The position numbers and the translations under genes are program-made. Of a DNA stretch of 64,000 nt, positions 1 to 64,000 are shown piece after piece (position 1 is the first letter of the stretch; each line of letters starts with the position of its first letter). Source of the DNA: Candidatus Avelusimicrobium gallinaceum (GTDB lineage Bacteria; Elusimicrobiota; Elusimicrobia; Elusimicrobiales; Elusimicrobiaceae); assembly GCA_944324965.1 (NCBI GenBank), contig CALUYH010000005.1, forward strand, positions 1 to 64,000, read 5' to 3'. Under the pieces are notes generated by a model. That model saw nothing but the letters and a program-made list of their open reading frames with translations, was not told the DNA's origin and did no database searches.

Positions 1-78
1 CTGGTGTGTGTGAACAGCTCGGGTATGCCGACCTCCATGGGGGCGGACGTAAAAGCCGCCATGTCGCCGGCCGCTTAA
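1..78 (+). CDS. C-terminal end of an unidentified protein (partial)
   Basis: The reading frame is open from the first base and ends with TAA at 76-78, giving a 25-residue tail that finishes ...VKAAMSPAA. A strong intrinsic terminator follows 24 bases later on the same strand, which supports this as the true 3' end of a plus-strand gene. The tail is too short to assign a family. Confidence 0.5.
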   Translation: MVCVNSSGMPTSMGADVKAAMSPAA

Positions 79-101
79 AAGGCTGTGATATTTTGTAAGC
101 A

Positions 102-127
102 CAACCCCGGGTTCGCCCGGGGTTTTT
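102..127 (+). terminator. Intrinsic terminator
   Basis: A GC-rich hairpin (CCCCGGG / CCCGGGG with a short loop) is followed by five T residues. It ends the partial gene at the left edge. Confidence 0.8.
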
Positions 128-213
128 GTTGTCCGTGCGACGGCCACAGATACCCGAATGGGCGCAAAAAGCGGGGTTTTGAGAAACCCGCTTTTTAAAA
201 GGTTGCCAAGCAA

Positions 214-474
214 TCAGACGATTTTTTTGGCTTCTTCCTGCGCTTTGGCAATTTCTTTGTCCAACTTGGCGGACAGGCGTTTTAGCGCAGCCTGGGTATT
301 GCGTTTCCACTCTTTCAGCGTGCGCAATTCGCTTTCGGTTGCTTTGAGTTTTTCCACGCTGTCCTCCAGCGTGCGCACCTTGGCTTTCAGCGCGGCATTT
401 TCGCCCTGCGTTTCCTTCTGCCGGGCGAGCAATTGCGTAACCAAAAGCTCCAGCTGTTTGAGTTTTTCCTGCAT
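214..474 (-). CDS. Small coiled-coil protein downstream of pheT (ZapB-like)
   Basis: An 86-residue, highly charged protein that is almost entirely a predicted coiled coil: leucine heptads run from about residue 3 to 80, rich in K, E and A, with no membrane segment. Its ATG lies one base after the pheT stop, so it is probably translated from the pheST message. Length and composition resemble ZapB-type division coiled coils, and a ZapA-like gene lies just beyond pheS at 4035. Function is inferred from shape and context only; coiled coils give weak homology signals. Confidence 0.6.
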   Translation of the reverse strand: MQEKLKQLELLVTQLLARQKETQGENAALKAKVRTLEDSVEKLKATESELRTLKEWKRNTQAALKRLSAKLDKEIAKAQEEAKKIV

Positions 475-475
475 A

Positions 476-2860
476 TTACCTCAGTTCCGCCCCCACTTGC
501 GTGTGCAGTTGTTCCACAATGCGGTTGAAGGCGGCGTCCACTTCCTTGTCTTTCAAAGTCCCCTTGGGGCTGGAAAACGCGAGCGAGAACGTAACGCTCT
601 TTTTGCCTTGCGGCAGGTGTTCGCCCTGATACAAGTCAATCAAGTGGTACGTCATATCCACATCCAACGGCGTTTTGTCCAGCGCGCTCGTAACGGCCGC
701 GTACGGCACGGTTTCGTCCAACACGACGGACAAATCGCGCAAAGACGGCGGGAACACCGCCACGTCTTTGGCCGGTTTAAAATCCTGCGCCGAGAACGCT
801 TTTTCCAGCAGTTTGGTGGTAAATTCAAACGCCCACACGTCCTGCGTTTTAATGCCGAAGGCCTTTAGCGTCAGCGGGTGCACTTTGCCAAACACACCGA
901 TGACTTTGCCCCCGAATACAATGTCCATACAAATTTTGGGGTGCATATACACCGGCGCGGTTTTGGACGGCACGAGGGAGACGCCTTCCACGTCTGCAAA
1001 TAACGCTTCCATCAAGCCTTTCAGCCAGTAGAAATCCACCGGGCGCAACGCGCCGCCGAAGAATTTTTCCTGCTCCAGCGTGCCCGTCAGCACCCCGGCT
1101 ACGGCATAGCCTTCCACCGGGAAGCCCTTGATGGATTGGAACGTTTTGGTCGTTTCAAACAACGCCAAATTGTGGTTGCCGAAGCGGAAGTTGCTTTCCA
1201 CGTTTTTCAACAGGGCGGGCAGCAGCACCGGACGCATATAGTCCCACCCTTGGGCCAGCGCGTTTTTGATTTTGATGCAGAATTTGGGGTCCACGCCAAA
1301 AGCTTTGAGTTCCTTTTCACCTAAGAAATCGATGTTTTTGCATTCGCAGAAACCCGCGCCGATTAATGCCGCGGCGTATTTCTTGCCTACATCAATGCCT
1401 TTGGGGTTATCGGCAAAGGCCAGGCTGGCTTTGGTTTCGGAAACAGGGATCATATCGTAGCCGGCAAAGCGGGCGGCTTCTTCGGCCAGGTCCCATTTGT
1501 GGTTCAAATCGCGGCGGTGGGTGGGCGCTTTAAAGGTCCACTTTTCGCCGTCCGCGTGGAATTCCGCCGCCAGGCGCGAGAAAATTTCTTTCAGCCGTTC
1601 TTCCGGAATTTGCGCCCCTAAAATGGCGTTGATTTCGGCCGGCGTGAACGTAACGACCGGGCTTTCGTAGCGGGTGGGATACACGTCCACCACTTCCGAG
1701 GCCGTCCCGCCGCACAGCTGCAAAAACAGATCCGTCGCGCGCTGCATGGCCAGCGTTACGCCTTCAATGTCCGTACCGCGTTCAAAGCGTTGGGAAGAAT
1801 CGGACGAAATGGCAAATTTTTTGACGGTCTTGTTCACGGTCGGCGCGTCAAAATAGGCGGCTTCAATAAAAATGTCCTGCGTGTCGTCCTTAATACCGCT
1901 GTCTAAACCGCCCATAATGCCGGCCAACGCGGTGGCTTTGTGCGCGTCGGCAATCATCAGGCAGTTGGCATTCAGCGTCAGTTCGCGCCCGCCCAACACG
2001 GTGAATTTTTCGCCTTCCTGCGCGTTGCGCACGATGATTTTGCCGCCTTCCACTTCGCGCAAGTCAAACGCGTGCAAGGGGTGGCCCAGCTCAAACATTA
2101 CGTAGTTGGTCACGTCCACTAGCGCGTTTTTGGGGTTGAGGCCCATCGCGGCCAAACGCTGCTTCATCCACTCCGGGGATTCGGCGTTTTTCACGCCGCG
2201 GATAATGCGCCCCGTATAGCGCGGGCAGCCTTGCGGGTTTTGGATTTCCACTTCCAGCGCTTTGCCTTCGCCTTTTACGTTTTTGACTTCCGGCAGTTTA
2301 ACGGGTTTATTTAACAGTGCACCCAGTTCGCGCGCCACGCCCAGGTGGGAAAGCAAATCCGGGCGGTTGGAAGTAATTTCCAAATCAAACAGCGAATCGG
2401 GTTTGCCGTACAGGCTGGAAACATCCGTCCCCAGCGGGAGGTTGTCGTCCAGCACCATAATGCCGCGGGCGCGGGTCTGCGTGAGGCCCAGTTCGTCCGA
2501 GGAGCAAATCATCCCTTCCGATTCCACCCCGCGGATGACGGCCGCTTTCAAAACGGTTTTGCCCAGCCGCGCCCCTACGCGCGCCAAAGGCACTTTTTGG
2601 CCCACGGCCACGTTCGGCGCGCCGCACACCACGCGCTGTGTTTTGCCGCCGCCCAGGTCCAGCGTGACCAGGTGCAGGTGGTCGGAATCCGGGTGGTCCT
2701 CAATTTTAATAATCTGCGCCACATGCACGCCTTCAAAGTCCGCCCCCGTCGTTTCCACGGAAGCCACTTCAATGCCCAGGTCGGTTAGTTTTTTTACCAG
2801 TTCTTCGGGCGTTAAATCCAGGTCAATAAAATCTTTCAGCCAAGAATACAATATCTTCAT
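476..2860 (-). CDS. pheT: Phenylalanine-tRNA ligase beta subunit
   Basis: A 794-residue protein, the normal length for bacterial PheT. It pairs with PheS in an alpha2beta2 cytoplasmic enzyme that charges tRNA-Phe. Domain order is visible: an N-terminal tRNA-binding OB domain (about residues 40-150), the B3/B4 editing region (about 210-370, including VDVTNYVMFELGHPLHAFD), B5 (about 400-470), a catalytic-like core, and a C-terminal FDX-ACB domain (about 700-794). pheS lies 12 bases upstream, so the two form one operon. Nothing unusual is seen. Confidence 0.97.
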   Translation of the reverse strand: MKILYSWLKDFIDLDLTPEELVKKLTDLGIEVASVETTGADFEGVHVAQIIKIEDHPDSDHLHLVTLDLGGGKTQRVVCGAPNVAVGQKVPLARVGARLGKTVLKAAVIRGVESEGMICSSDELGLTQTRARGIMVLDDNLPLGTDVSSLYGKPDSLFDLEITSNRPDLLSHLGVARELGALLNKPVKLPEVKNVKGEGKALEVEIQNPQGCPRYTGRIIRGVKNAESPEWMKQRLAAMGLNPKNALVDVTNYVMFELGHPLHAFDLREVEGGKIIVRNAQEGEKFTVLGGRELTLNANCLMIADAHKATALAGIMGGLDSGIKDDTQDIFIEAAYFDAPTVNKTVKKFAISSDSSQRFERGTDIEGVTLAMQRATDLFLQLCGGTASEVVDVYPTRYESPVVTFTPAEINAILGAQIPEERLKEIFSRLAAEFHADGEKWTFKAPTHRRDLNHKWDLAEEAARFAGYDMIPVSETKASLAFADNPKGIDVGKKYAAALIGAGFCECKNIDFLGEKELKAFGVDPKFCIKIKNALAQGWDYMRPVLLPALLKNVESNFRFGNHNLALFETTKTFQSIKGFPVEGYAVAGVLTGTLEQEKFFGGALRPVDFYWLKGLMEALFADVEGVSLVPSKTAPVYMHPKICMDIVFGGKVIGVFGKVHPLTLKAFGIKTQDVWAFEFTTKLLEKAFSAQDFKPAKDVAVFPPSLRDLSVVLDETVPYAAVTSALDKTPLDVDMTYHLIDLYQGEHLPQGKKSVTFSLAFSSPKGTLKDKEVDAAFNRIVEQLHTQVGAELR

Positions 2861-2872
2861 TTGTTACATTCC

Positions 2873-3913
2873 TTAAAATTGTTTCAGCACGCGCAAGTCG
2901 TTTTCGTAGAACGTGCGGATGTCTTTGATGTTGAGCATCATCATTGCCAGGCGTTCCACGCCCATGCCAAAGGCGTAGCCGCTGTACACTTCCGGGTCAA
3001 TGCCGCAGTTGCGCAGCACGTTGGGGTGCACGACGCCGGCGCCCAGCATTTCAATCCAGCCGCTGCCTTTGCAGACGTTGCAGCCTTTGCCCTGGCAGAA
3101 CACGCATTTTACGTCCACTTCCACGCTGGGTTCCGTAAACGGGAAGAACGACGGGCGGAAGCGGATTTCGGCCTTGTTGCCGAACAAGCCTTTCATAAAG
3201 GCGGACAGGTCGCTTTTCAAATCGGCCAGGCTGACGTTTTTGTCCACATACAACCCTTCAATCTGGTGGAACACGGGGCTGTGGGTGGCGTCTAAGCTGT
3301 CGTTTCTAAACACGCGGCCGGGGGCCATAATGCGCAGCGGCGGTTTGTGTTTTTCCATATACCGGCTTTGCACGTTGGACGTATGGGTGCGCAGCACAAG
3401 CGGCATTTTGCTGTCCACAAAAAACGTATCCTGCGCGTCGCGCGCCGGGTGGTGCAGCGGAATGTTAAGCAAGTCAAAATTGTGTTTTTCGTCCTCCACC
3501 CACGGGCCTTCGGCCCATTCAAACCCCAGGCGGGAAAGAATGGTGGTCATCCGGTCCTGCGCCACGGAAAGCGGGTGGCGGTGGCCTTTGGCCACGGGGT
3601 AGCCGGGCAGGGTTAAATCCAGGTTTACTTTGTTGAGTTCGTCGTTGATTTCTTTGGTGGCAAAAAATTCGGTTTTTTCGTCCAGCGCCGCGGCCAATTT
3701 GGCTTTGAGCGCATTGCCCAGCGGGCCGGCTTCTTTCTTTTCTTCAATGGAAAAATCTTTCAGCCCTTTTAACAGTTCGGTCAGTGCGCCTTTGCGCCCC
3801 AGGGCGGCTACGCGCAATTCTTCCACGGCGGCCGAATCGGCGGCTTGGCCGATTTTGGCCTTATATTCCTGTTCAATGGCAGAACAGGCGGATTTAAATT
3901 CGTTGATAGTCAT
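2873..3913 (-). CDS. pheS: Phenylalanine-tRNA ligase alpha subunit
   Basis: A 346-residue class II synthetase catalytic subunit. An N-terminal coiled-coil arm (about 1-95) precedes the catalytic domain, with motif 2 around FRNDSLDATHSPVFHQIEG, the SFFPFTEPSVEVDV strand, and motif 3 GYAFGMGVERLAMM near the C terminus. The paired cysteines CVFC...CNVC are a usual feature of this family. The gene is first in the pheST operon. Its ATG lies only 7 bases after a TATAAT box and no Shine-Dalgarno sequence fits, so the message may be leaderless. Confidence 0.97.
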   Translation of the reverse strand: MTINEFKSACSAIEQEYKAKIGQAADSAAVEELRVAALGRKGALTELLKGLKDFSIEEKKEAGPLGNALKAKLAAALDEKTEFFATKEINDELNKVNLDLTLPGYPVAKGHRHPLSVAQDRMTTILSRLGFEWAEGPWVEDEKHNFDLLNIPLHHPARDAQDTFFVDSKMPLVLRTHTSNVQSRYMEKHKPPLRIMAPGRVFRNDSLDATHSPVFHQIEGLYVDKNVSLADLKSDLSAFMKGLFGNKAEIRFRPSFFPFTEPSVEVDVKCVFCQGKGCNVCKGSGWIEMLGAGVVHPNVLRNCGIDPEVYSGYAFGMGVERLAMMMLNIKDIRTFYENDLRVLKQF

Positions 3914-3920
3914 ATACTTT

Positions 3921-3926
3921 ATTATA
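3921..3926 (-). promoter_or_regulatory. -10 box of pheS, leaderless spacing
   Basis: TATAAT on the minus strand, separated from the pheS ATG (3913) by 7 bases. No good -35 box is visible at the usual distance. Confidence 0.6.
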
Positions 3927-4019
3927 TCTTTTTAGGCGGCTGTATAGGGAAATTTTCTTATTTTTTAGGGTTTTTTGCGCACCCGCTCCCAAAAGCCCCC
4001 AAACACGCGGCAAAAAAGT

Positions 4020-4025
4020 TACAAT
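4020..4025 (+). promoter_or_regulatory. -10 box of the zapA-like gene, leaderless spacing
   Basis: TACAAT, 9 bases before the ATG at 4035, with no Shine-Dalgarno sequence between. It is divergent from the pheS promoter about 95 bases away. Confidence 0.55.
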
Positions 4026-4034
4026 ACCTAATAT

Positions 4035-4331
4035 ATGCCCAAAGACATTGTTCAAGTGGAAATTAAGCGTATCCCGCTGGATATAGAAGCCGCCGGGCTG
4101 GGGATGGTGGAGCTGACCGATTTGGCCGCCACCGTGGAAAAATACATGCTCCAGCTGCAGGAAGAAGGCGAAATTGACACGCTAAAACAAGCCCTGATGG
4201 CCGCCCTGCACTTTGCCGCGCAGGCGTATCTGCAGAGCCAAAACGAAGGCGGCAAACGCAAGGAAGAAGAATCCCGCGTGGACGATTTAATCATCAAATT
4301 AAAAGCGTCGCTGGACGCTTCGCACAAATAG
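4035..4331 (+). CDS. zapA: ZapA-like cell division protein
   Basis: A 98-residue protein with the ZapA layout: a short beta-rich N-terminal part (VQVEIKRIPLDI), the EL..LA..VEKYM helix, the strongly conserved-looking DTLKQALMAALHFAAQAYL helix and a charged C-terminal coiled coil. ZapA binds and bundles FtsZ at the division septum. It is divergent from pheST and lies four bases upstream of rarA, so it probably heads the rarA-xseA-xseB-tlyA operon. In many bacteria zapA lies next to pheT, which supports the call. The family match is from pattern only. Confidence 0.65.
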   Translation: MPKDIVQVEIKRIPLDIEAAGLGMVELTDLAATVEKYMLQLQEEGEIDTLKQALMAALHFAAQAYLQSQNEGGKRKEEESRVDDLIIKLKASLDASHK

Positions 4332-4335
4332 CACT

Positions 4336-5586
4336 ATGACCGACGAACAGGACACCATGCCGCTGGCCGCGCGCCAGGCACCCAAAAAGCTGGAAGATTT
4401 TGCCGGCCAGCCCCATTTGCTGGGGCCGGGCAAAATGCTGCGCCGGCTGTTGGAAGCGGATATGATTAAATCGGCCGTGTTTTTCGGCCCGCCCGGCTGC
4501 GGCAAAACCGCCACGGCGCGCTATATTGCCTCACGCACCCAATCCTACACGGTGGAATTAAACGCCGCCTCGGCCGGCGTAGCGGACATCAAAAAAGTGC
4601 TGGCCGAAGCCCAGGAACGCGCCCGTACGCCCTCGTTTGAGCACAAGCGCACCCTGGTGATTTTGGACGAAATCCACCACTTTAACAAAACCCAGCAGGA
4701 CGTACTGCTCCCGTCCGTGGAGCGGGGCGACATTATTTTAATCGGCATTACGACCGAAAACCCGTATTTTTACATCAACACGGCGCTGTTATCCCGCTTT
4801 TCCGTATTTGAATTTAAGGCGCTGGGCGAAAAAGATTTGCTCAAAATTCTTACCCGCGCCGCCGAAAACGAAAAAGCCCAAATAGACGCCGACGCCGCGG
4901 ACTATCTGATCACCCAAGCCAACGGCGACTCGCGCAAAATGCTAAACGCCGCCGAACTGGCGTTTGTTACCACGGAGCCCGGCAAAGACGGGTTAAAACA
5001 CATTAGTTTGGACATCGCCAAAGAGTGCATCCAGCGCCGCCATTTAAATTACGACAAAAAAGGCGACGAACATTACGACATTATTTCCGCTTTTATTAAA
5101 TCCATGCGCGGTTCGGACCCGGACGCCGCCGTTTACTGGCTGGCGCGTATGCTGGAAAGCGGCGAGGACCCGCGTTTTATCGCGCGGCGCATTCTCATTT
5201 GCGCGTGCGAGGACGTGGGGCTCGCGGAACCTTACGCTATGATGATTGCACAGGCCGCCTTTGCCGCAGCCGAAGAACTGGGTATGCCGGAAGTGCGCAT
5301 CCCCTTGGCGCATGCCGCCATTTACGTGGCGTGTTGCCCCAAGAGCAACTCCGCCTACCTGGCGGTGGACGCCGCCCTGAAAGAAGTGCGCGAAGGCAAA
5401 TACCGCCCCGTGCCCGACAACCTGCGCTCCGGCGGCAAGAACCGCGGCTACAAATACGCGCACGATTTTCCAAACCACTACGTCAAACAGCTCTATATGC
5501 CTTCGCCGATGCAATTTTTCAAGCCGGGCGTGTTGGGCAAAGAGCCCGCCATTATAGAGCGCCTGAAAAAAATCAAAGGAGAATAA
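4336..5586 (+). CDS. rarA: Replication-associated recombination ATPase RarA (MgsA)
   Basis: A 416-residue AAA+ ATPase related to clamp loaders and RuvB that acts at stalled replication forks. Walker A is GPPGCGKT at residues 51-58 and Walker B is LVILDE at 107-112, followed by HHFNKTQQD. The sensor region LIGITTENPYFYINTALLSRF and the C-terminal tetramerisation part (EDVGLAEP..., KSNSAYLAVDAAL, NLRSGGKNRGYKYAHDFPNHYV) are typical of RarA. It is followed by xseA with no gap beyond the stop codon, giving a DNA-repair operon. Confidence 0.95.
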   Translation: MTDEQDTMPLAARQAPKKLEDFAGQPHLLGPGKMLRRLLEADMIKSAVFFGPPGCGKTATARYIASRTQSYTVELNAASAGVADIKKVLAEAQERARTPSFEHKRTLVILDEIHHFNKTQQDVLLPSVERGDIILIGITTENPYFYINTALLSRFSVFEFKALGEKDLLKILTRAAENEKAQIDADAADYLITQANGDSRKMLNAAELAFVTTEPGKDGLKHISLDIAKECIQRRHLNYDKKGDEHYDIISAFIKSMRGSDPDAAVYWLARMLESGEDPRFIARRILICACEDVGLAEPYAMMIAQAAFAAAEELGMPEVRIPLAHAAIYVACCPKSNSAYLAVDAALKEVREGKYRPVPDNLRSGGKNRGYKYAHDFPNHYVKQLYMPSPMQFFKPGVLGKEPAIIERLKKIKGE

Positions 5587-6792
5587 ATGGAGCCCGAAGC
5601 CCCTTTCCGCGGCCAGGTGTTTACCGTCACCGCCATTACGCTGGCCCTCAAGCAAATGATTGAGGGCGTGTTCCGCGACGTGTTTGTGGAAGGCGAAGTG
5701 AGCAACTTGCGCGAAGCCGCCAGCGGGCACATTTATTTTGATTTGAAGGACCGCGAATCCCTCCTTTCCGCCGTAATGTTTAAATGGGACGCCCGCAAAT
5801 ACGGCGGCCAATTGCAGGAAGGCGTACAGGTGCGCGTGTGGGGCAGTTTGTCCTGCTATGCCAAACAAGGACGGTACCAGATTGTGGTGAAAACGGCCGA
5901 GGCGCTGGCCAAAGGCAACCTCTTCTTGGAGTTTGAAAAACTCAAAAAGAAATTGGAAGCCGAGGGATTATTCGCCCCGGAACACAAAAAACCCATTCCC
6001 GCTTACCCCCAGCGCATTGCGGTCGTCACGTCGCCCACCGGGGCGGCGGTGCGCGACATTTTATCCGTCCTAAAACGCCGCAGCCCGCATTTGGAAGTAC
6101 TCATCGCGCCCGTTTTGGTGCAAGGGGACGAAGCCGCCCCGCAGATTGCCCAAGCCATTGCCGATTTGAACCACTTTAAGCCCGCTCCGGACGTAATTTT
6201 GGTGGGCCGCGGCGGCGGAAGCATAGAAGATTTATGGGCGTTCAACGAGGAAATCGTCGCGCGCGCCATTTTTAAAAGCAAAATTCCCGTTATTTCCTGC
6301 GTCGGGCACGAGGTGGATTTTACCATCGCCGACTTTGTGGCCGATTTGCGCGCCCCCACCCCCTCCGCCGCGGCGGAACTGGTGGTCCAAAATTCCCAAA
6401 ACACGCAGGAACATATTTTGCAGCTGCAAAAACGGCTGCTGCAATCGGTCAGTTTATTTTACGAACGCGCCAAACGCCGCTTTGATTTGGCCGTCAACAG
6501 CCGCATATTTAAAACGCCCGAAACGCTGACGCTGGCCCAAGAACAGGAACTGGACGATTTGACCTTGCGGCTGGAAAGCGCGTGGAAAGAACGCCTGGCG
6601 GCCTTTGAACACCGTTTTGCGCTGGCCCAAAACCAACTGCAGGCGCTGGGGCCGCAGGCCGTGTTAAAACGCGGGTACAGCATTTCCCGCCGCGCGGACG
6701 GGTCCGTCGTCAGCCGGGTGAACCAAACGGCCCCCGGCGAAACGCTTTTTATTCAAGTACAGGACGGGATGATCCGCTCCGAAGTTAAGTGA
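5587..6792 (+). CDS. xseA: Exodeoxyribonuclease VII large subunit
   Basis: A 401-residue catalytic subunit of exonuclease VII, which degrades single-stranded DNA from both ends together with XseB. An N-terminal OB-fold (about residues 5-100) is followed by the catalytic region with GRGGGSIEDLWAFNEE and SCVGHEVDFTIADFVADLRAPTPSAAAE, then a long coiled-coil stretch and a C-terminal segment with LKRGYSI. Its ATG directly follows the rarA stop; the preceding AAAGGAG inside rarA is a good ribosome binding site. Confidence 0.96.
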   Translation: MEPEAPFRGQVFTVTAITLALKQMIEGVFRDVFVEGEVSNLREAASGHIYFDLKDRESLLSAVMFKWDARKYGGQLQEGVQVRVWGSLSCYAKQGRYQIVVKTAEALAKGNLFLEFEKLKKKLEAEGLFAPEHKKPIPAYPQRIAVVTSPTGAAVRDILSVLKRRSPHLEVLIAPVLVQGDEAAPQIAQAIADLNHFKPAPDVILVGRGGGSIEDLWAFNEEIVARAIFKSKIPVISCVGHEVDFTIADFVADLRAPTPSAAAELVVQNSQNTQEHILQLQKRLLQSVSLFYERAKRRFDLAVNSRIFKTPETLTLAQEQELDDLTLRLESAWKERLAAFEHRFALAQNQLQALGPQAVLKRGYSISRRADGSVVSRVNQTAPGETLFIQVQDGMIRSEVK

Positions 6793-6803
6793 GGTTTGAT
6801 ATT

Positions 6804-7052
6804 ATGCCAACTAAAATCACCTTTGAAAAACAACTCTCCCGCTTGGAAGAAATTGTTTCCAAACTGGAAGAAGAACAAACCGATTTGGACGCTTCCGTAA
6901 AATTGTTTGAAGAAGGGGTAACGCTGTCCAAAGAGCTTTCGCAAAAGCTGGAAACGGTAAAATTTAAGGTGGAAGAACTCAAAAAGAAAGGGGCCGAAAT
7001 GATGACCGCCCCGTTTGATACCGACTTGGCCGAGGGTGACAATGCCCAATAA
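6804..7052 (+). CDS. xseB: Exodeoxyribonuclease VII small subunit
   Basis: An 82-residue helical protein with the family signature: FEKQLSRLEEIVSKLEEEQTDLDASVKLFEEGVTLSKELSQKLE. XseB subunits coat the long helical arm of XseA. The ATG at 6804 is chosen because GAGGT lies 8 bases upstream; a GTG at 6789 would place the start inside xseA. The 3' end overlaps tlyA by 11 bases. Confidence 0.93.
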   Translation: MPTKITFEKQLSRLEEIVSKLEEEQTDLDASVKLFEEGVTLSKELSQKLETVKFKVEELKKKGAEMMTAPFDTDLAEGDNAQ

Positions 7053-7803
7053 AAAACTGCGCCTGGATATGGCCTTGGTGGAAAAAGGGTTTTTCCAAAG
7101 CCGCAACCGCGCGCAGGCCAGCATTATGGCGGGCGAAGTGGTCGTAAACGGTGAGGTGGACACCCGCGCCGACCGCACCGTCCTGCCGGAGGACGTAATT
7201 GCGCTCAAAGAAAAATCCTGCCCGTATGTATCGCGCGGCGGGCTGAAACTGGCAGGCGCGATGAAAGCGTGGAACATCGACGTAAAAGGCAAAGTGTGCG
7301 TGGATATTGGCGTGGCCACGGGCGGATTTTCCGACTGTATGATACAGGCCGGTGCCAAAGACGTGTACGGCGTGGACGTGGGCAAAGGGCAATTGGCCGA
7401 CGAAATGCGCCGTTATAAAAATTTCCATTTTAAGCCCGAAACCAACGCCCGCTATATGACGCCCGATTTGTTTGAGCAGGCCCCGCAGTTTGCGGCGGTG
7501 GACGTGTCGTTTATTTCCTTAACGATGATTATGGAACCGTTGTTTAACGTGATGGCAAACGAAGCGGAAATCGTATTTTTAATTAAACCGCAATTTGAAC
7601 TGACGCCCAAACAAGTGCCGCACGGCATTGTAAAAACGGAAGAAAACCGCCAACTGGCCATCAAGCGCGTGCAGGATTATTTTGAAGAAAACCTGAAAGA
7701 GAAATACGGCGGCACCTCGGGCGAAGTGATAGAAAGCCCCATCAAGGGAACCCACGGCAATACCGAATACCTGTGGCATGTAAAATTAAATAAGCCTGCG
7801 TAA
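7042..7803 (+). CDS. tlyA: TlyA-type rRNA 2'-O-methyltransferase
   Basis: A 253-residue protein: an S4 RNA-binding domain (about residues 1-65, with RLDMALVEKGFFQSRNRAQASIMAGEVVVNG) followed by an FtsJ-like Rossmann methyltransferase (VDIGVATGGFSDCMIQAGAKDVYGVDVG is the SAM site; VSFISL and the KPQFEL motif follow). Family members methylate 16S and/or 23S rRNA cytidines. The start at 7042 follows GAGGG; a longer upstream frame has no support. It overlaps xseB, as in many genomes where xseA-xseB-tlyA are neighbours. Confidence 0.93.
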   Translation: MPNKKLRLDMALVEKGFFQSRNRAQASIMAGEVVVNGEVDTRADRTVLPEDVIALKEKSCPYVSRGGLKLAGAMKAWNIDVKGKVCVDIGVATGGFSDCMIQAGAKDVYGVDVGKGQLADEMRRYKNFHFKPETNARYMTPDLFEQAPQFAAVDVSFISLTMIMEPLFNVMANEAEIVFLIKPQFELTPKQVPHGIVKTEENRQLAIKRVQDYFEENLKEKYGGTSGEVIESPIKGTHGNTEYLWHVKLNKPA

Positions 7804-7822
7804 AATTTATTTGAAACTTTTT

Positions 7823-8323
7823 CTATTCTACAATTGGCCAACGGGGTTTGCCTGTTTCTGGATCTTGTTTATTTACATCTGCCCCCAAAGAAATGCAAAG
7901 TTTTCTTCCAAAGGCATAATTTTCCGTGTGGTAACCGGCATCTGTTCCGCATACGATACTGTATCTTCCCGTAGAAGCATAACGGTACGCTAGTACATAT
8001 TGTCTTTTCTTGGACTTAACTCCTACTGAAGTATTAGGTGCAAGAATATAATCAAAATTTTTACTTTCCGGCACTTCTACATCTAACTCATCAAAATCAG
8101 CAGCATAAGCGCCATTCGCCATATAATAAACTTCTTGTGCGTCGCGTAAACTTTTCAGCACACTCAGCGGTTCCGCCGCACGGGCTTTTTCTACCGCCAA
8201 TTCATATTTGGGCAGCGCCACCGCCGCCAAAATACCAATGATTAACACCACCACTAATAACTCTATTAGCGTAAATCCGGCGTTTTTCCCCGCCGGGTGG
8301 GTTTTTTGATAAATTTTGCTCAT
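7823..8323 (-). CDS. Type IV pilin-like protein (PilE-type)
   Basis: A 166-residue pilin with a short leader ending in Gly and the prepilin peptidase site G|FTLIE, followed by one hydrophobic helix (FTLIELLVVVLIIGILAAVA) that anchors and polymerises the subunit, then LPKYELAVEKARAAEPLSVLKSLRDAQEVYYMANG. Two Cys in the C-terminal part could form a disulfide. The gene stands alone, convergent with tlyA. The ATG at 8323 is preferred to a TTG two codons upstream. The start codon lies in the loop of a perfect hairpin (8302-8343). Function as major pilin or pseudopilin cannot be decided here. Confidence 0.9.
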   Translation of the reverse strand: MSKIYQKTHPAGKNAGFTLIELLVVVLIIGILAAVALPKYELAVEKARAAEPLSVLKSLRDAQEVYYMANGAYAADFDELDVEVPESKNFDYILAPNTSVGVKSKKRQYVLAYRYASTGRYSIVCGTDAGYHTENYAFGRKLCISLGADVNKQDPETGKPRWPIVE

Positions 8324-8343
8324 AGCCAAAATTTATCAAAAAA
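8302..8343 (-). promoter_or_regulatory. 17-bp perfect inverted repeat around the pilin start codon
   Basis: Arms at 8302-8318 and 8327-8343 are exact reverse complements, with an 8-base loop (8319-8326) that contains the ATG of the pilin gene. The arms are AT-rich with runs of T and A at the outside. In RNA this would present or hide the start codon; in DNA it could be an operator. Confidence 0.75.
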
Positions 8344-8365
8344 AAAAAACAAATCAAGGGGCGAG

Positions 8366-8815
8366 CCGCCCCTCCCCTTCCTTTACCCGTTAACACGACT
8401 AATTGAGCCACACTATTTCCGCCCTGTCGCTCTCTCATGCAACGGCCCTTCCAGGCCCCTTGCCGGGGGCAGGCTTTTTGGCCCCGGCCAAGGGGTTGCC
8501 TAATACGGTGCTTACGCCATAGGGAACAACTTGTTGGAAATGTTTACGCAAAAGAGCCAGCGGCCGCCCCTCCCCTACCTTGCCAGGGGCAGGCGCTCTA
8601 TGCCCGCCAACACGACTAGAGGGGCCACAGTGTTTTTGGAATGTTGCGCCTATACGCAACGGCCTTCCATGCCCGGGAGCTCTTCCTCGAACAGGGTTCC
8701 GCCTAATACGGTGCTTACGCCATTAGGGAACAACGGGTTGGGGATGTTTTTGCCAAGGGCCAGCGGCTGGCCTCACCCGCTAGCGCGCTATTCTTGCCTG
8801 TATTTTGGGGCATAA
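8366..8815 (-). repeat. Tandem, diverged about 0.2-kb repeat with decayed coding traces
   Basis: This fills the gap between the pilin gene and pth. Two copies start with AACACGACTA at 8392 and 8609 (217 bases apart) and share GCCTAATACGGTGCTTACGC at 8498 and 8701 (203 bases apart). The block GCCGCCCCTCCCC (8366, 8563) is also repeated. On the minus strand both copies encode the peptides GVSTVLG and N(S/T)VA(Q/P)LVVL(T/A)G, but stop codons and a one-base difference near 8520 (CCATAGGG against CCATTAGGG) break the frames. No intact gene, terminal repeat or transposase is seen. Confidence 0.7.
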
Positions 8816-8823
8816 ATTTTACA

Positions 8824-8856
8824 ACAAAAAGGGCGGAGAATTTTTCTCCGCCCTTT
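8824..8856 (-). terminator. Intrinsic terminator of the glmU-prs-rplY-pth operon
   Basis: Hairpin AAAGGGCGGAGAA / TTCTCCGCCCTTT with a T run on the minus strand, 18 bases past the pth stop. Confidence 0.85.
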
Positions 8857-8874
8857 CTATATAAAAATCTCAAA

Positions 8875-9435
8875 TCAGTTAAACGTATTCATCGCTTTTT
8901 CCAGCCCTTGCGATAAAATCATTTCCAATGCGTCCACCGCGCGCGCCAGCGCGTCGTCCAGGGCGGGCTGATCCGCCTTGGGAAAATTGGACAGCACAAA
9001 GTTGGCCAGGTCAAACTTTTCGGGCTTGGGGCCGATGCCCAGCCGCAAGCGCGGAATGTCCTGCGTGCCCAGCTGTTCAATCACGCTTTTCATCCCTTTT
9101 TGGCCGCCGGCCGAACCGCTTTTGCGGATGCGCAGCTTGCCCACCGCCAGCGAAACATCGTCAAAGCACACCAGGCAGTTTTGCGGCGGGATTTTATAGA
9201 ACCGGGCCAAGCTGGATACAGCTCGGCCCGATTCGTTCATATAAGTAGAGGGTTTGATGAGAAAGACATCGTGCCCTGCCACGGTAACTTTTGCATACAC
9301 TCCCAGGTTCTGCCAGGTTTTCCATTCGGCCCCCCATTTGCGGGCAGCGGCGTCCAGCACCATAAATCCGGCGTTGTGGCGCGTATGCTCGTATTGGGAA
9401 CCGGGGTTACCAAGCCCTGCCAGGAGTTGCTGCAT
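8875..9435 (-). CDS. pth: Peptidyl-tRNA hydrolase
   Basis: A 186-residue enzyme that frees tRNA from stalled peptidyl-tRNA. Catalytic-site residues are present: N10 in GLGNPG, H20 in RHNAGF and D93 in FDD. The later GGHNG segment of most homologues reads GGQKG here (residues 110-114), so the usual Asn that contacts substrate is Lys. It is the last gene of the glmU-prs-rplY-pth operon, three bases after rplY, the same order as glmU-prs-ctc-pth in Bacillus. Confidence 0.96.
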   Translation of the reverse strand: MQQLLAGLGNPGSQYEHTRHNAGFMVLDAAARKWGAEWKTWQNLGVYAKVTVAGHDVFLIKPSTYMNESGRAVSSLARFYKIPPQNCLVCFDDVSLAVGKLRIRKSGSAGGQKGMKSVIEQLGTQDIPRLRLGIGPKPEKFDLANFVLSNFPKADQPALDDALARAVDALEMILSQGLEKAMNTFN

Positions 9436-9438
9436 ACG

Positions 9439-10119
9439 TTATTTCTTCGGGGCTTCCTTGTCTTTGGTAAGGTTGCCTTCTTCGTCTTTCTTGCCCTTGG
9501 TAGAGGAGCTTTCCGGCTGGGCGGCGGCAGCATCAGCAGCCGGCGCAGGAGCAGGAGCTTCTTCTTCTTTCGGGATGGCCAAGTGCACCACCGGGGCTTC
9601 CGGATCGGTCACGAGTTCTACCCCTTCGGGCAGTTTGATGTCGCCCGCGACCAAACCTTTGTTGATGGTCATCGGGGTGATGTCCAGCACGATTTCGTGC
9701 GGGATGGCGCTGACCAGGGCGCGCACTTCAATTTCGCGCAAAATGTGTTCAATAATAGCGCCATAGTTGGCCACGTCCGCCGGCATACCTTCCAGTTTGA
9801 GCGGAACAACGACGTCCATTTTGTCTTTCATGCTTACGCGCTGAAAATCGGCATGGATCGGGTTATCGGTTACGGCGTGGTATTGGATTTCTTTCACCAA
9901 CGCCAGTTCTTTGGCACCGCCCAGGTCCATTTCCACCAGCGTGTTTTTACCGGCTTTTACGATTTTATCCAAATCTTTTACGCTTACGGTAACGCTAACA
10001 GGTTCTTTGTGTCCGCCGTAGATAACGGCCGGAATTTTCTTTTCGGCTCTGATTTTAGAAAGAGCCCCTTTGACGCCAATCCCTTCGCGGGCAGCGGCAG
10101 AGATAGTTACTTTTTCCAT
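9439..10119 (-). CDS. rplY: Ribosomal protein L25, long CTC form
   Basis: A 226-residue 50S protein that binds 5S rRNA. The N-terminal L25 domain covers about residues 1-90, the CTC (TL5) beta domain about 95-190, and the tail is a low-complexity Ala/Pro/Glu then Lys/Glu extension. The start at 10119 is set by GGAGG six bases upstream; a TTG four codons earlier would lie before that site. It lies between prs and pth, where ctc is found in many Gram-positive genomes. Confidence 0.95.
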   Translation of the reverse strand: MEKVTISAAAREGIGVKGALSKIRAEKKIPAVIYGGHKEPVSVTVSVKDLDKIVKAGKNTLVEMDLGGAKELALVKEIQYHAVTDNPIHADFQRVSMKDKMDVVVPLKLEGMPADVANYGAIIEHILREIEVRALVSAIPHEIVLDITPMTINKGLVAGDIKLPEGVELVTDPEAPVVHLAIPKEEEAPAPAPAADAAAAQPESSSTKGKKDEEGNLTKDKEAPKK

Positions 10120-10161
10120 TGTTTCCTCCAAATTTCCTTATAGAAAATTTTTGAAATTTCG

Positions 10162-11106
10162 TTAATTAAACATATCGCTGATAGAGCGGCCGTCGTGGTT
10201 GCGTTTGATGGCGTCCGCCAGTAAGTACGAAACGGACAGCACGTCCACCTTGGGCCCCAAGTCGCGTATCGGCAGCGAGTCCGTAATGACCAGCTTTTTG
10301 ATGTCCGACTTGTTGATTTTGTCAATCGCGTTGCGGGAGAGCAACCCATGCGTGCACGCCGCATAAATTTCCCGCGCGCCTTGTTCTTTGATTTTCTGGG
10401 CCACGATGGTCAGCGTGCCCGCCGTGTCCACGATATCATCAAAAATAATGGCTACTTTGTCCTTCACGTCCCCGATGACGTTGTACACCACGGCTTCGTT
10501 GGCTTTCGGGCGGCGTTTATCAATAATCACCAGCCCCGCGTCCATCCGGGCCGCAAATTTGCGGGCGCGTTCCACTCCGCCCACATCCGGGGAAATGACC
10601 ACCAAATCTTTGCGGTCAAAATCTTTAAAATAATCCAAAAACACTTTGCGGGCGCGCAAATGGTCCACCGGGATATCAAAGAACCCCTGGATTTGGCCCG
10701 CGTGCAGGTCCACCGTCATAATGCGGTCGGCGCCGGCTTCGGTAATCAGGTTGCAGGCCAGCTTGGCCGTAATCGGCACGCGCGGGGAGGCTTTGCGGTC
10801 CGCCCGGGCATAACCGAAGTACGGAATAACGGCCGTAATTTTGCCGGCACTGGCGCGTTTGAACGCGTCAATCATAATCAGGAGCTCCATCAAATTTTCG
10901 TTGACGGGCGGGCAGGTGGGCTGAATGATATAGCAGTCGTGCGCGCGTACGCTTTCCAAAATCTGTACGTCAATTTCTCCGTCTGCAAAGCGCTCTACGC
11001 GCAGTTTGCCCATCTCCATATTCAGGTGATTGCAAATCTTCTGCGCCAGGGCAATGTTGGCATTGCCGGAGAAAATTCTCAAATCGCCGTTTACGCTTTT
11101 AGTCAT
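10162..11106 (-). CDS. prs: Ribose-phosphate pyrophosphokinase
   Basis: A 314-residue enzyme that makes PRPP from ribose 5-phosphate and ATP for nucleotide, histidine and tryptophan synthesis. Family marks include FADGEIDVQI, the ATP loop YFGYARADRK, TVDLHAGQIQGFF, the flexible KRRPK loop and the PRPP-binding FDDIVDTAGT. The start overlaps the end of glmU by 8 bases, so translation is likely coupled. Confidence 0.97.
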   Translation of the reverse strand: MTKSVNGDLRIFSGNANIALAQKICNHLNMEMGKLRVERFADGEIDVQILESVRAHDCYIIQPTCPPVNENLMELLIMIDAFKRASAGKITAVIPYFGYARADRKASPRVPITAKLACNLITEAGADRIMTVDLHAGQIQGFFDIPVDHLRARKVFLDYFKDFDRKDLVVISPDVGGVERARKFAARMDAGLVIIDKRRPKANEAVVYNVIGDVKDKVAIIFDDIVDTAGTLTIVAQKIKEQGAREIYAACTHGLLSRNAIDKINKSDIKKLVITDSLPIRDLGPKVDVLSVSYLLADAIKRNHDGRSISDMFN

Positions 11107-12502
11107 TTTTCTTTACACCTTTTTTTTCCAGAACGACCTGACGCGAACGGGCAATCGCCAGAGATTCCGCCGGAACCTCTTTGGTAATCGTTGACCCCGC
11201 GCCGATTTTTGCATATTCGTGCACCGTTACCGGCGCTACAAAATTCACGTTAGACCCTACAAACACGTGGTCCCCAATGACCGTTTGGTGTTTGTTTTTG
11301 CCGTCATAGTTGCAGGTGATGGTTCCGGCGCCCACGTTCACCCCGGCGCCCATTTGCGTATCGCCGATGTAGCTTAAGTGGTTGACTTTGGAACCTTCCC
11401 CGATGACGGATTTTTTAATTTCTGAAAAATTGCCCACTTTGGCGCCCGTTTTTAAAACGGATTTCGGGCGCAAATGCGCGTACGGCCCCAGCTGGCAGCC
11501 GGCTTCCACTTCCGACTCTTCAATATACGTACCCATTTTGATGGTGACGTTGTCGCCGATGACGGAATCTTTGATGTAGACGTTGCCTTCAATTTCGCAA
11601 TTTTTGCCGATGACCGTATGGCCGCTGATGTAGCAGCCGGGGCAGATTTTGGTGTCCACCCCCACTTTGACCCCCGGGTCTATATACACTTCATGCGGGC
11701 GCACCAGCGTAACGCCTTCGTCCATCAGTTCGGCGACTACGCGGTCGCGCATGATTTGCTCGGCCTCGGCCAGCTGCGCTTTGCTGTTTACGCCCAGCGC
11801 CTGCTTGTAATCCGTACCGGCCAGCACCAATACGGGCTGATTCATCTGGTTGATAAGGGCCAGGGTGTCGGTTAAATAGTATTCGTGCTTGGGGCCTTGC
11901 GGCGTGAGTTGGGAAAGCGCGGTTTGCAGCGCTTTGGAATTAAAAATGTACATGCCGCTGTTGATTTCGGCAATTTTTTTGGTTTCTTCGTCCGCGTCGG
12001 ATTCTTCCACAATGGTTTCAAACGAACCGTCCGCCGCGCGGATAATGCGCCCGTAGCCAAACGGGTTCGGCACCGTTACGCCCAGCACCATGGCGCCGGC
12101 TTCGTTATGTTCAAACACGTCGGCCATATGCGCCAGCGTCTGCGCCTGCAAAAGCGGCGTATCGCCGTTTAACACCATGACGGTTTCAAATTTTTTCAAA
12201 AGCGGTTCCGCGGCTTTGACGGCCGAAGCAGAACCGGACAAATCCGTTTGGCGCGCAAACACCACCGGGGCCGTAATGCCCCACTGGGCAAGCCCCGCTT
12301 TGACGGCGTTTACCACCGTGTCGGCCTCGTGGCCGACTACAATGCCGATAGCGGCCGGACCCAATGCTTGGGCCGCCTTTAAAATATGTGCGAGTATCGG
12401 GATTCCGCAAACGACGTGCAGCGGTTTGGGAAGGGGAGATTTCATCCGGGTGCCTTTGCCGGCCGCCAGGATGAGAACACACAGATTTTTTTTGGCTACC
12501 AT
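11099..12502 (-). CDS. glmU: Bifunctional UDP-GlcNAc pyrophosphorylase / GlcN-1-P acetyltransferase
   Basis: A 467-residue bifunctional enzyme making UDP-GlcNAc for peptidoglycan and lipid A. The N-terminal uridylyltransferase carries LAAGKGTRMKSPLPKPLH near residues 12-29 and LNGDTPLL; a linker follows, then the left-handed beta-helix acetyltransferase (about 260-450) with LRPKSVLKTGAKVGNFSEIKKS and TITCNYDGKNKH. It heads the operon with prs, rplY and pth. A plausible promoter lies about 70 bases upstream. Confidence 0.97.
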   Translation of the reverse strand: MVAKKNLCVLILAAGKGTRMKSPLPKPLHVVCGIPILAHILKAAQALGPAAIGIVVGHEADTVVNAVKAGLAQWGITAPVVFARQTDLSGSASAVKAAEPLLKKFETVMVLNGDTPLLQAQTLAHMADVFEHNEAGAMVLGVTVPNPFGYGRIIRAADGSFETIVEESDADEETKKIAEINSGMYIFNSKALQTALSQLTPQGPKHEYYLTDTLALINQMNQPVLVLAGTDYKQALGVNSKAQLAEAEQIMRDRVVAELMDEGVTLVRPHEVYIDPGVKVGVDTKICPGCYISGHTVIGKNCEIEGNVYIKDSVIGDNVTIKMGTYIEESEVEAGCQLGPYAHLRPKSVLKTGAKVGNFSEIKKSVIGEGSKVNHLSYIGDTQMGAGVNVGAGTITCNYDGKNKHQTVIGDHVFVGSNVNFVAPVTVHEYAKIGAGSTITKEVPAESLAIARSRQVVLEKKGVKKND

Positions 12503-12572
12503 TGTTTTATCTACTCTTGCCTAAAAAAGAATCTAACTTGTTAATGACGAATCAGGAACAAATTATATATAT

Positions 12573-12602
12573 ATTATACCAATAATCCGCCCAACCTGCA
12601 AA
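12573..12602 (-). promoter_or_regulatory. Promoter of the glmU operon
   Basis: On the minus strand TTTGCA (12597-12602), an 18-base spacer and TATAAT (12573-12578) form a sigma70-type promoter in the 155-base mtaB-glmU gap. An AT repeat follows the -10 box. Confidence 0.6.
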
Positions 12603-12657
12603 GCGGAAATGTTGGCACTTCCTGCCTTAGGCGGGGCATTACTTACATTGTAGCATT

Positions 12658-13887
12658 TTAAGCCGGCCGGCCAAAGCACAGGGGGCCTTCGGCCCGCGTA
12701 ATCACCGCGCGCACCAGGCCGTGGGCGCCGGAGGCGCCTTCCAGCACGACCTGCTGGAAATTGGACGTTATCCCGTGCGGCAGGCCGGCTTTGTGCTCCT
12801 CTATAAATACTTCCTGTTCCGTGCCTACCAAAGACGCGGCAAAGGCCGTGCGCAGCTCTTTATCCAGGGCACGCAGCGCGTCCGAGCGGCGTTTGATTTC
12901 CTCGTGCGGCAACTGCTTGAGTGCGGCCGCCGGGGTGCCGGGGCGCGGCGAATAGCTAAATACGTGCAATCCCGCCAGGCGGACCTCGCGGATGAACGCG
13001 GCGGTAGCCTCAAAATCGGCCTCGGTTTCGGTAGGAAAGCCCGCGATAACGTCAGCAAAAATGCCGATTTGCGGCACCCGGCGGCGCAGGTCTTCCACGC
13101 GCGCCCGATAGGCGGCCGTATCGTAATGGCGGTGCATATCCTTTAAAATTTTGTCACATCCGGCTTGCAGGGGCAAATGGAAGTAATTGCAAAACCGGTC
13201 CGGGCGCAAAGCCATTTGGTCAATAATGCCATCCGTGACGGTTTGCAGCTCTATGGAAGAAAACCGCACGCGGAACCGACCCGGCAGGCGGGCGATTGCG
13301 GCGCATAAACCGGCCAAATCCGTCCCCGTTTGCGGGCAGAGGTAGTTGCCGATGTTAATGCCGGTCAAAACGATTTCGGCAAAGCCCTTTTGCTGCAACA
13401 CTTCAATTTCGTGCAACACATCCGCCAGCGGCTTGGAGCGTTTGACCGGGCGGGCATACGGCACAATGCAATACGAACAAAAACAATCGCACCCGTCCTG
13501 AATTTTGATAAACGCGCGGCTGTGGCCTTCGTGCCCGGATACCGTCCAGCAGACGTCCGGCACGTTAAAAAGGGTTTTGCCCAAGTCGTATTTGCCGATG
13601 ATTTCGGCCTGCGGGAATTTGTCGCGCACCATTTTTTCGTGTGCGGCGGCGTAGCAGCCCGTCAGCACAAGGCGCGCCCGCGGGTTGCGACGCAAAATTT
13701 GGCGGATTTGCTTTTCCACGTCTTTATCGGCCTGGTGCGTGACCGTGCAGGTATTGAGCAGGCACACATCGGCGGTTTCAAACGAGTCCGCCGGCACATA
13801 GCCCTGCCGCAGGAATTCCTCCCACAGGGCTTGGCTTTCCACCTGGTTGACGCGGCAACCGAACGTTTTGATAAAAAAAGTAGTCAT
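12658..13887 (-). CDS. mtaB: tRNA t6A37 methylthiotransferase MtaB
   Basis: A 409-residue radical-SAM enzyme that adds a methylthio group to t6A37 in tRNA. An N-terminal UPF0004 domain has three cluster Cys (FGCRVN, LNTCTVT, LTGCYA). The radical-SAM cluster site is GCDCFCSYCIVPYARP, with one extra Cys inside the CxxxCxxC motif. A TRAM-like C-terminal part follows. The start at 13887 shares one base with the rsmE stop (TAATG); a longer upstream frame lies inside rsmE and is rejected. rsmE-mtaB pairs follow dnaK/dnaJ in many Firmicutes. Confidence 0.93.
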   Translation of the reverse strand: MTTFFIKTFGCRVNQVESQALWEEFLRQGYVPADSFETADVCLLNTCTVTHQADKDVEKQIRQILRRNPRARLVLTGCYAAAHEKMVRDKFPQAEIIGKYDLGKTLFNVPDVCWTVSGHEGHSRAFIKIQDGCDCFCSYCIVPYARPVKRSKPLADVLHEIEVLQQKGFAEIVLTGINIGNYLCPQTGTDLAGLCAAIARLPGRFRVRFSSIELQTVTDGIIDQMALRPDRFCNYFHLPLQAGCDKILKDMHRHYDTAAYRARVEDLRRRVPQIGIFADVIAGFPTETEADFEATAAFIREVRLAGLHVFSYSPRPGTPAAALKQLPHEEIKRRSDALRALDKELRTAFAASLVGTEQEVFIEEHKAGLPHGITSNFQQVVLEGASGAHGLVRAVITRAEGPLCFGRPA

Positions 13888-14582
13888 TATAACAGTTTGG
13901 CGGCTACGGCAATACAGGCCGTTTCCGCACGCAAAATGTTTACACCCAGCGTAACCGGCAGGACGTTGTATTGCGCGGCGATAACCACCTCTTCGTCCGT
14001 CCAGCCGCCGGCCGGCCCCACATACACGCGCAAGCGCTTGGGGTGCCCGAGTTTTTCCTGTCCCCAGGCCAGGGTGTGGGTTTCTTCGGCCTCGTAGGCC
14101 AAGAGGGAAGGCACTTCCTGGCGGAGGGCTTCCGTAAATTTGACGGGCGGCAAAATGGCCGGGATGAACGGCGTGTCGCACTGTTTGCAGGCGGCCACCA
14201 TCACTTGGTGCCAGCGGTCATTTTTCCCGTTCCACTTTTTCAGCACATCGTATTCGCTGCGCTGCGTAACAATCGGGCAGAACGCAGCCACCCCCAGCTG
14301 GGTGCCTTTATCCAGCACTTCTTCCAGCCCCGTGCGGGAGTTGGGCGCAAAAAACAGTTCCAGTTCCAGCGCCGGGCGGCGCACCAGGCACGGCTTTAAC
14401 AGGGTGCCGCGCACAAACTTTTTTTGCACGCGGTCAATGCGTGCCATATACTGGCGGCCCGTGCCGTCAAACACGCGGATTTCGTCCCCTTCTTTGTGGC
14501 GGGCGACTGCCGCCGCGTGATGCGCCTCGGCATCCGTCAGGAAAAATTCGGTTTCTTTGATATCGGCAAAATACTGGGGCAT
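13887..14582 (-). CDS. rsmE: 16S rRNA m3U1498 methyltransferase
   Basis: A 231-residue SPOUT-class enzyme. An N-terminal PUA-like part (about 1-75) is followed by the knotted methyltransferase domain with ELFFAPNSRTGLEEVLDKGTQLGV, VGPAGGWTDEE and the C-terminal LGVNILRAETA knot motif. It overlaps mtaB by one base. The ATG lies six bases after TAAAAT, without a Shine-Dalgarno sequence, so a leaderless transcript is possible. The gene lies downstream of dnaK, but a terminator separates them. Confidence 0.94.
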   Translation of the reverse strand: MPQYFADIKETEFFLTDAEAHHAAAVARHKEGDEIRVFDGTGRQYMARIDRVQKKFVRGTLLKPCLVRRPALELELFFAPNSRTGLEEVLDKGTQLGVAAFCPIVTQRSEYDVLKKWNGKNDRWHQVMVAACKQCDTPFIPAILPPVKFTEALRQEVPSLLAYEAEETHTLAWGQEKLGHPKRLRVYVGPAGGWTDEEVVIAAQYNVLPVTLGVNILRAETACIAVAAKLL

Positions 14583-14588
14583 AGGGTT

Positions 14589-14594
14589 ATTTTA
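14589..14594 (-). promoter_or_regulatory. -10 box of rsmE, leaderless spacing
   Basis: TAAAAT on the minus strand, 6 bases before the ATG at 14582; no -35 box is clear. Confidence 0.45.
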
Positions 14595-14636
14595 CTTTTT
14601 TACGGGGGTAAAAGTAAAAACGCCGGCAAAACAGGC

Positions 14637-14670
14637 ACAAAAAAGGGGAACCTTTTCGGTTCCCCTTTTG
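14637..14670 (-). terminator. Intrinsic terminator after dnaK
   Basis: Hairpin AAGGGGAACC / GGTTCCCCTT with a T run on the minus strand, 20 bases past the dnaK stop. It separates hrcA-grpE-dnaK from rsmE-mtaB. Confidence 0.88.
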
Positions 14671-14689
14671 GATAAGGCGTTGTGCGGAA

Positions 14690-16570
14690 TTATTTGTCTA
14701 CGACTTCGGCTTCCACTACGTCGTCCTTGCCGCCGTTGTTACCGGCCGCTTGCGCTCCGGCCGCAGGGCCTTGCTGTTGTGCGCCAGCCTGCGCACCCGC
14801 TTGAGCCTGCTGCTGAGCTTGCGCGTTTTTGTACATCGCTTCGCCCAGTTTCTGGCCGGCCTTCAAGGCTTCGTCCGTAGCCGCTTTGATGCGGGCCACA
14901 TCTTCGCCTTTCAAGGCGTCGCGCAAGTCGCCCAGCGCGCGGTCAATGGCCAAGCGGTCGTCCTGCGACACTTTATCGCCGTATTCTTTCAGCGATTTTT
15001 CCGTTTGGTAGAGCACGCTGTCGCCCTGGTTTTTGGCTTCAATGACTTCTTTGTGTTTCTTGTCTTCTTCCGCGAATTTTTCCGCGTCTTTGACGAATTT
15101 TTCCACTTCCGCATCGCTGAGTTTGTTGGGCGAGCTGATGGTGATGTGTTGCTCTTTATTGGTACCCAAGTCCTTAGCGGATACGTTCAAAATACCGTTC
15201 GCGTCAATATCGAAGGTGACTTCAATCTGCGGTACACCGCGAGGAGCTGGCGGAATGCCGTCCAGGTCAAATTTGCCCAGCGGTACGTTGTCCTTCGCCA
15301 TCGGGCGTTCACCCTGCAGGACGTTAATCGTTACAGCCGGCTGGTTATCCGACGCCGTAGAGAAGATTTGCGTCTTGCGCACCGGGATGGTGGTGTTGCG
15401 TTCAATCAGGCGTGTGCACACACCGCCCAAGGTTTCCAAGCCCAAGGACAGCGGCGTAACGTCCAACAAAAGCACATCTTTTACATCACCCGTCAAAATA
15501 CCGGCCTGTACAGCCGCACCGATAGCCACGCATTCCATCGGGTCAATCCCGCGTTCAATTTTCTTGCCCACGAGGTCTTCCACGTATTTCTGCACGATCG
15601 GCATACGGGTCGGGCCGCCGACCAAGATGACGCGGTCAATCTGCGACGCAGTTAAACCCGCATCGGACAAGGCCTGGTTGACGGATTTACCGCAGCGTTT
15701 GACGATGTCGTCCACCAAGCTTTCCAGTTTGGCGCGGGAAAGTTGCAGTTCCAAGTGTTTCGGGCCATCCGCACCCGCAGAGATGAACGGCAGGTTGATG
15801 TCCGTTTCCATGGTGGTGGACAGTTCGATTTTGGCTTTTTCGGCCGCGTCTTTCAAGCGTTGTTGCGCTTGTTTATCTTTGGACAAATCAATACCGGTCT
15901 GTTTGCGGAATTCGTCCACCATCCACTGGATGATGGCGTTATCCATATCCGTACCGCCCAGTTTCGTATCGCCGGAGGTGGAAAGCACATCAAACGTGCC
16001 TTCTTTACCCATTTCCATAATCGTCACATCCAGCGTACCGCCGCCCAAGTCGAACACCATTACTTTCTGTTCCTTGCCGGCTTTATCAATACCGAAGGCC
16101 AACGCAGCAGCCGTCGGTTCGTTTACCAAGCGCACCACTTCCAAGCCTGCAATGCGGCCGGCGTCTTTGGTGGCCTGGCGCTGGTTGTCGTTAAAGTAAG
16201 CAGGCACGGTGATAACGGCTTTTTCCACCGGTTCGCCCAAGAAAGCCTCGGCATCTTTTTTCACTTTCTGCAAGATGAAAGCCGACAGCTGTTGGGGCGT
16301 AAATTCCTGCCCGCGCAAATTGTATTTATAGTTTTCCCCCATTCTGCGTTTGAAGGCGGTCACGGTGCCTTCCGGGTTGGCAATGGCCTGACGGCGCGCC
16401 GGTTCACCCACCAAGCGTTGGCCATCTTTGGTGAAAGCGACGTAAGAAGGGAATGCCTTCCCGCCGATGGAGCTACCTTCGGCAGACGGAATGATGGTTC
16501 CTCTGCCTCCTTCCATTACTGCCGCGGCAGTGTTGGAAGTTCCTAAGTCAATACCAATAATCTTAGCCAT
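14690..16570 (-). CDS. dnaK: Hsp70 chaperone DnaK
   Basis: A 626-residue Hsp70. The ATPase domain starts with [12 protein letters not shown] and contains [22 protein letters not shown] and [11 protein letters not shown]; the substrate domain follows about residue 385, then the helical lid and a low-complexity Gln/Ala/Gly tail ending in [13 protein letters not shown] lies just upstream of the ATG. It is third in the hrcA-grpE-dnaK operon. dnaJ, the usual next gene, is absent. Confidence 0.98.
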
Positions 16571-16625
16571 ACTGATGTTTCTCCTTTAAATTTTAAAATG
16601 TTTATACCGAATAAGCGGAATCAAC

Positions 16626-17225
16626 TTACCCTTCCGCATGCTGGCCGACAATCACCCGCGCCGGGCGCAGGACTTTGCCGTCCATCGTGAAACCCATCTG
16701 CACTTCTTGCAATACCATTCCGTCCTGGGCTTCGGACGACGGAATCATCGCCACCACCTCTTGGGTGGCCGGGTCGTAGGGCTTGTCCAACACATCCATA
16801 TGTTCAATCCCTTCGGCCTTGAAGGCTTTTTCCAGCTCCGTAAAAACCATATTAAGACCATCCTTAACGGCTTTTAACGAGGCGGAACATTCTTCGTTAT
16901 TTTGTTTTTTTGCTAACTCCTCGCGCTGCCGCAATAATACTTCGTACGCCGGCAGCAATTTTTCGGCAAATTGTTTTTTTCCGTAGGCCAGGAAAGACGC
17001 TTTTTCGCGCTCGGTCCGTTTGCGGTAATTTTCAAAATCAGCACTCAAGCGGACCAACTGGTCGTAGTATTTGTTCTTTTCGTCTTTGGCGGGGGCTTCT
17101 TCCGGTTTGGGCTCCTGCGGCTGGGCTTGCGCCTGCGCTTCTTCCACTTCCGGCAGATCCCGCTCTTCGTCCTTTTCTTCTGCGGCGGCTTCGGCGCCGT
17201 GTTTCTGCGGATGTTTCTTACTCAT
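16626..17225 (-). CDS. grpE: Nucleotide exchange factor GrpE
   Basis: A 199-residue cochaperone that releases ADP from DnaK. A charged, Ala/Gln/Pro-rich N-terminal stretch (1-50) precedes the long dimer coiled coil with RLSADFENYRKRTEREKASF, then the beta domain with KVLRPARVIVG. The start overlaps the end of hrcA by 8 bases, which suggests coupled translation. Confidence 0.95.
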   Translation of the reverse strand: MSKKHPQKHGAEAAAEEKDEERDLPEVEEAQAQAQPQEPKPEEAPAKDEKNKYYDQLVRLSADFENYRKRTEREKASFLAYGKKQFAEKLLPAYEVLLRQREELAKKQNNEECSASLKAVKDGLNMVFTELEKAFKAEGIEHMDVLDKPYDPATQEVVAMIPSSEAQDGMVLQEVQMGFTMDGKVLRPARVIVGQHAEG

Positions 17226-18318
17226 AGTCTTTCTCGTCCTCGGCGGGCAACGCCGCCCAATGATTCATGGACTCCTGCAAGAGTTCCCCAATGTAATTGA
17301 CCAGGGACATCACTCTTGTATATTCCATATGTTTGGGCCCGATAATGCCCAACATTCCCACCGTTTTATCCCCCACACGGCACGCGGTGGAAACAATGCT
17401 GAGGTTCTTCAGCTCCTGCAGCTCGTTCTCGCTGCCGATGCTGACATTTACTTTTTGGTTGGATTTCTCCATATCCGTCATTTTCTCGTTTAACAACGAG
17501 GAAAAACGTTCGCGCTCCTCAACTACGCGCATCATTTGTTTCAAATCTTCGTAATCGGCTTCGGTCGTGTTTTCCAGCAGGCGGCCAATGCCTTCCACGT
17601 ACAACTCGTCCGCTCCCGTTTGGGGGCGTTCAATGTCTTTGAGCACCTGGGTGGCCAGGTCGGCCAAGTCCGAAATCTCGCGGTGGCCGGAATGGATGTG
17701 CTGCCACAGTACCTGGCGGGCTTGCGCCAACGTCAACCCGGCAATTTCCTGGTTGATGAACCGGCTGAGCACCCGCAGGCGGGCCGGGGCAATCACGTAC
17801 CCGGTGCGCACCGGCCAGTGCCGCACGGCGCCGGCTTGGGTAACGAGCACAGCCAAAATCATCCCCGGAGCCACCGGAATGAAATCCAACCGCTGGATGC
17901 GCTGGTCATCCACGTGGGCCGCATACACAAACCCCGCCGCGCCCGAAAGCATAGCCAGCAGGCGCGAAGTCTGCACGAGCATATTGTCCACCTCGTTTAC
18001 GCGCGCATCATATTGTTCTTCAATGCGCTGGCGTTCGCGGGCGGCCATTTTTTGCACGTTGGCCAGGTAATCTACATAAAAGCGGTAGGCTTTGTCCGTA
18101 GGAATGCGGCCGCCGGAAGTGTGCGGCTGGTAGAGGTAGCCCTCTTCCTCCAGTTCTTTCATAATGTTGCGAATCGTCGCGCTGGACACATCCGGCAGCG
18201 CACTCTGCGCAATCATCTGCGAACCCACCGGCCGGCGGGTTTCCACAAACTGCTGGATGACCCACCGCAGGATTTTTTCTTTACGCGCTTTGGCAATTTC
18301 CGGTTTTAGGATTCTCAT
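17218..18318 (-). CDS. hrcA: Heat-inducible transcription repressor HrcA
   Basis: A 366-residue repressor with an N-terminal winged helix (about 1-85: RPVGSQMIAQ, SSATIRNIMKELEEEGYLYQPHTSGGRIPTDKAYRFYVD), a GAF-like middle domain and a C-terminal dimer region with GMLGIIGPKHMEYTRVMSLVNYI. It binds CIRCE elements and depends on a chaperonin for folding. It is the first gene of hrcA-grpE-dnaK, downstream of a promoter with a CIRCE element, so it should repress itself. Confidence 0.96.
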   Translation of the reverse strand: MRILKPEIAKARKEKILRWVIQQFVETRRPVGSQMIAQSALPDVSSATIRNIMKELEEEGYLYQPHTSGGRIPTDKAYRFYVDYLANVQKMAARERQRIEEQYDARVNEVDNMLVQTSRLLAMLSGAAGFVYAAHVDDQRIQRLDFIPVAPGMILAVLVTQAGAVRHWPVRTGYVIAPARLRVLSRFINQEIAGLTLAQARQVLWQHIHSGHREISDLADLATQVLKDIERPQTGADELYVEGIGRLLENTTEADYEDLKQMMRVVEERERFSSLLNEKMTDMEKSNQKVNVSIGSENELQELKNLSIVSTACRVGDKTVGMLGIIGPKHMEYTRVMSLVNYIGELLQESMNHWAALPAEDEKDYE

Positions 18319-18354
18319 ACTTTCCTGGAGGTTCCTCGGAGCGTTGGCTTTATT

Positions 18355-18381
18355 TTAGCACTCTTTGACTCTCACTGCTAA
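18355..18381 (-). promoter_or_regulatory. CIRCE operator (one arm degenerate)
   Basis: TTAGCACTC at 18355-18363, nine bases, then CACTGCTAA at 18373-18381, which matches the consensus arm GAGTGCTAA at 7 of 9 positions. It begins two bases past the -10 box of the hrcA promoter, where bound HrcA would block initiation. Confidence 0.85.
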
Positions 18382-18382
18382 T

Positions 18383-18411
18383 AGTATATGCAATTATTTC
18401 ATTTTTGTCAA
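18383..18411 (-). promoter_or_regulatory. Promoter of hrcA-grpE-dnaK
   Basis: Near-consensus sigma70 promoter on the minus strand: TTGACA (18406-18411), 17-base spacer, TATACT (18383-18388). Confidence 0.9.
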
Positions 18412-18422
18412 CCCCTTTTTTA

Positions 18423-18431
18423 GAGTGCTAA
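18423..18431 (-). promoter_or_regulatory. Isolated CIRCE half-site upstream of the -35 box
   Basis: A perfect GAGTGCTAA arm (TTAGCACTC on the minus strand) lies 11 bases upstream of TTGACA. No partner arm lies at the usual nine-base distance. Confidence 0.55.
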
Positions 18432-18569
18432 TTTTGAACCCGCTTTCTCCGTCGAGGAAATAGCTTTCAAAGAACTGCCTTTTCCTCATCATAGTAAGGT
18501 GCGCGCAGCCGCACAAGCGTTTTTTTGGGTTAGTCTTGGGGGGCTCTGCCGGGCGGCCTTTAAAAAAGA

Positions 18570-18575
18570 TACAAT
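18570..18575 (+). promoter_or_regulatory. -10 box of tatD, leaderless spacing
   Basis: TACAAT, 7 bases before the ATG at 18583. The flanking sequence (A run, box, short AT segment, ATATG) closely resembles that of the zapA-like gene at 4035. Confidence 0.55.
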
Positions 18576-18582
18576 ATCTCAT

Positions 18583-19392
18583 ATGCAACTTATTGATTCT
18601 CACGCCCATCTGAACGACCCGGCCTTTGACGCCGACCGGGACGAACTCCTTTCCCGCACGCTGCCGCAAGCGGGCATTATATTAAGTGTAGAAATCGGCT
18701 GCTCGCCCGAAGAATGGCAGCCGGCCTTGGATTTAGCGTCCCGTTACCCCGCACTGGTGCGGGCGGTGCTGGGCGTCCACCCGGAATACGCCGTTAAAAT
18801 GGACCCGGCCCAGTTGGACCGTCTGGCCGCCCTGCTGCCCGACGAACGCAACGTAGCCGTGGGCGAAATCGGGCTGGATTACACCTGCCTGGACATTACC
18901 CCCAAGGATAAACAGCAGGAAACCTTTTCGCAAATGCTGGCACTGGCCAACCAAACGCAAAAGCCGCTTGTTTTGCACGTGCGGCGCGTCGGCGACGATT
19001 ACGCCGCCTACGACGACACGTTCCACGCACTCAAACACGAATGGAAGGGAACGTCCGCCACGGCACACCCGGGCGTGCTGCATTGTTTTTGTGCCCGGTA
19101 CGAAGAAGCCAAGCGCGCACTGGATATGGGCTTGTTGCTGGGGATAAACGGGTGCTTTTCTTATAAAAAGAATGAATACATCCGCGAAGCCGTCAAAAAA
19201 GCCGGAGCCGATAAACTGGTGCTGGAAACGGATTGCCCGTATTTGTCCCCCCAGGGCAAACGCGGCCAACGCAACGACCCGTCCAACATTCCGCTCATCG
19301 GGCAGTTTGTGGCCGATTATTTGAACATCCCGCAGGAAGAATTGGCCGAAATTACCACCCGCAACGCAAAAGCCCTGTACGGACTATCGTAA
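18583..19392 (+). CDS. tatD: TatD family metal-dependent hydrolase
   Basis: A 269-residue TIM-barrel metallohydrolase; relatives act as DNases or deoxyribonuclease-like quality-control enzymes. Metal ligands are visible: HxH in IDSHAHLND (residues 7 and 9), the Glu of GEIGLDY, His in VLHVRR and LHCF, and Asp in LETDCPYLSP. The start at 18583 is chosen because the protein then begins exactly at the conserved MxLIDSHAHL; the upstream open frame has no family similarity. The ATG is close behind a -10 box. Confidence 0.93.
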   Translation: MQLIDSHAHLNDPAFDADRDELLSRTLPQAGIILSVEIGCSPEEWQPALDLASRYPALVRAVLGVHPEYAVKMDPAQLDRLAALLPDERNVAVGEIGLDYTCLDITPKDKQQETFSQMLALANQTQKPLVLHVRRVGDDYAAYDDTFHALKHEWKGTSATAHPGVLHCFCARYEEAKRALDMGLLLGINGCFSYKKNEYIREAVKKAGADKLVLETDCPYLSPQGKRGQRNDPSNIPLIGQFVADYLNIPQEELAEITTRNAKALYGLS

Positions 19393-19424
19393 ATTTGTTA
19401 TATTTTGAAAACAGAGGATACCCT

Positions 19425-19997
19425 ATGAAAAAATTTATTTTGTTTCCGCTAGCCGCCCTGTTGTTGTGCGCGTGCACGACCGAAGAACAATCCCAGCAAA
19501 TCCGCTTGTTTTGGCTCAAGCAATATGCTGCCGTAATGACCCAGAAGTTGGCCAATATGCAACCCCAAGCCAACGGGCAAAGTCTGCAAGCGCTCTTAAC
19601 CGAATTTCAAAAGAGTCCTTCGGTTTCGCAATCGGCCGCCGCCCAACAGCGCCAGAAACCGGCCCCGCAAATTATGGAAGTAACCCTGGATACGGAAGCG
19701 CTGCCCGGGCGCGCCCCGAAAGAAGAACGCGTGAAAATGAAACACGCGCTGGAAGCCGTACAGCTTTCCAACCAAACCACGCTGACCGACATCGCCGCTA
19801 CGTTTGGTGATAACGTGAAATACCAAGCCTTTTTGCTCACCGCCGAGACGGAACGCCAGCTGAAACAGGCGGCCGCCCAAAGCGCCGATTTTAACGCCTA
19901 TTTAACCGCCCAGCAAAAATTGCTGGTAGAGCAAGACAAGAAGTTAAACCAATTGATGCAAAAGAACGCCGGCAGCATCAAAAAAATCCGCCGCTAA
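19425..19997 (+). CDS. Predicted lipoprotein of unknown function
   Basis: A 190-residue protein with a lipoprotein signal: KK, a hydrophobic stretch and LCAC with Cys at residue 17. The mature part is polar, rich in Gln and Ala and mostly helical. I do not recognise a family. GAGG lies eight bases before the ATG at 19425. The next gene, another membrane-anchored protein with a similar Ala/Gln/Pro composition, starts 18 bases later, so the pair may act together in the envelope. Confidence 0.85.
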   Translation: MKKFILFPLAALLLCACTTEEQSQQIRLFWLKQYAAVMTQKLANMQPQANGQSLQALLTEFQKSPSVSQSAAAQQRQKPAPQIMEVTLDTEALPGRAPKEERVKMKHALEAVQLSNQTTLTDIAATFGDNVKYQAFLLTAETERQLKQAAAQSADFNAYLTAQQKLLVEQDKKLNQLMQKNAGSIKKIRR

Positions 19998-20015
19998 TCA
20001 GACAGGAGAAAAATT

Positions 20016-20807
20016 ATGGGCCGCTTACGCTTTGTTATCTGTTTACTGTTGTTGGCCGCTTTTTTGATGGTCTTTGCGCAATCTTTAAAAGGGGTAATCC
20101 CGTTTCTGCAAGAAAATCTGCCGTTCCGCCCCGCCGTGGCAACCGCCAAACAAAAACCGCAGCCCGCAGCCGGGGATGTGCTGACCGGCGCCGCGCAGGA
20201 AGCCAAAAATGTTTCCGGCCAACTGCTCAGCTGGAAAAACCAGATTGCCGAGTTCTCCCAAAAACTCACGCTGGCCAACTTCCCGGAATTGGCGGCTTTG
20301 GCTACGTCGGAAGAAGAAAAACCGCTTCCTTCCGCCAAGCCGGCCGCGGCTCCGCAGCCCAAACCGCAAAAGCCGTCCGTGTTGGATATTATGATGGAAG
20401 ACCAACGCCCCCCGCTGGAAAATAAACTGCTGGGGCCGGAAATTTCGGCCTTGTTGGATGACTTTTTAGCCCGCCGCCGGGAATATAATACCCAGCTGGC
20501 CCAAACCACCCAAACGCTCTTTGGCGACGACGCCGCCCAGGAAGCCATTTATGTGCTGTTTACGGACGAAACCGCTTCCTACGCCAACGCCGCCACCTGC
20601 CAAACGCCCAAAGCATTTGCCGCCAACCAAAATAACATTGATCAAAATACCGAAAAGAACATGCTGCAAATCTTTAAGCGCTACCAAAAACAGTTGGGCC
20701 GCCAGCACGACGGCGTTTCCCCCGCGTGGAAAGCCTTTTTTAAGCGCGTAAAAGATTACGAGCGCGTGGTGGCCAACGGGCAATCGGCCGCCGAACCCCA
20801 AAAATAA
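20016..20807 (+). CDS. Membrane-anchored or exported protein of unknown function
   Basis: A 263-residue protein with one N-terminal hydrophobic segment (about residues 5-22) and no clear cleavage site, followed by an Ala/Pro/Lys-rich linker (about 90-125) and a polar helical C-terminal region. No family was recognised. AGGAG is well placed before the ATG. It follows the lipoprotein gene at 19425 and is ended by two hairpin terminators. Confidence 0.82.
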   Translation: MGRLRFVICLLLLAAFLMVFAQSLKGVIPFLQENLPFRPAVATAKQKPQPAAGDVLTGAAQEAKNVSGQLLSWKNQIAEFSQKLTLANFPELAALATSEEEKPLPSAKPAAAPQPKPQKPSVLDIMMEDQRPPLENKLLGPEISALLDDFLARRREYNTQLAQTTQTLFGDDAAQEAIYVLFTDETASYANAATCQTPKAFAANQNNIDQNTEKNMLQIFKRYQKQLGRQHDGVSPAWKAFFKRVKDYERVVANGQSAAEPQK

Positions 20808-20830
20808 GGCACTTTCCCTGATTTGCCAAA

Positions 20831-20856
20831 ATCCCCGGTTTATGCCGGGGGTTTTT
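20831..20856 (+). terminator. Intrinsic terminator
   Basis: ATCCCCGG / CCGGGGG hairpin followed by TTTTT, 24 bases after the gene ending at 20807. Confidence 0.8.
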
Positions 20857-20865
20857 GATGGCCAT

Positions 20866-20894
20866 AAAAAACCCCGCTTTTAAAGCGGGGTTTT
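20866..20894 (-). terminator. Bidirectional terminator after rplT
   Basis: AAAACCCCGC / GCGGGGTTTT hairpin with A/T runs on both sides, 20 bases past the rplT stop; it can also back up the plus-strand terminator next to it. Confidence 0.85.
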
Positions 20895-20913
20895 ACTTGC
20901 AAAGCAGAAACGC

Positions 20914-21261
20914 TTAGGCAGCTTTGACCACGTCCACCAATTTCTTGAAGGACACCGGGTCTTTAATCGCCATTTCGGACAACATCTTGCGGTTAAGCGT
21001 GATGTTGGCTTTGGCTAAGCCGCTGATGAATTTAGAGTAAGACAAACCTTCCTCTCTCACCGCGGCATTGATGCGGGTAATCCACAACTGGCGGTAAGTG
21101 GTTTTTTTGTCTTTGCGGCCAACGTAAGCATGCACGCCGGATTTATCCAGCTGCTGGGTGGCCATGCGCAAGCGGCGGGATTTATCTCCGTAGTAGCCGC
21201 TGGCTCTTTTCAATACTTTTTTCTTTCTTGCGTGTCTGGGAACGCTGAATTTAATTCTCAT
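20914..21261 (-). CDS. rplT: Ribosomal protein L20
   Basis: A 115-residue 50S protein that organises 23S rRNA early in assembly. It has the basic N-terminal arm (KKVLKRASGYYGDKSRRLR) and the globular RQLWITRINAAVREEGLSYSKFISGL segment. It is last in infC-rpmI-rplT. In other bacteria L20 represses this operon by binding its mRNA. Confidence 0.97.
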   Translation of the reverse strand: MRIKFSVPRHARKKKVLKRASGYYGDKSRRLRMATQQLDKSGVHAYVGRKDKKTTYRQLWITRINAAVREEGLSYSKFISGLAKANITLNRKMLSEMAIKDPVSFKKLVDVVKAA

Positions 21262-21273
21262 GTTTCTAACCTC

Positions 21274-21480
21274 TTATTTGGCCATCGGGAGATATTTTTC
21301 CAAAATCTTCCCTTTGTTGGACTCGGGCGTAATCACGCCGGTCTTTCTGGTTTCGTGCTTCCGGGAGGCAGAAACAGGCGTAAGCAAGTGTTTTCTGCCG
21401 GCTTTTCTGTGGGTGAATTTACCCGTGGCGGTCTTTCTGAAGCGTTTTTTGCCGCCGCTGTGGTTTTTCAATTTAGGCAT
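21274..21480 (-). CDS. rpmI: Ribosomal protein L35
   Basis: A 68-residue basic protein, MPKLKNHSGGKKRFRKTATGKF..., typical of L35. It lies 12 bases upstream of rplT and about 100 bases downstream of infC, with a structured intergenic segment between. Confidence 0.96.
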   Translation of the reverse strand: MPKLKNHSGGKKRFRKTATGKFTHRKAGRKHLLTPVSASRKHETRKTGVITPESNKGKILEKYLPMAK

Positions 21481-21581
21481 TTTTATAGTACCTCTGTTTA
21501 ATTAGTCCTTTTTCCGAACAACCTGCGCCGGGAGCCGGTCAAGCCCCGTACGCAGTACACTAAAAAGGACCTAAAAATCGT
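21481..21581 (-). promoter_or_regulatory. Structured infC-rpmI intergenic RNA (L20 site candidate)
   Basis: On the minus strand a 10-pair stem (GGTCCTTTTT with AAAAAGGACT, one G-U pair) encloses about 50 bases with a further GC-rich inner stem (CGGG / CCCG). It lies just before rpmI, where E. coli has its L20 binding site. The shape suggests translational control of rpmI-rplT; similarity to the known motif was not tested. Confidence 0.5.
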
Positions 21582-22121
21582 TTAGTTTTTGGGCACAAAC
21601 GTCATGGACATCCGGTTGCCCATGGACTGCAATCCGCCGTCCACGTTGGCGATTTCGGCCAAGCGTTTGGCCGTATCGTTCAAAATCTGGATGCCGATGT
21701 CTTTGTGCTGGTTTTCGCGGCCGTGGAACACCACCACAAAACGGACCATGTCTTTCTTGCGCAGGAATTCTTCAATCTGCCGTATTTTCACGTCCAAATC
21801 GTGCGGAGCGATGCGCGATTTGATGCGCAACTCTTTCAAGGTTACTTTGGTCTGTTTCTTTTTGGCTTCCGCCGCTTTCTTTCCCTGTTCGTAAACGTAC
21901 CGGTTGTAATCAAGTATTTTACAGACAGGAGGTTGGGCGTTGGGTGAAATTTCCACCAGGTCCAACTCTTGTTCTTTGGCCAGGGCGATGGCTTGCGCCA
22001 CCGGCATGACCCCGATCATGGTGCCGTCGGAGTTAATCAAGCGCACTTCCGGCACGCGGATATTCTGGTTTCTGCGATAGAGATCTTTTTTGTATTCTCT
22101 TCTGTTATCGTATCTGGCCAT
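21582..22121 (-). CDS. infC: Translation initiation factor IF-3
   Basis: A 179-residue two-domain factor that checks start codons and blocks premature 50S joining. The N-terminal domain begins with NQNIRVPEVRLI and has DLVEISPNAQPPVCKILDYNRYVYE; the C-terminal domain has HDLDVKIRQIEEFLRKKDMVRFVVVFHGREN. Unlike E. coli infC, which begins with AUU, the start here is a normal ATG. It has a strong promoter and a leader hairpin. Confidence 0.97.
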   Translation of the reverse strand: MARYDNRREYKKDLYRRNQNIRVPEVRLINSDGTMIGVMPVAQAIALAKEQELDLVEISPNAQPPVCKILDYNRYVYEQGKKAAEAKKKQTKVTLKELRIKSRIAPHDLDVKIRQIEEFLRKKDMVRFVVVFHGRENQHKDIGIQILNDTAKRLAEIANVDGGLQSMGNRMSMTFVPKN

Positions 22122-22144
22122 TTAAATGTTCTTTCAAAAAAATA

Positions 22145-22161
22145 GTTCCCCTTTTGGGAAC
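22145..22161 (-). promoter_or_regulatory. Hairpin at the very 5' end of the infC transcript
   Basis: GTTCCC / GGGGAAC hairpin followed on the minus strand by TATTTTTTT. It begins about 7 bases after the infC -10 box. It has the shape of an intrinsic terminator, so it may act as an attenuator for infC-rpmI-rplT, as terminator of the upstream lipoprotein gene, or both. Confidence 0.6.
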
Positions 22162-22167
22162 ACTTTT

Positions 22168-22197
22168 ATTATACTAACTTCCTCTAAAAACTGTCAA
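22168..22197 (-). promoter_or_regulatory. Promoter of infC-rpmI-rplT
   Basis: Consensus hexamers on the minus strand: TTGACA (22192-22197), 18-base spacer, TATAAT (22168-22173). The -35 box includes the TGA stop codon of the upstream lipoprotein gene. Confidence 0.88.
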
Positions 22198-22619
22198 TCG
22201 GCCGAGGGGTTAGCCGCCGTGTAAACCAGGCGGCCGTTGTGCCAGCCTTCCCAGCCGTGGGGCAGGCGTTTTAACAGCCAGGTCTGTTGGCTGTCGGCCC
22301 AGTACGGGCCTTCCGGCGTGAACGCGCGCACCAGCAGCCGCGGCTTGGTTTTGACGGGCTCAAACAGTTCGGCTTGCGTCCCGTCTTTGGAAAGCACCAC
22401 ATACGCAGCCAGCGCTTCGTCCGTTCCGTCCGCGGGGCTTAAACGGATGCCTTCTTCCCATAAGCGCACGCACGCGGCGCGGGCTTCGCTCCAGGTGTAT
22501 CCGGCCGAGCCTTTGCAGCCGTAGGCGTCACGGTCCGCCCCTGCTAATTGCTGCTCGGGTACGGACGCACACGCACCTGCAAGCAGGGCCAAAAACGGCC
22601 AAAACAGGATTTTCTTCAT
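22194..22619 (-). CDS. Small predicted lipoprotein with a Cys-pair GCKGSAGYTWS motif
   Basis: A 141-residue protein with a lipoprotein-type signal (KKILFWPFLALLAGAC, Cys 17). The mature part contains YGCKGSAGYTWSEARAACVRLWEEGIRL, then strands suggestive of a small beta fold. Similar GC.GSAGYTWS...C.RLFE proteins of unknown function occur, to my recollection, in Bacteroidota and others. The start at 22619 fits the signal peptide; an upstream frame to 22685 runs into a terminator. TATAAT lies six bases before the ATG. Confidence 0.82.
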   Translation of the reverse strand: MKKILFWPFLALLAGACASVPEQQLAGADRDAYGCKGSAGYTWSEARAACVRLWEEGIRLSPADGTDEALAAYVVLSKDGTQAELFEPVKTKPRLLVRAFTPEGPYWADSQQTWLLKRLPHGWEGWHNGRLVYTAANPSAD

Positions 22620-22625
22620 ACCATT

Positions 22626-22631
22626 ATTATA
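22626..22631 (-). promoter_or_regulatory. -10 box of the lipoprotein gene, leaderless spacing
   Basis: TATAAT on the minus strand, 6 bases before the ATG at 22619. Confidence 0.55.
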
Positions 22632-22654
22632 GTGTTTTTTGCACCGGTTGGGCA

Positions 22655-22683
22655 TAAAAAAGCCCCGCCGAAGCGGGGCTTGC
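22655..22683 (-). terminator. Intrinsic terminator
   Basis: AAGCCCCGC / GCGGGGCTT with TTTTTT on the minus strand, ending the DUF2807 gene. Confidence 0.88.
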
Positions 22684-22687
22684 AAAA

Positions 22688-23497
22688 TTAGTCGTCGTAA
22701 TCTTCATCGCGGTCGCGGCGGATTTTTTTGTAATTTCCGTTCGTTTCCAGCGTGGTCGGGTAGCCTTTGTATTCAATTCTGCCGCGGCCGTTGGCCGTAG
22801 CATACAAGGCTTCGGTCGGGAATACTTTGATAGCACCCGAGGCATTGCCCGTAGCGGTGACCGTCACGGCGCGCAAATCTTCGGCATCCACATCGCCGGA
22901 GCCGTTGTTGGTCAGTACGGCTTCTTCCACATCGCCGGACAAGTCCACTTCCGCCCGGTTATGCGCCACGGCTTCCACCCGGTCCGCAGACACGCGGCCC
23001 AAATCCACATCCGAGCGGTCCGACGCTTCAATCGTCACGGACGTTGCCTGGATATGATCCGCCGAAATTTCACTGTCCAAGTAGGCTTTCAGCGACAGCG
23101 TTTGGGTATCCAGCGAGCCGCGCACTTCAAATTCGCCGTTTTGGTCCACGGTCACCGCCGCCAATTCCGGCGCGCTGACCGCCACTCTCAAATTCCGTTC
23201 GCCGCGCACACGGATTGGCTGGGTGTATTCCACCACCAACACACCGTTTTCCACATACACGTTGGACAAGCGGACCAGGTTTTCCGGCCCGCTTACGGTC
23301 ACCGCCGCATTCGGCCGCTGCATAAAATCCACTTCAATGTCACCGCGGACTTCCACCGCGTTAAACGCGCCCAATTCCTGCACCGCGCGGGACATATACC
23401 GCCCCTGACCGGAGACGGTTTTCATTTTCTGCGCCGCCGCCGGCAGCGCCAAAAGTAGGGCTAGTACGCCCGTTAAGATTGCTTTTTTATGGTTCAT
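22688..23497 (-). CDS. Exported DUF2807 (head GIN domain) protein
   Basis: A 269-residue protein with a cleavable signal peptide (KKAILTGVLALLLALPAAAQ). The rest matches the DUF2807 pattern: FNAVEVRGDIEVDFMQ near residue 45, then repeated short beta strands (VTVSGPENL, LRVAVSAPELAAVTV, GSLDTQTLSLKAYLDSEISAD, NNGSGDVDAEDL) expected to form a right-handed beta helix. The C terminus is charged and disordered. Family members are envelope or secreted proteins of unclear role. GGGAGAAAAT precedes the ATG. Confidence 0.85.
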   Translation of the reverse strand: MNHKKAILTGVLALLLALPAAAQKMKTVSGQGRYMSRAVQELGAFNAVEVRGDIEVDFMQRPNAAVTVSGPENLVRLSNVYVENGVLVVEYTQPIRVRGERNLRVAVSAPELAAVTVDQNGEFEVRGSLDTQTLSLKAYLDSEISADHIQATSVTIEASDRSDVDLGRVSADRVEAVAHNRAEVDLSGDVEEAVLTNNGSGDVDAEDLRAVTVTATGNASGAIKVFPTEALYATANGRGRIEYKGYPTTLETNGNYKKIRRDRDEDYDD

Positions 23498-23671
23498 ATT
23501 TTCTCCCTTGGTTTAATTTTAGCAATATATAGTAGCACAAAAAGCAAACAAAAAACCAGTATAAAAATTTATTACCCCCCTTTCGCCAGCCAAGCCCCCT
23601 GCAGACGGCACGCAAATTTGCTAAAATCTATATGGCTTTTATGACAATTTTTACGTTTTAAGGTGGCAAAT

Positions 23672-26076
<2,405 letters not shown>

Positions 26077-26091
26077 ACCACTTTGTCCCAC

Positions 26092-26127
26092 AAAAAAAGC
26101 GGAGAGGAAATCCTCTCCGCTTTTTTG
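26092..26127. terminator. Bidirectional terminator between ligA and the TPR gene
   Basis: AGCGGAGAGGA / TCCTCTCCGCT hairpin with an A run before and a T run after, in the gap between convergent genes. Confidence 0.88.
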
Positions 26128-26140
26128 ATGTTTCCAAAAG

Positions 26141-27493
26141 TTACTCCAACAAATCGCCGTCATCCAAACACACGGTGTAGCCGTAAAACGCATAGCTTTC
26201 CACCAACGAGTTAGACGGTACTTTGATGTTCGGGTTGCGTTTGGCGCGCGAGGCCATCAGGTAATAATACGGCACGCCTTTTTTGGGGTCGGCCGTTTTG
26301 CGCGCCAGCACAAAATAGCGCCGGTCGTTCTTGGTGACGTTAAGCACATACACGCCCAATTTGGTGACCAGGGTTTCTTCGGAACATTTCGTCTGGTTTT
26401 GAATCATCTTCAAATCCGAACGCGTAATTTCCACGTAGCCGGCGTCTTTTAATTGCTTCACCCGTTCGGCCACCTTGGTCAAAAAGGCCTGCGTAGGGGG
26501 CACGTCTTCTTTGGGCAGCAGGAAGGCTTTGCGTCCTTTGAGCGCCTCGGTATAGACATAAAAACCGCTTTCCGTAAGGGTGCTTTGCGGGGTAAAAATT
26601 TTCTTTCCCTGCATATCGCGCAAATCAAACACGTCCCGTATCGGCACGCCTACTTTTTGGAACACGGCAATCGCGTCCTGGCCGATGCTTTTGTCCAGCG
26701 CGTTGTAGCCGTCCAGCGTCAGCATATCGCGGGCGAAATCGGTGTCTTTATTAATCGTCACGATGTATTCCGCCGGCACGCGCTGGTATTTGTTTTTCAG
26801 GTAGTCCAAGCCGCCGCGTTCTTCGGCGCTGTGGATTTTTTCAAACAATTTGCGGTCGTCTTCCGTCAGTTCCGTGGCGTCGGGCTTTACGGCATAGCGC
26901 TGTTTGAGCGCGGTCAAAATTTCGTCATCCGTCAGGTAGTACGGCTCCAGGCTGATTAAGCGTTTGCGCGCAATCAGGTTCAGGGGTTCCACCGCCAAGG
27001 CCGAGCGGTAGTATTCCGCCGCGCCCTGTTTGTCCCCCTGGTACTCCACAATTACGCCCTTACCCACCAGCGAGTTTACGTTGGCGGCGTTGTACTCCAG
27101 CGATTTGGTGTACATTTTTAAAGCGGTGTCGTTCTGCTGGCGTTTAAGGGCAATGTCCCCCAACATAGAATAGGTGTAGGAAAAATACGGCGAGGTACGC
27201 GTCATATTGCGCAGGGCGGCGTTGAAATGTTTTTCCGCCCCGTCCAGATCGTCCTGCGTTAAAAGCACGCCCGCCAAAGACAGGTGCGCGTCCACGTTAT
27301 CGGGGTCCAGCTTTAAACAGCGGGTAAACGTATCCTGCGCCTGCAAATACGACTTGGCGGCAAAGGCTTGTTTGCCGCTTTCCAGGCACGAAGCCACCGT
27401 CTGTTTGCCGCCGGCCGCATACGCGGGGGCCGCACACAGGCAAGCCGTTAACAAAGCCAAAAAACAATCAGCAGACAGTTTTGAGTAGTGCAT
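26141..27493 (-). CDS. Exported TPR-repeat protein of unknown function
   Basis: A 450-residue protein with a signal peptide (about 1-26, ending APAYA) and three to four tetratricopeptide repeats at about residues 30-180 (AKSYLQAQDTFTRCLKLDPDNVDAHLSLAGVLL...). The C-terminal 270 residues are a mixed region without recognised motifs. It is last of four overlapping genes and overlaps the synthase upstream by 26 bases. It probably scaffolds a periplasmic complex; the partner is unknown. Confidence 0.85.
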   Translation of the reverse strand: MHYSKLSADCFLALLTACLCAAPAYAAGGKQTVASCLESGKQAFAAKSYLQAQDTFTRCLKLDPDNVDAHLSLAGVLLTQDDLDGAEKHFNAALRNMTRTSPYFSYTYSMLGDIALKRQQNDTALKMYTKSLEYNAANVNSLVGKGVIVEYQGDKQGAAEYYRSALAVEPLNLIARKRLISLEPYYLTDDEILTALKQRYAVKPDATELTEDDRKLFEKIHSAEERGGLDYLKNKYQRVPAEYIVTINKDTDFARDMLTLDGYNALDKSIGQDAIAVFQKVGVPIRDVFDLRDMQGKKIFTPQSTLTESGFYVYTEALKGRKAFLLPKEDVPPTQAFLTKVAERVKQLKDAGYVEITRSDLKMIQNQTKCSEETLVTKLGVYVLNVTKNDRRYFVLARKTADPKKGVPYYYLMASRAKRNPNIKVPSNSLVESYAFYGYTVCLDDGDLLE

Positions 27494-28286
27494 AAAAAAT
27501 ACAGTTCAGTTTTTCGCCTTTGGTCAATTTGACGGGGCGCGTAAAAAGAAAGCCCGTTTTTCTTATTTTAGCAAGATTTTTTAAATATACATACCCCATC
27601 ACCCGGCAGGGGAGCATTTTAAGCCGCGGGAACGCTGCCATACAGGCAAACGCGCGGGCATATTCCGCCTGCGTGCGCGCGTCCAATTCTTGCAGTGCGG
27701 CGGCCACCCCGCGGGGGTTGCGGTTTTCCAGCACGTCGGCCCGCGTTAAGCCGAAGCGGTGCAACAAATCTTCCGGCAGATAAACGCGGCCCAAGCGGGC
27801 GTCGTCCGGCAGGTCGCGGATGATGTTGGTCAGCTGGACGGCCGTGCCTTGGTGCAAGGCCAGTTTATCGGCCTCCGGCCCCTGCAAGCCCAAAATGTCC
27901 AGCGTGGCCAATCCCACGGCTACGGCCACGCGGTAAATATACCAATCCAGTTCCGCTCCCGTTTGATACGTGCGGCCCTGCAAATCGGCCTGCATGCCTT
28001 CTATCAGCAGCAAAAAACGGTCCTGCGGAATGGAAAATGTTTGCACGTCCTGCGCCAGCAGCCGCCCCAGTTCCGTCTGCGCCTGGCCGCGGTACATCCG
28101 CGCGATTTCGTCCTTCCATTGGGCCAGCTGTTCGGCCGGGTTTGGTACGTCCGGCTCGTCGGCCAGGTCGTCCATCAGGCGGCAAAATTCGTAATAATGG
28201 GCCAGCGCTTCGCGCTGACGTTTGCCCAAAAAGAAAAACGCCGGACCGAAACTGGATTTTTTGTACGACGGGCTGTTAGTCAACAT
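27468..28286 (-). CDS. Squalene/phytoene synthase family protein (HpnC/HpnD-like)
   Basis: A 272-residue head-to-head prenyl synthase that would join two prenyl diphosphates, for example farnesyl diphosphate into presqualene diphosphate. Both Asp-rich motifs are intact: DDLADE (residues 39-44) and NIIRDLPDDARLGRVYLP (154-171). The start at 28286 begins at the conserved SPSYKKSSFGPAFFFL; the longer frame runs into the kinase gene. No second-step enzyme (HpnE, CrtI, squalene-hopene cyclase) lies nearby, so the product cannot be named. It overlaps the pantothenate kinase gene by 11 bases. Confidence 0.88.
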   Translation of the reverse strand: MLTNSPSYKKSSFGPAFFFLGKRQREALAHYYEFCRLMDDLADEPDVPNPAEQLAQWKDEIARMYRGQAQTELGRLLAQDVQTFSIPQDRFLLLIEGMQADLQGRTYQTGAELDWYIYRVAVAVGLATLDILGLQGPEADKLALHQGTAVQLTNIIRDLPDDARLGRVYLPEDLLHRFGLTRADVLENRNPRGVAAALQELDARTQAEYARAFACMAAFPRLKMLPCRVMGYVYLKNLAKIRKTGFLFTRPVKLTKGEKLNCIFYALLKTVC

Positions 28287-29121
28287 GAATTTTACCGTGC
28301 TTGTATAAGTACGAAAGCGCCGCGCCCGTGGCCGTGGCGTAAATGGCGTTGGGCGGGATGATAAAATTAACGCCGTGCATTTTGTGCAGCGCTTCAAACA
28401 CGCGTTTGGCAAACGGCACCTGCGTCAGCGTGCCGGTGAGCACCACGTCTTTTACGGAATCGTTACGGCAGGCAAACACGGCCATCATACCGATGGTTTG
28501 AAATACCATATTCAGCACGCCCACCGTTAAATCCTGCGGGGAAACACTGTCCTCCATTTTGCCGAAGTTGGACGCGGTCGTGTCGGGCGTGAGGGTGGAA
28601 ATGACGCCTTTGCTGATGTCGCAAATGTTCAAGTCCACGCGGTCCAGCTGGCCGCCTTCGGCCATTTCCACCACGGTTTTAAACGAGGTAGCGCCGCACA
28701 GTTTTTCGCACAGACCCAGCACCGTGCCGCCGCCCACGCCGGAACCGCCGATGTGGCAAATGCCTTCTTTGCCGGCGCGCACAAACGCCGTGCCGGTGCC
28801 CATACTGACAATTAATCCTTCCTTCTTGCCGGACAGCGCCAGCCCGCCCGAACCGATGGCCACAAATTCATCCACCGACGAAGTGGGAATGCCGTAAATG
28901 TCTTTTTTAAAGAGCGACGACCCCACCCCCGTCAAAATAATCTGCGCCACATCCGACAGGGCCAGGCCGTTTTCGTTAATAAATTTGCCCAACGCACCGT
29001 AGGCGCTGGTCAGAGGGTCGGCGGCTTCTACTTTTAACATAGAAACCAGTTTGCCTTCGTCCGTATACCCCACGATTTTGGTGGTGGAACCGCCTACGTC
29101 AATACCGATGACGACGCTCAT
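28276..29121 (-). CDS. coaW: Type II pantothenate kinase
   Basis: A 281-residue kinase for the first step of coenzyme A synthesis, of the type related to eukaryotic PanK. The ASKHA fold is visible: phosphate loop GIDVGGSTTK (6-15), LTGVGSSLF, VSMGTGTAFV and GGSGVGGGTVLGL; the C-terminal half has VVLTGTL and the ATATGAALSYL helix. It overlaps the M3 peptidase by four bases (ATGA) and the prenyl synthase by 11, so the genes are probably translated together. Confidence 0.9.
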   Translation of the reverse strand: MSVVIGIDVGGSTTKIVGYTDEGKLVSMLKVEAADPLTSAYGALGKFINENGLALSDVAQIILTGVGSSLFKKDIYGIPTSSVDEFVAIGSGGLALSGKKEGLIVSMGTGTAFVRAGKEGICHIGGSGVGGGTVLGLCEKLCGATSFKTVVEMAEGGQLDRVDLNICDISKGVISTLTPDTTASNFGKMEDSVSPQDLTVGVLNMVFQTIGMMAVFACRNDSVKDVVLTGTLTQVPFAKRVFEALHKMHGVNFIIPPNAIYATATGAALSYLYKHGKIHVD

Positions 29122-31166
29122 AAATCCTCCCGGTTTAGCCCGATGGACTCCAGGAACGGCCCGATTTGCGCCGGGCGGCCCAGGAAGTTTTCCACCATTT
29201 TTTCTTCGTCTATCGTGCCGCCTTTTTCCAAAATTTCGCGGCGGAATTTTAAGCCCGTTTCGGGGTTAAAAATACCGTTCTTTTTAAACTCGCCGAAGAA
29301 ATCTTCCGCGATGACTTCCGACCACAAATAGCCGTAGTAGCCCGCATCGTACCCGCCCATAATGTGGCCGAACGACGCCTGCGGAATGGTGCCTTTGGTA
29401 AGCGGCAAGCCGCGGATTTTTTTGGTTAAATCAAAGTAGAGTTTGGTGGAGTCGGGCGTCGTTTTGGCGGTGTGGAGCGTCATATCGTACTGCGCAAAAA
29501 AGTCCTGCCGCAGGTACGTGCCGCCCGAACCGAAATTTTTGGCCGCAATCATCCGGTGAATCAAATCGTCCGGCAGCGGTGCGCCCGTTTTGTAGTGCTT
29601 GCTGATTTTTTTAAGCACTTGCGGGTCCCACGCCCAGCGTTCCAGCATTTGGCTGGGGGCTTCTACAAAGTCCCAGCTGACGCTGGTGCCCGAAAAAGCC
29701 GAGTATTTGGCCTTGGTCAGCGCGTTGTGCAGCACGTGGCCGAACTCGTGGAACAGGGTTTCCACTTCGCTGTGTTTTAAAAGCGAGGGCGTCGTGGCGG
29801 AAGGCTTGTTCATATTGGCTACGATTGCCACAAACGGCGTTTGATAGGTGCCGTCTTTCTTTTCTTCCCCTTCCACCAGGCCGAAGCAGGCGGCGTGTTT
29901 GTACTTGCCTTCGCGCGGGTAGAGGTCCATATAAAAGTAGGCCAGCAGTTCGCCGCTTTGGCGGTCTTTGATTTTAAACGCCTTTACGTCCGGGTGCCAC
30001 ACGGGAATGTCCACCGGTTCAAACGTAATGCCGAAGACGCCGCCGAACAAATCCAGCATGCCGTCAATCACTACCTGGGACGGGAAGTATTCTTTAATTT
30101 TTTCACTGTCCAGCTCCAGGTTTTCTTTGCGGTACTTGTTGCTCCAGTAGCCGCTTTCCCACGAATAAAGCGTGCGGCTTTTTTTGCCGGTTTTGCCGTT
30201 TTTGTAGGCAATCATTTCTTTGTCTTCTTTTTTGGCAAGCGGTTTTAATTTCTTTTGTAAATTTTTCAAAAATTTCATCACCGTTTCGGGGTTTTTGGCC
30301 ATGCGGTTTTCCAGCTTTAGCTGGGCGTGGTTTTCGTACCCCAGGAGGTGAGCAATCTGGCGGCGGAGGGTTAACGTTTTTTCCAAGAGTTCCACGTTTT
30401 CCTGCCCGCCGCGGCGGTTGTATTTAAATTCCAGGGCTTTGCGGGCGGATTCGTCGTCGGCGTTTAGCATAAAGGGCACATAGTCCGGGTAGTCCAGCGT
30501 AACGAGGTATTTGTCGTCGTCGGTTTTTTCCAATTTTTCAATATAATCGGGCCCCAAGCCTTTTAACTGTTCGGCCGTCACGGCAAGAGGGTCCTTATAT
30601 TCTTGGATATTTTTATCAAATTTAATAATGTATTCCGCTTTTTCTTTATTTAAGGCTTTGAATGTTTCCAAGTCTTCGTCGTTTAAATCCATACCGCTGT
30701 TTTTAAAACCGATGAGCATTTCTTTTACGAGTTTGGCCTGCACCGGGTCCAGCTGCGGGTTGGTGTCGGTATATTCGCGGATGGCGCGGTACACATCGCG
30801 CCGGGTGGCTACGTCCACCATGTATTGGCTGATTTGCATTTGCAGGGCCAGGGCCGCATCGCGGAATTGTTTGTCCGTGGACACGTAAGACAAAAACCCG
30901 CTCATTCCCAGGGCGTTGCTGTAATCGTCAAACGCACGTTCATACGCCATAATGGTATTGTCAAAGGTGCGCTGGTCTTTGGGGATGGCCACCAGGGCCG
31001 CCAGGTCTTTTTCCAGCTGCACGCGGGCAGCCGCCTCGGCCGGGGCCAATTCTTCGGCCTTGTAATCAAAATGCAACACACCGTTTTTAAACATATCTGC
31101 CATACAATACGCTCCCGTCGCGGTAAAAAGGATTGCCGTAACCAAAAGAAATTTTGTTTTTTTCAT
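29118..31166 (-). CDS. Exported M3 family oligopeptidase (Dcp/OpdA-like)
   Basis: A 682-residue zinc peptidase that cuts short peptides. A signal peptide (about 1-22) predicts export. The catalytic site is FHEFGH, with HEFGH at residues 473-477; downstream features such as GTSVSWDFVEAPSQMLERWAWD (the third zinc ligand region) and GGYDAGYYGYLWSEVIAED near the C terminus are typical. It heads the four-gene overlapping cluster. TTGCCC, 18 bases and TACAAT form a possible promoter; no Shine-Dalgarno sequence is obvious. Confidence 0.93.
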   Translation of the reverse strand: MKKTKFLLVTAILFTATGAYCMADMFKNGVLHFDYKAEELAPAEAAARVQLEKDLAALVAIPKDQRTFDNTIMAYERAFDDYSNALGMSGFLSYVSTDKQFRDAALALQMQISQYMVDVATRRDVYRAIREYTDTNPQLDPVQAKLVKEMLIGFKNSGMDLNDEDLETFKALNKEKAEYIIKFDKNIQEYKDPLAVTAEQLKGLGPDYIEKLEKTDDDKYLVTLDYPDYVPFMLNADDESARKALEFKYNRRGGQENVELLEKTLTLRRQIAHLLGYENHAQLKLENRMAKNPETVMKFLKNLQKKLKPLAKKEDKEMIAYKNGKTGKKSRTLYSWESGYWSNKYRKENLELDSEKIKEYFPSQVVIDGMLDLFGGVFGITFEPVDIPVWHPDVKAFKIKDRQSGELLAYFYMDLYPREGKYKHAACFGLVEGEEKKDGTYQTPFVAIVANMNKPSATTPSLLKHSEVETLFHEFGHVLHNALTKAKYSAFSGTSVSWDFVEAPSQMLERWAWDPQVLKKISKHYKTGAPLPDDLIHRMIAAKNFGSGGTYLRQDFFAQYDMTLHTAKTTPDSTKLYFDLTKKIRGLPLTKGTIPQASFGHIMGGYDAGYYGYLWSEVIAEDFFGEFKKNGIFNPETGLKFRREILEKGGTIDEEKMVENFLGRPAQIGPFLESIGLNREDL

Positions 31167-31325
31167 AGGAATATATTACACTTTTATTGTATCGGTTTTT
31201 GGCCCTGCGGGGCAACCGATAGCGGTACTGGGATTACAACAAGAAACAACAGGAACATTCCTTTTGTTATTTGTTATAATTAATATTATATTAATTCACA
31301 TCAAGGAATTAGTGGAAAAATAAAA

Positions 31326-31880
31326 ATGTACGAAGCGTTTGTACCCAAAGAGATATTCCTTACCAAAGGAATCGGCAGACACAAAGAAAAACTGGCCAGC
31401 TTTGAAGAAGCGTTGAGAGACGCCAAAATCGCCAGCTTTAACTTGGTGCCTGTTTCCAGTATTTTCCCTCCCGGCTGCAAAACCGTGCCGATATCCAAAG
31501 GTTTGCAAGAATTGCACCCGGGCCAAATTCTGCATTGTGTCATCAGCAGAAACACGAGCAACGAATACCGCCGCTTGATTTCCGCTTCCGTGGGTCTGGC
31601 GATCCCGAAAGAAGGAAAGAAAACGCACGGGTACATTTCCGAGCACCACAGCTTTGGCGAAACCGACAAACAAGCCGGCGACTACGCGGAAGATTTGGCT
31701 GCTTTAATGCTCTCCACGACGTTGGGCATTGAGTTTGACAATAACACTACTTGGGACCAGAAAGAAGAAATCTGGAAAATGAGCGGCAAAATTGTCCGCA
31801 CGACCAACATTACCCAGTCCGCCATCTGCGTGGAAGGTCTTTGGACCACCGTCGTGGCTGCGGCTGTGTTTGTAAAATAA
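31326..31880 (+). CDS. pdaD: Pyruvoyl-dependent arginine decarboxylase
   Basis: A 184-residue proenzyme that converts arginine to agmatine. The self-cleavage site is in NLVPVSSIFPPGC; cleavage between Ser44 and Ser45 would make Ser45 the pyruvoyl group. Other family marks are the SNEYRRLISASVGLAIP region, GYISEHH and the C-terminal TTVVAAAVF. This form is common in archaea, chlamydiae and some anaerobes. It lies 13 bases before an agmatinase gene, giving a two-step putrescine route. Confidence 0.92.
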   Translation: MYEAFVPKEIFLTKGIGRHKEKLASFEEALRDAKIASFNLVPVSSIFPPGCKTVPISKGLQELHPGQILHCVISRNTSNEYRRLISASVGLAIPKEGKKTHGYISEHHSFGETDKQAGDYAEDLAALMLSTTLGIEFDNNTTWDQKEEIWKMSGKIVRTTNITQSAICVEGLWTTVVAAAVFVK

Positions 31881-31893
31881 CTCCGGTACCATT

Positions 31894-32778
31894 GTGAGCG
31901 ATAACGTACAAACCGATAAGTTTATGGGGCTAGAGAGCCAATACAGCTCTCTGCCCCTTTGTAAATTCGTGGTAGTGCCCGTGCCGTTTGAAAAAACGGT
32001 CTGCTACGGGCACGGCACCGCCAAAGGCCCCGCCGCCGTGATTGAAGCCTCCACCCAGATTGAACTTTGGGACGAAGAAACCAAAACCGAAACCTGGGAA
32101 CTGGGCATCAACACGCAGCCTGCCGTCAATTGCAAAGGGTCCACCAACACGGTTTTTAAGAACATTGATAAAACCGTACGCAACCTGATGCAATACAAAG
32201 CCATTCCGTTTTACATCGGCGGTGAACACACCGTCACGCAGGCGCTGGCGCAGCCTTACATTGATAAATACAAAAATTTGAGCATCCTGCATTTTGACGC
32301 TCACGCCGATTTGCGCGAAACATTTGAAGGTACGCCCAAAAGCCACGCGTGCGCGCTGTATCCGGCCTCCCGCCAGGTTCCGGTGGTGCAGGTGGGCATC
32401 CGCAGTGTGGCCAGCGAAGAAAAGCAATACTGCAATGCCGGCAAAGTGACCACGTTTTTGATGCACGAAAACCGGGATATTAAAAAGCTCATCCCGCAAG
32501 TGCTTAAAAAACTGACGGACACCGTCTACATCACCATTGACGTGGACGGCTTTGATCCGTCCGTCATCCCCGCTACGGGCACCCCGCAGCCCGGTGGTTT
32601 TATGTGGTATGAAGCGCTGGACCTGTTCCGCGAAGTCATCAAGCATAAAAACATCGTGGCCGTGGACGTAGTGGAAGCCTGCCAACGCAAGGCGGACGTC
32701 ATCACGGAGTTTAACGTTTCCAAGTTAATCTACCGGCTGATGGGTTACCTGGCACTGAAGGACCAAAAGAAAAAATAA
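31894..32778 (+). CDS. speB: Agmatinase (ureohydrolase family)
   Basis: A 294-residue binuclear manganese enzyme that turns agmatine into putrescine and urea. All metal ligands are present: H112 in GGEHT, D135/H137/D139 in FDAHAD and D216/D218 in TIDVDGFDPS. The start is GTG at 31894. The gene follows the arginine decarboxylase closely and ends at a strong terminator, so arginine to putrescine appears to be one transcription unit. Confidence 0.93.
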   Translation: MSDNVQTDKFMGLESQYSSLPLCKFVVVPVPFEKTVCYGHGTAKGPAAVIEASTQIELWDEETKTETWELGINTQPAVNCKGSTNTVFKNIDKTVRNLMQYKAIPFYIGGEHTVTQALAQPYIDKYKNLSILHFDAHADLRETFEGTPKSHACALYPASRQVPVVQVGIRSVASEEKQYCNAGKVTTFLMHENRDIKKLIPQVLKKLTDTVYITIDVDGFDPSVIPATGTPQPGGFMWYEALDLFREVIKHKNIVAVDVVEACQRKADVITEFNVSKLIYRLMGYLALKDQKKK

Positions 32779-32784
32779 CTTTTC

Positions 32785-32810
32785 ACCCGCTCCTTTGGAG
32801 CGGGTTTTTT
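32785..32810 (+). terminator. Intrinsic terminator after speB
   Basis: ACCCGCTCC / GGAGCGGGT hairpin with TTTTTT. Confidence 0.9.
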
Positions 32811-32835
32811 GTGGCTTTCCGCCCCGCTAATTCCG

Positions 32836-32867
32836 CCCGCTCCGCCCAAACGCCGGAGCGGGTTTTT
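32836..32867 (+). terminator. Second plus-strand terminator-like hairpin
   Basis: CCCGCTCC / GGAGCGGG hairpin with TTTTT, 25 bases beyond the first and almost the same stem sequence, so it looks like a duplicate. Confidence 0.7.
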
Positions 32868-32879
32868 ACATCTGAATAA

Positions 32880-32910
32880 ACATCCCCCGGCTATGCCGGG
32901 GGATGTTTAT
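32880..32910 (-). terminator. Terminator of the barrel gene (minus strand)
   Basis: ACATCCCCCGG / CCGGGGGATGT hairpin in the gap between convergent genes, 18 bases from the barrel stop codon. Confidence 0.75.
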
Positions 32911-32928
32911 TTATGAGGGAGCAAAATC

Positions 32929-33645
32929 TTAGAAGCGATAGCCCAGTTTCAATAACAAGGCGAAGTAGCTCAGGTCTTCTTTGCCGTATTCGTCGGAGAA
33001 TTTTCCGTAATCAAACGTAAACGCTTGGTAGCGGCCTTCCAAGCCCCACACCCAGTTGTTATGGAAGTTTCCTTCCATACCCAACCCGATATAATAGGCG
33101 AAAGAAGTGCTGCGTTGGCTGGTGGAAGAACTGTCCTGGTCTAAAAGACCGCCTGCCATTTCCACATAGCTCAAGCTGAAGGTAGCCTTGGAAGAAGCCA
33201 TCCCCAGCCCTAACGGAATGTAAAAACGGGTATTGGCCTGCGGATTGAACGTATAGCGGCCCGCCACCATAAAATTTTGCACATTCATTTTGCTTTCCAC
33301 TTCGTCTTCGCCCCAATTGCTGGCAGAAGCAAAATACGTTCTTTCATATTCGGCGTCGCCAAAGCTGTTGCCGTTATATTCGGCCCCAATGGCAAAGTGC
33401 GGCGTAAGCGCATACATATATTGCACCCCGTAAGAAAGGGCGCCGTCGCCCCAATCCAACTCGGCATTGGCAATCGGATCACCCGTCAATGCTTCGGAGT
33501 TTACCCCCGATTCATTGAGCGGCGCTGCGCCTCCCAAAAACACAGAAACCATTTGGTCGCCTTTTTCGATCCCTTGCGCCGATGCTGCAACCGGCCACGC
33601 ACACAACATACTGATTAACACTGCCAGGAACGTCAGTTTTTTTAT
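32929..33645 (-). CDS. Outer-membrane beta-barrel protein (possible ATA start)
   Basis: An outer-membrane protein with alternating beta strands (YGVQYMYALTPHFAIGAEYNG, FMVAGRYTFNPQANTRFYIPLGLGMA, ALLLKLGYRF) and a terminal Phe. The only complete signal peptide reads xKKLTFLAVLISMLCAWPVAASAQ and begins at ATA 33645, four bases after GGAGG. The first standard start, GTG 33621, would remove the basic n-region and leave about 15 residues before the cleavage site. Either ATA is used, or a start codon has been lost by mutation or sequencing error. It resembles the barrel at 37929. Confidence 0.8.
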   Translation of the reverse strand: MKKLTFLAVLISMLCAWPVAASAQGIEKGDQMVSVFLGGAAPLNESGVNSEALTGDPIANAELDWGDGALSYGVQYMYALTPHFAIGAEYNGNSFGDAEYERTYFASASNWGEDEVESKMNVQNFMVAGRYTFNPQANTRFYIPLGLGMASSKATFSLSYVEMAGGLLDQDSSSTSQRSTSFAYYIGLGMEGNFHNNWVWGLEGRYQAFTFDYGKFSDEYGKEDLSYFALLLKLGYRF

Positions 33646-33680
33646 TTTTCCTCCTAGGAATTTTTCTTAATAGATACATC

Positions 33681-33697
33681 ATACCAATTTTTGGTAT
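33681..33697 (-). promoter_or_regulatory. Palindrome in the barrel gene promoter region
   Basis: ATACCAA-TTT-TTGGTAT is a perfect 7-base inverted repeat that overlaps a TATGAT -10-like box about 36 bases upstream of the barrel start. It could be an operator. Confidence 0.4.
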
Positions 33698-33724
33698 AAA
33701 AATCCCGCGTTTTAAAGGCGGGAT
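33698..33724 (-). terminator. Intrinsic terminator after the TPR gene
   Basis: ATCCCGC / GCGGGAT hairpin with a T run on the minus strand, downstream of the gene ending at 33797. Confidence 0.75.
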
Positions 33725-33796
33725 GTAAAACGAGTCGGAAAATACTTACAAGCGGTTGCCCCATAGGAATAAATTGGCGGGCAACGGCTTTTAAAA

Positions 33797-34987
33797 TCAT
33801 TGCGGGGGCAACGGCCCCACATCGCCTTCGGCAGGGGCGGTATAGGGTGTTTTTAATAACGCTTTGGCAGCATCGTCAAACCCCCATTTGTCATCAAATG
33901 ATAGCACATATTGATATTGTTGGACCGCTTTTTCGCGCTCGCCCAGCACATCGTACACTTCGCCCAGGCGCAGTTCGTTCCACACGCCCCAGCGGCTGGG
34001 TTCCTGGTTTTGGATAGCGGCGTGCCCTTTCTCCAACAGCTCGCGCGCCTGCTGCCAGTTGCCTTTGGCCATTTGCACGGTGCCCAGCGCCGTGTAGGCA
34101 CGGGACAGATAAATATCCTTATAAAACGGGTCTTTGCCGATTAATTTTAAAAACTGTTCGGCTTGTGCGGAAACTTCATCGTAGTGGCCGGTTTCGTACA
34201 GGCAGATGATTTCCACGTAGTGCATCAGCGGGTTTTTGGGGTATTTGGCGCGCAGCTGGCGGATGTATTCCAACGATTTTTGCGGGTCGTAGTATTTGCT
34301 GCCGCGCGTGTTTTGGATTTCAATTAAAATGAGTTTGGAACTGTCGCCCGTAAAGTGCGCTTTTTCGCGCGACAAATTCAGCTGTTTGACGCCTTCGTCC
34401 GGGTCGCCTTTAATGGCCACGATTTTTGCCAAAATTTTGATGACGGACGGCAGCGTGCCCGCATAATACTGGTAAATGCCCAGGCCGAAATACGCGTCGT
34501 AATAGGTGGGGTCCAATTCCAGGGATTTTTCCAAATTTTTGATGGCTTTGCGGCCCGAAAAATACGCCGTCACCCAGCTGCGGTTGCGCATGCTGAACAT
34601 CGCGCGCAAGCCATACAGCGCCCCAATGCCCATATAGGCGTTGGGGTCATCGGGGTTTTGTTTCATCCAGCGTTTAATGCCGTCAATGGAGTCGTCCAAA
34701 ATTTGTTCAAACACTTTGCGCTGGCGGTCGTCGCTGAGTTCGTATTCGTACTCATAGCGGCTCCAGGCAATCATCGCGTTGCCAAAGTGCGCAAACGGGT
34801 GGTCCGGATAGTGGGCAAACACCCATTCAATGTTTTTTTGGGCGGTATCAAAATCCAGGCTGTACACGCCGTTGATGCCTTCCGTGGCGTGCTGCATAAC
34901 GTCCGGCGGGAGCGTCAGCTCCGCCGAGGCCGGTACTGCCGTCAGCGCCCACAAGCACGCGGCGGCCAAACGAAGCAGACGCTTCAT
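33797..34987 (-). CDS. Exported TPR-repeat protein of unknown function
   Basis: A 396-residue protein with a signal peptide (KRLLRLAAACLWALTAVPASA) and tetratricopeptide-like helical pairs along most of its length, for example YDAYFGLGIYQYYAGTLP, LGTVQMAKGNWQQARELLEKGHAAI and LGEVYDVLGEREKAVQQYQYVLSFDD. It shares one base with the serS stop (TAATG), so it is co-translated with serS, an odd partner for an envelope protein. Function is unknown. Confidence 0.85.
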   Translation of the reverse strand: MKRLLRLAAACLWALTAVPASAELTLPPDVMQHATEGINGVYSLDFDTAQKNIEWVFAHYPDHPFAHFGNAMIAWSRYEYEYELSDDRQRKVFEQILDDSIDGIKRWMKQNPDDPNAYMGIGALYGLRAMFSMRNRSWVTAYFSGRKAIKNLEKSLELDPTYYDAYFGLGIYQYYAGTLPSVIKILAKIVAIKGDPDEGVKQLNLSREKAHFTGDSSKLILIEIQNTRGSKYYDPQKSLEYIRQLRAKYPKNPLMHYVEIICLYETGHYDEVSAQAEQFLKLIGKDPFYKDIYLSRAYTALGTVQMAKGNWQQARELLEKGHAAIQNQEPSRWGVWNELRLGEVYDVLGEREKAVQQYQYVLSFDDKWGFDDAAKALLKTPYTAPAEGDVGPLPPQ

Positions 34988-36276
34988 TATTTTTTGGCCT
35001 CAATCTTGTCTTTGCCGAAATACGGGCGCAACGCCGGCGGAATGATGACCGACCCGTCCGCCTGCTGGAAGTTTTCCAAAATGGCGGCAAACGTGCGGCC
35101 TACGGCCAACCCGCTGCCGTTTAAGGTGTGTACGTATTCCAGCTTGCCTTGGGCGTTTTTGTAGCGCAGCCCCATGCGGCGGGCCTGGAAGTCCAGGCAG
35201 TTGGAGCAGGAAGAAATCTCGCGGAAGCGGTTTTCGCTCGGCATCCAGACTTCAATATCGTATGTCTTGGCCGACGAGAACCCAATATCCCCGCTGCACA
35301 GTTCCACCACATGGTACGGAATACCCAATTCTTTCAAAATTTCCTGCGCGTCGGAAACCATAATTTCCAACATCTGGTAGGAATGTTCCGGTTTGGAAAG
35401 CATCACCAGTTCCACTTTGTCAAACTGGTGGTTGCGGATTAAGCCGCGGGTATCTTTGCCGTAGGTGCCCGATTCCTTGCGGAAGCACGGCGAATAGGCC
35501 GTGAGTTTAATGGGCAGTTCCGCTTCCGGGATGACGCGAATGCGGTTCAGGTTCGTCAGCGGAATTTCGGCGGTGGAAATTAAAAATTGTTTCGGTTCGC
35601 CAGTCAGTTCGTACATATCTTCGCGGAATTTGGGGAGCTGGCCGGTGCCGATTAAAATATCTTCGTTTACGATGACGGGAGGCAACACTTCCGTGTAGCC
35701 TTTTTTGGCGTGCATATCCAGCATAAACGAGATGATAGCGCGTTCCAGGCGGGCGCCGTCGCCTTTAAACAAGGCAAACCGGCTGCCGGACAACGCGGCC
35801 GCGGCTTCAAAATCCAAAATGCCCAGTTTTTCGCCGATGGCCTGGTGGTCCAGCGGTTTAAAATCAAATTTCGGAAGCGGCGTCGTGCAGGGCAGGTATT
35901 CCGGGTTGTCCGCGTCCGACACGCCCACCGGGATGTGTTCGTTGGGCAGGTTCGGGATGCTTAAAAGCAAATCGTTGATTTCTTTTTTAAGCGGGTCCAG
36001 CTCGGCTTCTTTCACGGCCATTTCTTCTTTGAGCTTGCCCACTTCGGCCATGGCTTCTTTGGCGGCCTCGTCGCCTTGTTCTTTTTTAATTTTGCCGATG
36101 GATTTAGACATCTCGTTGCGTTTGGCGCGCAATTCTTCCACACGGGCCAAAACGGTTTTGTAAGCGGAGTATTTTCCCAGCACCTCGTCTATCTGGGCGG
36201 CCAGTTCCGGTTTGCGCAGCGAAAGCCGTTTTTTTACTTCTTCAGGATGTGCAACGATATATTTAATGTCTAACAT
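34987..36276 (-). CDS. serS: Serine-tRNA ligase
   Basis: A 429-residue class II synthetase charging tRNA-Ser and tRNA-Sec. The N-terminal antiparallel coiled-coil arm (about 30-100) contacts the long variable arm. The core shows motif 2 (SPCFRKESGTYGKDTRGLIRNHQFDKVE), EVSSCSN-type ISSCSNCLDFQARRM, and motif 3 (HTLNGSGLAVGRTFAAILENFQ). GAGG precedes the ATG. The TPR gene follows with a TAATG overlap. Confidence 0.97.
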   Translation of the reverse strand: MLDIKYIVAHPEEVKKRLSLRKPELAAQIDEVLGKYSAYKTVLARVEELRAKRNEMSKSIGKIKKEQGDEAAKEAMAEVGKLKEEMAVKEAELDPLKKEINDLLLSIPNLPNEHIPVGVSDADNPEYLPCTTPLPKFDFKPLDHQAIGEKLGILDFEAAAALSGSRFALFKGDGARLERAIISFMLDMHAKKGYTEVLPPVIVNEDILIGTGQLPKFREDMYELTGEPKQFLISTAEIPLTNLNRIRVIPEAELPIKLTAYSPCFRKESGTYGKDTRGLIRNHQFDKVELVMLSKPEHSYQMLEIMVSDAQEILKELGIPYHVVELCSGDIGFSSAKTYDIEVWMPSENRFREISSCSNCLDFQARRMGLRYKNAQGKLEYVHTLNGSGLAVGRTFAAILENFQQADGSVIIPPALRPYFGKDKIEAKK

Positions 36277-36287
36277 AGAAACCTCGG

Positions 36288-36536
36288 TTATTTATTTTCT
36301 AAATCAATTAAGTACGGCTCCGGGAACAAATGGCGGTACGGCTTGAGCGTGGCCACGGCATATTCCATCCCGTACGACGTAAGCAGCCGCAGGCTGACCG
36401 GCGCCACCGCACTCTGCCCCGCCACCAACGCCCCCACCGTCAGCACCAGCAGGATAAACAGCGTTTTCATCAACGTGAAAAACGCTTTGAACAACACAGC
36501 GGCCGATTGTTCGGCAAACGACGTGCGGGGATACAT
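36288..36536 (-). CDS. Small membrane protein of unknown function
   Basis: An 82-residue protein with hydrophobic stretches at about residues 13-45 and a polar C-terminal end. Its ATG shares a base with the stop codon of the CsgG-like gene (TAATG), so it is probably translated with it. An internal ATG at 36470 would give a short signal-peptide-like start but has no ribosome binding site. No family recognised. serS follows after 11 bases. Confidence 0.6.
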   Translation of the reverse strand: MYPRTSFAEQSAAVLFKAFFTLMKTLFILLVLTVGALVAGQSAVAPVSLRLLTSYGMEYAVATLKPYRHLFPEPYLIDLENK

Positions 36537-37216
36537 TATTTCTTTTCCTGGAGCTTGTTTAACTCTTTTGTAAAACTTTTTACGAGCGCACGGGCAATGT
36601 AATCCGCCGCGTCCAACGCACTGGACGAAGACGCTTCATCCGCCCCGATCCACACGATTTCGGCCGTTTCCACATCCACCAGTTTGGCAATAATACCCAC
36701 TTGCGCATTGATGGTATATTCGGTCGGGCGCACGTCGGTAGAGTGTGCATACTGCATCCCTACCTGGCGGGTATAGCCCACATAGCTGCCGTCGGGCAGT
36801 TTCATTACGTCCTGCGTGTACACCGGGCGGGTTTCCGTGCGGCGGGTGGCCGTCATGGTCAGCTCGGTGCGGGCCGGCGTATAGGAGCTTACCTCGCCGA
36901 TAAGCAATACGTCCACCCCCAAAATCCGGCCGATTTCGCGCGTCGTCTCCGGCGACAAATAGCCCGAAACCGCAATGTTATGCTCTTTTAAAACGCTTTC
37001 CAATTGCGCGCGTTCCACCACTTTGTAACCGGCATCAATCAAATACTTGGCGAACAGATTTTCCACCCCTTGCATAGCCGGCCAAGAGTTGGAAAACCCC
37101 ATCACCCCGATGCGGTTCATTTGGTTAAAGTCATACGTCTGGCTGATGACGGTTTTGGGCGTACAGCCCCAAAAACCCAGCAGGCACACGAGCGCCAAAT
37201 GGATGAATTTTCTCAT
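36536..37216 (-). CDS. CsgG-like lipoprotein
   Basis: A 226-residue predicted lipoprotein (signal with FWGC, Cys 18). The mature domain follows the CsgG/GNA1162 pattern: IGVMGFSNS, then GVENLFAKYLIDAGYKVVERAQLESVLKEH, IGRILGVDVLLIGEVSSY, later AQVGIIAKLVDVETAEIVWIG. CsgG itself is an outer-membrane secretion pore, but many relatives of this size are periplasmic lipoproteins of unknown role, and no curli genes are nearby. TATAAT lies six bases before the ATG. Confidence 0.78.
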   Translation of the reverse strand: MRKFIHLALVCLLGFWGCTPKTVISQTYDFNQMNRIGVMGFSNSWPAMQGVENLFAKYLIDAGYKVVERAQLESVLKEHNIAVSGYLSPETTREIGRILGVDVLLIGEVSSYTPARTELTMTATRRTETRPVYTQDVMKLPDGSYVGYTRQVGMQYAHSTDVRPTEYTINAQVGIIAKLVDVETAEIVWIGADEASSSSALDAADYIARALVKSFTKELNKLQEKK

Positions 37217-37222
37217 ACGATA

Positions 37223-37228
37223 ATTATA
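37223..37228 (-). promoter_or_regulatory. -10 box of the CsgG-like gene, leaderless spacing
   Basis: TATAAT on the minus strand, 6 bases before the ATG at 37216, in a 54-base divergent gap shared with kdsC. Confidence 0.6.
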
Positions 37229-37255
37229 TAATTTTTAGGCCGGGAAAAATAAAAG

Positions 37256-37261
37256 TATAAT
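37256..37261 (+). promoter_or_regulatory. -10 box of kdsC, leaderless spacing
   Basis: TATAAT on the plus strand, 9 bases before the ATG at 37271. Confidence 0.6.
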
Positions 37262-37270
37262 AAAGAAAAT

Positions 37271-37873
37271 ATGACTACTTTGCCCCTCAATCCGCTTTTT
37301 ATCCAAAAAGCGCGCGAAATAAAACTGCTGCTAACGGACGTGGACGGCGTGATGACCGACGGAACGCTTAGCTTTTTTACCGACGCCCAGGGCGTAACGC
37401 GGGAAATCAAAAATTTTGAATCCTTAGACGGCATGGGCCTGTTGTATTTGTCCTACTGCGGGCTGCAAACGGGTATCGTGTCCAAAGGCGCCAGCAACAC
37501 GCTGGAATTTTGGGCCAAACAGCTGGGCATGCGCTACTTGTTTTACAATACGTCCGTCAAACACCGCGTGCTGGACTATTTGCTGACCAAAACCGGCATT
37601 CGCCCGGAAGAAATCGCCTTCATCGGTGACGATTTGATAGACGTGGGACTCTTGCGGCGGGTCGGGCTGCCGCTGGCGGTGGCCAACAGCGTGCCCGAAG
37701 CCAAGCAAGTGGCGCTGTACACGTCCCCGCTGCACGGAGGGCACGCCGCCGTGCGCGACATTGCCGAGCAGATTTTGCGCATCCGCGGCCAATGGGACCG
37801 CGTGGTGGCCGATAACGCCTCGGGCGCGTTTCAAAACCCGCAGTGCGAACTTTGTATTGTAAAAGGGTTGTAA
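37271..37873 (+). CDS. kdsC: KDO-8-phosphate phosphatase family (KdsC-like HAD hydrolase)
   Basis: A 200-residue C0-type HAD phosphatase. The catalytic pair D23/D25 lies in LLTDVDGVMTDG; GIVSKGASNTLEFWAKQLG, the HRVLDYLL Lys-region helix and FIGDDLIDVGLLRRVGLPLAVANS complete the fold. KdsC makes KDO for lipopolysaccharide. The motif match is good, but related N-acylneuraminate cytidylyltransferase-linked phosphatases look alike. The last residues (NPQCELCIVKGL) include two Cys. Confidence 0.82.
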   Translation: MTTLPLNPLFIQKAREIKLLLTDVDGVMTDGTLSFFTDAQGVTREIKNFESLDGMGLLYLSYCGLQTGIVSKGASNTLEFWAKQLGMRYLFYNTSVKHRVLDYLLTKTGIRPEEIAFIGDDLIDVGLLRRVGLPLAVANSVPEAKQVALYTSPLHGGHAAVRDIAEQILRIRGQWDRVVADNASGAFQNPQCELCIVKGL

Positions 37874-37928
37874 AATTCTTACAATATAAGTAATCTTTAT
37901 ACGTAATCTACTGCACCAAAGGAGCCTT

Positions 37929-38573
37929 ATGAAAAAATTACTTTTGCTGTGCGCGTTGTTTCTTTCCGTGCCGGCCGTAGCCGAAGAATACTACGACTAC
38001 TACGGCTTGCAGGAATACGGCCTGCGCAAAAACACCACCCGTGTGGAATTTTACGGGGGCATGACCTTGCCGCAGGATGACTGGGTGCATAACGGGCAAC
38101 CGGTAGACCTGGGCGGCACGGGCTGGACCGTGGGTTTAGGATTCACCCGCAACATCTCCCGCTACTTTGCACTGGGGTTGGACGGCAACTACGCCCAAAT
38201 GGGGGACGGCGAAACGTTTACCTCCGGCGGGCAGGATGCCTACTACCGCACCGGTATTGCCACCGGGTTGGTGACCGGCCGCGTGAACTTCTTTCCGAGC
38301 CAATCCACCCGCCTGTACATCCCGTTTGGGATGGGCGTCGGCCATATGTTCGCCCGCCAGAAAAATGACGACGGTTCCCACCTGACCACCAACAGCACCG
38401 ATTTGGCGTGGATGCTGGGTTTGGGGTTGGAATTTGATTTGGACGAATCCGTCATCTTCGGGGTGGAAGGCCGCTACAACCTGATTGAAGCCGACAGCGA
38501 ATTTAAAGACGCCTTCGGCCAAAGCCGCTACCATTACTTGTCTGTAATGCTTAAAATCGGCACGCGCTTTTAA
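37929..38573 (+). CDS. Outer-membrane beta-barrel protein
   Basis: A 214-residue protein with a signal peptide (KKLLLLCALFLSVPAVAEE), an acidic-aromatic start (YYDYYGLQEYG) and eight or so amphipathic strands, ending KIGTRF with C-terminal Phe as expected for outer-membrane insertion. The segments TGRVNFFPSQSTRLYIPFGMGVGHMF and VIFGVEGRYNLIE align with NPQANTRFYIPLGLGMA and VWGLEGRYQAF of the barrel at 32929, so the two are paralogues. GGAG is well placed before the ATG. Confidence 0.85.
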   Translation: MKKLLLLCALFLSVPAVAEEYYDYYGLQEYGLRKNTTRVEFYGGMTLPQDDWVHNGQPVDLGGTGWTVGLGFTRNISRYFALGLDGNYAQMGDGETFTSGGQDAYYRTGIATGLVTGRVNFFPSQSTRLYIPFGMGVGHMFARQKNDDGSHLTTNSTDLAWMLGLGLEFDLDESVIFGVEGRYNLIEADSEFKDAFGQSRYHYLSVMLKIGTRF

Positions 38574-38586
38574 CCGTTTGTATTTT

Positions 38587-38623
38587 AAAAACCCACCGCC
38601 CCGTTTGAGGCGGCGGGTTTTTT
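38587..38623 (+). terminator. Intrinsic terminator
   Basis: AAACCC..CCGCC / GGCGG..GGGTTT hairpin with a T run after the barrel gene. Confidence 0.85.
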
Positions 38624-38675
38624 TATAACCTAAAATACACCTTTTCTAGACTACCCAAAAAGAGTTCAATAAAGT

Positions 38676-39728
38676 ATGGAACAACCACTTTCTGCCGTAG
38701 CGATGACGCTACTTTCTTTGATTGTGCTGGCAGCGCTGACGCTGCCGTTTCTTGTCCACAAAGTGGAAGAAGAACTGGAAATCTTCCTCTTGATATGCGG
38801 TTTGCTGGCGGTGACCATTTCGGGCGCGTGGAGCGGGCACCTGGTGCTGGAAGCGCTCAAAGAGCCGATTGCCATTACGGCGGCCGTATTGGTGCTGGGC
38901 GTGTTGTTTAAACGCTTTGGCCACTGGACGGCCCACGCCGTGCACGCCGTGGAAACCAAAACCGGCCCCAAAACGCTGCTGTTTGTGACGGTGTTTTTAA
39001 TCGGGCTTTTCTCCAGCGTGCTGACCGCCATCATCGCCGCGCTTATTACGGCGGAAATCATCAAACTGCTCAACTTGCCGGACAAGCAAAAAACGCGCCT
39101 GGCGGTGTATGCGTGTTTTGCCATCGGCTTTGGCGCCATTTTAACGCCTATCGGCGAGCCGCTTTCCACGATCGTCATCGCCAAATTAAAAGGGGAGCCC
39201 TACCAGGCGGACTTCTTTTTCCTGCTGCGGCTAATGGGCGTATGGATTATCCCGGCGCTTGTCCTGTTTGGCGCATTGGCCGCCCGGCTGGGCACCCAAA
39301 CGCTGACGGCCAAACCCGAAGGCAAAACCGAAGCCGAACCGTACAAACAAATTTGGCTGCGCGCCGGCAAAGTGTACATGTTTGTGGCCGCGCTGATTTT
39401 GTTGGGCGAGGGTTTAAAGCCGCTGGCCGCGCGCACCATCACGCATTTGTCCAAATACGCGCTGTATTGGATTAACTCGCTTTCCGCCGTGCTGGACAAC
39501 GCCACCCTGGCCAGCATTGAAATTATGCCCTCTCTGCCCAAAGAAACGCTGGTGTTTTTGCTGGCGTCGCTCATCTTGGCGGGCGGACTTTTAATCCCGG
39601 GCAACATCCCCAACATCATTTGTGCGTCCAAACTCGGCATTAAAAGCCGCGAATGGGCCCGTGCCGCACTGCCGGTGGGATTGGTGTTGATGGTGGTTTA
39701 CTTTATCTTATTGTCTATTGTATTATAA
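38676..39728 (+). CDS. DUF1646-type putative cation transporter
   Basis: A 350-residue membrane protein with about ten hydrophobic segments. The pattern (VEEELEIFLLICGLLAVTISGAWS near the start, FAIGFGAILTPIGEPLSTIVIAKL in the middle, LAGGLLIPGNIPNIICASKLGIKSREWAR near the end) fits the DUF1646 group of the Na+/H+ antiporter (ion transporter) superfamily. Substrate is unknown. An MgtC-family gene follows after four bases, which points to ion or envelope homeostasis. Confidence 0.8.
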   Translation: MEQPLSAVAMTLLSLIVLAALTLPFLVHKVEEELEIFLLICGLLAVTISGAWSGHLVLEALKEPIAITAAVLVLGVLFKRFGHWTAHAVHAVETKTGPKTLLFVTVFLIGLFSSVLTAIIAALITAEIIKLLNLPDKQKTRLAVYACFAIGFGAILTPIGEPLSTIVIAKLKGEPYQADFFFLLRLMGVWIIPALVLFGALAARLGTQTLTAKPEGKTEAEPYKQIWLRAGKVYMFVAALILLGEGLKPLAARTITHLSKYALYWINSLSAVLDNATLASIEIMPSLPKETLVFLLASLILAGGLLIPGNIPNIICASKLGIKSREWARAALPVGLVLMVVYFILLSIVL

Positions 39729-39732
39729 GGGT

Positions 39733-40362
39733 ATGGACGACATCTTGATTAAAGTTTTTTTGGCGCTGGTGCTGGGCGGCGCCTTGGGGCTGGAACGCCA
39801 GTACCACGATAAACCGGCCGGCTTCGCCACCAACTGCTTAATCTGCTTGGGGGCTATGTTGTTTACGGTATTGTCCGAATTTATGAGCCTGCAAGACGGA
39901 GACCCGGGCCGTATTGCCGCGCAGGTGGTAACGGGCGTAGGCTTCATCGGTGCGGGGTCCATTTTGCGCGACGGGAACAAAATTTCCGGCCTGACGACCG
40001 CCGCCGGCGTGTGGCTGGTGGCCGCCATCGGGATGGCCGTCGGATACGGACAGTATTTTTGGGCGTCTGTATGCGCAGCGGCGATTTTGGTGGTACAGCT
40101 GGGCGTGCGCAAAACACTCAAACTGATGGAGTTTGTCAAACGCTACGACACGTTCTACGTCACGTGCGACCCCAGCTGGGAAGTAGTGGACAAAATCATC
40201 CACCAGATTGAAGCACAAAATGTTACCATTTTAAAAAGTGAAGTTTCCAAACAGGACAACCGCTTTCACGTCAGTTTGGTGGCCACTTTTACGGGGCACG
40301 ATTTCCAAAACATTACCAAAGAACTGCTGGAAATGCCCGAAGTACACAGCTTGTTTAAATAA
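39733..40362 (+). CDS. MgtC/SapB family membrane protein
   Basis: A 209-residue protein with four to five N-terminal membrane segments carrying the family marks [27 protein letters not shown] and [37 protein letters not shown], then a cytosolic ACT-like domain (about 140-209). MgtC relatives affect magnesium, phosphate or ATP-synthase regulation; the exact role is not known here. ATG 39733 is chosen over a TTG inside the preceding gene. Confidence 0.88.
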
Positions 40363-40382
40363 CACAGGAGCCACGCTTGCTT

Positions 40383-41522
40383 ATGACCGACGACTTACAA
40401 CCGATTCCGCTATTTAACCTCAAAGAACAACACGACAGTTTGAAAGACGAAATCAACCGCGCCGCCTTGGACGCACTCAACTCCATGCGGTGGCTGCTCG
40501 GCCCACAAACCGAAAAATTTGAAGAAGAATTCGCCGCCTTAATCGGCGTGAAGCACTGCATTACCTGCTCGTCGGGCGCGAGCGCGCTGCAAATTGCCTT
40601 GAAAGCGGCCGGCATCGGCGAAGGGGACGAAGTTATCACCACGCCGTTTACGTTCATTGCCACCACGTCGTCCATTTCGCTCACGGGTGCCAAATTTGTG
40701 TTTGCCGATATTGACCCCCGCACCTATAACCTGGACGTAAAAGACGCCGAACGCAAAATCACCAAAAAAACCAAAGCCATTTTGCCCGTGCACCTCTACG
40801 GGTATCCTGCCAATATGGATGCCTTGATGCACCTGGCCAACGAGCACGATTTGAAAGTGATTGAAGACTGCGCCCAAGCGCACCTGGCAATGGCCGACGG
40901 CGTGATGGTGGGCGGCATTGGCGACGCGGGCTGCTTTAGCTTTTACCCCAGCAAAAACCTGGGGGCCTGCGGGGACGCCGGCTGCGTGACCACCAACGAC
41001 GACGAAATCGCCAACCGCTGCCGGTCCTTGCGCCACAGCGGGCGCGCCTTGGGCAAAGCCTACGAATACGATTTGGAAGGCTCTACCTTGCGTATGGATG
41101 AAATTCAAGCGGCTATTTTGCGCGTCAAACTCCCCCACCTGGAAGAATGGACCGAAAAACGCCGCAGAGCCGCTGCCCTGTACGAGGAAGGCCTGGCCGG
41201 TGTGCCGGTCGTGCTGCCGCCTACGCCGCCCGTCGGATATGCGCAATCCTATTACGTGTACACAATTCGCGCCGAAAAGCGCGACGAGCTGCAAGCCTTC
41301 TTAAAAGAACGCAACATCGGCTCGGCCGTGTATTACCCGGTACCGCTGTACAAACAACCCGCCTACAAAGACCGCGGTTTTAACGCCGAGGACTTCCCCG
41401 AAGCCGAAAAAGCCGCCAAAGAAGTGTTGTCTATCCCGATGTTCCCGGAAATTACCGAAGAACAAATCCACCGCGTGTGTGAAGCCATCCGGGAATTTTA
41501 CGAAAAAGACGCCACGTTGTAA
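40383..41522 (+). CDS. DegT/DnrJ/EryC1/StrS family sugar aminotransferase
   Basis: A 379-residue PLP enzyme. The Schiff-base Lys lies in [15 protein letters not shown], with upstream [35 protein letters not shown] and EDCAQAHLA; the C-terminal part has [12 protein letters not shown]-type [16 protein letters not shown]. Such enzymes aminate keto-sugars for lipopolysaccharide or glycans; the closest named relatives act on UDP-linked 3-keto or 4-keto sugars. The TTG at 40377 has AGGAG at the better distance (6 bases) than this ATG (12), so the start is uncertain by two codons. Confidence 0.9.
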
Positions 41523-41538
41523 TTTCTCTGTTTCCTCA

Positions 41539-41568
41539 AACGCCGGGTTTTTAAACCCGGCGTTTTTT
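41539..41568 (+). terminator. Intrinsic terminator
   Basis: AACGCCGGGTTT / AAACCCGGCGTT hairpin with TTTTTT, 16 bases past the aminotransferase stop. Confidence 0.9.
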
Positions 41569-41797
41569 GTCTGCAACCATTTTCTTGTTCCCCACCCTTT
41601 TTATTAAATCCCGGTTTTCCGCTCATTTGCCCCATTTTAGAGCTTTTGAGGGTCCGTCCCCAGGTACATTTGCCCCATCTGTTTACACAGCCCATCCGCG
41701 AAAAACCGAAAGGGCGCAAAATTTAAAAATTATCCTTATTTTTTAAGGATTTTTATTAATCATTTTTCCCCTGCACCGCTGCGGCACTTTTCGGGCA
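41569..41797. other. Intergenic region without a recognised gene
   Basis: This is most of the 326-base gap between two convergent genes. Besides flanking terminators it holds an AT-rich inverted repeat ATCCTTA / TAAGGAT around 41731-41750. No coding potential or RNA gene is recognised. Confidence 0.5.
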
Positions 41798-41825
41798 ATA
41801 AAAAGCCCCGGCGCAAACCGGGGCG
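41798..41825 (-). terminator. Intrinsic terminator of parAB
   Basis: GCCCCGG / CCGGGGC hairpin with a T run on the minus strand, 24 bases after the parB stop. Confidence 0.88.
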
Positions 41826-41848
41826 TGAAAAACATACGGAAAGTACAA

Positions 41849-42751
41849 TTACAGCATTTTATTTTTTAAGCGGCTGGCAATGTTGTCCAATTCATCCAAC
41901 GAATGGTAATGAATCACCAGTGTGCCTTTTTTCATATTCTTGCCGTATTTTACTTCCACCTTGGTGCCCAGCGCGGTTTGAAGTTCGTTTTCAAACGAGG
42001 CAACTTCCACCGGTTTGGCGGTTTTATCCGCCTTTTTGGCCGGGAACATCAGCGCGGCGCGGGCGGCGTCTTCGGCCTGGCGGACGGACATTTTGGTTTT
42101 GCACATCTTTTTAAAGAGGATGTCCCGTTTGGCGGGGTCCGTCACCATTAAGAGGGCGCGGCCGTGCCCTTCGGATAACGTGCCTTCCTGCAGGGCCTGT
42201 TGGATTTCCGGCTCCAGGTCCAGCAGACGCAGCGCGTTGGAAATGGCTGCCTTGGACTTGCCGCAATACGAGGCCAAATCCGTCTGCGTAATGTAAAATT
42301 TGCTCATCAAATTGCGGTAGCCGAGGGCCGTTTCAATGGGGTTTAAGTCTTCGCGCTGGATGTTTTCAATCAAGGCCAGGGCGCACATTTCCTGGTCGCC
42401 CAGGTGCTTGTGCACAATGGCGTCAATTTCCGTCATCCCCGCCAATTGCGTCGCGCGGAAGCGGCGTTCCCCTACTACGATTTCGTATTTATCCAAACTG
42501 GCATCGTACACTACCACAATCGGCTGCGTAAGGCCGTGCTCTTTAATGGATTGGGCCAGCTCCTGGAGTTTTTCTTCATCAAATACGCGGCGCGGCTGAA
42601 AGCGGTTGGGCACGATTTTGCTGATGGCAATCCGTGTGACGCTCATCCCCGGGGTTTGCAGCTGTTGGGCTTGCTCCGCGGGCATTTGCATCACTTCTTG
42701 CGTTTGTTTAATTAAGGCGTCTAAGCCTTTTCCTAAAGCCTGTCTGGACAT
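41849..42751 (-). CDS. parB: Chromosome partitioning protein ParB
   Basis: A 300-residue CTP-dependent clamp that loads at parS and spreads along the origin region. It begins MSRQALGKGLDALI, then has the ParB/Srx domain with the GERRFRATQLAG nucleotide box and ENIQREDLNPIETALGYRNL, a helix-turn-helix (TQTDLASYCGKSKAAISNALRLLDL) and a C-terminal dimer domain. Start 42751 is set by GGAGG eight bases upstream, within the end of parA. Three parS-like sites lie 0.9-2 kb upstream. Confidence 0.97.
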   Translation of the reverse strand: MSRQALGKGLDALIKQTQEVMQMPAEQAQQLQTPGMSVTRIAISKIVPNRFQPRRVFDEEKLQELAQSIKEHGLTQPIVVVYDASLDKYEIVVGERRFRATQLAGMTEIDAIVHKHLGDQEMCALALIENIQREDLNPIETALGYRNLMSKFYITQTDLASYCGKSKAAISNALRLLDLEPEIQQALQEGTLSEGHGRALLMVTDPAKRDILFKKMCKTKMSVRQAEDAARAALMFPAKKADKTAKPVEVASFENELQTALGTKVEVKYGKNMKKGTLVIHYHSLDELDNIASRLKNKML

Positions 42752-42755
42752 CTGG

Positions 42756-43589
42756 TTATCCTCCAAAATCGTAGTTCAAGGGCATTTCACCCGTCATTTT
42801 AAAATCTTTGTACATCTGCGCGTCGGCCCCGCGGCGGGTTAAAAATTCAATGGCCAACTGGATGTAGGCGCTGGCACCGCGGCAGGCGGGGTCGTAATCA
42901 AAAATGGATTGCCCGAAACTGGGCGCCTCGGCCAAGCGGATATTGCGCGGAATAGGCGTTTTGTAAATCTTGTCGCCAAAGAAACGGCTGACTTCCGCCA
43001 ACACTTGTTTGGACAGATTCATACGGGCATCGTACATCGTCAGCACGCCGCCGTCCATTTTCAGGTTAGGGTGCAAAAATTGTTTGATTTTGGCCACGGT
43101 GTTCATAAAGTGGGCCAATCCTTCCAGGGCGTAGTATTCGCACTGGACGGGCGTAATCACACTGTCGGCCGCCATCATGGCGTTCAAGGTAAGCAACCCC
43201 AGGGAAGGCGGGCAATCAATGACAATATACTTATACATATTGCGCAGCGGCGTCAATGCATCCTTGAGCATATTTTCCCGGCCGCGGACGTTCACCAGTT
43301 CCACTTCGGCACCGGCTAAATCCTTGCAGGCAGGCAACACATCCAGCATTTCGCTGGAAGTCTGGCGGACAACTTGTTCAAACTTGGCCGTTTGGGTAAG
43401 CAGGTGATAAACGGATTTTTCGCCGTCAGCCACCGTTACTCCCAACCCGGACCCTGCGTTTCCCTGCGGGTCAAAATCTACCAGTAAGACTTCCTGGTCC
43501 AAGCACGCCAAAGCATAAGACAGATTGATAGCAGTAGTGGTTTTGCCTACGCCGCCTTTCTGGTTGGCTACGACGACTATTTCTCCCAT
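42756..43589 (-). CDS. parA: Chromosome partitioning ATPase ParA (Soj)
   Basis: A 277-residue Walker ATPase that moves ParB-origin complexes. The deviant Walker A is KGGVGKTT (11-18), with DFDPQGNAGSGLG, VIDCPPSLGLLTLNAM and PVQCEYYALEGLA. AGGAGG lies just before the ATG. The promoter region holds a perfect 16-base palindrome (43601-43616). parB follows after four bases. Confidence 0.97.
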   Translation of the reverse strand: MGEIVVVANQKGGVGKTTTAINLSYALACLDQEVLLVDFDPQGNAGSGLGVTVADGEKSVYHLLTQTAKFEQVVRQTSSEMLDVLPACKDLAGAEVELVNVRGRENMLKDALTPLRNMYKYIVIDCPPSLGLLTLNAMMAADSVITPVQCEYYALEGLAHFMNTVAKIKQFLHPNLKMDGGVLTMYDARMNLSKQVLAEVSRFFGDKIYKTPIPRNIRLAEAPSFGQSIFDYDPACRGASAYIQLAIEFLTRRGADAQMYKDFKMTGEMPLNYDFGG

Positions 43590-43600
43590 ATCTCCTCCTG

Positions 43601-43616
43601 TATAAGTATACTTATA
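43601..43616 (-). promoter_or_regulatory. Perfect 16-bp palindrome upstream of parA
   Basis: TATAAGTATACTTATA reads the same on both strands and lies between the parA ribosome binding site and the parS sites. It contains -10-like TATACT, so it could be the parAB promoter core with an overlapping operator. Confidence 0.6.
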
Positions 43617-43656
43617 TTAAACATTAATTAGGTGTTAAAAGCAATACAGGGGCGTG

Positions 43657-43674
43657 TGTTTTCACGTGAAAACA
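43657..43674. promoter_or_regulatory. parS: parS-like site 1
   Basis: TGTTTTCACGTGAAAACA, an 18-base perfect palindrome centred on CACGTG. The Bacillus-type consensus TGTTTCACGTGAAACA lacks one T/A pair, so this is a lengthened variant. Confidence 0.88.
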
Positions 43675-43703
43675 AGCCCCTAAAAGCAGTAATGTGTGCC
43701 ACG

Positions 43704-43721
43704 TGTTTTCACGTGAAAACA
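43704..43721. promoter_or_regulatory. parS: parS-like site 2
   Basis: The same 18-base palindrome as site 1, 47 bases away centre to centre, about 4.5 helical turns. Both are in the lepB-parA gap. Confidence 0.88.
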
Positions 43722-43724
43722 GCA

Positions 43725-44693
43725 CTATTTGATGAGCCCCATCCGGCTGGGCGGCCAATGGATAAACCAGGCTTTTCCTTTGATGTTCTCGCGCGGGACC
43801 GGGCCCCAAAAGCGGGAATCACAGGAATCATCCCGGTTGTCCCCCATCACAAAATAGGTTCCTTCCGGCACCGTCACCGGGCCGAAAGAATCACGCAGAT
43901 AAAATCCTAAATAGTTATCCAACAGGTGGTCCTGCCAGACTTGTTGGTATTGCTCCGGGTCTTCCGGCGCCTCATAGGGCAGACGCTCCACATCCTGGTA
44001 CAGTTCATAGGGCTGTTCGGGCAACTGTACCCCATTCACCCACGGACGCCCGTTAATTACCTGCACGGTGTCCCCCGGCATAGCAATCACGCGTTTGACA
44101 AAATCCTTGCCGTACTGGCTGCCGCCGCAATTTTGCTGTTGGCGGTCTTTCGCCGGGAATTGAAAGACTACAATATCCCCCGGTTTAATATCTTCAAACG
44201 CGCCAAAGCGGATGTCCGTAAGCGGAATACGGAACCCGTATACGGCTTTATTGACAAATAAATGGTCCCCTTCCAGCAAGGTATTATGCATAGAGGCCGA
44301 GGGAATTTTGAACGCCTGGACAAAAAAGAACATCACAAACGCCGCCACAAATCCGGCAAAATAAACCGTATTGCTCCATTCCAAATCTGCTTTCATCAGG
44401 CTTTCTTGTTTTTTGGCGTTTGCCTGTTGGCCCTTTACATAGCCGCACCCCGCACACACCGCCGCACACACCAAGCTGCCAATAATCTGGCTGGCCGTGA
44501 CCGGTTCGCCCGCTCCCCCCCGCAGTACAAACAACAGCAGGTAGGCGGCACACAGAATAATTAAAAATAAAAACGATGCATGCCACCAGCCAAAAGCATT
44601 CGGGGTGGCCAGTTTGTTATGTTTTTTTAAGTAGCGGGTGAGCAAAGTGAATGCGTACATCACGCACGCGGCAATAAAAAGACGTTGTTCCAT
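43725..44693 (-). CDS. lepB: Signal peptidase I
   Basis: A 322-residue membrane protease that removes signal peptides. The Ser/Lys dyad is present: S134 in KIPSASMHNTL and K200 in KDFVKRVIAMPGD; the GDNRDDSCDSRFWGPVP box is near the C terminus. Unusually, about 105 residues with three predicted membrane segments precede the normal anchor at about 110-128. AGGAG precedes the ATG. It follows the glycosyltransferase gene by seven bases. Confidence 0.94.
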   Translation of the reverse strand: MEQRLFIAACVMYAFTLLTRYLKKHNKLATPNAFGWWHASFLFLIILCAAYLLLFVLRGGAGEPVTASQIIGSLVCAAVCAGCGYVKGQQANAKKQESLMKADLEWSNTVYFAGFVAAFVMFFFVQAFKIPSASMHNTLLEGDHLFVNKAVYGFRIPLTDIRFGAFEDIKPGDIVVFQFPAKDRQQQNCGGSQYGKDFVKRVIAMPGDTVQVINGRPWVNGVQLPEQPYELYQDVERLPYEAPEDPEQYQQVWQDHLLDNYLGFYLRDSFGPVTVPEGTYFVMGDNRDDSCDSRFWGPVPRENIKGKAWFIHWPPSRMGLIK

Positions 44694-44700
44694 AAGGCTC

Positions 44701-45816
44701 CTATCGGGTGGTTTTCACGTGAAAACTGCCCGTTATAAGTTGTTGATAAAGGTGTTGATATTGTGGAGAAGTCTGCGTAATCCGCTCGGAAATACGACGG
44801 GACTCCCCACTCATTTCCAGGCGGCGGGAAGCACTTTGGGCGGCCTCGGTTAAAAAGCAGCTTAACAGTGTAATATCCCCCGGGGTAAACACAAAGCCGT
44901 TCTTGCCGTGTTCCACCCACAGCGGCATATCCCCCACGCGGCTGACGATACACGGCAACCCGACCCGCAGGGCTTCCAGCAGGGCCAACGGCAAGGATTC
45001 TTCCACCGAAGGAAGCACAAATACGTCCGCCATATTCAGCCAACCATTTACGTCCGTTTGTGCCCCCGCCAGCAACACTTTTCCCTCCATGTGGTTGGCT
45101 TGGATATAGGCCTCCAGCTTTTCCCGCTCCGGGCCCTCCCCTACGTACACCAACCGGGCGTCCTCACACGTGCGGGCTACGTTGCGGAATGCTTGCAGCA
45201 AGGTGAGCGGGTCCTTTACCGGGGCCAAACGTGCCACACTGATAAACACGACCTCTTTCTCCGTATATCCGTGTTCTTTCCGCATACGGCTGCGAAGGGC
45301 CGTATCCGAATAAAATACGGTAGGGTCTGCCCCGTTCGGGAGCAGGTAGACTTTGTCTTTTGCGTATTTTTGTTTTTCCACCAAATAGCGCGCGGTAGAG
45401 AACGATTCCGCTACCGTCAGCGTATCCAAATCTTTCAGCAAGCGGTCTAGCCAACGCAACAACAACGATTTTTTGGCAAAATCAAAATGCGGCGTGGTAA
45501 CGAGTTTAACCTTTTTCCCTGCGCAGGCCACCCGGGTATATTCCATCCCACGGTAGAGCAGGGCGTGCACAATATCCGGCTGAAAGGAGATGACTTCATC
45601 CGCGATTTGGCGGATGACGCGGCTTTGGTGGAGGCCATGCATATTGAGCGTCTTTACTTCCGCCCCGGCCTGCTGCATTTCCTGCGCCACAGGACCCAAC
45701 GGCTTTAACGAAAGTACGCGGACCGTATTTTCCGGCGCCATAAAACGCACCAAGTCTGACAAGGCTTTTTCCGCCCCGCCGGTTTCGGTGGAAGTAATGA
45801 CATACAAAAGTTTCAT
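44701..45816 (-). CDS. GT4-family glycosyltransferase
   Basis: A 371-residue GT-B glycosyltransferase: N-terminal KLLYVITSTETGGAEKALSDL, linker VYLLPNGADPTVF, and a C-terminal donor site with VARLAPVKDPLTLLQAF and the E-x7-E motif in SVEESLPLALLEALRVGLPCIVSRVGD. It likely acts on envelope glycans; the substrate is unknown. The last codons (SFHVKTTR) contain a parS-like palindrome. TATAAT lies six bases before the ATG. Confidence 0.9.
   Translation of the reverse strand: MKLLYVITSTETGGAEKALSDLVRFMAPENTVRVLSLKPLGPVAQEMQQAGAEVKTLNMHGLHQSRVIRQIADEVISFQPDIVHALLYRGMEYTRVACAGKKVKLVTTPHFDFAKKSLLLRWLDRLLKDLDTLTVAESFSTARYLVEKQKYAKDKVYLLPNGADPTVFYSDTALRSRMRKEHGYTEKEVVFISVARLAPVKDPLTLLQAFRNVARTCEDARLVYVGEGPEREKLEAYIQANHMEGKVLLAGAQTDVNGWLNMADVFVLPSVEESLPLALLEALRVGLPCIVSRVGDMPLWVEHGKNGFVFTPGDITLLSCFLTEAAQSASRRLEMSGESRRISERITQTSPQYQHLYQQLITGSFHVKTTR
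44711..44726. promoter_or_regulatory. parS: parS-like site 3, inside a coding sequence
   Basis: GTTTTCACGTGAAAAC, the 16-base core of the other two sites, in the last codons of the glycosyltransferase gene where it encodes Phe-His-Val-Lys. Confidence 0.82.
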
Positions 45817-45822
45817 ACGTTT

Positions 45823-45828
45823 ATTATA
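45823..45828 (-). promoter_or_regulatory. -10 box of the glycosyltransferase gene, leaderless spacing
   Basis: TATAAT on the minus strand, 6 bases before the ATG at 45816. Confidence 0.6.
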
Positions 45829-45877
45829 CTAAAGTTTCGTTGAAGGGCCGGGCTAAATCCGGCCGCTTACAGAGCCA

Positions 45878-45905
45878 AAAAAGGGCTTCCGAAAGAAGCC
45901 CTTTT
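45878..45905 (-). terminator. Terminator of the oxygen-defence operon
   Basis: AAAAGGGCTTC / GAAGCCCTTTT hairpin with a T run on the minus strand, about 57 bases past the rubredoxin stop. Confidence 0.85.
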
Positions 45906-45961
45906 GGGATTGTAAAAAAATACTTAAATTTTAAGGATTTTTTGCAAAACTGCCCCAAAAT

Positions 45962-46123
45962 TTAATTTTCCGGCTTGAACTGGTCCTTTCCTACCCCGCA
46001 AACCGGGCATACCCAATCCTCTTTTACATCTTCCCACTTGGTTCCGGCCGGCACGCCGTGTTCCGGGTCACCCACTGCGGGATCGTAAACATAACCACAA
46101 ATTTCACATACATATTTTACCAT
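45962..46123 (-). CDS. Rubredoxin
   Basis: A 53-residue iron protein found by translating the gap: [20 protein letters not shown]..., ending [17 protein letters not shown]. Four Cys (6, 9, 39, 42) bind one iron. GGAGG lies eight bases before the ATG. It is last in the operon tpx - desulfoferrodoxin - flavodiiron protein - flavin reductase - rubredoxin and probably passes electrons to the flavodiiron protein and superoxide reductase. Confidence 0.95.
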
Positions 46124-46158
46124 AAGGATTTCCTCCCCTTGTGTTGTTAAAAATAATT

Positions 46159-46671
46159 TTACAAATGCGTCGCCCCGGCCGGCGTTTTGCCTTTGATGAC
46201 ATGGTGATAATAATCGTACGTCAAGGCAATGCCGTTGGGGTGGAGCACGCCGGCGTCTTTCACCTCGCCGATGAACAGCGTATGCGTGCCGACGTCCACC
46301 TGTTGGGCTACCTGTACTTCCATATACGAAAGCGTATGCTCCGTAACAATCGGGCAGCCCAGTGCGCCCATTTTGTAGGGCACGTTGGCAAATTTATCAA
46401 AGGTGCGCCCCGTGCGAAAACCGAAAATGCCGATAAACGGCAACGTGGTGGCTTGCTCCAGCGGCATAGCGGCAAAGACACCGCTTTTAACAATCAGTTC
46501 GTGCGTTAAACTGTTTTTATTGACGGAAATAGCCACCCGCGGCGGTTCGGCCGTCACCTGGAAAACGGTGTTTACAATCAGGCCGTTTTTCTTTTCGCCG
46601 TCGGCCGTCGTAACGATGTACAAACCGTACGTCACATACTGCAAGCCGTCGTTAATGTCTTGCACGGACAT
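46159..46671 (-). CDS. Flavin reductase-like protein (FMN-binding split barrel)
   Basis: A 170-residue protein of the flavin-reductase/flavoredoxin type: [50 protein letters not shown] is the usual FMN-binding start, followed by [18 protein letters not shown]. It probably reduces flavin or carries electrons for the flavodiiron protein whose gene ends nine bases upstream. Relatives are fused to rubredoxin in some anaerobes; here rubredoxin is a separate next gene. Confidence 0.9.
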
Positions 46672-46680
46672 AATGCGCTC

Positions 46681-47877
46681 CTATTTTACTTTTTCGGCCA
46701 ACTTGCGGCTGACCGTTAAGCCCAATTCGCGGCAGGCTTGTTTGATGTTCTCGTCGGGCACGAACGGCGATTTGATGGCCGGGGACACGATTTCCACCTG
46801 CATGCTTTCCAGCGTTTTGGTCAGTTCGTCCACCGGGGAACCGTTCCACCCGTACGAGCCGAACGCCGCGCCGATGAGGCCTTTTTTGCGCAGGCCTTTT
46901 AAGTAGCACAGCACGTCGGCCATGGCCGGGAAAATCTGGCTGTTGAGCACCGGAGAACCAATCAACAAGGCACCGGCGTCCAAGAGTTCGGTGGCCACGT
47001 CGCTGCGGTGATTGGAATGCATAGAAAGCTGTTTGACTTCCGTCCCCCCCGCACGCAGGCCTTCGGTGATGTAGTTGGCCATTTTTTCGGTGCTGCCCCA
47101 CATCGTATCGTACACGACGAGCGCTTTGTTTTTGGGCGCTTGCGTGGCCCATTTGGCATACAAATTGATGATTTTAGACGGGTCTTTGCGCCACACAAAA
47201 CCGTGGTCCGGCGCAATCAGGCGCGGAGACAAGCCCATCTTTTGCACTTGCGCCAAAAAGCGTAGCACAATGTCGGAATACGGCAACACAATGTTGGCGT
47301 AGTATTTTTCCGCCTCGTAGAGCCACAGGCGTTCTTCGTTCTCGTCGTCAAACAGTTTGCTTGTGGCGTAGTGCATACCGAATACGTCGTTGGTGAACAG
47401 GACGTTTTCTTTTTCCAGATACGAAAACATACTGTCCGGCCAGTGCAGCATGCGCGCTTCCACAAACGAAATCGTATCGCCGCCGACGTCAATGCGGTCG
47501 CCGGTTTTGACGGTTTTTAATTTCAAATCACAGTGGAACTGGGCGGTAATGTCTTTAAACCCCATGGCCGAAACGTATACTTCGTCGGGCTGAATATAAT
47601 TGACCGCCTGGGGCAGAGCGCCCGAGTGGTCCATTTCCGAATGGTTAGAAATGATGATTTTAATTTTTTTCGGGTCAATTACGCTTTGGATGCGTTCCAT
47701 CATTTCGCCGTAAAATTCTTTTTTTACCGTATCCACCAGGGTGGGTTTTTCCCCCATCACCAAATAGGCGTTGTACGTTGTGCCGCGCTTGGTGGAATAA
47801 CCGTGAAAATCCCGGATGTTCCAATCAATCGCACCGACCCAATACACGTGTTCTGAAATTTTTACCGCTTCCATCAT
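46681..47877 (-). CDS. fprA: Flavodiiron protein (FprA, A-type)
   Basis: A 398-residue enzyme that reduces oxygen to water (or nitric oxide to nitrous oxide). The beta-lactamase-like domain carries the di-iron ligands H79, E81, D83, H84 (NHSEMDH), H145, D164 and H225. The flavodoxin domain from about residue 250 starts ALVVYDTMWGSTEKMA. A stem-loop lies in the gap to the desulfoferrodoxin gene. Start could be the first or second Met. Confidence 0.96.
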   Translation of the reverse strand: MMEAVKISEHVYWVGAIDWNIRDFHGYSTKRGTTYNAYLVMGEKPTLVDTVKKEFYGEMMERIQSVIDPKKIKIIISNHSEMDHSGALPQAVNYIQPDEVYVSAMGFKDITAQFHCDLKLKTVKTGDRIDVGGDTISFVEARMLHWPDSMFSYLEKENVLFTNDVFGMHYATSKLFDDENEERLWLYEAEKYYANIVLPYSDIVLRFLAQVQKMGLSPRLIAPDHGFVWRKDPSKIINLYAKWATQAPKNKALVVYDTMWGSTEKMANYITEGLRAGGTEVKQLSMHSNHRSDVATELLDAGALLIGSPVLNSQIFPAMADVLCYLKGLRKKGLIGAAFGSYGWNGSPVDELTKTLESMQVEIVSPAIKSPFVPDENIKQACRELGLTVSRKLAEKVK

Positions 47878-47906
47878 AAATACATTCTCCTCTGGCTAAA
47901 CAACGC

Positions 47907-47930
47907 CCCCCGCACAAGCGGAGGGCGTGC
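47907..47930 (-). promoter_or_regulatory. Intercistronic stem-loop between the superoxide reductase and fprA genes
   Basis: CGCCCTCCGC / GCGGGGGGCG (one G-U pair) without a clear T run. It could be a processing or partial-termination site that lowers fprA expression relative to upstream genes. Confidence 0.45.
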
Positions 47931-47934
47931 TAAA

Positions 47935-48321
47935 TTAGTTGGCTTTTTCCCACAGCCCGTGCAAATTGCAATACTCGCGCGCGATGACTTTTTCCGCCTT
48001 GGTTTCAAAAACGGCTTCGGGCGCGTCGCCGGGTTTTAAGTGTTTGCGCATCACTTTGCCGCATTCGGTGCACACGAGTTCAATCCATTCAATATAGTGC
48101 GCTTCCAACATCGGGTGCGCTACGCTGCCTACTTTCACGCGGTAGCCGCCTTCAATTTTTTCAATCACGGGGACGTGTTTTTCCGTCGCACCGTCGGTAG
48201 TACCGGCGTTTTGCAGTTTCATCGGTTGGCCGCAGCACACCAGTTCCCCCCCGCCTGCGTGCACGACTTCCACCATATTGCCGCAAACGGAGCATTTATA
48301 AATTTCATTTACTTTCGTCAT
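47935..48321 (-). CDS. dfx: Desulfoferrodoxin (superoxide reductase, two-iron form)
   Basis: A 128-residue protein that reduces superoxide to peroxide without making oxygen. The desulforedoxin iron site has C10, C13, C29 and C30; the active site has E47, H49, H69, H75, C118 and H121. Both sites are intact. It is the second gene after tpx, 12 bases downstream, and its peroxide product would be handled by that neighbour. Confidence 0.96.
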
Positions 48322-48333
48322 ATTTGTTTCTCC

Positions 48334-48843
48334 CTATAAACATTTTTTAATTTCCAGCAGGACGGTTTCGTAATCCGGTTCCTGCGTGACTTCGGGAACA
48401 AACTGGATATATCTTATTATACCTTGTTTGTCTACGATAAACACAGCGCGGGTGAGTAACCCCAAATCTTCCAGCAGTACGCCATAGTCCCGCGCGAACC
48501 CGAAATTGCGGTAATCCGACGCGGTAACCACATTTTTTACCCCGTTGGCCGCACACCAGCGTGCCTGCGCAAAGGGCAAATCCCGGCTGACGGTTAAAAT
48601 CACCACGTCCCCGGGCAAATTGGCTGCTTCCTGGTTAAAGCGGCGCGTTTCCAAGCTGCACACCGGCGTATCTACCGACGGCACACAGGAAATCACGCAA
48701 ACTTTGCCGTGAAAGCGGTCCAAGTTTACCGGTTCCAAGGCATTTCCCACCAATTGAAAATCCGGCGCTTTGTCCCCCACTTTCAGTTCGGCCCCGCTTA
48801 CGGCAGCCGGCAAACCGTTCATCGTAATGTGTGGATGGCTCAT
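48334..48843 (-). CDS. tpx: Thiol peroxidase (atypical 2-Cys peroxiredoxin)
   Basis: A 169-residue peroxidase. The peroxidatic Cys62 lies in PSVDTPVCSLETRRFN and the resolving Cys97 in ARWCAANG, the spacing of Tpx. It heads the oxygen-defence operon. AAGGAG precedes the ATG, and the upstream region has -10-like boxes and a short inverted repeat that could be an operator. Confidence 0.95.
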   Translation of the reverse strand: MSHPHITMNGLPAAVSGAELKVGDKAPDFQLVGNALEPVNLDRFHGKVCVISCVPSVDTPVCSLETRRFNQEAANLPGDVVILTVSRDLPFAQARWCAANGVKNVVTASDYRNFGFARDYGVLLEDLGLLTRAVFIVDKQGIIRYIQFVPEVTQEPDYETVLLEIKKCL

Positions 48844-48853
48844 AGGACTCCTT

Positions 48854-48875
48854 ATTAATAATAATTCCTATTAAT
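48854..48875 (-). promoter_or_regulatory. Inverted repeat upstream of tpx
   Basis: ATTAATA, 8 bases, TATTAAT, between the tpx ribosome binding site and two -10-like boxes (TATACT 48878-48883, TATAAT 48903-48908, minus strand). It is a candidate site for a redox regulator; the family is not identifiable from sequence. Confidence 0.45.
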
Positions 48876-48908
48876 ACAGTATATCATATTTAGAATTTCC
48901 TTATTATA

Positions 48909-49097
48909 GTAGAACCTTTTGCCGGACACAAGCGTAAAAAATAACTAGATGCAGTAAACCAAATAAAACGGGAATTTTTAGTAAAATACCGTTTTAACAC
49001 AATTAAACAAAGCCATAATGCTCAGATAGCCCAAATTTAAAAACGCGCAAAATAACGCATTTTAAGCTATTTTACAGCGGTTTTGCCGTTTTTTCGT
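48909..49097. other. AT-rich divergent tpx-dnaA region without a gene
   Basis: Part of the 309-base gap between divergent genes. It is AT-rich with many short A and T runs. I found no TTATCCACA boxes, no ORF with a ribosome binding site and no RNA gene here. Confidence 0.5.
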
Positions 49098-49127
49098 TTG
49101 ACCTGGCCTTACGGAAAGTAGTATGAT
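49098..49127 (+). promoter_or_regulatory. Promoter of dnaA
   Basis: TTGACC (49098-49103), 18-base spacer, TATGAT (49122-49127); the ATG follows after 25 bases. Confidence 0.7.
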
Positions 49128-49152
49128 GTAAGAAACTCCTTTTTATGGCGGC

Positions 49153-50526
49153 ATGATTGTGGACAATTTACAAGACTACCCTCAGTTGGTTCCCGTTTTT
49201 CAAGATATAGAAACAATTATCGGAAAAGATACGTATGATATGTGGCTCCGCCCGGCGCAATTTGCCTACGACGGAACGACGCTGACGATATCGCTGCCGA
49301 ACCAATTTTGGGGCAAAACCATCCGGGAACGGTATGAACACATTATTAAAGATGCGTTTTTAAAGCATTTGGGAGCGGAAATTGCCATCGTGTACGAAGT
49401 CTCGGCCCAGCCGCCCGCTCCGTCCATTAATTCGGCGCAGGACGTGATTCCCGTCCGTCCGGAAGCGGCGCCCGTATTACCCAAAAATCCGTTTTCGGCC
49501 CGGTTAAATTCCGCCTATACCTTTGATAATTTTATTGAATCCCCCTCCAACCGCTTTGCCTACAAAGCGGCCGAGGCCGTCGTGCACAAATTGGGCAACC
49601 GCGAAAATAACCCGCTGGTAATTTATTCCGCCCCCGGGCTGGGCAAAACCCACCTGCTGCACGCCATCGGCAACCAGATTTTAAAGGAAAACCCCAACGC
49701 CAAAGTGCTCTATATGTCCGGCGAAGAATTCGTCAGCGAATACATTGAAGCACTGCAAAATAAATCGTCGGAAAGTTTCCGCAAAAAATACCGCTCGCTG
49801 GATTGCTTTTTGATGGACGACATCCAGTTTGTAGCCGGCAAAGCCGCCAGCGAAACGGAGTTTTTCTACACCTTTAATACCTTATTTGAAAGCCGCAAAC
49901 AAATTGTGCTGTCGTCCGACCGCACCCCCCAACAGCTGGACTTGGACGAACGTCTGTCCTCGCGTTTATTGTCGGGAATTATTGCGGAAGTAAAAAAACC
50001 GAATTTGGAAACCCGTATCGCCATTCTGCGCCAGAAACGTGAGTCTATCAATTTTGACATTGGCGACGATGTCCTGGCGTTTATTGCAGAAGGCGTACAA
50101 ACCAACATCCGCGAGCTGGAAGGCTCGCTGTTCCGGCTGGTGGCTTACTGCGGCATGCACGGCGTAACGCCCACGATTGCCATCGCCAAAGAATTGCTGG
50201 CCGATATTTTAACCAACGATACCGATTTATCCATTAACGTTAACTCCATTAAAAAAATAGTGGGGAAACACTTTAATATCAAAATGGAAGATTTCAATTC
50301 CAAACGCAAAACACAGTCCATCGCCTGGCCGCGCCAGATTGCCATGTATTTAACCACGGAACTGACGGACCTGTCGCTGCCGGAAATCGGGCGCGAATTC
50401 AACCGCGATCACAGCACCGTGGTGCACGCGCGCGACGTGGTGAAGGAAAAAATTGAAGTGGACCCGTTCTTTGCGGCCGAAATCAACCAAATTATTTTGG
50501 ATATTAAAGCTGTGGATAAAAAATAA
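49153..50526 (+). CDS. dnaA: Replication initiator DnaA
   Basis: A 457-residue initiator. Domain I (about 1-85) begins with the DMWLRPAQF-type region, followed by a short linker, then the AAA+ domain with Walker [10 protein letters not shown] (about 158-166), [13 protein letters not shown] as Walker B, and the DNA-binding domain ending in [22 protein letters not shown]. The gene is followed by the origin region and dnaN. Confidence 0.98.
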
Positions 50527-50661
50527 AAAACGGTGGATAACCCGTTCATAAAAAAAAGAAAAAGCGAACAAAATTTTTTACGGTGGACAATGTGGACAAA
50601 AAAAGCTGTTTATGCACACCACACCCCAAACGGTTGTATAGGGCAACGCACATTATCCACA
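50511..50661. other. oriC: Probable replication origin oriC
   Basis: DnaA boxes: exact TTATCCACA at 50653-50661 and its complement at 50511-50519 (inside the dnaA end); single-mismatch or near forms at 50532-50540 (GGTGGATAA), 50591-50599 (TGTGGACAA), 50610-50618 (TTATGCACA) and a weaker one at 50582-50590. An A/T-rich stretch at about 50549-50580 is a candidate unwinding element. Position between dnaA and dnaN and the change of gene orientation to the left support the call. Confidence 0.85.
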
Positions 50662-50694
50662 CAATAAACAGGACATATAAATAGGGATTAAGAT

Positions 50695-51804
50695 ATGAAA
50701 ATAAATATTACTAAAGCCACTCTTTTGGAAGGCATACAGATTGTTTCTTCGGGTGTATCGTCCCGCACGACGCTTCCGATTTTGCATAACTTTTTGATGG
50801 AAGCCCAAGGCGGCAAGTTGAAACTCGTCCGCACCGATATGGAAATGGCCACCGTCCACTTTGTAAACGCCGAAGTGGAAGAAGAAGGCAGCATCACCGT
50901 ACCGATAAAAGAATTTGCGGACATCATCAAAAACTTACCCGATGACAAAGAAATTAATTTGTACAGCGACGAAAACAACAAATTTCATATCAAATCCGGC
51001 AAGAGCAAATTTTGGGTGATTGGTACGCCCAAGGCGGAATATCCCGCCATCCCCGAAGTGGAACGCGCCAACAGCGTGGCGCTGGATCCGCTCCTGTTGC
51101 AGCAGATGATTGAAAAAACCGCTTTTTCGGCTTCCACCCAGGAAACCCGCTACATTTTAAACGGGCTGTTGTGGAACAATACGGCGGAAAAATTTGAAAT
51201 TGTCGCCACCGACGGCGGCCGCTTGGCCGTAGCCACGCACGAAGCGTTGCCCGGCAGCAAAGAATTTAAAATCATTATTCCGACCAAAGTGCTTACGGAA
51301 CTTTGCCGCTACATCACCATCGCCAAACCCGGCAAAGACAGCAAGATTGAAGTCAACGTGGCTTCCAACCAAGTCAGCTTTATGATGAACGAAACCACGT
51401 TTATTTCGCGCTTGATTGAAGGCAACTTCCCGAATTACAACCAAGTCATTCCGACCAAAAAGAACATCGGTTTTGAAGTGTTTTCCAAGGAACTGTTGGC
51501 TTCCACCCGCCGTGCCGCCTTGTGCGCGGGGGAATTTGGCAGCGTGGTGAAATACAAACTGGAAAACAACACGCTTACGATTTCTTCCAATTCGCAAAAT
51601 ATGGAATTTACCGACGAATTGCCCGTGGAATACACGCAGGAAGCGTTTGACGTGGCTTTCAACCCGCAGTATATCATTGACGTATTAAAAAACATTTCTT
51701 CGGAAAAAGTATCGTTCTCGTTTATTAATGCTTCGCAGCCGGTGTTGGTGGAACCGGTGGGGGACAATACGTTTAAATACGTTATTATGCCGGTGAGAGC
51801 ATAA
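50695..51804 (+). CDS. dnaN: DNA polymerase III sliding clamp (beta subunit)
   Basis: A 369-residue clamp with three similar domains, beginning MKINITKATLLEGIQIVSSGVSSRTTLPIL and ending FKYVIMPVRA, the usual C-terminal M-P-(V/M)-R motif. It follows oriC and is coupled to the DUF721 gene by a TAATG overlap. Confidence 0.98.
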   Translation: MKINITKATLLEGIQIVSSGVSSRTTLPILHNFLMEAQGGKLKLVRTDMEMATVHFVNAEVEEEGSITVPIKEFADIIKNLPDDKEINLYSDENNKFHIKSGKSKFWVIGTPKAEYPAIPEVERANSVALDPLLLQQMIEKTAFSASTQETRYILNGLLWNNTAEKFEIVATDGGRLAVATHEALPGSKEFKIIIPTKVLTELCRYITIAKPGKDSKIEVNVASNQVSFMMNETTFISRLIEGNFPNYNQVIPTKKNIGFEVFSKELLASTRRAALCAGEFGSVVKYKLENNTLTISSNSQNMEFTDELPVEYTQEAFDVAFNPQYIIDVLKNISSEKVSFSFINASQPVLVEPVGDNTFKYVIMPVRA

Positions 51805-52100
51805 TGAAATTTGGCCAGACGCCCAAAAAAGCGTGGCATTCCACCCACGAGCTGGAAAACGGGTACAACAAACTCACCAGCCGCTTGAACCGGTTGATGA
51901 TTTTGGACCACGTGTGGAACCAGCTGGTGGGAAACAAAAAACGCTTTTGGGTGTTAAAGGCCGTCAAAGAAGATACGCTTTATGTGCAAGTGAAAGTATC
52001 GGTAGCCAAAAACGAGCTGATTGCCCGCCGACAACAGCTGATTGCCGAACTGAACAAACATTTTGATAAACCGTGGATTTCCAAAATAGAAATCCAATAA
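51804..52100 (+). CDS. DUF721 protein, DciA-like
   Basis: A 98-residue protein with the DUF721 fold pattern: HVWNQLVG....KRFWVLKAVKEDTLYVQVKVSVAKNELIARRQQLIAELNKHF. Proteins of this family (DciA) help load the replicative helicase in bacteria lacking DnaC. The gene sits between dnaN and gyrB, where recF and a DUF721 gene often lie; recF is absent here. It shares one base with the dnaN stop. Confidence 0.82.
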   Translation: MKFGQTPKKAWHSTHELENGYNKLTSRLNRLMILDHVWNQLVGNKKRFWVLKAVKEDTLYVQVKVSVAKNELIARRQQLIAELNKHFDKPWISKIEIQ

Positions 52101-52110
52101 ATCCATTTGA

Positions 52111-54606
<2,496 letters not shown>

Positions 54607-54670
54607 TTTCCGCCGGGCGGCTGTGTACGTCTGCCCGGTAACGATTTATCCGTAACAGGAGATATTTGTA

Positions 54671-57190
54671 ATGAGTGAAGAATTAAACAACCAGCCCCAA
54701 GCCCAAAACACCAATGTGGACTTGTTTGGCAACATCCAACAGCGCGACATCGCGGGCGAAATGCGCTCGTACTATATTGACTACGCGATGAGCGTTATCG
54801 TCGGGCGCGCCCTGCCCGACGTGCGCGACGGCCTAAAGCCGGTGCACCGCCGCGTGTTGTATTCCATGAACGAAATGGGCTTAAAATACAATAAACCGTA
54901 CAAAAAATCCGCGCGTGTCGTGGGTGATGTGTTAGGTAAATACCACCCGCACGGCGACAGTGCCGTGTACGATACGCTGGTGCGTATGGTGCAGGATTTC
55001 TCCCTCAGAAAACCGCTGATTGACGGGCAGGGCAACTTCGGCTCCATTGACGGCGACTCCGCCGCCGCTATGCGTTATACCGAATGCCGCCTGCAGCGCA
55101 TTTCCGAAGAAATGCTGGGCGATTTGGATAAAGACACCGTCAAAATGATCCCCAACTACGACGGTTCGCTGATGGAACCTTCCGTGCTGCCGGCCAAACT
55201 GCCGGCGCTGTTGGTCAACGGTTCGTCCGGTATCGCCGTAGGTATGGCCACCAACATTCCCACCCATAACTTGGGCGAAGTGTGCGACGGCATCATCGCC
55301 TACATTCACAACCCGGATATCTCCACCAAAGAGATGATGAAAATCATCAAAGGGCCCGATTTCCCGACGGGCGCCATCATCCGCGGCACCAAAGGCATTT
55401 ACGAATACTTTGAAACGGGCCACGGCAGTGTGAAGGTGCAGGCCAAGACCGAAATTGAAGAACGCAAAAACGGCCGCGAAGCCATCATCGTCACCGCTAT
55501 TCCGTACCAGGTCAACAAAACGGCGCTGATTGAAAGCATCGTCGGATTGGTACGCGATAAAAAAGTGACGGACATTTCCGACATTCGCGACGAGTCGGAC
55601 CGCCGCGGGATGCGCCTGGTGATTGAAGTAAAACGCGACGGCAACGCCCAAGTGGTGCTCAACCACCTCTTCAAGCACACCCAGCTGCAAACGTCCTTCC
55701 CGGTCAATATGCTGGCCATTGTGGACGGCCGCCCGCGCGTGCTTTCCTTGAAAGAAGTGATGAAGGCCTACGTCAAACACCGCCAGGAAATCATCACCAA
55801 CCGCACGAAATTTGATTTAAACAAAGCCCAAAAGCGCGAACACGTGTTAAACGGCTTGCTCGTGGCCATTGCCAATATGGACGAAGTGGTCGCCATCATC
55901 CGCAAAGCCAAAGACCCGACGGAAGCCAAGTTCACATTGATGGCGCGGTTTACGCTTTCGGAAGTGCAGGCCCAGGCCATTTTGGATATGCGCTTGCACC
56001 AGCTGACCCAACTGTCCGCACTGGCGATTGAAAACGAACGCAAAGATTTGCTCAAATTGATTGCCGACTTGCAGGACATTTTGGGCAACCCGCAAAAAAT
56101 TCTGGATATCATCGTAGAAGAACTGCAACAGCTTAAAAAAGACTACGGTGACCCGCGCCGCACGGAAATCGGCCCAGATGTGACGGACTTCTCGATGGAA
56201 GATTTGATTGAAAAAGAAGACGTCGTCATCACCATTTCCAACGACGGCTACGCCAAACGCATTCCGCTCTCTACCTACAAGAGCCAGAACCGCGGCGGCA
56301 AGGGCATCATCGGCAGCAAAACGAAGGAGGAAGACTTTATTGAACACCTGTTCATCACTTCTTCGCACGCGACGATTTTGATGTTCACCAACCGCGGCCG
56401 CGTGTTTGCGCTGCGCGCGTTTGAAATCCCCGAAGGCAACCGTATGTCCAAGGGCAAGGCGATTGTGAACCTGCTGCAATTAACGGGCGAAGAAAAAGTC
56501 ACGTCTGCCGTAGCGATTGAGGAATTTAACCCCAAACACTGCGAAAATACGTACCTGACGATGTGCACCCGCTTCGGCAGCATTAAACGTGTGGAATTGG
56601 GCGAATTTGCCAATATCCGCCGCACGGGCATCATTGCCATCGGCCTGGAAGAAGGCGACGTGTTGGTGGGCGTACAAACCACGCACGGCAAGTCCGACAT
56701 CATCGTGGCCACCAAGCACGGCAAATCCATCCGGTTTGACGAAAACCAGGTGCGCTGCATGGGCCGCCCGGCCAAGGGCGTGCGCGCCATCAACCTGGCG
56801 CAGGGCGATGTGGTCGTGGGGATGGAACAAGCCCCGACGGACGAACCGCAGCCCGATGTGCTCTCCGTCTGCGAAAACGGCTTTGGTAAACGCACGGAAT
56901 TCAGCGAATACAAACGCCAAAACCGCGGCGGGATGGGCGTCATCACCATCAAAACCAGCGCGCGCAACGGGTCGGTCGTCGGTATTAAACTGGTGGACGA
57001 AACGAAAGACTTGATGATCGTCACCGAAAAAGGGATGACCATCCGCGTCCGCTGCGCCGATATCCGCTCCGTCAGCCGCAACGCGCAAGGCGTCACGCTG
57101 GCCAAGCTGGAACCGGGCGACAAGATTGCCCGCATTGCGCCCGTCATCAAAGACGACGCCGAAGAAAACACCGAAGAATCCGCCAAATAA
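54671..57190 (+). CDS. gyrA: DNA gyrase subunit A
   Basis: An 839-residue subunit with catalytic Tyr136 in [10 protein letters not shown]. The C-terminal pinwheel contains a GyrA-box, QNRGGKG (about residues 539-545), with Asn in place of the usual second Arg/Lys, which supports gyrase rather than topoisomerase IV. The quinolone-resistance region reads [15 protein letters not shown] (Ser and Asp at the usual positions). An acidic tail ends the protein. GGAGATATTTGT precedes the ATG. Confidence 0.97.
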
Positions 57191-57211
57191 CGCGGGTTCT
57201 GCGGTCCGCTT

Positions 57212-57252
57212 TACTTCCGCCTTTTCCTGAACCGGAAAGGCGGAAGTTTTTT
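57212..57252 (+). terminator. Intrinsic terminator after gyrA
   Basis: ACTTCCGCC / GGCGGAAGT hairpin with TTTTTTT. Confidence 0.88.
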
Positions 57253-57314
57253 TGTGTCAAAAGACCGTTTTTTCAGGCGGCAGCGGCCGGATACTACCGC
57301 GCGGTAAAAAAAGG

Positions 57315-57343
57315 TTTACAACCGCCCCAGAAAGTGCTATAAA
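57315..57343 (+). promoter_or_regulatory. Promoter of the GH13 gene
   Basis: TTTACA (57315-57320), 17-base spacer, TATAAA (57338-57343); the ATG is at 57362 with GGGGAA between. Confidence 0.75.
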
Positions 57344-57361
57344 ATAATAGGGGAATAGGTT

Positions 57362-58825
57362 ATGAGGACAAATCCGCATATTTTGGAAATTAATACGCGC
57401 TCCTGGTTAAAACGCCTGGAAGCGCATTTGGGGCATCCCGTCACGTTAGCCAACGTGCCGGACGAGTATTGGCAACGTGCCAAAGACACCGGGTTTGACG
57501 CCATCTGGCTGATGGGCGTGTGGAAATTGAGCCCGGCCGCCGAGAAAATCGCGCGCGAAAACAAAGAAATTCAGGACCAAATCCGCGCCATTAAGCCCGA
57601 TTTTAAGCCCGAAGACATCACCGCTTCGCCGTACGCCGTGTATGCGTACGAAGTGGATGATTCGCTGGGCGGCAACGCGGCCTTGGCGGCGTTGCGTGCC
57701 AAATTAAACGGGATGGGCATTGCGCTGTTGCTGGATTTTGTGGGCAACCACACCGCCATAGACAGCCCGACCGTCAATTCCGACCCGGATTTGTACATCA
57801 ACACCGGAAAACAAGCGCCGGCCACCCACAAGGATTGGTTCTTCCAAAATGCCCAGGGCGTGTATATTGCCCACGGGCGCGACCCCTATTTTGCTCCGTG
57901 GACGGACACCGCCCAACTGAACTATTTCAACCCGAAAACCCGCCAATTTATGCTTGCCAACCTGTTGCACGTGGCGGATATGTGTGACGGCGTGCGTTGC
58001 GATATGGCCATGTTGTCCTTAAACAAAGTACAGCGCGACACGTGGTGGGAATTTATCGGCGGGAATCTGCCGAAAGAAGAATTTTGGAGCCAGGCTTTAA
58101 CTGCCGTACACGAAAAACACCCCGAATTTATCTTCATCGCCGAAGTGTACTGGGGCCTGGAATGGGACATCCAGGAAATGGGTTTTGACTACACGTACGA
58201 TAAAGTGCTTTATGACCGCCTGCGCTTTTCCACGCCGGAAAACATCAAAGCCCACTTGGGCGCGGAACACCTGTTCCAGATGCGCTCTATCCGCTTTACC
58301 GCCAACCACGACGAAGAAGAAAGTTTAAAAGCGTTCGGAAAGGAAAAATCCCTCGCCGCCAGCACTATTATTGCCACACTGCCCGGCGCGCGGATGTTCC
58401 ACTTGTTCCAGCTGCTGGGCCGCCCGGCCAGAATGCCGATTCAGTACATCAAAGACGACTTCAAAGAAAATAAAGAAGTGTCGGACTACTACGTGAAACT
58501 CTTGCATATCGCGTCGGACCCGGCTTTCCACGGCGGGCAATGGTCCCTGCGGGATATTGCTCCCGCCGGAATGGGGGACGATTCTAACCGCAACATTTTG
58601 GCTTGGCAGTGGAAACAGCGCAATACGGGCAAAATGATTGTGATTAACTACAGCAGTGCCCCCGCCAAAGGCCGCCTGTCCATGAAGGGCGTCTACGGCC
58701 CGGGCAGCCATGTGGTGGAAGAACTGACCGGCGAGAAAATCACCGTCACGCCGGATATGCTCTCACAAGGCTGCGAATTGCAGTTAAAGCCGTACGAAAG
58801 CAAAATTTTTACGTACACGGTTTAA
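57362..58825 (+). CDS. Alpha-amylase family (GH13) glycosidase, cytoplasmic
   Basis: A 487-residue TIM-barrel enzyme without a signal peptide. Catalytic residues fit GH13: nucleophile D214 in GVRCDMAML, acid/base E261 in FIAEVYWG and D317 in TANHDEEE; the first conserved region is LLLDFVGNHT. It may act on glycogen-like or oligosaccharide substrates, or on a phosphorylated or maltosyl donor; I cannot choose. It stands alone, with its own promoter and terminator. Confidence 0.9.
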   Translation: MRTNPHILEINTRSWLKRLEAHLGHPVTLANVPDEYWQRAKDTGFDAIWLMGVWKLSPAAEKIARENKEIQDQIRAIKPDFKPEDITASPYAVYAYEVDDSLGGNAALAALRAKLNGMGIALLLDFVGNHTAIDSPTVNSDPDLYINTGKQAPATHKDWFFQNAQGVYIAHGRDPYFAPWTDTAQLNYFNPKTRQFMLANLLHVADMCDGVRCDMAMLSLNKVQRDTWWEFIGGNLPKEEFWSQALTAVHEKHPEFIFIAEVYWGLEWDIQEMGFDYTYDKVLYDRLRFSTPENIKAHLGAEHLFQMRSIRFTANHDEEESLKAFGKEKSLAASTIIATLPGARMFHLFQLLGRPARMPIQYIKDDFKENKEVSDYYVKLLHIASDPAFHGGQWSLRDIAPAGMGDDSNRNILAWQWKQRNTGKMIVINYSSAPAKGRLSMKGVYGPGSHVVEELTGEKITVTPDMLSQGCELQLKPYESKIFTYTV

Positions 58826-58832
58826 CCGATTC

Positions 58833-58864
58833 AAACCCCGCCGAAAGGCGGGGTTTTCTTTTCT
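58833..58864 (+). terminator. Intrinsic terminator after the GH13 gene
   Basis: AACCCCGCC / GGCGGGGTT hairpin with a T-rich tail. Confidence 0.88.
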
Positions 58865-58865
58865 C

Positions 58866-59105
58866 TTCCGCCCGGCGCGGGGCCACGGAGCCTTTACGGC
58901 CGTTTCGTCCGTGCCGGGGGGGAGAGGAACGGAAATTGGCGCCTCCGGCACAGCTTGCGCGGGGACGTTGGTCCGCGCCCGTCGGTCGGGGGCGCGCTCC
59001 TCGTACGGCGGGGCGAAAAACTTCCCGCATGGGCTCCAGATTTAATACAATAAAAGAAAGAGAATTTTCGTGCGGGGAGCGATAGCTTTTTTGCCGAAAG
59101 TTTTT
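58866..59105. other. Non-coding region upstream of the atp operon, with a very GC-rich part
   Basis: The first 165 bases (to about 59030) are much richer in G and C than the flanks and can form several stems, for example CACGGA / TCCGTG and CGCGCCC / GGGCGCG. The rest is AT-rich with a TACAAT box at 59046-59051. Open frames through it lack ribosome binding sites and family features. No known RNA class was recognised. Confidence 0.45.
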
Positions 59106-59136
59106 TATAATATAAGTATATTTACCGCTCGGTAAA
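59106..59136 (+). promoter_or_regulatory. atp operon leader: -10-like box and 7-bp palindrome
   Basis: TATAAT at 59106-59111, then TTTACCG-CT-CGGTAAA at 59121-59136, a perfect inverted repeat just before the GGGGG ribosome binding site. It could be an operator or an mRNA hairpin controlling the first atp gene. Confidence 0.5.
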
Positions 59137-59151
59137 CAACCGGGGGAATTT

Positions 59152-59409
59152 ATGGCGTTGGGACCTTTCAGCAAACAGGACCATTTGCAAATCACCACCC
59201 TAGGGCTGGAATTTGCCGTTTCGGAAATTTTAGGCGTATGGGCGGGCTTTTGGGCGGACAAAAAGCTGGGGTCATTCCCGTGGGGGGTAATTGCCGGTGC
59301 GGCCGCCGGGTTTGCGCTGGGGTTTTACCAAATCCTGCGCGCGGCCAGACAAATGACGCTGGACAACGCTAAATTAAAAAAGGCAGAAAATAAAGATGGA
59401 CGTCGTTGA
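59152..59409 (+). CDS. AtpZ/AtpI-type ATP synthase assembly protein
   Basis: An 85-residue protein with two membrane segments (about 22-36 and 42-62) separated by a short loop, GVWAGFWADKKLGSFPWGVIAGAAAGFALGFYQILRAAR, the pattern of AtpZ-like proteins found at the head of atp operons. Such proteins help c-ring assembly or transport magnesium. It overlaps atpB by 14 bases. Confidence 0.78.
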   Translation: MALGPFSKQDHLQITTLGLEFAVSEILGVWAGFWADKKLGSFPWGVIAGAAAGFALGFYQILRAARQMTLDNAKLKKAENKDGRR

Positions 59410-60157
59410 AATTATTTCTCATCACATTTTGGACCACGACTGGGGGGTCACCCTCGGCGGGTTTCGTCTTCCGATTACCACGCACACGGTTACTTTGTTT
59501 GCCGTAAGCCTTGTGCTTTTGTTTGGATTGCACTGGATTTCGCTGGGCCGCAAAAGCCGCACGGGCCGCCTGCTGACCACGCTTAGCGAAGAATACGTGG
59601 CCTTCATCCGCGACGGCATGGTGCTGCCCAATATGGGCGAAGAAGGGCGCCGCTTTCTGCCGTATTTCTGCACGCTGTTTTTGTTCGTGCTATTCTGCGC
59701 GCTGGCGGGGTTGATTCCGAATGTAAAAACCGCCACTTCCAACATTTCCGTCACCGCCGCTTTGGCTTTATGCTCCGGCGGACTTATTTTGTATTGCGGG
59801 CTTAAATTTCACGGGTTTATCGGGTTTTTAAAAGGCTTTGTGCCGTCCGGCACGCCGGGTTGGCTGGTGCCGTTATTGTTCCCGCTGGAAGTGTTGAGCT
59901 TGATCATCAAAGTATGTGTACTGGCCATCCGTTTGTTTGCCAATATGCTTTCGGGGCATATGGTACTGATTTGTTTGCTGTTAATTATTTTTATTGTAGG
60001 ACAAATGCACATTGCGGCCGGAGCCGGGGCGTTTTTGCCGGCGATGGCGCTGGAATTGTTTATGACGTGCCTGGAGCTGTTGGTGGCGTTTTTGCAGGCG
60101 TATGTGTTCACGCTGCTCACCAGCATTTTTGCGGGCTCGGTCATTCACACGCATTGA
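59396..60157 (+). CDS. atpB: ATP synthase subunit a
   Basis: A 253-residue membrane subunit with about six helices forming the proton half-channels. The essential Arg is in LAIRLFANMLSGHMV, and the C-terminal helix ELLVAFLQAYVFTLLTSIFAGSVI is typical. It overlaps the AtpZ-like gene and precedes atpE. Confidence 0.95.
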   Translation: MDVVEIISHHILDHDWGVTLGGFRLPITTHTVTLFAVSLVLLFGLHWISLGRKSRTGRLLTTLSEEYVAFIRDGMVLPNMGEEGRRFLPYFCTLFLFVLFCALAGLIPNVKTATSNISVTAALALCSGGLILYCGLKFHGFIGFLKGFVPSGTPGWLVPLLFPLEVLSLIIKVCVLAIRLFANMLSGHMVLICLLLIIFIVGQMHIAAGAGAFLPAMALELFMTCLELLVAFLQAYVFTLLTSIFAGSVIHTH

Positions 60158-60205
60158 TTTAAAAAATCTACTAAAACGGGGTTTACCCCAAAAGGAGAAT
60201 AACGT

Positions 60206-60436
60206 ATGGAACTCGTAGCACTGAAATACATCGCCGCCGGTATTGGCGCGGGACTCACCGTGATTGGTGCGGGTCTTGGTTTGGGTAAAATCGGTAATGC
60301 GGCCCTGGAAGGTACGGCCCGCCAACCGGAAGCCGGTTCCGATTTGCGCTCTACGATGATTATCATTGCCGCGTTGTTGGAAGGTGCCGCCATGTTGGGT
60401 CTGGTCATCTGCCTGTTGACGCTGGTACTCAAATAA
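60206..60436 (+). CDS. atpE: ATP synthase subunit c
   Basis: A 76-residue hairpin of two membrane helices with the RQPEA loop (39-43). The ion-binding carboxylate is Glu59 in AALLEGAAM. The residues that give sodium binding in Ilyobacter (Gln32 and Ser66 there) correspond to Leu26 and Gly60 here, so the ring is predicted to carry protons. GGAG precedes the ATG. Confidence 0.95.
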   Translation: MELVALKYIAAGIGAGLTVIGAGLGLGKIGNAALEGTARQPEAGSDLRSTMIIIAALLEGAAMLGLVICLLTLVLK

Positions 60437-60455
60437 ACCATCGGGAAGTGCGCGT

Positions 60456-60950
60456 ATGGAAAATTTGTTAAAGCCGGACTACGGCGTGTTGGTGTTAACC
60501 ATCTGCAACTTTCTGCTGCTGGTGTATTTGCTTAAAAAGTTCGCGTGGAACCGCATTATCGGCGGGTTGGAACAGCGCGAAAAGCAAATAGCCGACGATA
60601 AGCAGCAGGCGCAGGACGCCCGCGCCGCCGCGGAAACACTCAAACGCGAATTGGACGAAAAACTGGCCCAAATCTCGGATGAAGCCTCCAAAAAGATGGC
60701 CGAAGCCGTAAAACTGGGCGAAACGCAAAAAGAACAAATCCTGGCCGCCGCCAAGGAACAATCCGAACGGCTGCTGGAACAGGCCAAAACGCAAATTGAA
60801 GCGGAAAAGAACAAAGCCCTGGCCGACGTACGCGGCGAAATTGCCCGCACGGCGGTGCTGGCTGCCTCCAAGGTAGTGCAGCAGCAAATGAGCGAAGAAT
60901 CCGCCCAGCACGTAGTGGACCGCGTGTTGCAGGAAATTAAAGCGAAGTAA
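60456..60950 (+). CDS. atpF: ATP synthase subunit b
   Basis: A 164-residue stator subunit: one N-terminal membrane helix (about 8-26) followed by a long charged coiled coil rich in Ala, Lys and Glu. It lies between atpE and atpH as usual. Confidence 0.93.
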   Translation: MENLLKPDYGVLVLTICNFLLLVYLLKKFAWNRIIGGLEQREKQIADDKQQAQDARAAAETLKRELDEKLAQISDEASKKMAEAVKLGETQKEQILAAAKEQSERLLEQAKTQIEAEKNKALADVRGEIARTAVLAASKVVQQQMSEESAQHVVDRVLQEIKAK

Positions 60951-60954
60951 CGAT

Positions 60955-61482
60955 ATGAACAGTTCAGACAGAATAGCGGTGCAGCGTTACGCCGCCGCTT
61001 ACGACGGGTTAAGCACCACCGACGAACAGGCCGTCCGCCGCGCCGAAGATTTGCGCGCCGCCGCCCGTGCGTTGGATGCCGTGCGCACGTATATGACCAG
61101 CCCGCGCGTAAAGACGCAGCAAAAAAAGCAAACCGTCCGCGCCGCTTTGCAGCAGGCGCCGGACACGGCGTCGTTTATCGAACTGTTGATTGACGCCAAA
61201 CGGTACGCGCTTTTGGATGCCGTTACCCGCCGGGTGGGGGAATTGTTGGATAACCGGCTGGGCATTGTGCGGGCGGAGGTTGTGTCGGCCCGTGCGTTAA
61301 GCGCCGCGCAGCAAAAAGAAACGCAAGAGGCTCTTTCGTCGCGCTACGGCGGACGGGTGGAAGCGGTTTTTACGGTGGACCCCGCGCTGTTAGGCGGGCT
61401 GAAAATCCGCTGCCGGGGCGAACTGATAGACGGCAGCCTGCAGGGGCGTCTAGCCAAGCTGCAGGAAGAATTGACACATTAA
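60955..61482 (+). CDS. atpH: ATP synthase subunit delta
   Basis: A 175-residue stator cap protein: helical N-terminal domain (RIAVQRYAAAYDGL...), then FIELLIDAKRYALLDAV and a C-terminal part with GLKIRCRGELIDGSLQGRLAKLQEEL, the conserved delta ending. It connects subunit b to the alpha subunits. Confidence 0.93.
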   Translation: MNSSDRIAVQRYAAAYDGLSTTDEQAVRRAEDLRAAARALDAVRTYMTSPRVKTQQKKQTVRAALQQAPDTASFIELLIDAKRYALLDAVTRRVGELLDNRLGIVRAEVVSARALSAAQQKETQEALSSRYGGRVEAVFTVDPALLGGLKIRCRGELIDGSLQGRLAKLQEELTH

Positions 61483-61494
61483 TACGGTAGCAAT

Positions 61495-63030
61495 ATGGCA
61501 ATTAGACCAGAAGAAATAACCAACATCATCAAAGAAAAGATTGAGCATTTTGACACTTCGGCCGACGTAAACGAAGTGGGCACCGTCATCCAAGTGGGCG
61601 ACGGCATTGCCCGCGTGCACGGCTTGAACCACGTCAAGGCTTCGGAACTGGTGGATTTCGGGAACGGCGTGAAAGGTATGGCGCTGAACCTGGAATACGA
61701 CAACGTGGGCTGCGTGCTCATGGGGCCGGACCACTTGGTGCACGAAGGCGACACCGTCAAACGCACCGGCGAGGTAATCAGCATTCCCGTCGGCGCGGAT
61801 ATGATCGGCCGCGTGGTGGACCCGCTGGGCAACGCGTTGGACGGCAAAGGCGCGATTAAGACCGACAAAGTCATGCCGCTGGACATTGTAGCCCCCGGCA
61901 TTATTGACCGCCAGCCCGTCAAACAGCCGTTGCAAACCGGTATCAAAGCCATTGACGCCATGGTGCCGATCGGCAAAGGTCAGCGCGAGTTAATCATCGG
62001 CGACCGCCAGACCGGTAAAACCGCCATCGCGGTGGACGCTATTATCAACCAAAAGAACATCCCCGCGTCCGAACGCTGCATCTGCATTTACGTGGCCATC
62101 GGCCAAAAGCAGAGCACGGTGGCGCAAGTCGTCAAAACGCTGACGGATTTCGGCGCGATGGGCTACACGATTGTCGTGTCGGCCACCGCTTCGGACCCGG
62201 CCTCCCTTTTGTACATCGCCCCGTATGCGGGCTGCGCCATCGGCGAATACTTTATGTGGCAGGGCAAAGACGTGCTGATCGTGTACGACGATCTTTCCAA
62301 GCACGCCCAGGCGTACCGTCAGATGTCCTTGCTGCTGCGCCGTCCGCCAGGCCGCGAAGCGTACCCCGGCGACGTGTTCTACTTGCATTCCAGATTGTTG
62401 GAACGCGCCTGCAAACTGTCCAACGAAAACGGCGGCGGTTCTATCACCGCGCTGCCTATCATTGAAACGCAGGCCAACGACGTGTCCGCCTATATTCCGA
62501 CGAACGTCATTTCCATTACGGACGGACAGATTTACCTGGAAAGCAGCTTGTTTTTAAGCGGTATCAAACCGGCTATTAACGTGGGGTTGTCCGTCTCGCG
62601 TGTAGGCGGTTCGGCCCAGCGCAAAACCATGCGCAAAGTGGCCGGTACCTTGCGTATCGACTTGTCCCAGTACCAGGAACTGGCGGGCTTTGCCCAGTTC
62701 GGTTCGGAACTGGATAAAGAATCCCAGCGCCAAATTGCCCGCGGCAAACGCATGACGGAACTCTTAAAACAGAACCAATATGCGCCGCTGAAAGTGGGCG
62801 AAGAAGTGCTGGTGCTGTACGCCGGCGTGCACGGCTACTTGGACGGAGTGGAAGTCAGCGATGTGCTGGAATACGAAAAACAGCTGTTGGCTTTTGTCCG
62901 CGCCAAACGGCCCGAAGTGCTGGATACGCTCAATGCGGCCAACGAACTGACCAAAGATGTGGAAGAAAAAATCGTCAGCACGCTGGACGAATTTAAAACG
63001 GTTTTCAAACCTGCCAAACAGGAGAACTAA
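61495..63030 (+). CDS. atpA: ATP synthase subunit alpha
   Basis: A 511-residue F1 subunit with P-loop GDRQTGKT (169-176), the conserved [38 protein letters not shown] segment and the arginine finger in [17 protein letters not shown]. The stop is followed at once by the epimerase ATG; atpG comes only after that gene. Confidence 0.98.
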
Positions 63031-63969
63031 ATGGACGCTAAAACGAAAAAGAAATATCTGGTTACCGGCGGCGCCGGGTTCATCGGCAGCAACATTGCCA
63101 AAACCCTGGAAGCCCAAGGCCACGAAGTGACCGTGTTGGATGACTTTTCCAAAAACGGGCATTTCAAAAACTTAATCGGCTTTAAGGGCGACGTCATCAC
63201 CGCGGACTTGTTTGAATACATGCCCACGGATATGTACTTTGACGCCATCTTCCACGAAGCGGCCATCACCGATACCACCGTTATGGACCAAAAAGCCATG
63301 ATGGAACAAAACGTGGAAGCGTTCAAAAACATCCTGAACTTCGCCGCGGAAAACGAAATCAAAAAAGTGATTTACGCTTCTTCCGCCGCCACGTACGGCA
63401 ACGGCCCCGTGCCCAACGTAGAAACGCAGCCCACGCACCCGGAAAACGTGTACGGTTTTTCCAAGGTGATTATGGACAACGTCGCCCGCCAATTTGCGGA
63501 AGACAACCACGATATGACCATCATCGGCCTGCGCTATTTTAACGTGTACGGCCCGGGCGAATACTTTAAGGGAAAAATGGCCAGCATGGTGTACCAGCTG
63601 TACAACCAGATGAAAGCCGGCAAACGCCCGCGCGTATTTAAATATGGCGAACAGCAGCGCGATTTTGTGTACGTAAAAGACATCGTCAAAATCAACCTGT
63701 GCGCGCTGAACAACGGCAAGGAAACCGGCGTCTACAACGCCGCCACCGGCGTCCCGCGCGACTATAACGCCATCATCGCGTGCCTGAACAAAGAACTGGG
63801 CACCAAACTGGAACCCGAATACATTGATAACCCGTATCCGTTCTTCCAGCTGAAAACGCAGGCGGATATGACGCTGGCCAAAGCGAAACTCGGCTATGAG
63901 CCGGACTACTCGCTGGAAGCCGGCATCGCCGACTACGTGTCCATCTTGGAAGGCCGCAACCAGAAATAG
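63031..63969 (+). CDS. hldD: HldD-like NAD(P)-dependent sugar epimerase inside the atp operon
   Basis: A 312-residue short-chain dehydrogenase. The dinucleotide site is VTGGAGFIGSN (about 11-21); the catalytic region is IYASSAATYGNG and NVYGFSKVIMDN (Tyr-x3-Lys); GLRYFNVYGPGEYFKGKMASMVYQLYNQ and QQRDFVYVKDIV match ADP-L-glycero-D-manno-heptose 6-epimerase, which makes the heptose of the lipopolysaccharide core. The ATG follows the atpA stop without a gap, with GGAG at the end of atpA. atpG starts nine bases after its stop, so it lies within the ATP synthase operon. Confidence 0.9.
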   Translation: MDAKTKKKYLVTGGAGFIGSNIAKTLEAQGHEVTVLDDFSKNGHFKNLIGFKGDVITADLFEYMPTDMYFDAIFHEAAITDTTVMDQKAMMEQNVEAFKNILNFAAENEIKKVIYASSAATYGNGPVPNVETQPTHPENVYGFSKVIMDNVARQFAEDNHDMTIIGLRYFNVYGPGEYFKGKMASMVYQLYNQMKAGKRPRVFKYGEQQRDFVYVKDIVKINLCALNNGKETGVYNAATGVPRDYNAIIACLNKELGTKLEPEYIDNPYPFFQLKTQADMTLAKAKLGYEPDYSLEAGIADYVSILEGRNQK

Positions 63970-63978
63970 GATTATTCC

Positions 63979-64000
63979 ATGGAATCACTCAGGGACATAC
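63979..64000 (+). CDS. atpG: ATP synthase subunit gamma, N-terminal start (partial)
   Basis: ATG at 63979 opens MESLRDI, cut by the window edge. This matches the usual start of subunit gamma (M-x-S-L-(K/R)-(D/E)-I), and atpG is the expected gene after atpA. AGGATTATTCC precedes it. Very short, so the call rests on context as much as sequence. Confidence 0.75.

What the first reader, a model, noticed from the sequence alone, without database searches (positions are those of the whole stretch)
8366..8815. Decayed tandem repeat of about 0.2 kb with conserved peptide traces
Two diverged copies (starts 8392 and 8609) fill the gap between the pilin and pth. Both still encode GVSTVLG and N(S/T)VA(Q/P)LVVL(T/A)G on the minus strand. 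The spacings (217 and 203 bases) are not multiples of three, stops interrupt both copies, and a one-base difference near 8520 shifts the frame. This looks like a duplicated, formerly translated element, or an interspersed repeat family whose protein-like pattern survives. I know no named family with these peptides.
Basis: seen in the sequence. Interest (0 to 1): 0.55.

Follow-up and report, generated by a model that had tools for sequence, protein, structure and literature searches.

The report
Repeat array beside swappable pilin genes
The two odd repeats are not a dead gene but part of a noncoding, hairpin-bearing repeat array that sits just in front of pilin (surface-fibre) genes in a group of uncultured bacteria, where array and pilin gene appear to be traded between species.

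Summary
The repeat is real. It belongs to an interspersed, noncoding family found in 19 of 66 searched genomes of one Elusimicrobiales genus. Three modules recur: A (with a covarying hairpin), B and S (long palindrome). Of 46 A/B clusters, 39 run on the pilin strand into a pilin-type gene within 300 nt, 4 do not, and in 3 the held DNA ends first.

'Formerly translated' fails: A-to-B phase is random (9:8:5 of 22), there is no three-base periodicity, and one-base indels are shared by many copies.

Pilin plus array is a 1.01-kb block in the tlyA-pth gap, absent in close relatives G013 and G020 and replaced by another pilin with A modules in G007. G062 carries nearly the same block between more diverged genes. 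At a second locus array and pilin body reassort separately among five species.

Best reading: mosaic intergenic repeat arrays flanking exchangeable pilin loci, working like neisserial NIME arrays without shown kinship. A role for the arrays is inferred. A poly-T promoter-like element varies from T10 to T16 at one locus, suggesting phase variation (untested).

The parts
7803..8816 (.). whole extra block (pilin gene plus array) relative to the empty tlyA-pth gap of genome G013
   Evidence: G013 aligns up to 7802 and from 8817 only
7823..8323 (-). type IV pilin-like gene, 166 aa from the ATG at 8323-8321
   Evidence: longer ORF from TTG at 8329; Pfam N_methyl and Pilin_GH above cut-off
8302..8343 (.). 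perfect 17-bp inverted repeat (arms 8302-8318 and 8327-8343) with the start codon in its 8-nt loop
8334..8357 (-). element P, TTGATTTG-T12-GATA, promoter-like; the T12 tract is 8338-8349 (as A on the + strand)
   Evidence: promoter reading is inference
8358..8372 (-). hairpin GGGGCGGCTCGCCCC closing the first A module, next to P
   Evidence: stem covariation
8363..8430 (-). A module copy 1 (core); covariance model match 8356-8445
8481..8551 (-). B module copy 1 (holds the GVSTVLG trace)
8595..8649 (-). A module copy 2 (core); covariance model match 8577-8662
8681..8753 (-). B module copy 2 (holds the GVSTVLG trace)

Best explanation
The feature is a noncoding mosaic of short repeat modules (A with a hairpin at its end, B, and elsewhere the long palindrome S). 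It forms the 5' flank of a type IV pilin-like gene in an Elusimicrobiales genus. Shown: within the genomes searched the modules are confined to the genus; they mostly lie on the pilin strand just upstream of a conserved promoter-like block P and a near-identical N-terminal coding block; array and pilin are shared between species, together or separately, in a way that contradicts the divergence of the neighbouring genes. Inferred: the repeated arrays, the P block and the N-terminal block supply homology at which incoming or paralogous DNA recombines, so that fixed intergenic sites swap their pilin. The A hairpin is kept as a structure; whether it helps recombination, stops read-through transcription or binds a protein is not known. 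The protein-like traces are a by-product of shared DNA.
For: 19 of 66 genus genomes carry A and 0 of 16 other-genus genomes of the order matched the window array. 39 of 46 A/B clusters precede a pilin on the same strand; in G000, 8 of 9 clusters of the covariance model's 17 best matches do. Frame not kept. Hairpin: 88.8% of 348 cells paired on 58 copies, 87 cells changed on both sides against 36.2 in shuffles, 27-58% paired when slid. Block present or absent at tlyA-pth. G062: bins of 96-100% inside the block, 82-99% and mostly near 90% outside. C19 locus: 525 bp of array 99-100% identical in three species whose upstream gene is 82-93% identical, while the pilin body follows another pattern. 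Three more shared sites hold different pilins in G000 and G020.
Against: Pilins without arrays are also replaced, so arrays may be passengers. Array-bearing clusters without a pilin exist (4 of 46). Only three array loci were followed across species; one of them, C3:132k, could not be judged because the G062 contig ends 42 bases after the match. All genomes are assemblies in contigs, and contigs break at these repeats: the G062 tlyA-pth locus lies on two contigs and the first A module was not aligned there.
Confidence: 0.65

Rival explanations
1. Cis-regulatory region: the modules bind a regulator or form terminators or attenuators that control the pilin promoter; exchange together with the pilin is hitch-hiking.
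For: Fixed strand and position 5' of P; structure-conserving changes; a perfect hairpin ends within 3 nt of P at 39 of 64 sites against 1.6 in mononucleotide shuffles.
Against: No A/B profile hit was found before most P-type pilins of G000: 8 A/B clusters precede pilins against 21 P sites. Module number and order vary. Identity of 99-100% over 525 bp between species looks like recent transfer, not site-by-site constraint.
Confidence: 0.2
2. Transposable short palindromic repeats (MITE or REP-like) that spread on their own and are merely tolerated upstream of pilins.
For: Many copies, palindromes, patchy distribution; some arrays without pilin. G002, a carrier, has a Y1 transposase gene.
Against: Strand fixed relative to the pilin in 39 clusters. 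No Y1 transposase match in carriers G000, G007, G011, G013 (4 of 5 carriers in that search). Terminal repeats and target-site duplications were not systematically tested; none caught my eye at the empty site.
Confidence: 0.12
3. Remnant of a protein-coding gene duplicated next to the pilin.
For: Peptide traces; one copy with an 82-codon open frame through A and B.
Against: Random A-to-B phase, no period-3 signal, no excess of stop-free copies over antisense frames; hairpin covariation instead.
Confidence: 0.03

Closest known systems
Neisserial intergenic mosaic elements (NIME: dRS3 and RS repeats)
   Same: Mosaic intergenic repeat arrays beside genes of surface proteins, with pilin loci among them; suggested to promote recombination with incoming DNA (PMC3898611, passages read).
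   Different: The dRS3 pattern ATTCCC(N8)GGGAAT given there is not the hairpin seen here; the modules here have a fixed strand and position 5' of the pilin promoter-like block. I did not search Neisseria genomes with the modules.
BOX elements of Streptococcus pneumoniae
   Same: Modular intergenic repeats with variable numbers of units and predicted stem-loops (PMC3049150, passages read).
   Different: Not tied to one gene family; the authors favour parasitic elements (abstract passage). Sequence kinship was not tested.
Gonococcal pilE/pilS antigenic variation
   Same: Pilin diversity by recombination, with a structured noncoding element upstream of the pilin gene (PMC3547852, passages read).
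   Different: The structure there is a G4; 0 of 64 P sites here have a G4 motif in the 80 nt upstream. Here many loci have their own promoter-like block rather than one expression locus plus promoterless cassettes.
REP/RAYT palindromic repeats
   Same: Short intergenic palindromes in many copies (recalled).
   Different: Fixed strand relative to the downstream gene; no Y1 transposase match in 4 of the 5 carrier genomes searched.

Membership tests
NIME arrays | Intergenic mosaic of short repeats, concentrated beside genes of surface proteins | tested here: met
   Modules A, B, S; 39 of 46 A/B clusters precede pilin-type genes
NIME arrays | dRS3 sequence pattern ATTCCC(N8)GGGAAT | not tested
   Pattern known from PMC3898611; not scanned for here; the A hairpin stems are different letters
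NIME arrays | Adjacent gene shows raised exchange | tested here: inconclusive
   Exchange seen at two array loci, but array-free pilins are replaced too
BOX elements | Composite of modules with a variable number of inner units | tested here: met
   Variable A and B numbers between loci
BOX elements | Sequence kinship with boxA, boxB, boxC | not tested
   No BOX sequence was compared; Rfam scan of the window gave 0 matches at gathering threshold
REP/RAYT | Associated Y1 transposase in the genome | tested here: not met
   No PF01797 match in G000 (nor G007, G011, G013); G002, another carrier, has one. G020, G023, G062 were not in that search
pilE/pilS system | One expressed locus plus promoterless silent copies | tested here: not met
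   21 of 21 P motifs in G000 stand before separate pilin genes; promoter activity itself is inferred
pilE/pilS system | G4 motif upstream of the pilin gene | tested here: not met
   0 of 64 P sites; none in the window array on either strand
Decayed protein-coding gene | Reading frame conserved among copies | tested here: not met
   Phase 9:8:5 of 22; period-3 p 0.31 and 0.60

The most novel reading that the evidence does not exclude
A dedicated pilin-diversification system in an Elusimicrobiales genus: many intergenic sites per genome each carry a leaderless, poly-T-spacer promoter whose tract length switches expression, and hairpin-bearing arrays plus a frozen 5' coding block act as recombination joints that shuffle pilin bodies within and between species.
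Probability: 0.3. Interest if true: 0.78.

Novelty: new variant of a known kind. Interest (0 to 1): 0.55.

Why it matters
Pilins are said to be the only cell appendages encoded in the related family Endomicrobiaceae (PMC11257099, passage read). A repeat family tied to pilin loci, with signs of interspecies swapping and a length-variable homopolymer in a promoter-like spacer, would give a testable case of surface variation outside the classical pathogens. It also shows that matching peptides in two intergenic repeats need not mean a former gene.

Tried and rejected
Rfam at gathering threshold: 0 matches in the window. tRNA/tmRNA: 0. Y1 transposase as driver: no match in G000, G007, G011, G013, one carrier (G002) positive. 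Coding remnant. G4 analogue of pilE: 0 of 64. DNA-uptake idea: the window pilin hits Pfam ComP_DUS below its cut-off (22.6 against 27.3 bits); not pursued. Integron attC idea dropped without a test (recalled features only). An nhmmer profile of P found nothing; replaced by a pattern search.

Literature, PubMed Central library only: no paper held both 'Elusimicrobi' and 'intergenic repeat'. 'Elusimicrobium, pilin, type IV pili' gave 2 papers and 'Elusimicrobi, pilin' 14; judged by titles none is about such repeats, and I read passages of two. 'Elusimicrobium minutum, genome' gave 78 papers, 15 listed, none opened for this. The 2009 Elusimicrobium minutum genome paper (recalled) was not seen. 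So novelty in print is not established.

Dropped rows: of 82 A copies, 81 had references; 58 pass a motif filter for the common hairpin, 8 have another hairpin type, the rest neither. Alignment A1 used 43 of the 48 printed; of the 5 I left out by hand, 4 have a poor hairpin, so its 93.4% is flattering. I recounted on all 58: 88.8%. Model R1 rests on the 43. S rows (51) count both strands of a palindrome.

Full report
What is there. Between the pilin gene (7823-8323, minus strand) and pth (8875-9435, minus) lies a repeat array. The 450-bp region gives 8 further rows in the same 1.49-Mb assembly, G000, and matches in 7 of 41 genomes including G000 itself; 0 of the 16 genomes of other genera of the order match. 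A pattern from the B module, scanned once over the species-genome collection, hits 22 stretches, all in two MAGs: CALUQD01 (titled uncultured Elusimicrobiales) and CASFTM01 (the tool may leave out the window's own record). By equal contig lengths I take these to be G062 and G007. The window's own record is unnamed.

Modules. Profiles built on 91 held stretches (278 kb) give A (82 copies), B (31) and S (51 rows, a palindrome counted on both strands). In pilin-bearing stretches A and B lie on the strand of a pilin downstream of them. The A unit usually ends in a hairpin whose stem exists in several versions. On all 58 copies of the common type, 88.8% of 348 cells pair and 87 cells changed on both sides, against 36.2 in shuffles; sliding the partner by 1-3 columns drops pairing to 27-58%. 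A smaller hand-thinned set gave 93.4%. The sequences are related, so shuffle counts are not probabilities. A covariance model from the 43-copy set finds A in 19 of 66 genus genomes; in three of them (G007, G062, G073) the matches equal the 66 candidates scored, so these are lower bounds. In G000 it gives 19 rows; the best 17 fall in 9 clusters, 8 of them before a pilin.

Not a former gene. If A and B had been translated as one, copies should keep frame. A-to-B phase is 9:8:5 of 22, and the phase between two anchors inside A is 11:1:10. There is no codon-position signal. A one-base insertion in A is shared by many copies. The exception is C1:84.4k, where A and B sit in an 82-codon open frame.

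Company. Of 46 A/B clusters, 39 lead into a pilin-type gene within 300 nt on the same strand, 3 run off the stretch and 4 have no pilin. In G007, G020 and G023, whose stretches were chosen by array DNA and not by pilins, it is 31 of 37, with 3 and 3; these are part of the hits. Of the four exceptions, two are arrays beside orthologous polysaccharide deacetylase genes (G000 C3:112k, G020 C11), in a region that G013 shares. One precedes a GDPD gene. One, in G023, was not examined. G000 has 57 pilin-like matches, 51 of which my motif finds in held stretches.

Element P. In 19 of the 51 motif-found pilins of G000 the sequence TTGA(C/T)TNG, a T tract and GATAAATTTTG stands directly before the ATG, with a Shine-Dalgarno-like motif in 0 of 19; 26 of the other 32 have one. 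All 21 exact pattern matches of P in G000 stand before pilins (compared by eye). Read as -35 TTGACT, a spacer with the T tract and -10 TAAATT, transcription would begin at the start codon; this is inference. T12 dominates (47 of 65 held sites), which argues against free slippage, yet at the C19 locus five species have 15, 16, 10, 13 and 12. Assembly error in homopolymers is not excluded. P itself occurs in 21 of 41 genus genomes, wider than A in that some P carriers lack A matches. A perfect hairpin ends within 3 nt of P at 39 of 64 sites against 1.6 in mononucleotide shuffles; shared descent inflates this.

Exchange. At tlyA-pth, G013 (pth protein 99% identical) aligns to 7802 and again from 8817, lacking the 1,014-bp block. 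G020, G017 and G022 show no pilin between the two genes either. G007 has a different pilin with A modules in the gap; G044, G050 and G023 have other pilins there, without A or B as far as I see by eye, and G043 a pilin beside pth with tlyA not seen. G062 matches the window's pilin and array at 96-100% per 100 bp, against 82-99%, mostly near 90%, in neighbouring genes; but its locus is split over two contigs, may hold a second pilin, and 8358-8455 (the first A module) is not aligned. At C19, 525 bp of array are 99-100% identical among G000, G013 and G020, whose upstream gene is 93, 82 and 82% identical. The pilin body follows another pattern: G000 is 99% identical to G062, 95% to G020, 71% to G013 and 65% to G007; the arrays of G062 and G007 differ. 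So array and pilin separate, with joints near P and the N-terminal block. Three more shared sites hold different pilins (41-55% over the aligned part) in G000 and G020, with A or B found only in G020; at one of them the upstream flank is only 66% alike. At C3:132k only the pilin side could be compared: 97% over 571 bp with G062, whose contig ends 42 bases later; no other genome of the 66 passes the threshold used.

Mechanism. Shown: noncoding mosaic repeat, covarying hairpin, linkage to pilins, sharing between species that conflicts with neighbouring genes. Inferred: homologous recombination at repeated 5' sequence, perhaps after DNA uptake, which has been suggested for Endomicrobium (PMC8809381, passages read). 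Not shown: that arrays raise exchange, since pilins without arrays are replaced too.

Known relatives. NIME arrays of Neisseria are nearest in behaviour (PMC3898611, passages), BOX in build (PMC3049150, passages), and pilE with its upstream structured element in logic (PMC3547852, passages). Membership fails or is untested in each case, so I class this as a new variant of mosaic intergenic repeats.

Noticed in passing
window 8302-8343: The pilin start codon lies in the loop of a perfect 17-bp inverted repeat; of 17 G000 pilins with the exact left arm, 14 keep at least 15 of 17 bases of the right arm. An operator or other DNA-level signal inside the coding start is possible.
   Followed up: partly
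G000 C19, G013 C2, G020 C9, G062 C74, G007 C5 (L012, L231, L193, L237, L242): Poly-T tract in the promoter-like spacer has five lengths (15, 16, 10, 13, 12) in five species at one locus.
   Followed up: partly
L187 (G020 C6:379.6k): An S-A array precedes a glycerophosphodiester phosphodiesterase gene whose start also looks leaderless with a T-rich spacer (TTGTCA...ACACTAAGGTATG).
   Followed up: no
L011 (G000 C14:33.4-34.3k), L012: S modules and a second palindrome (GCCCTTTTTCTGGCG[C/T]CAGAAAAAGGGC) recur in the longer arrays; S differs between copies on both arms by eye.
   Followed up: partly
G000 C1:99818-100075 (L027): A pilin-like match with an internal TAA, perhaps a pilin pseudogene.
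   Followed up: no
G000 C3:112k, G013 C109, G020 C11 (L168, L232, L189): An array next to a polysaccharide deacetylase gene without its own pilin, in a region shared by three species; perhaps a relic of a lost pilin locus.
   Followed up: partly
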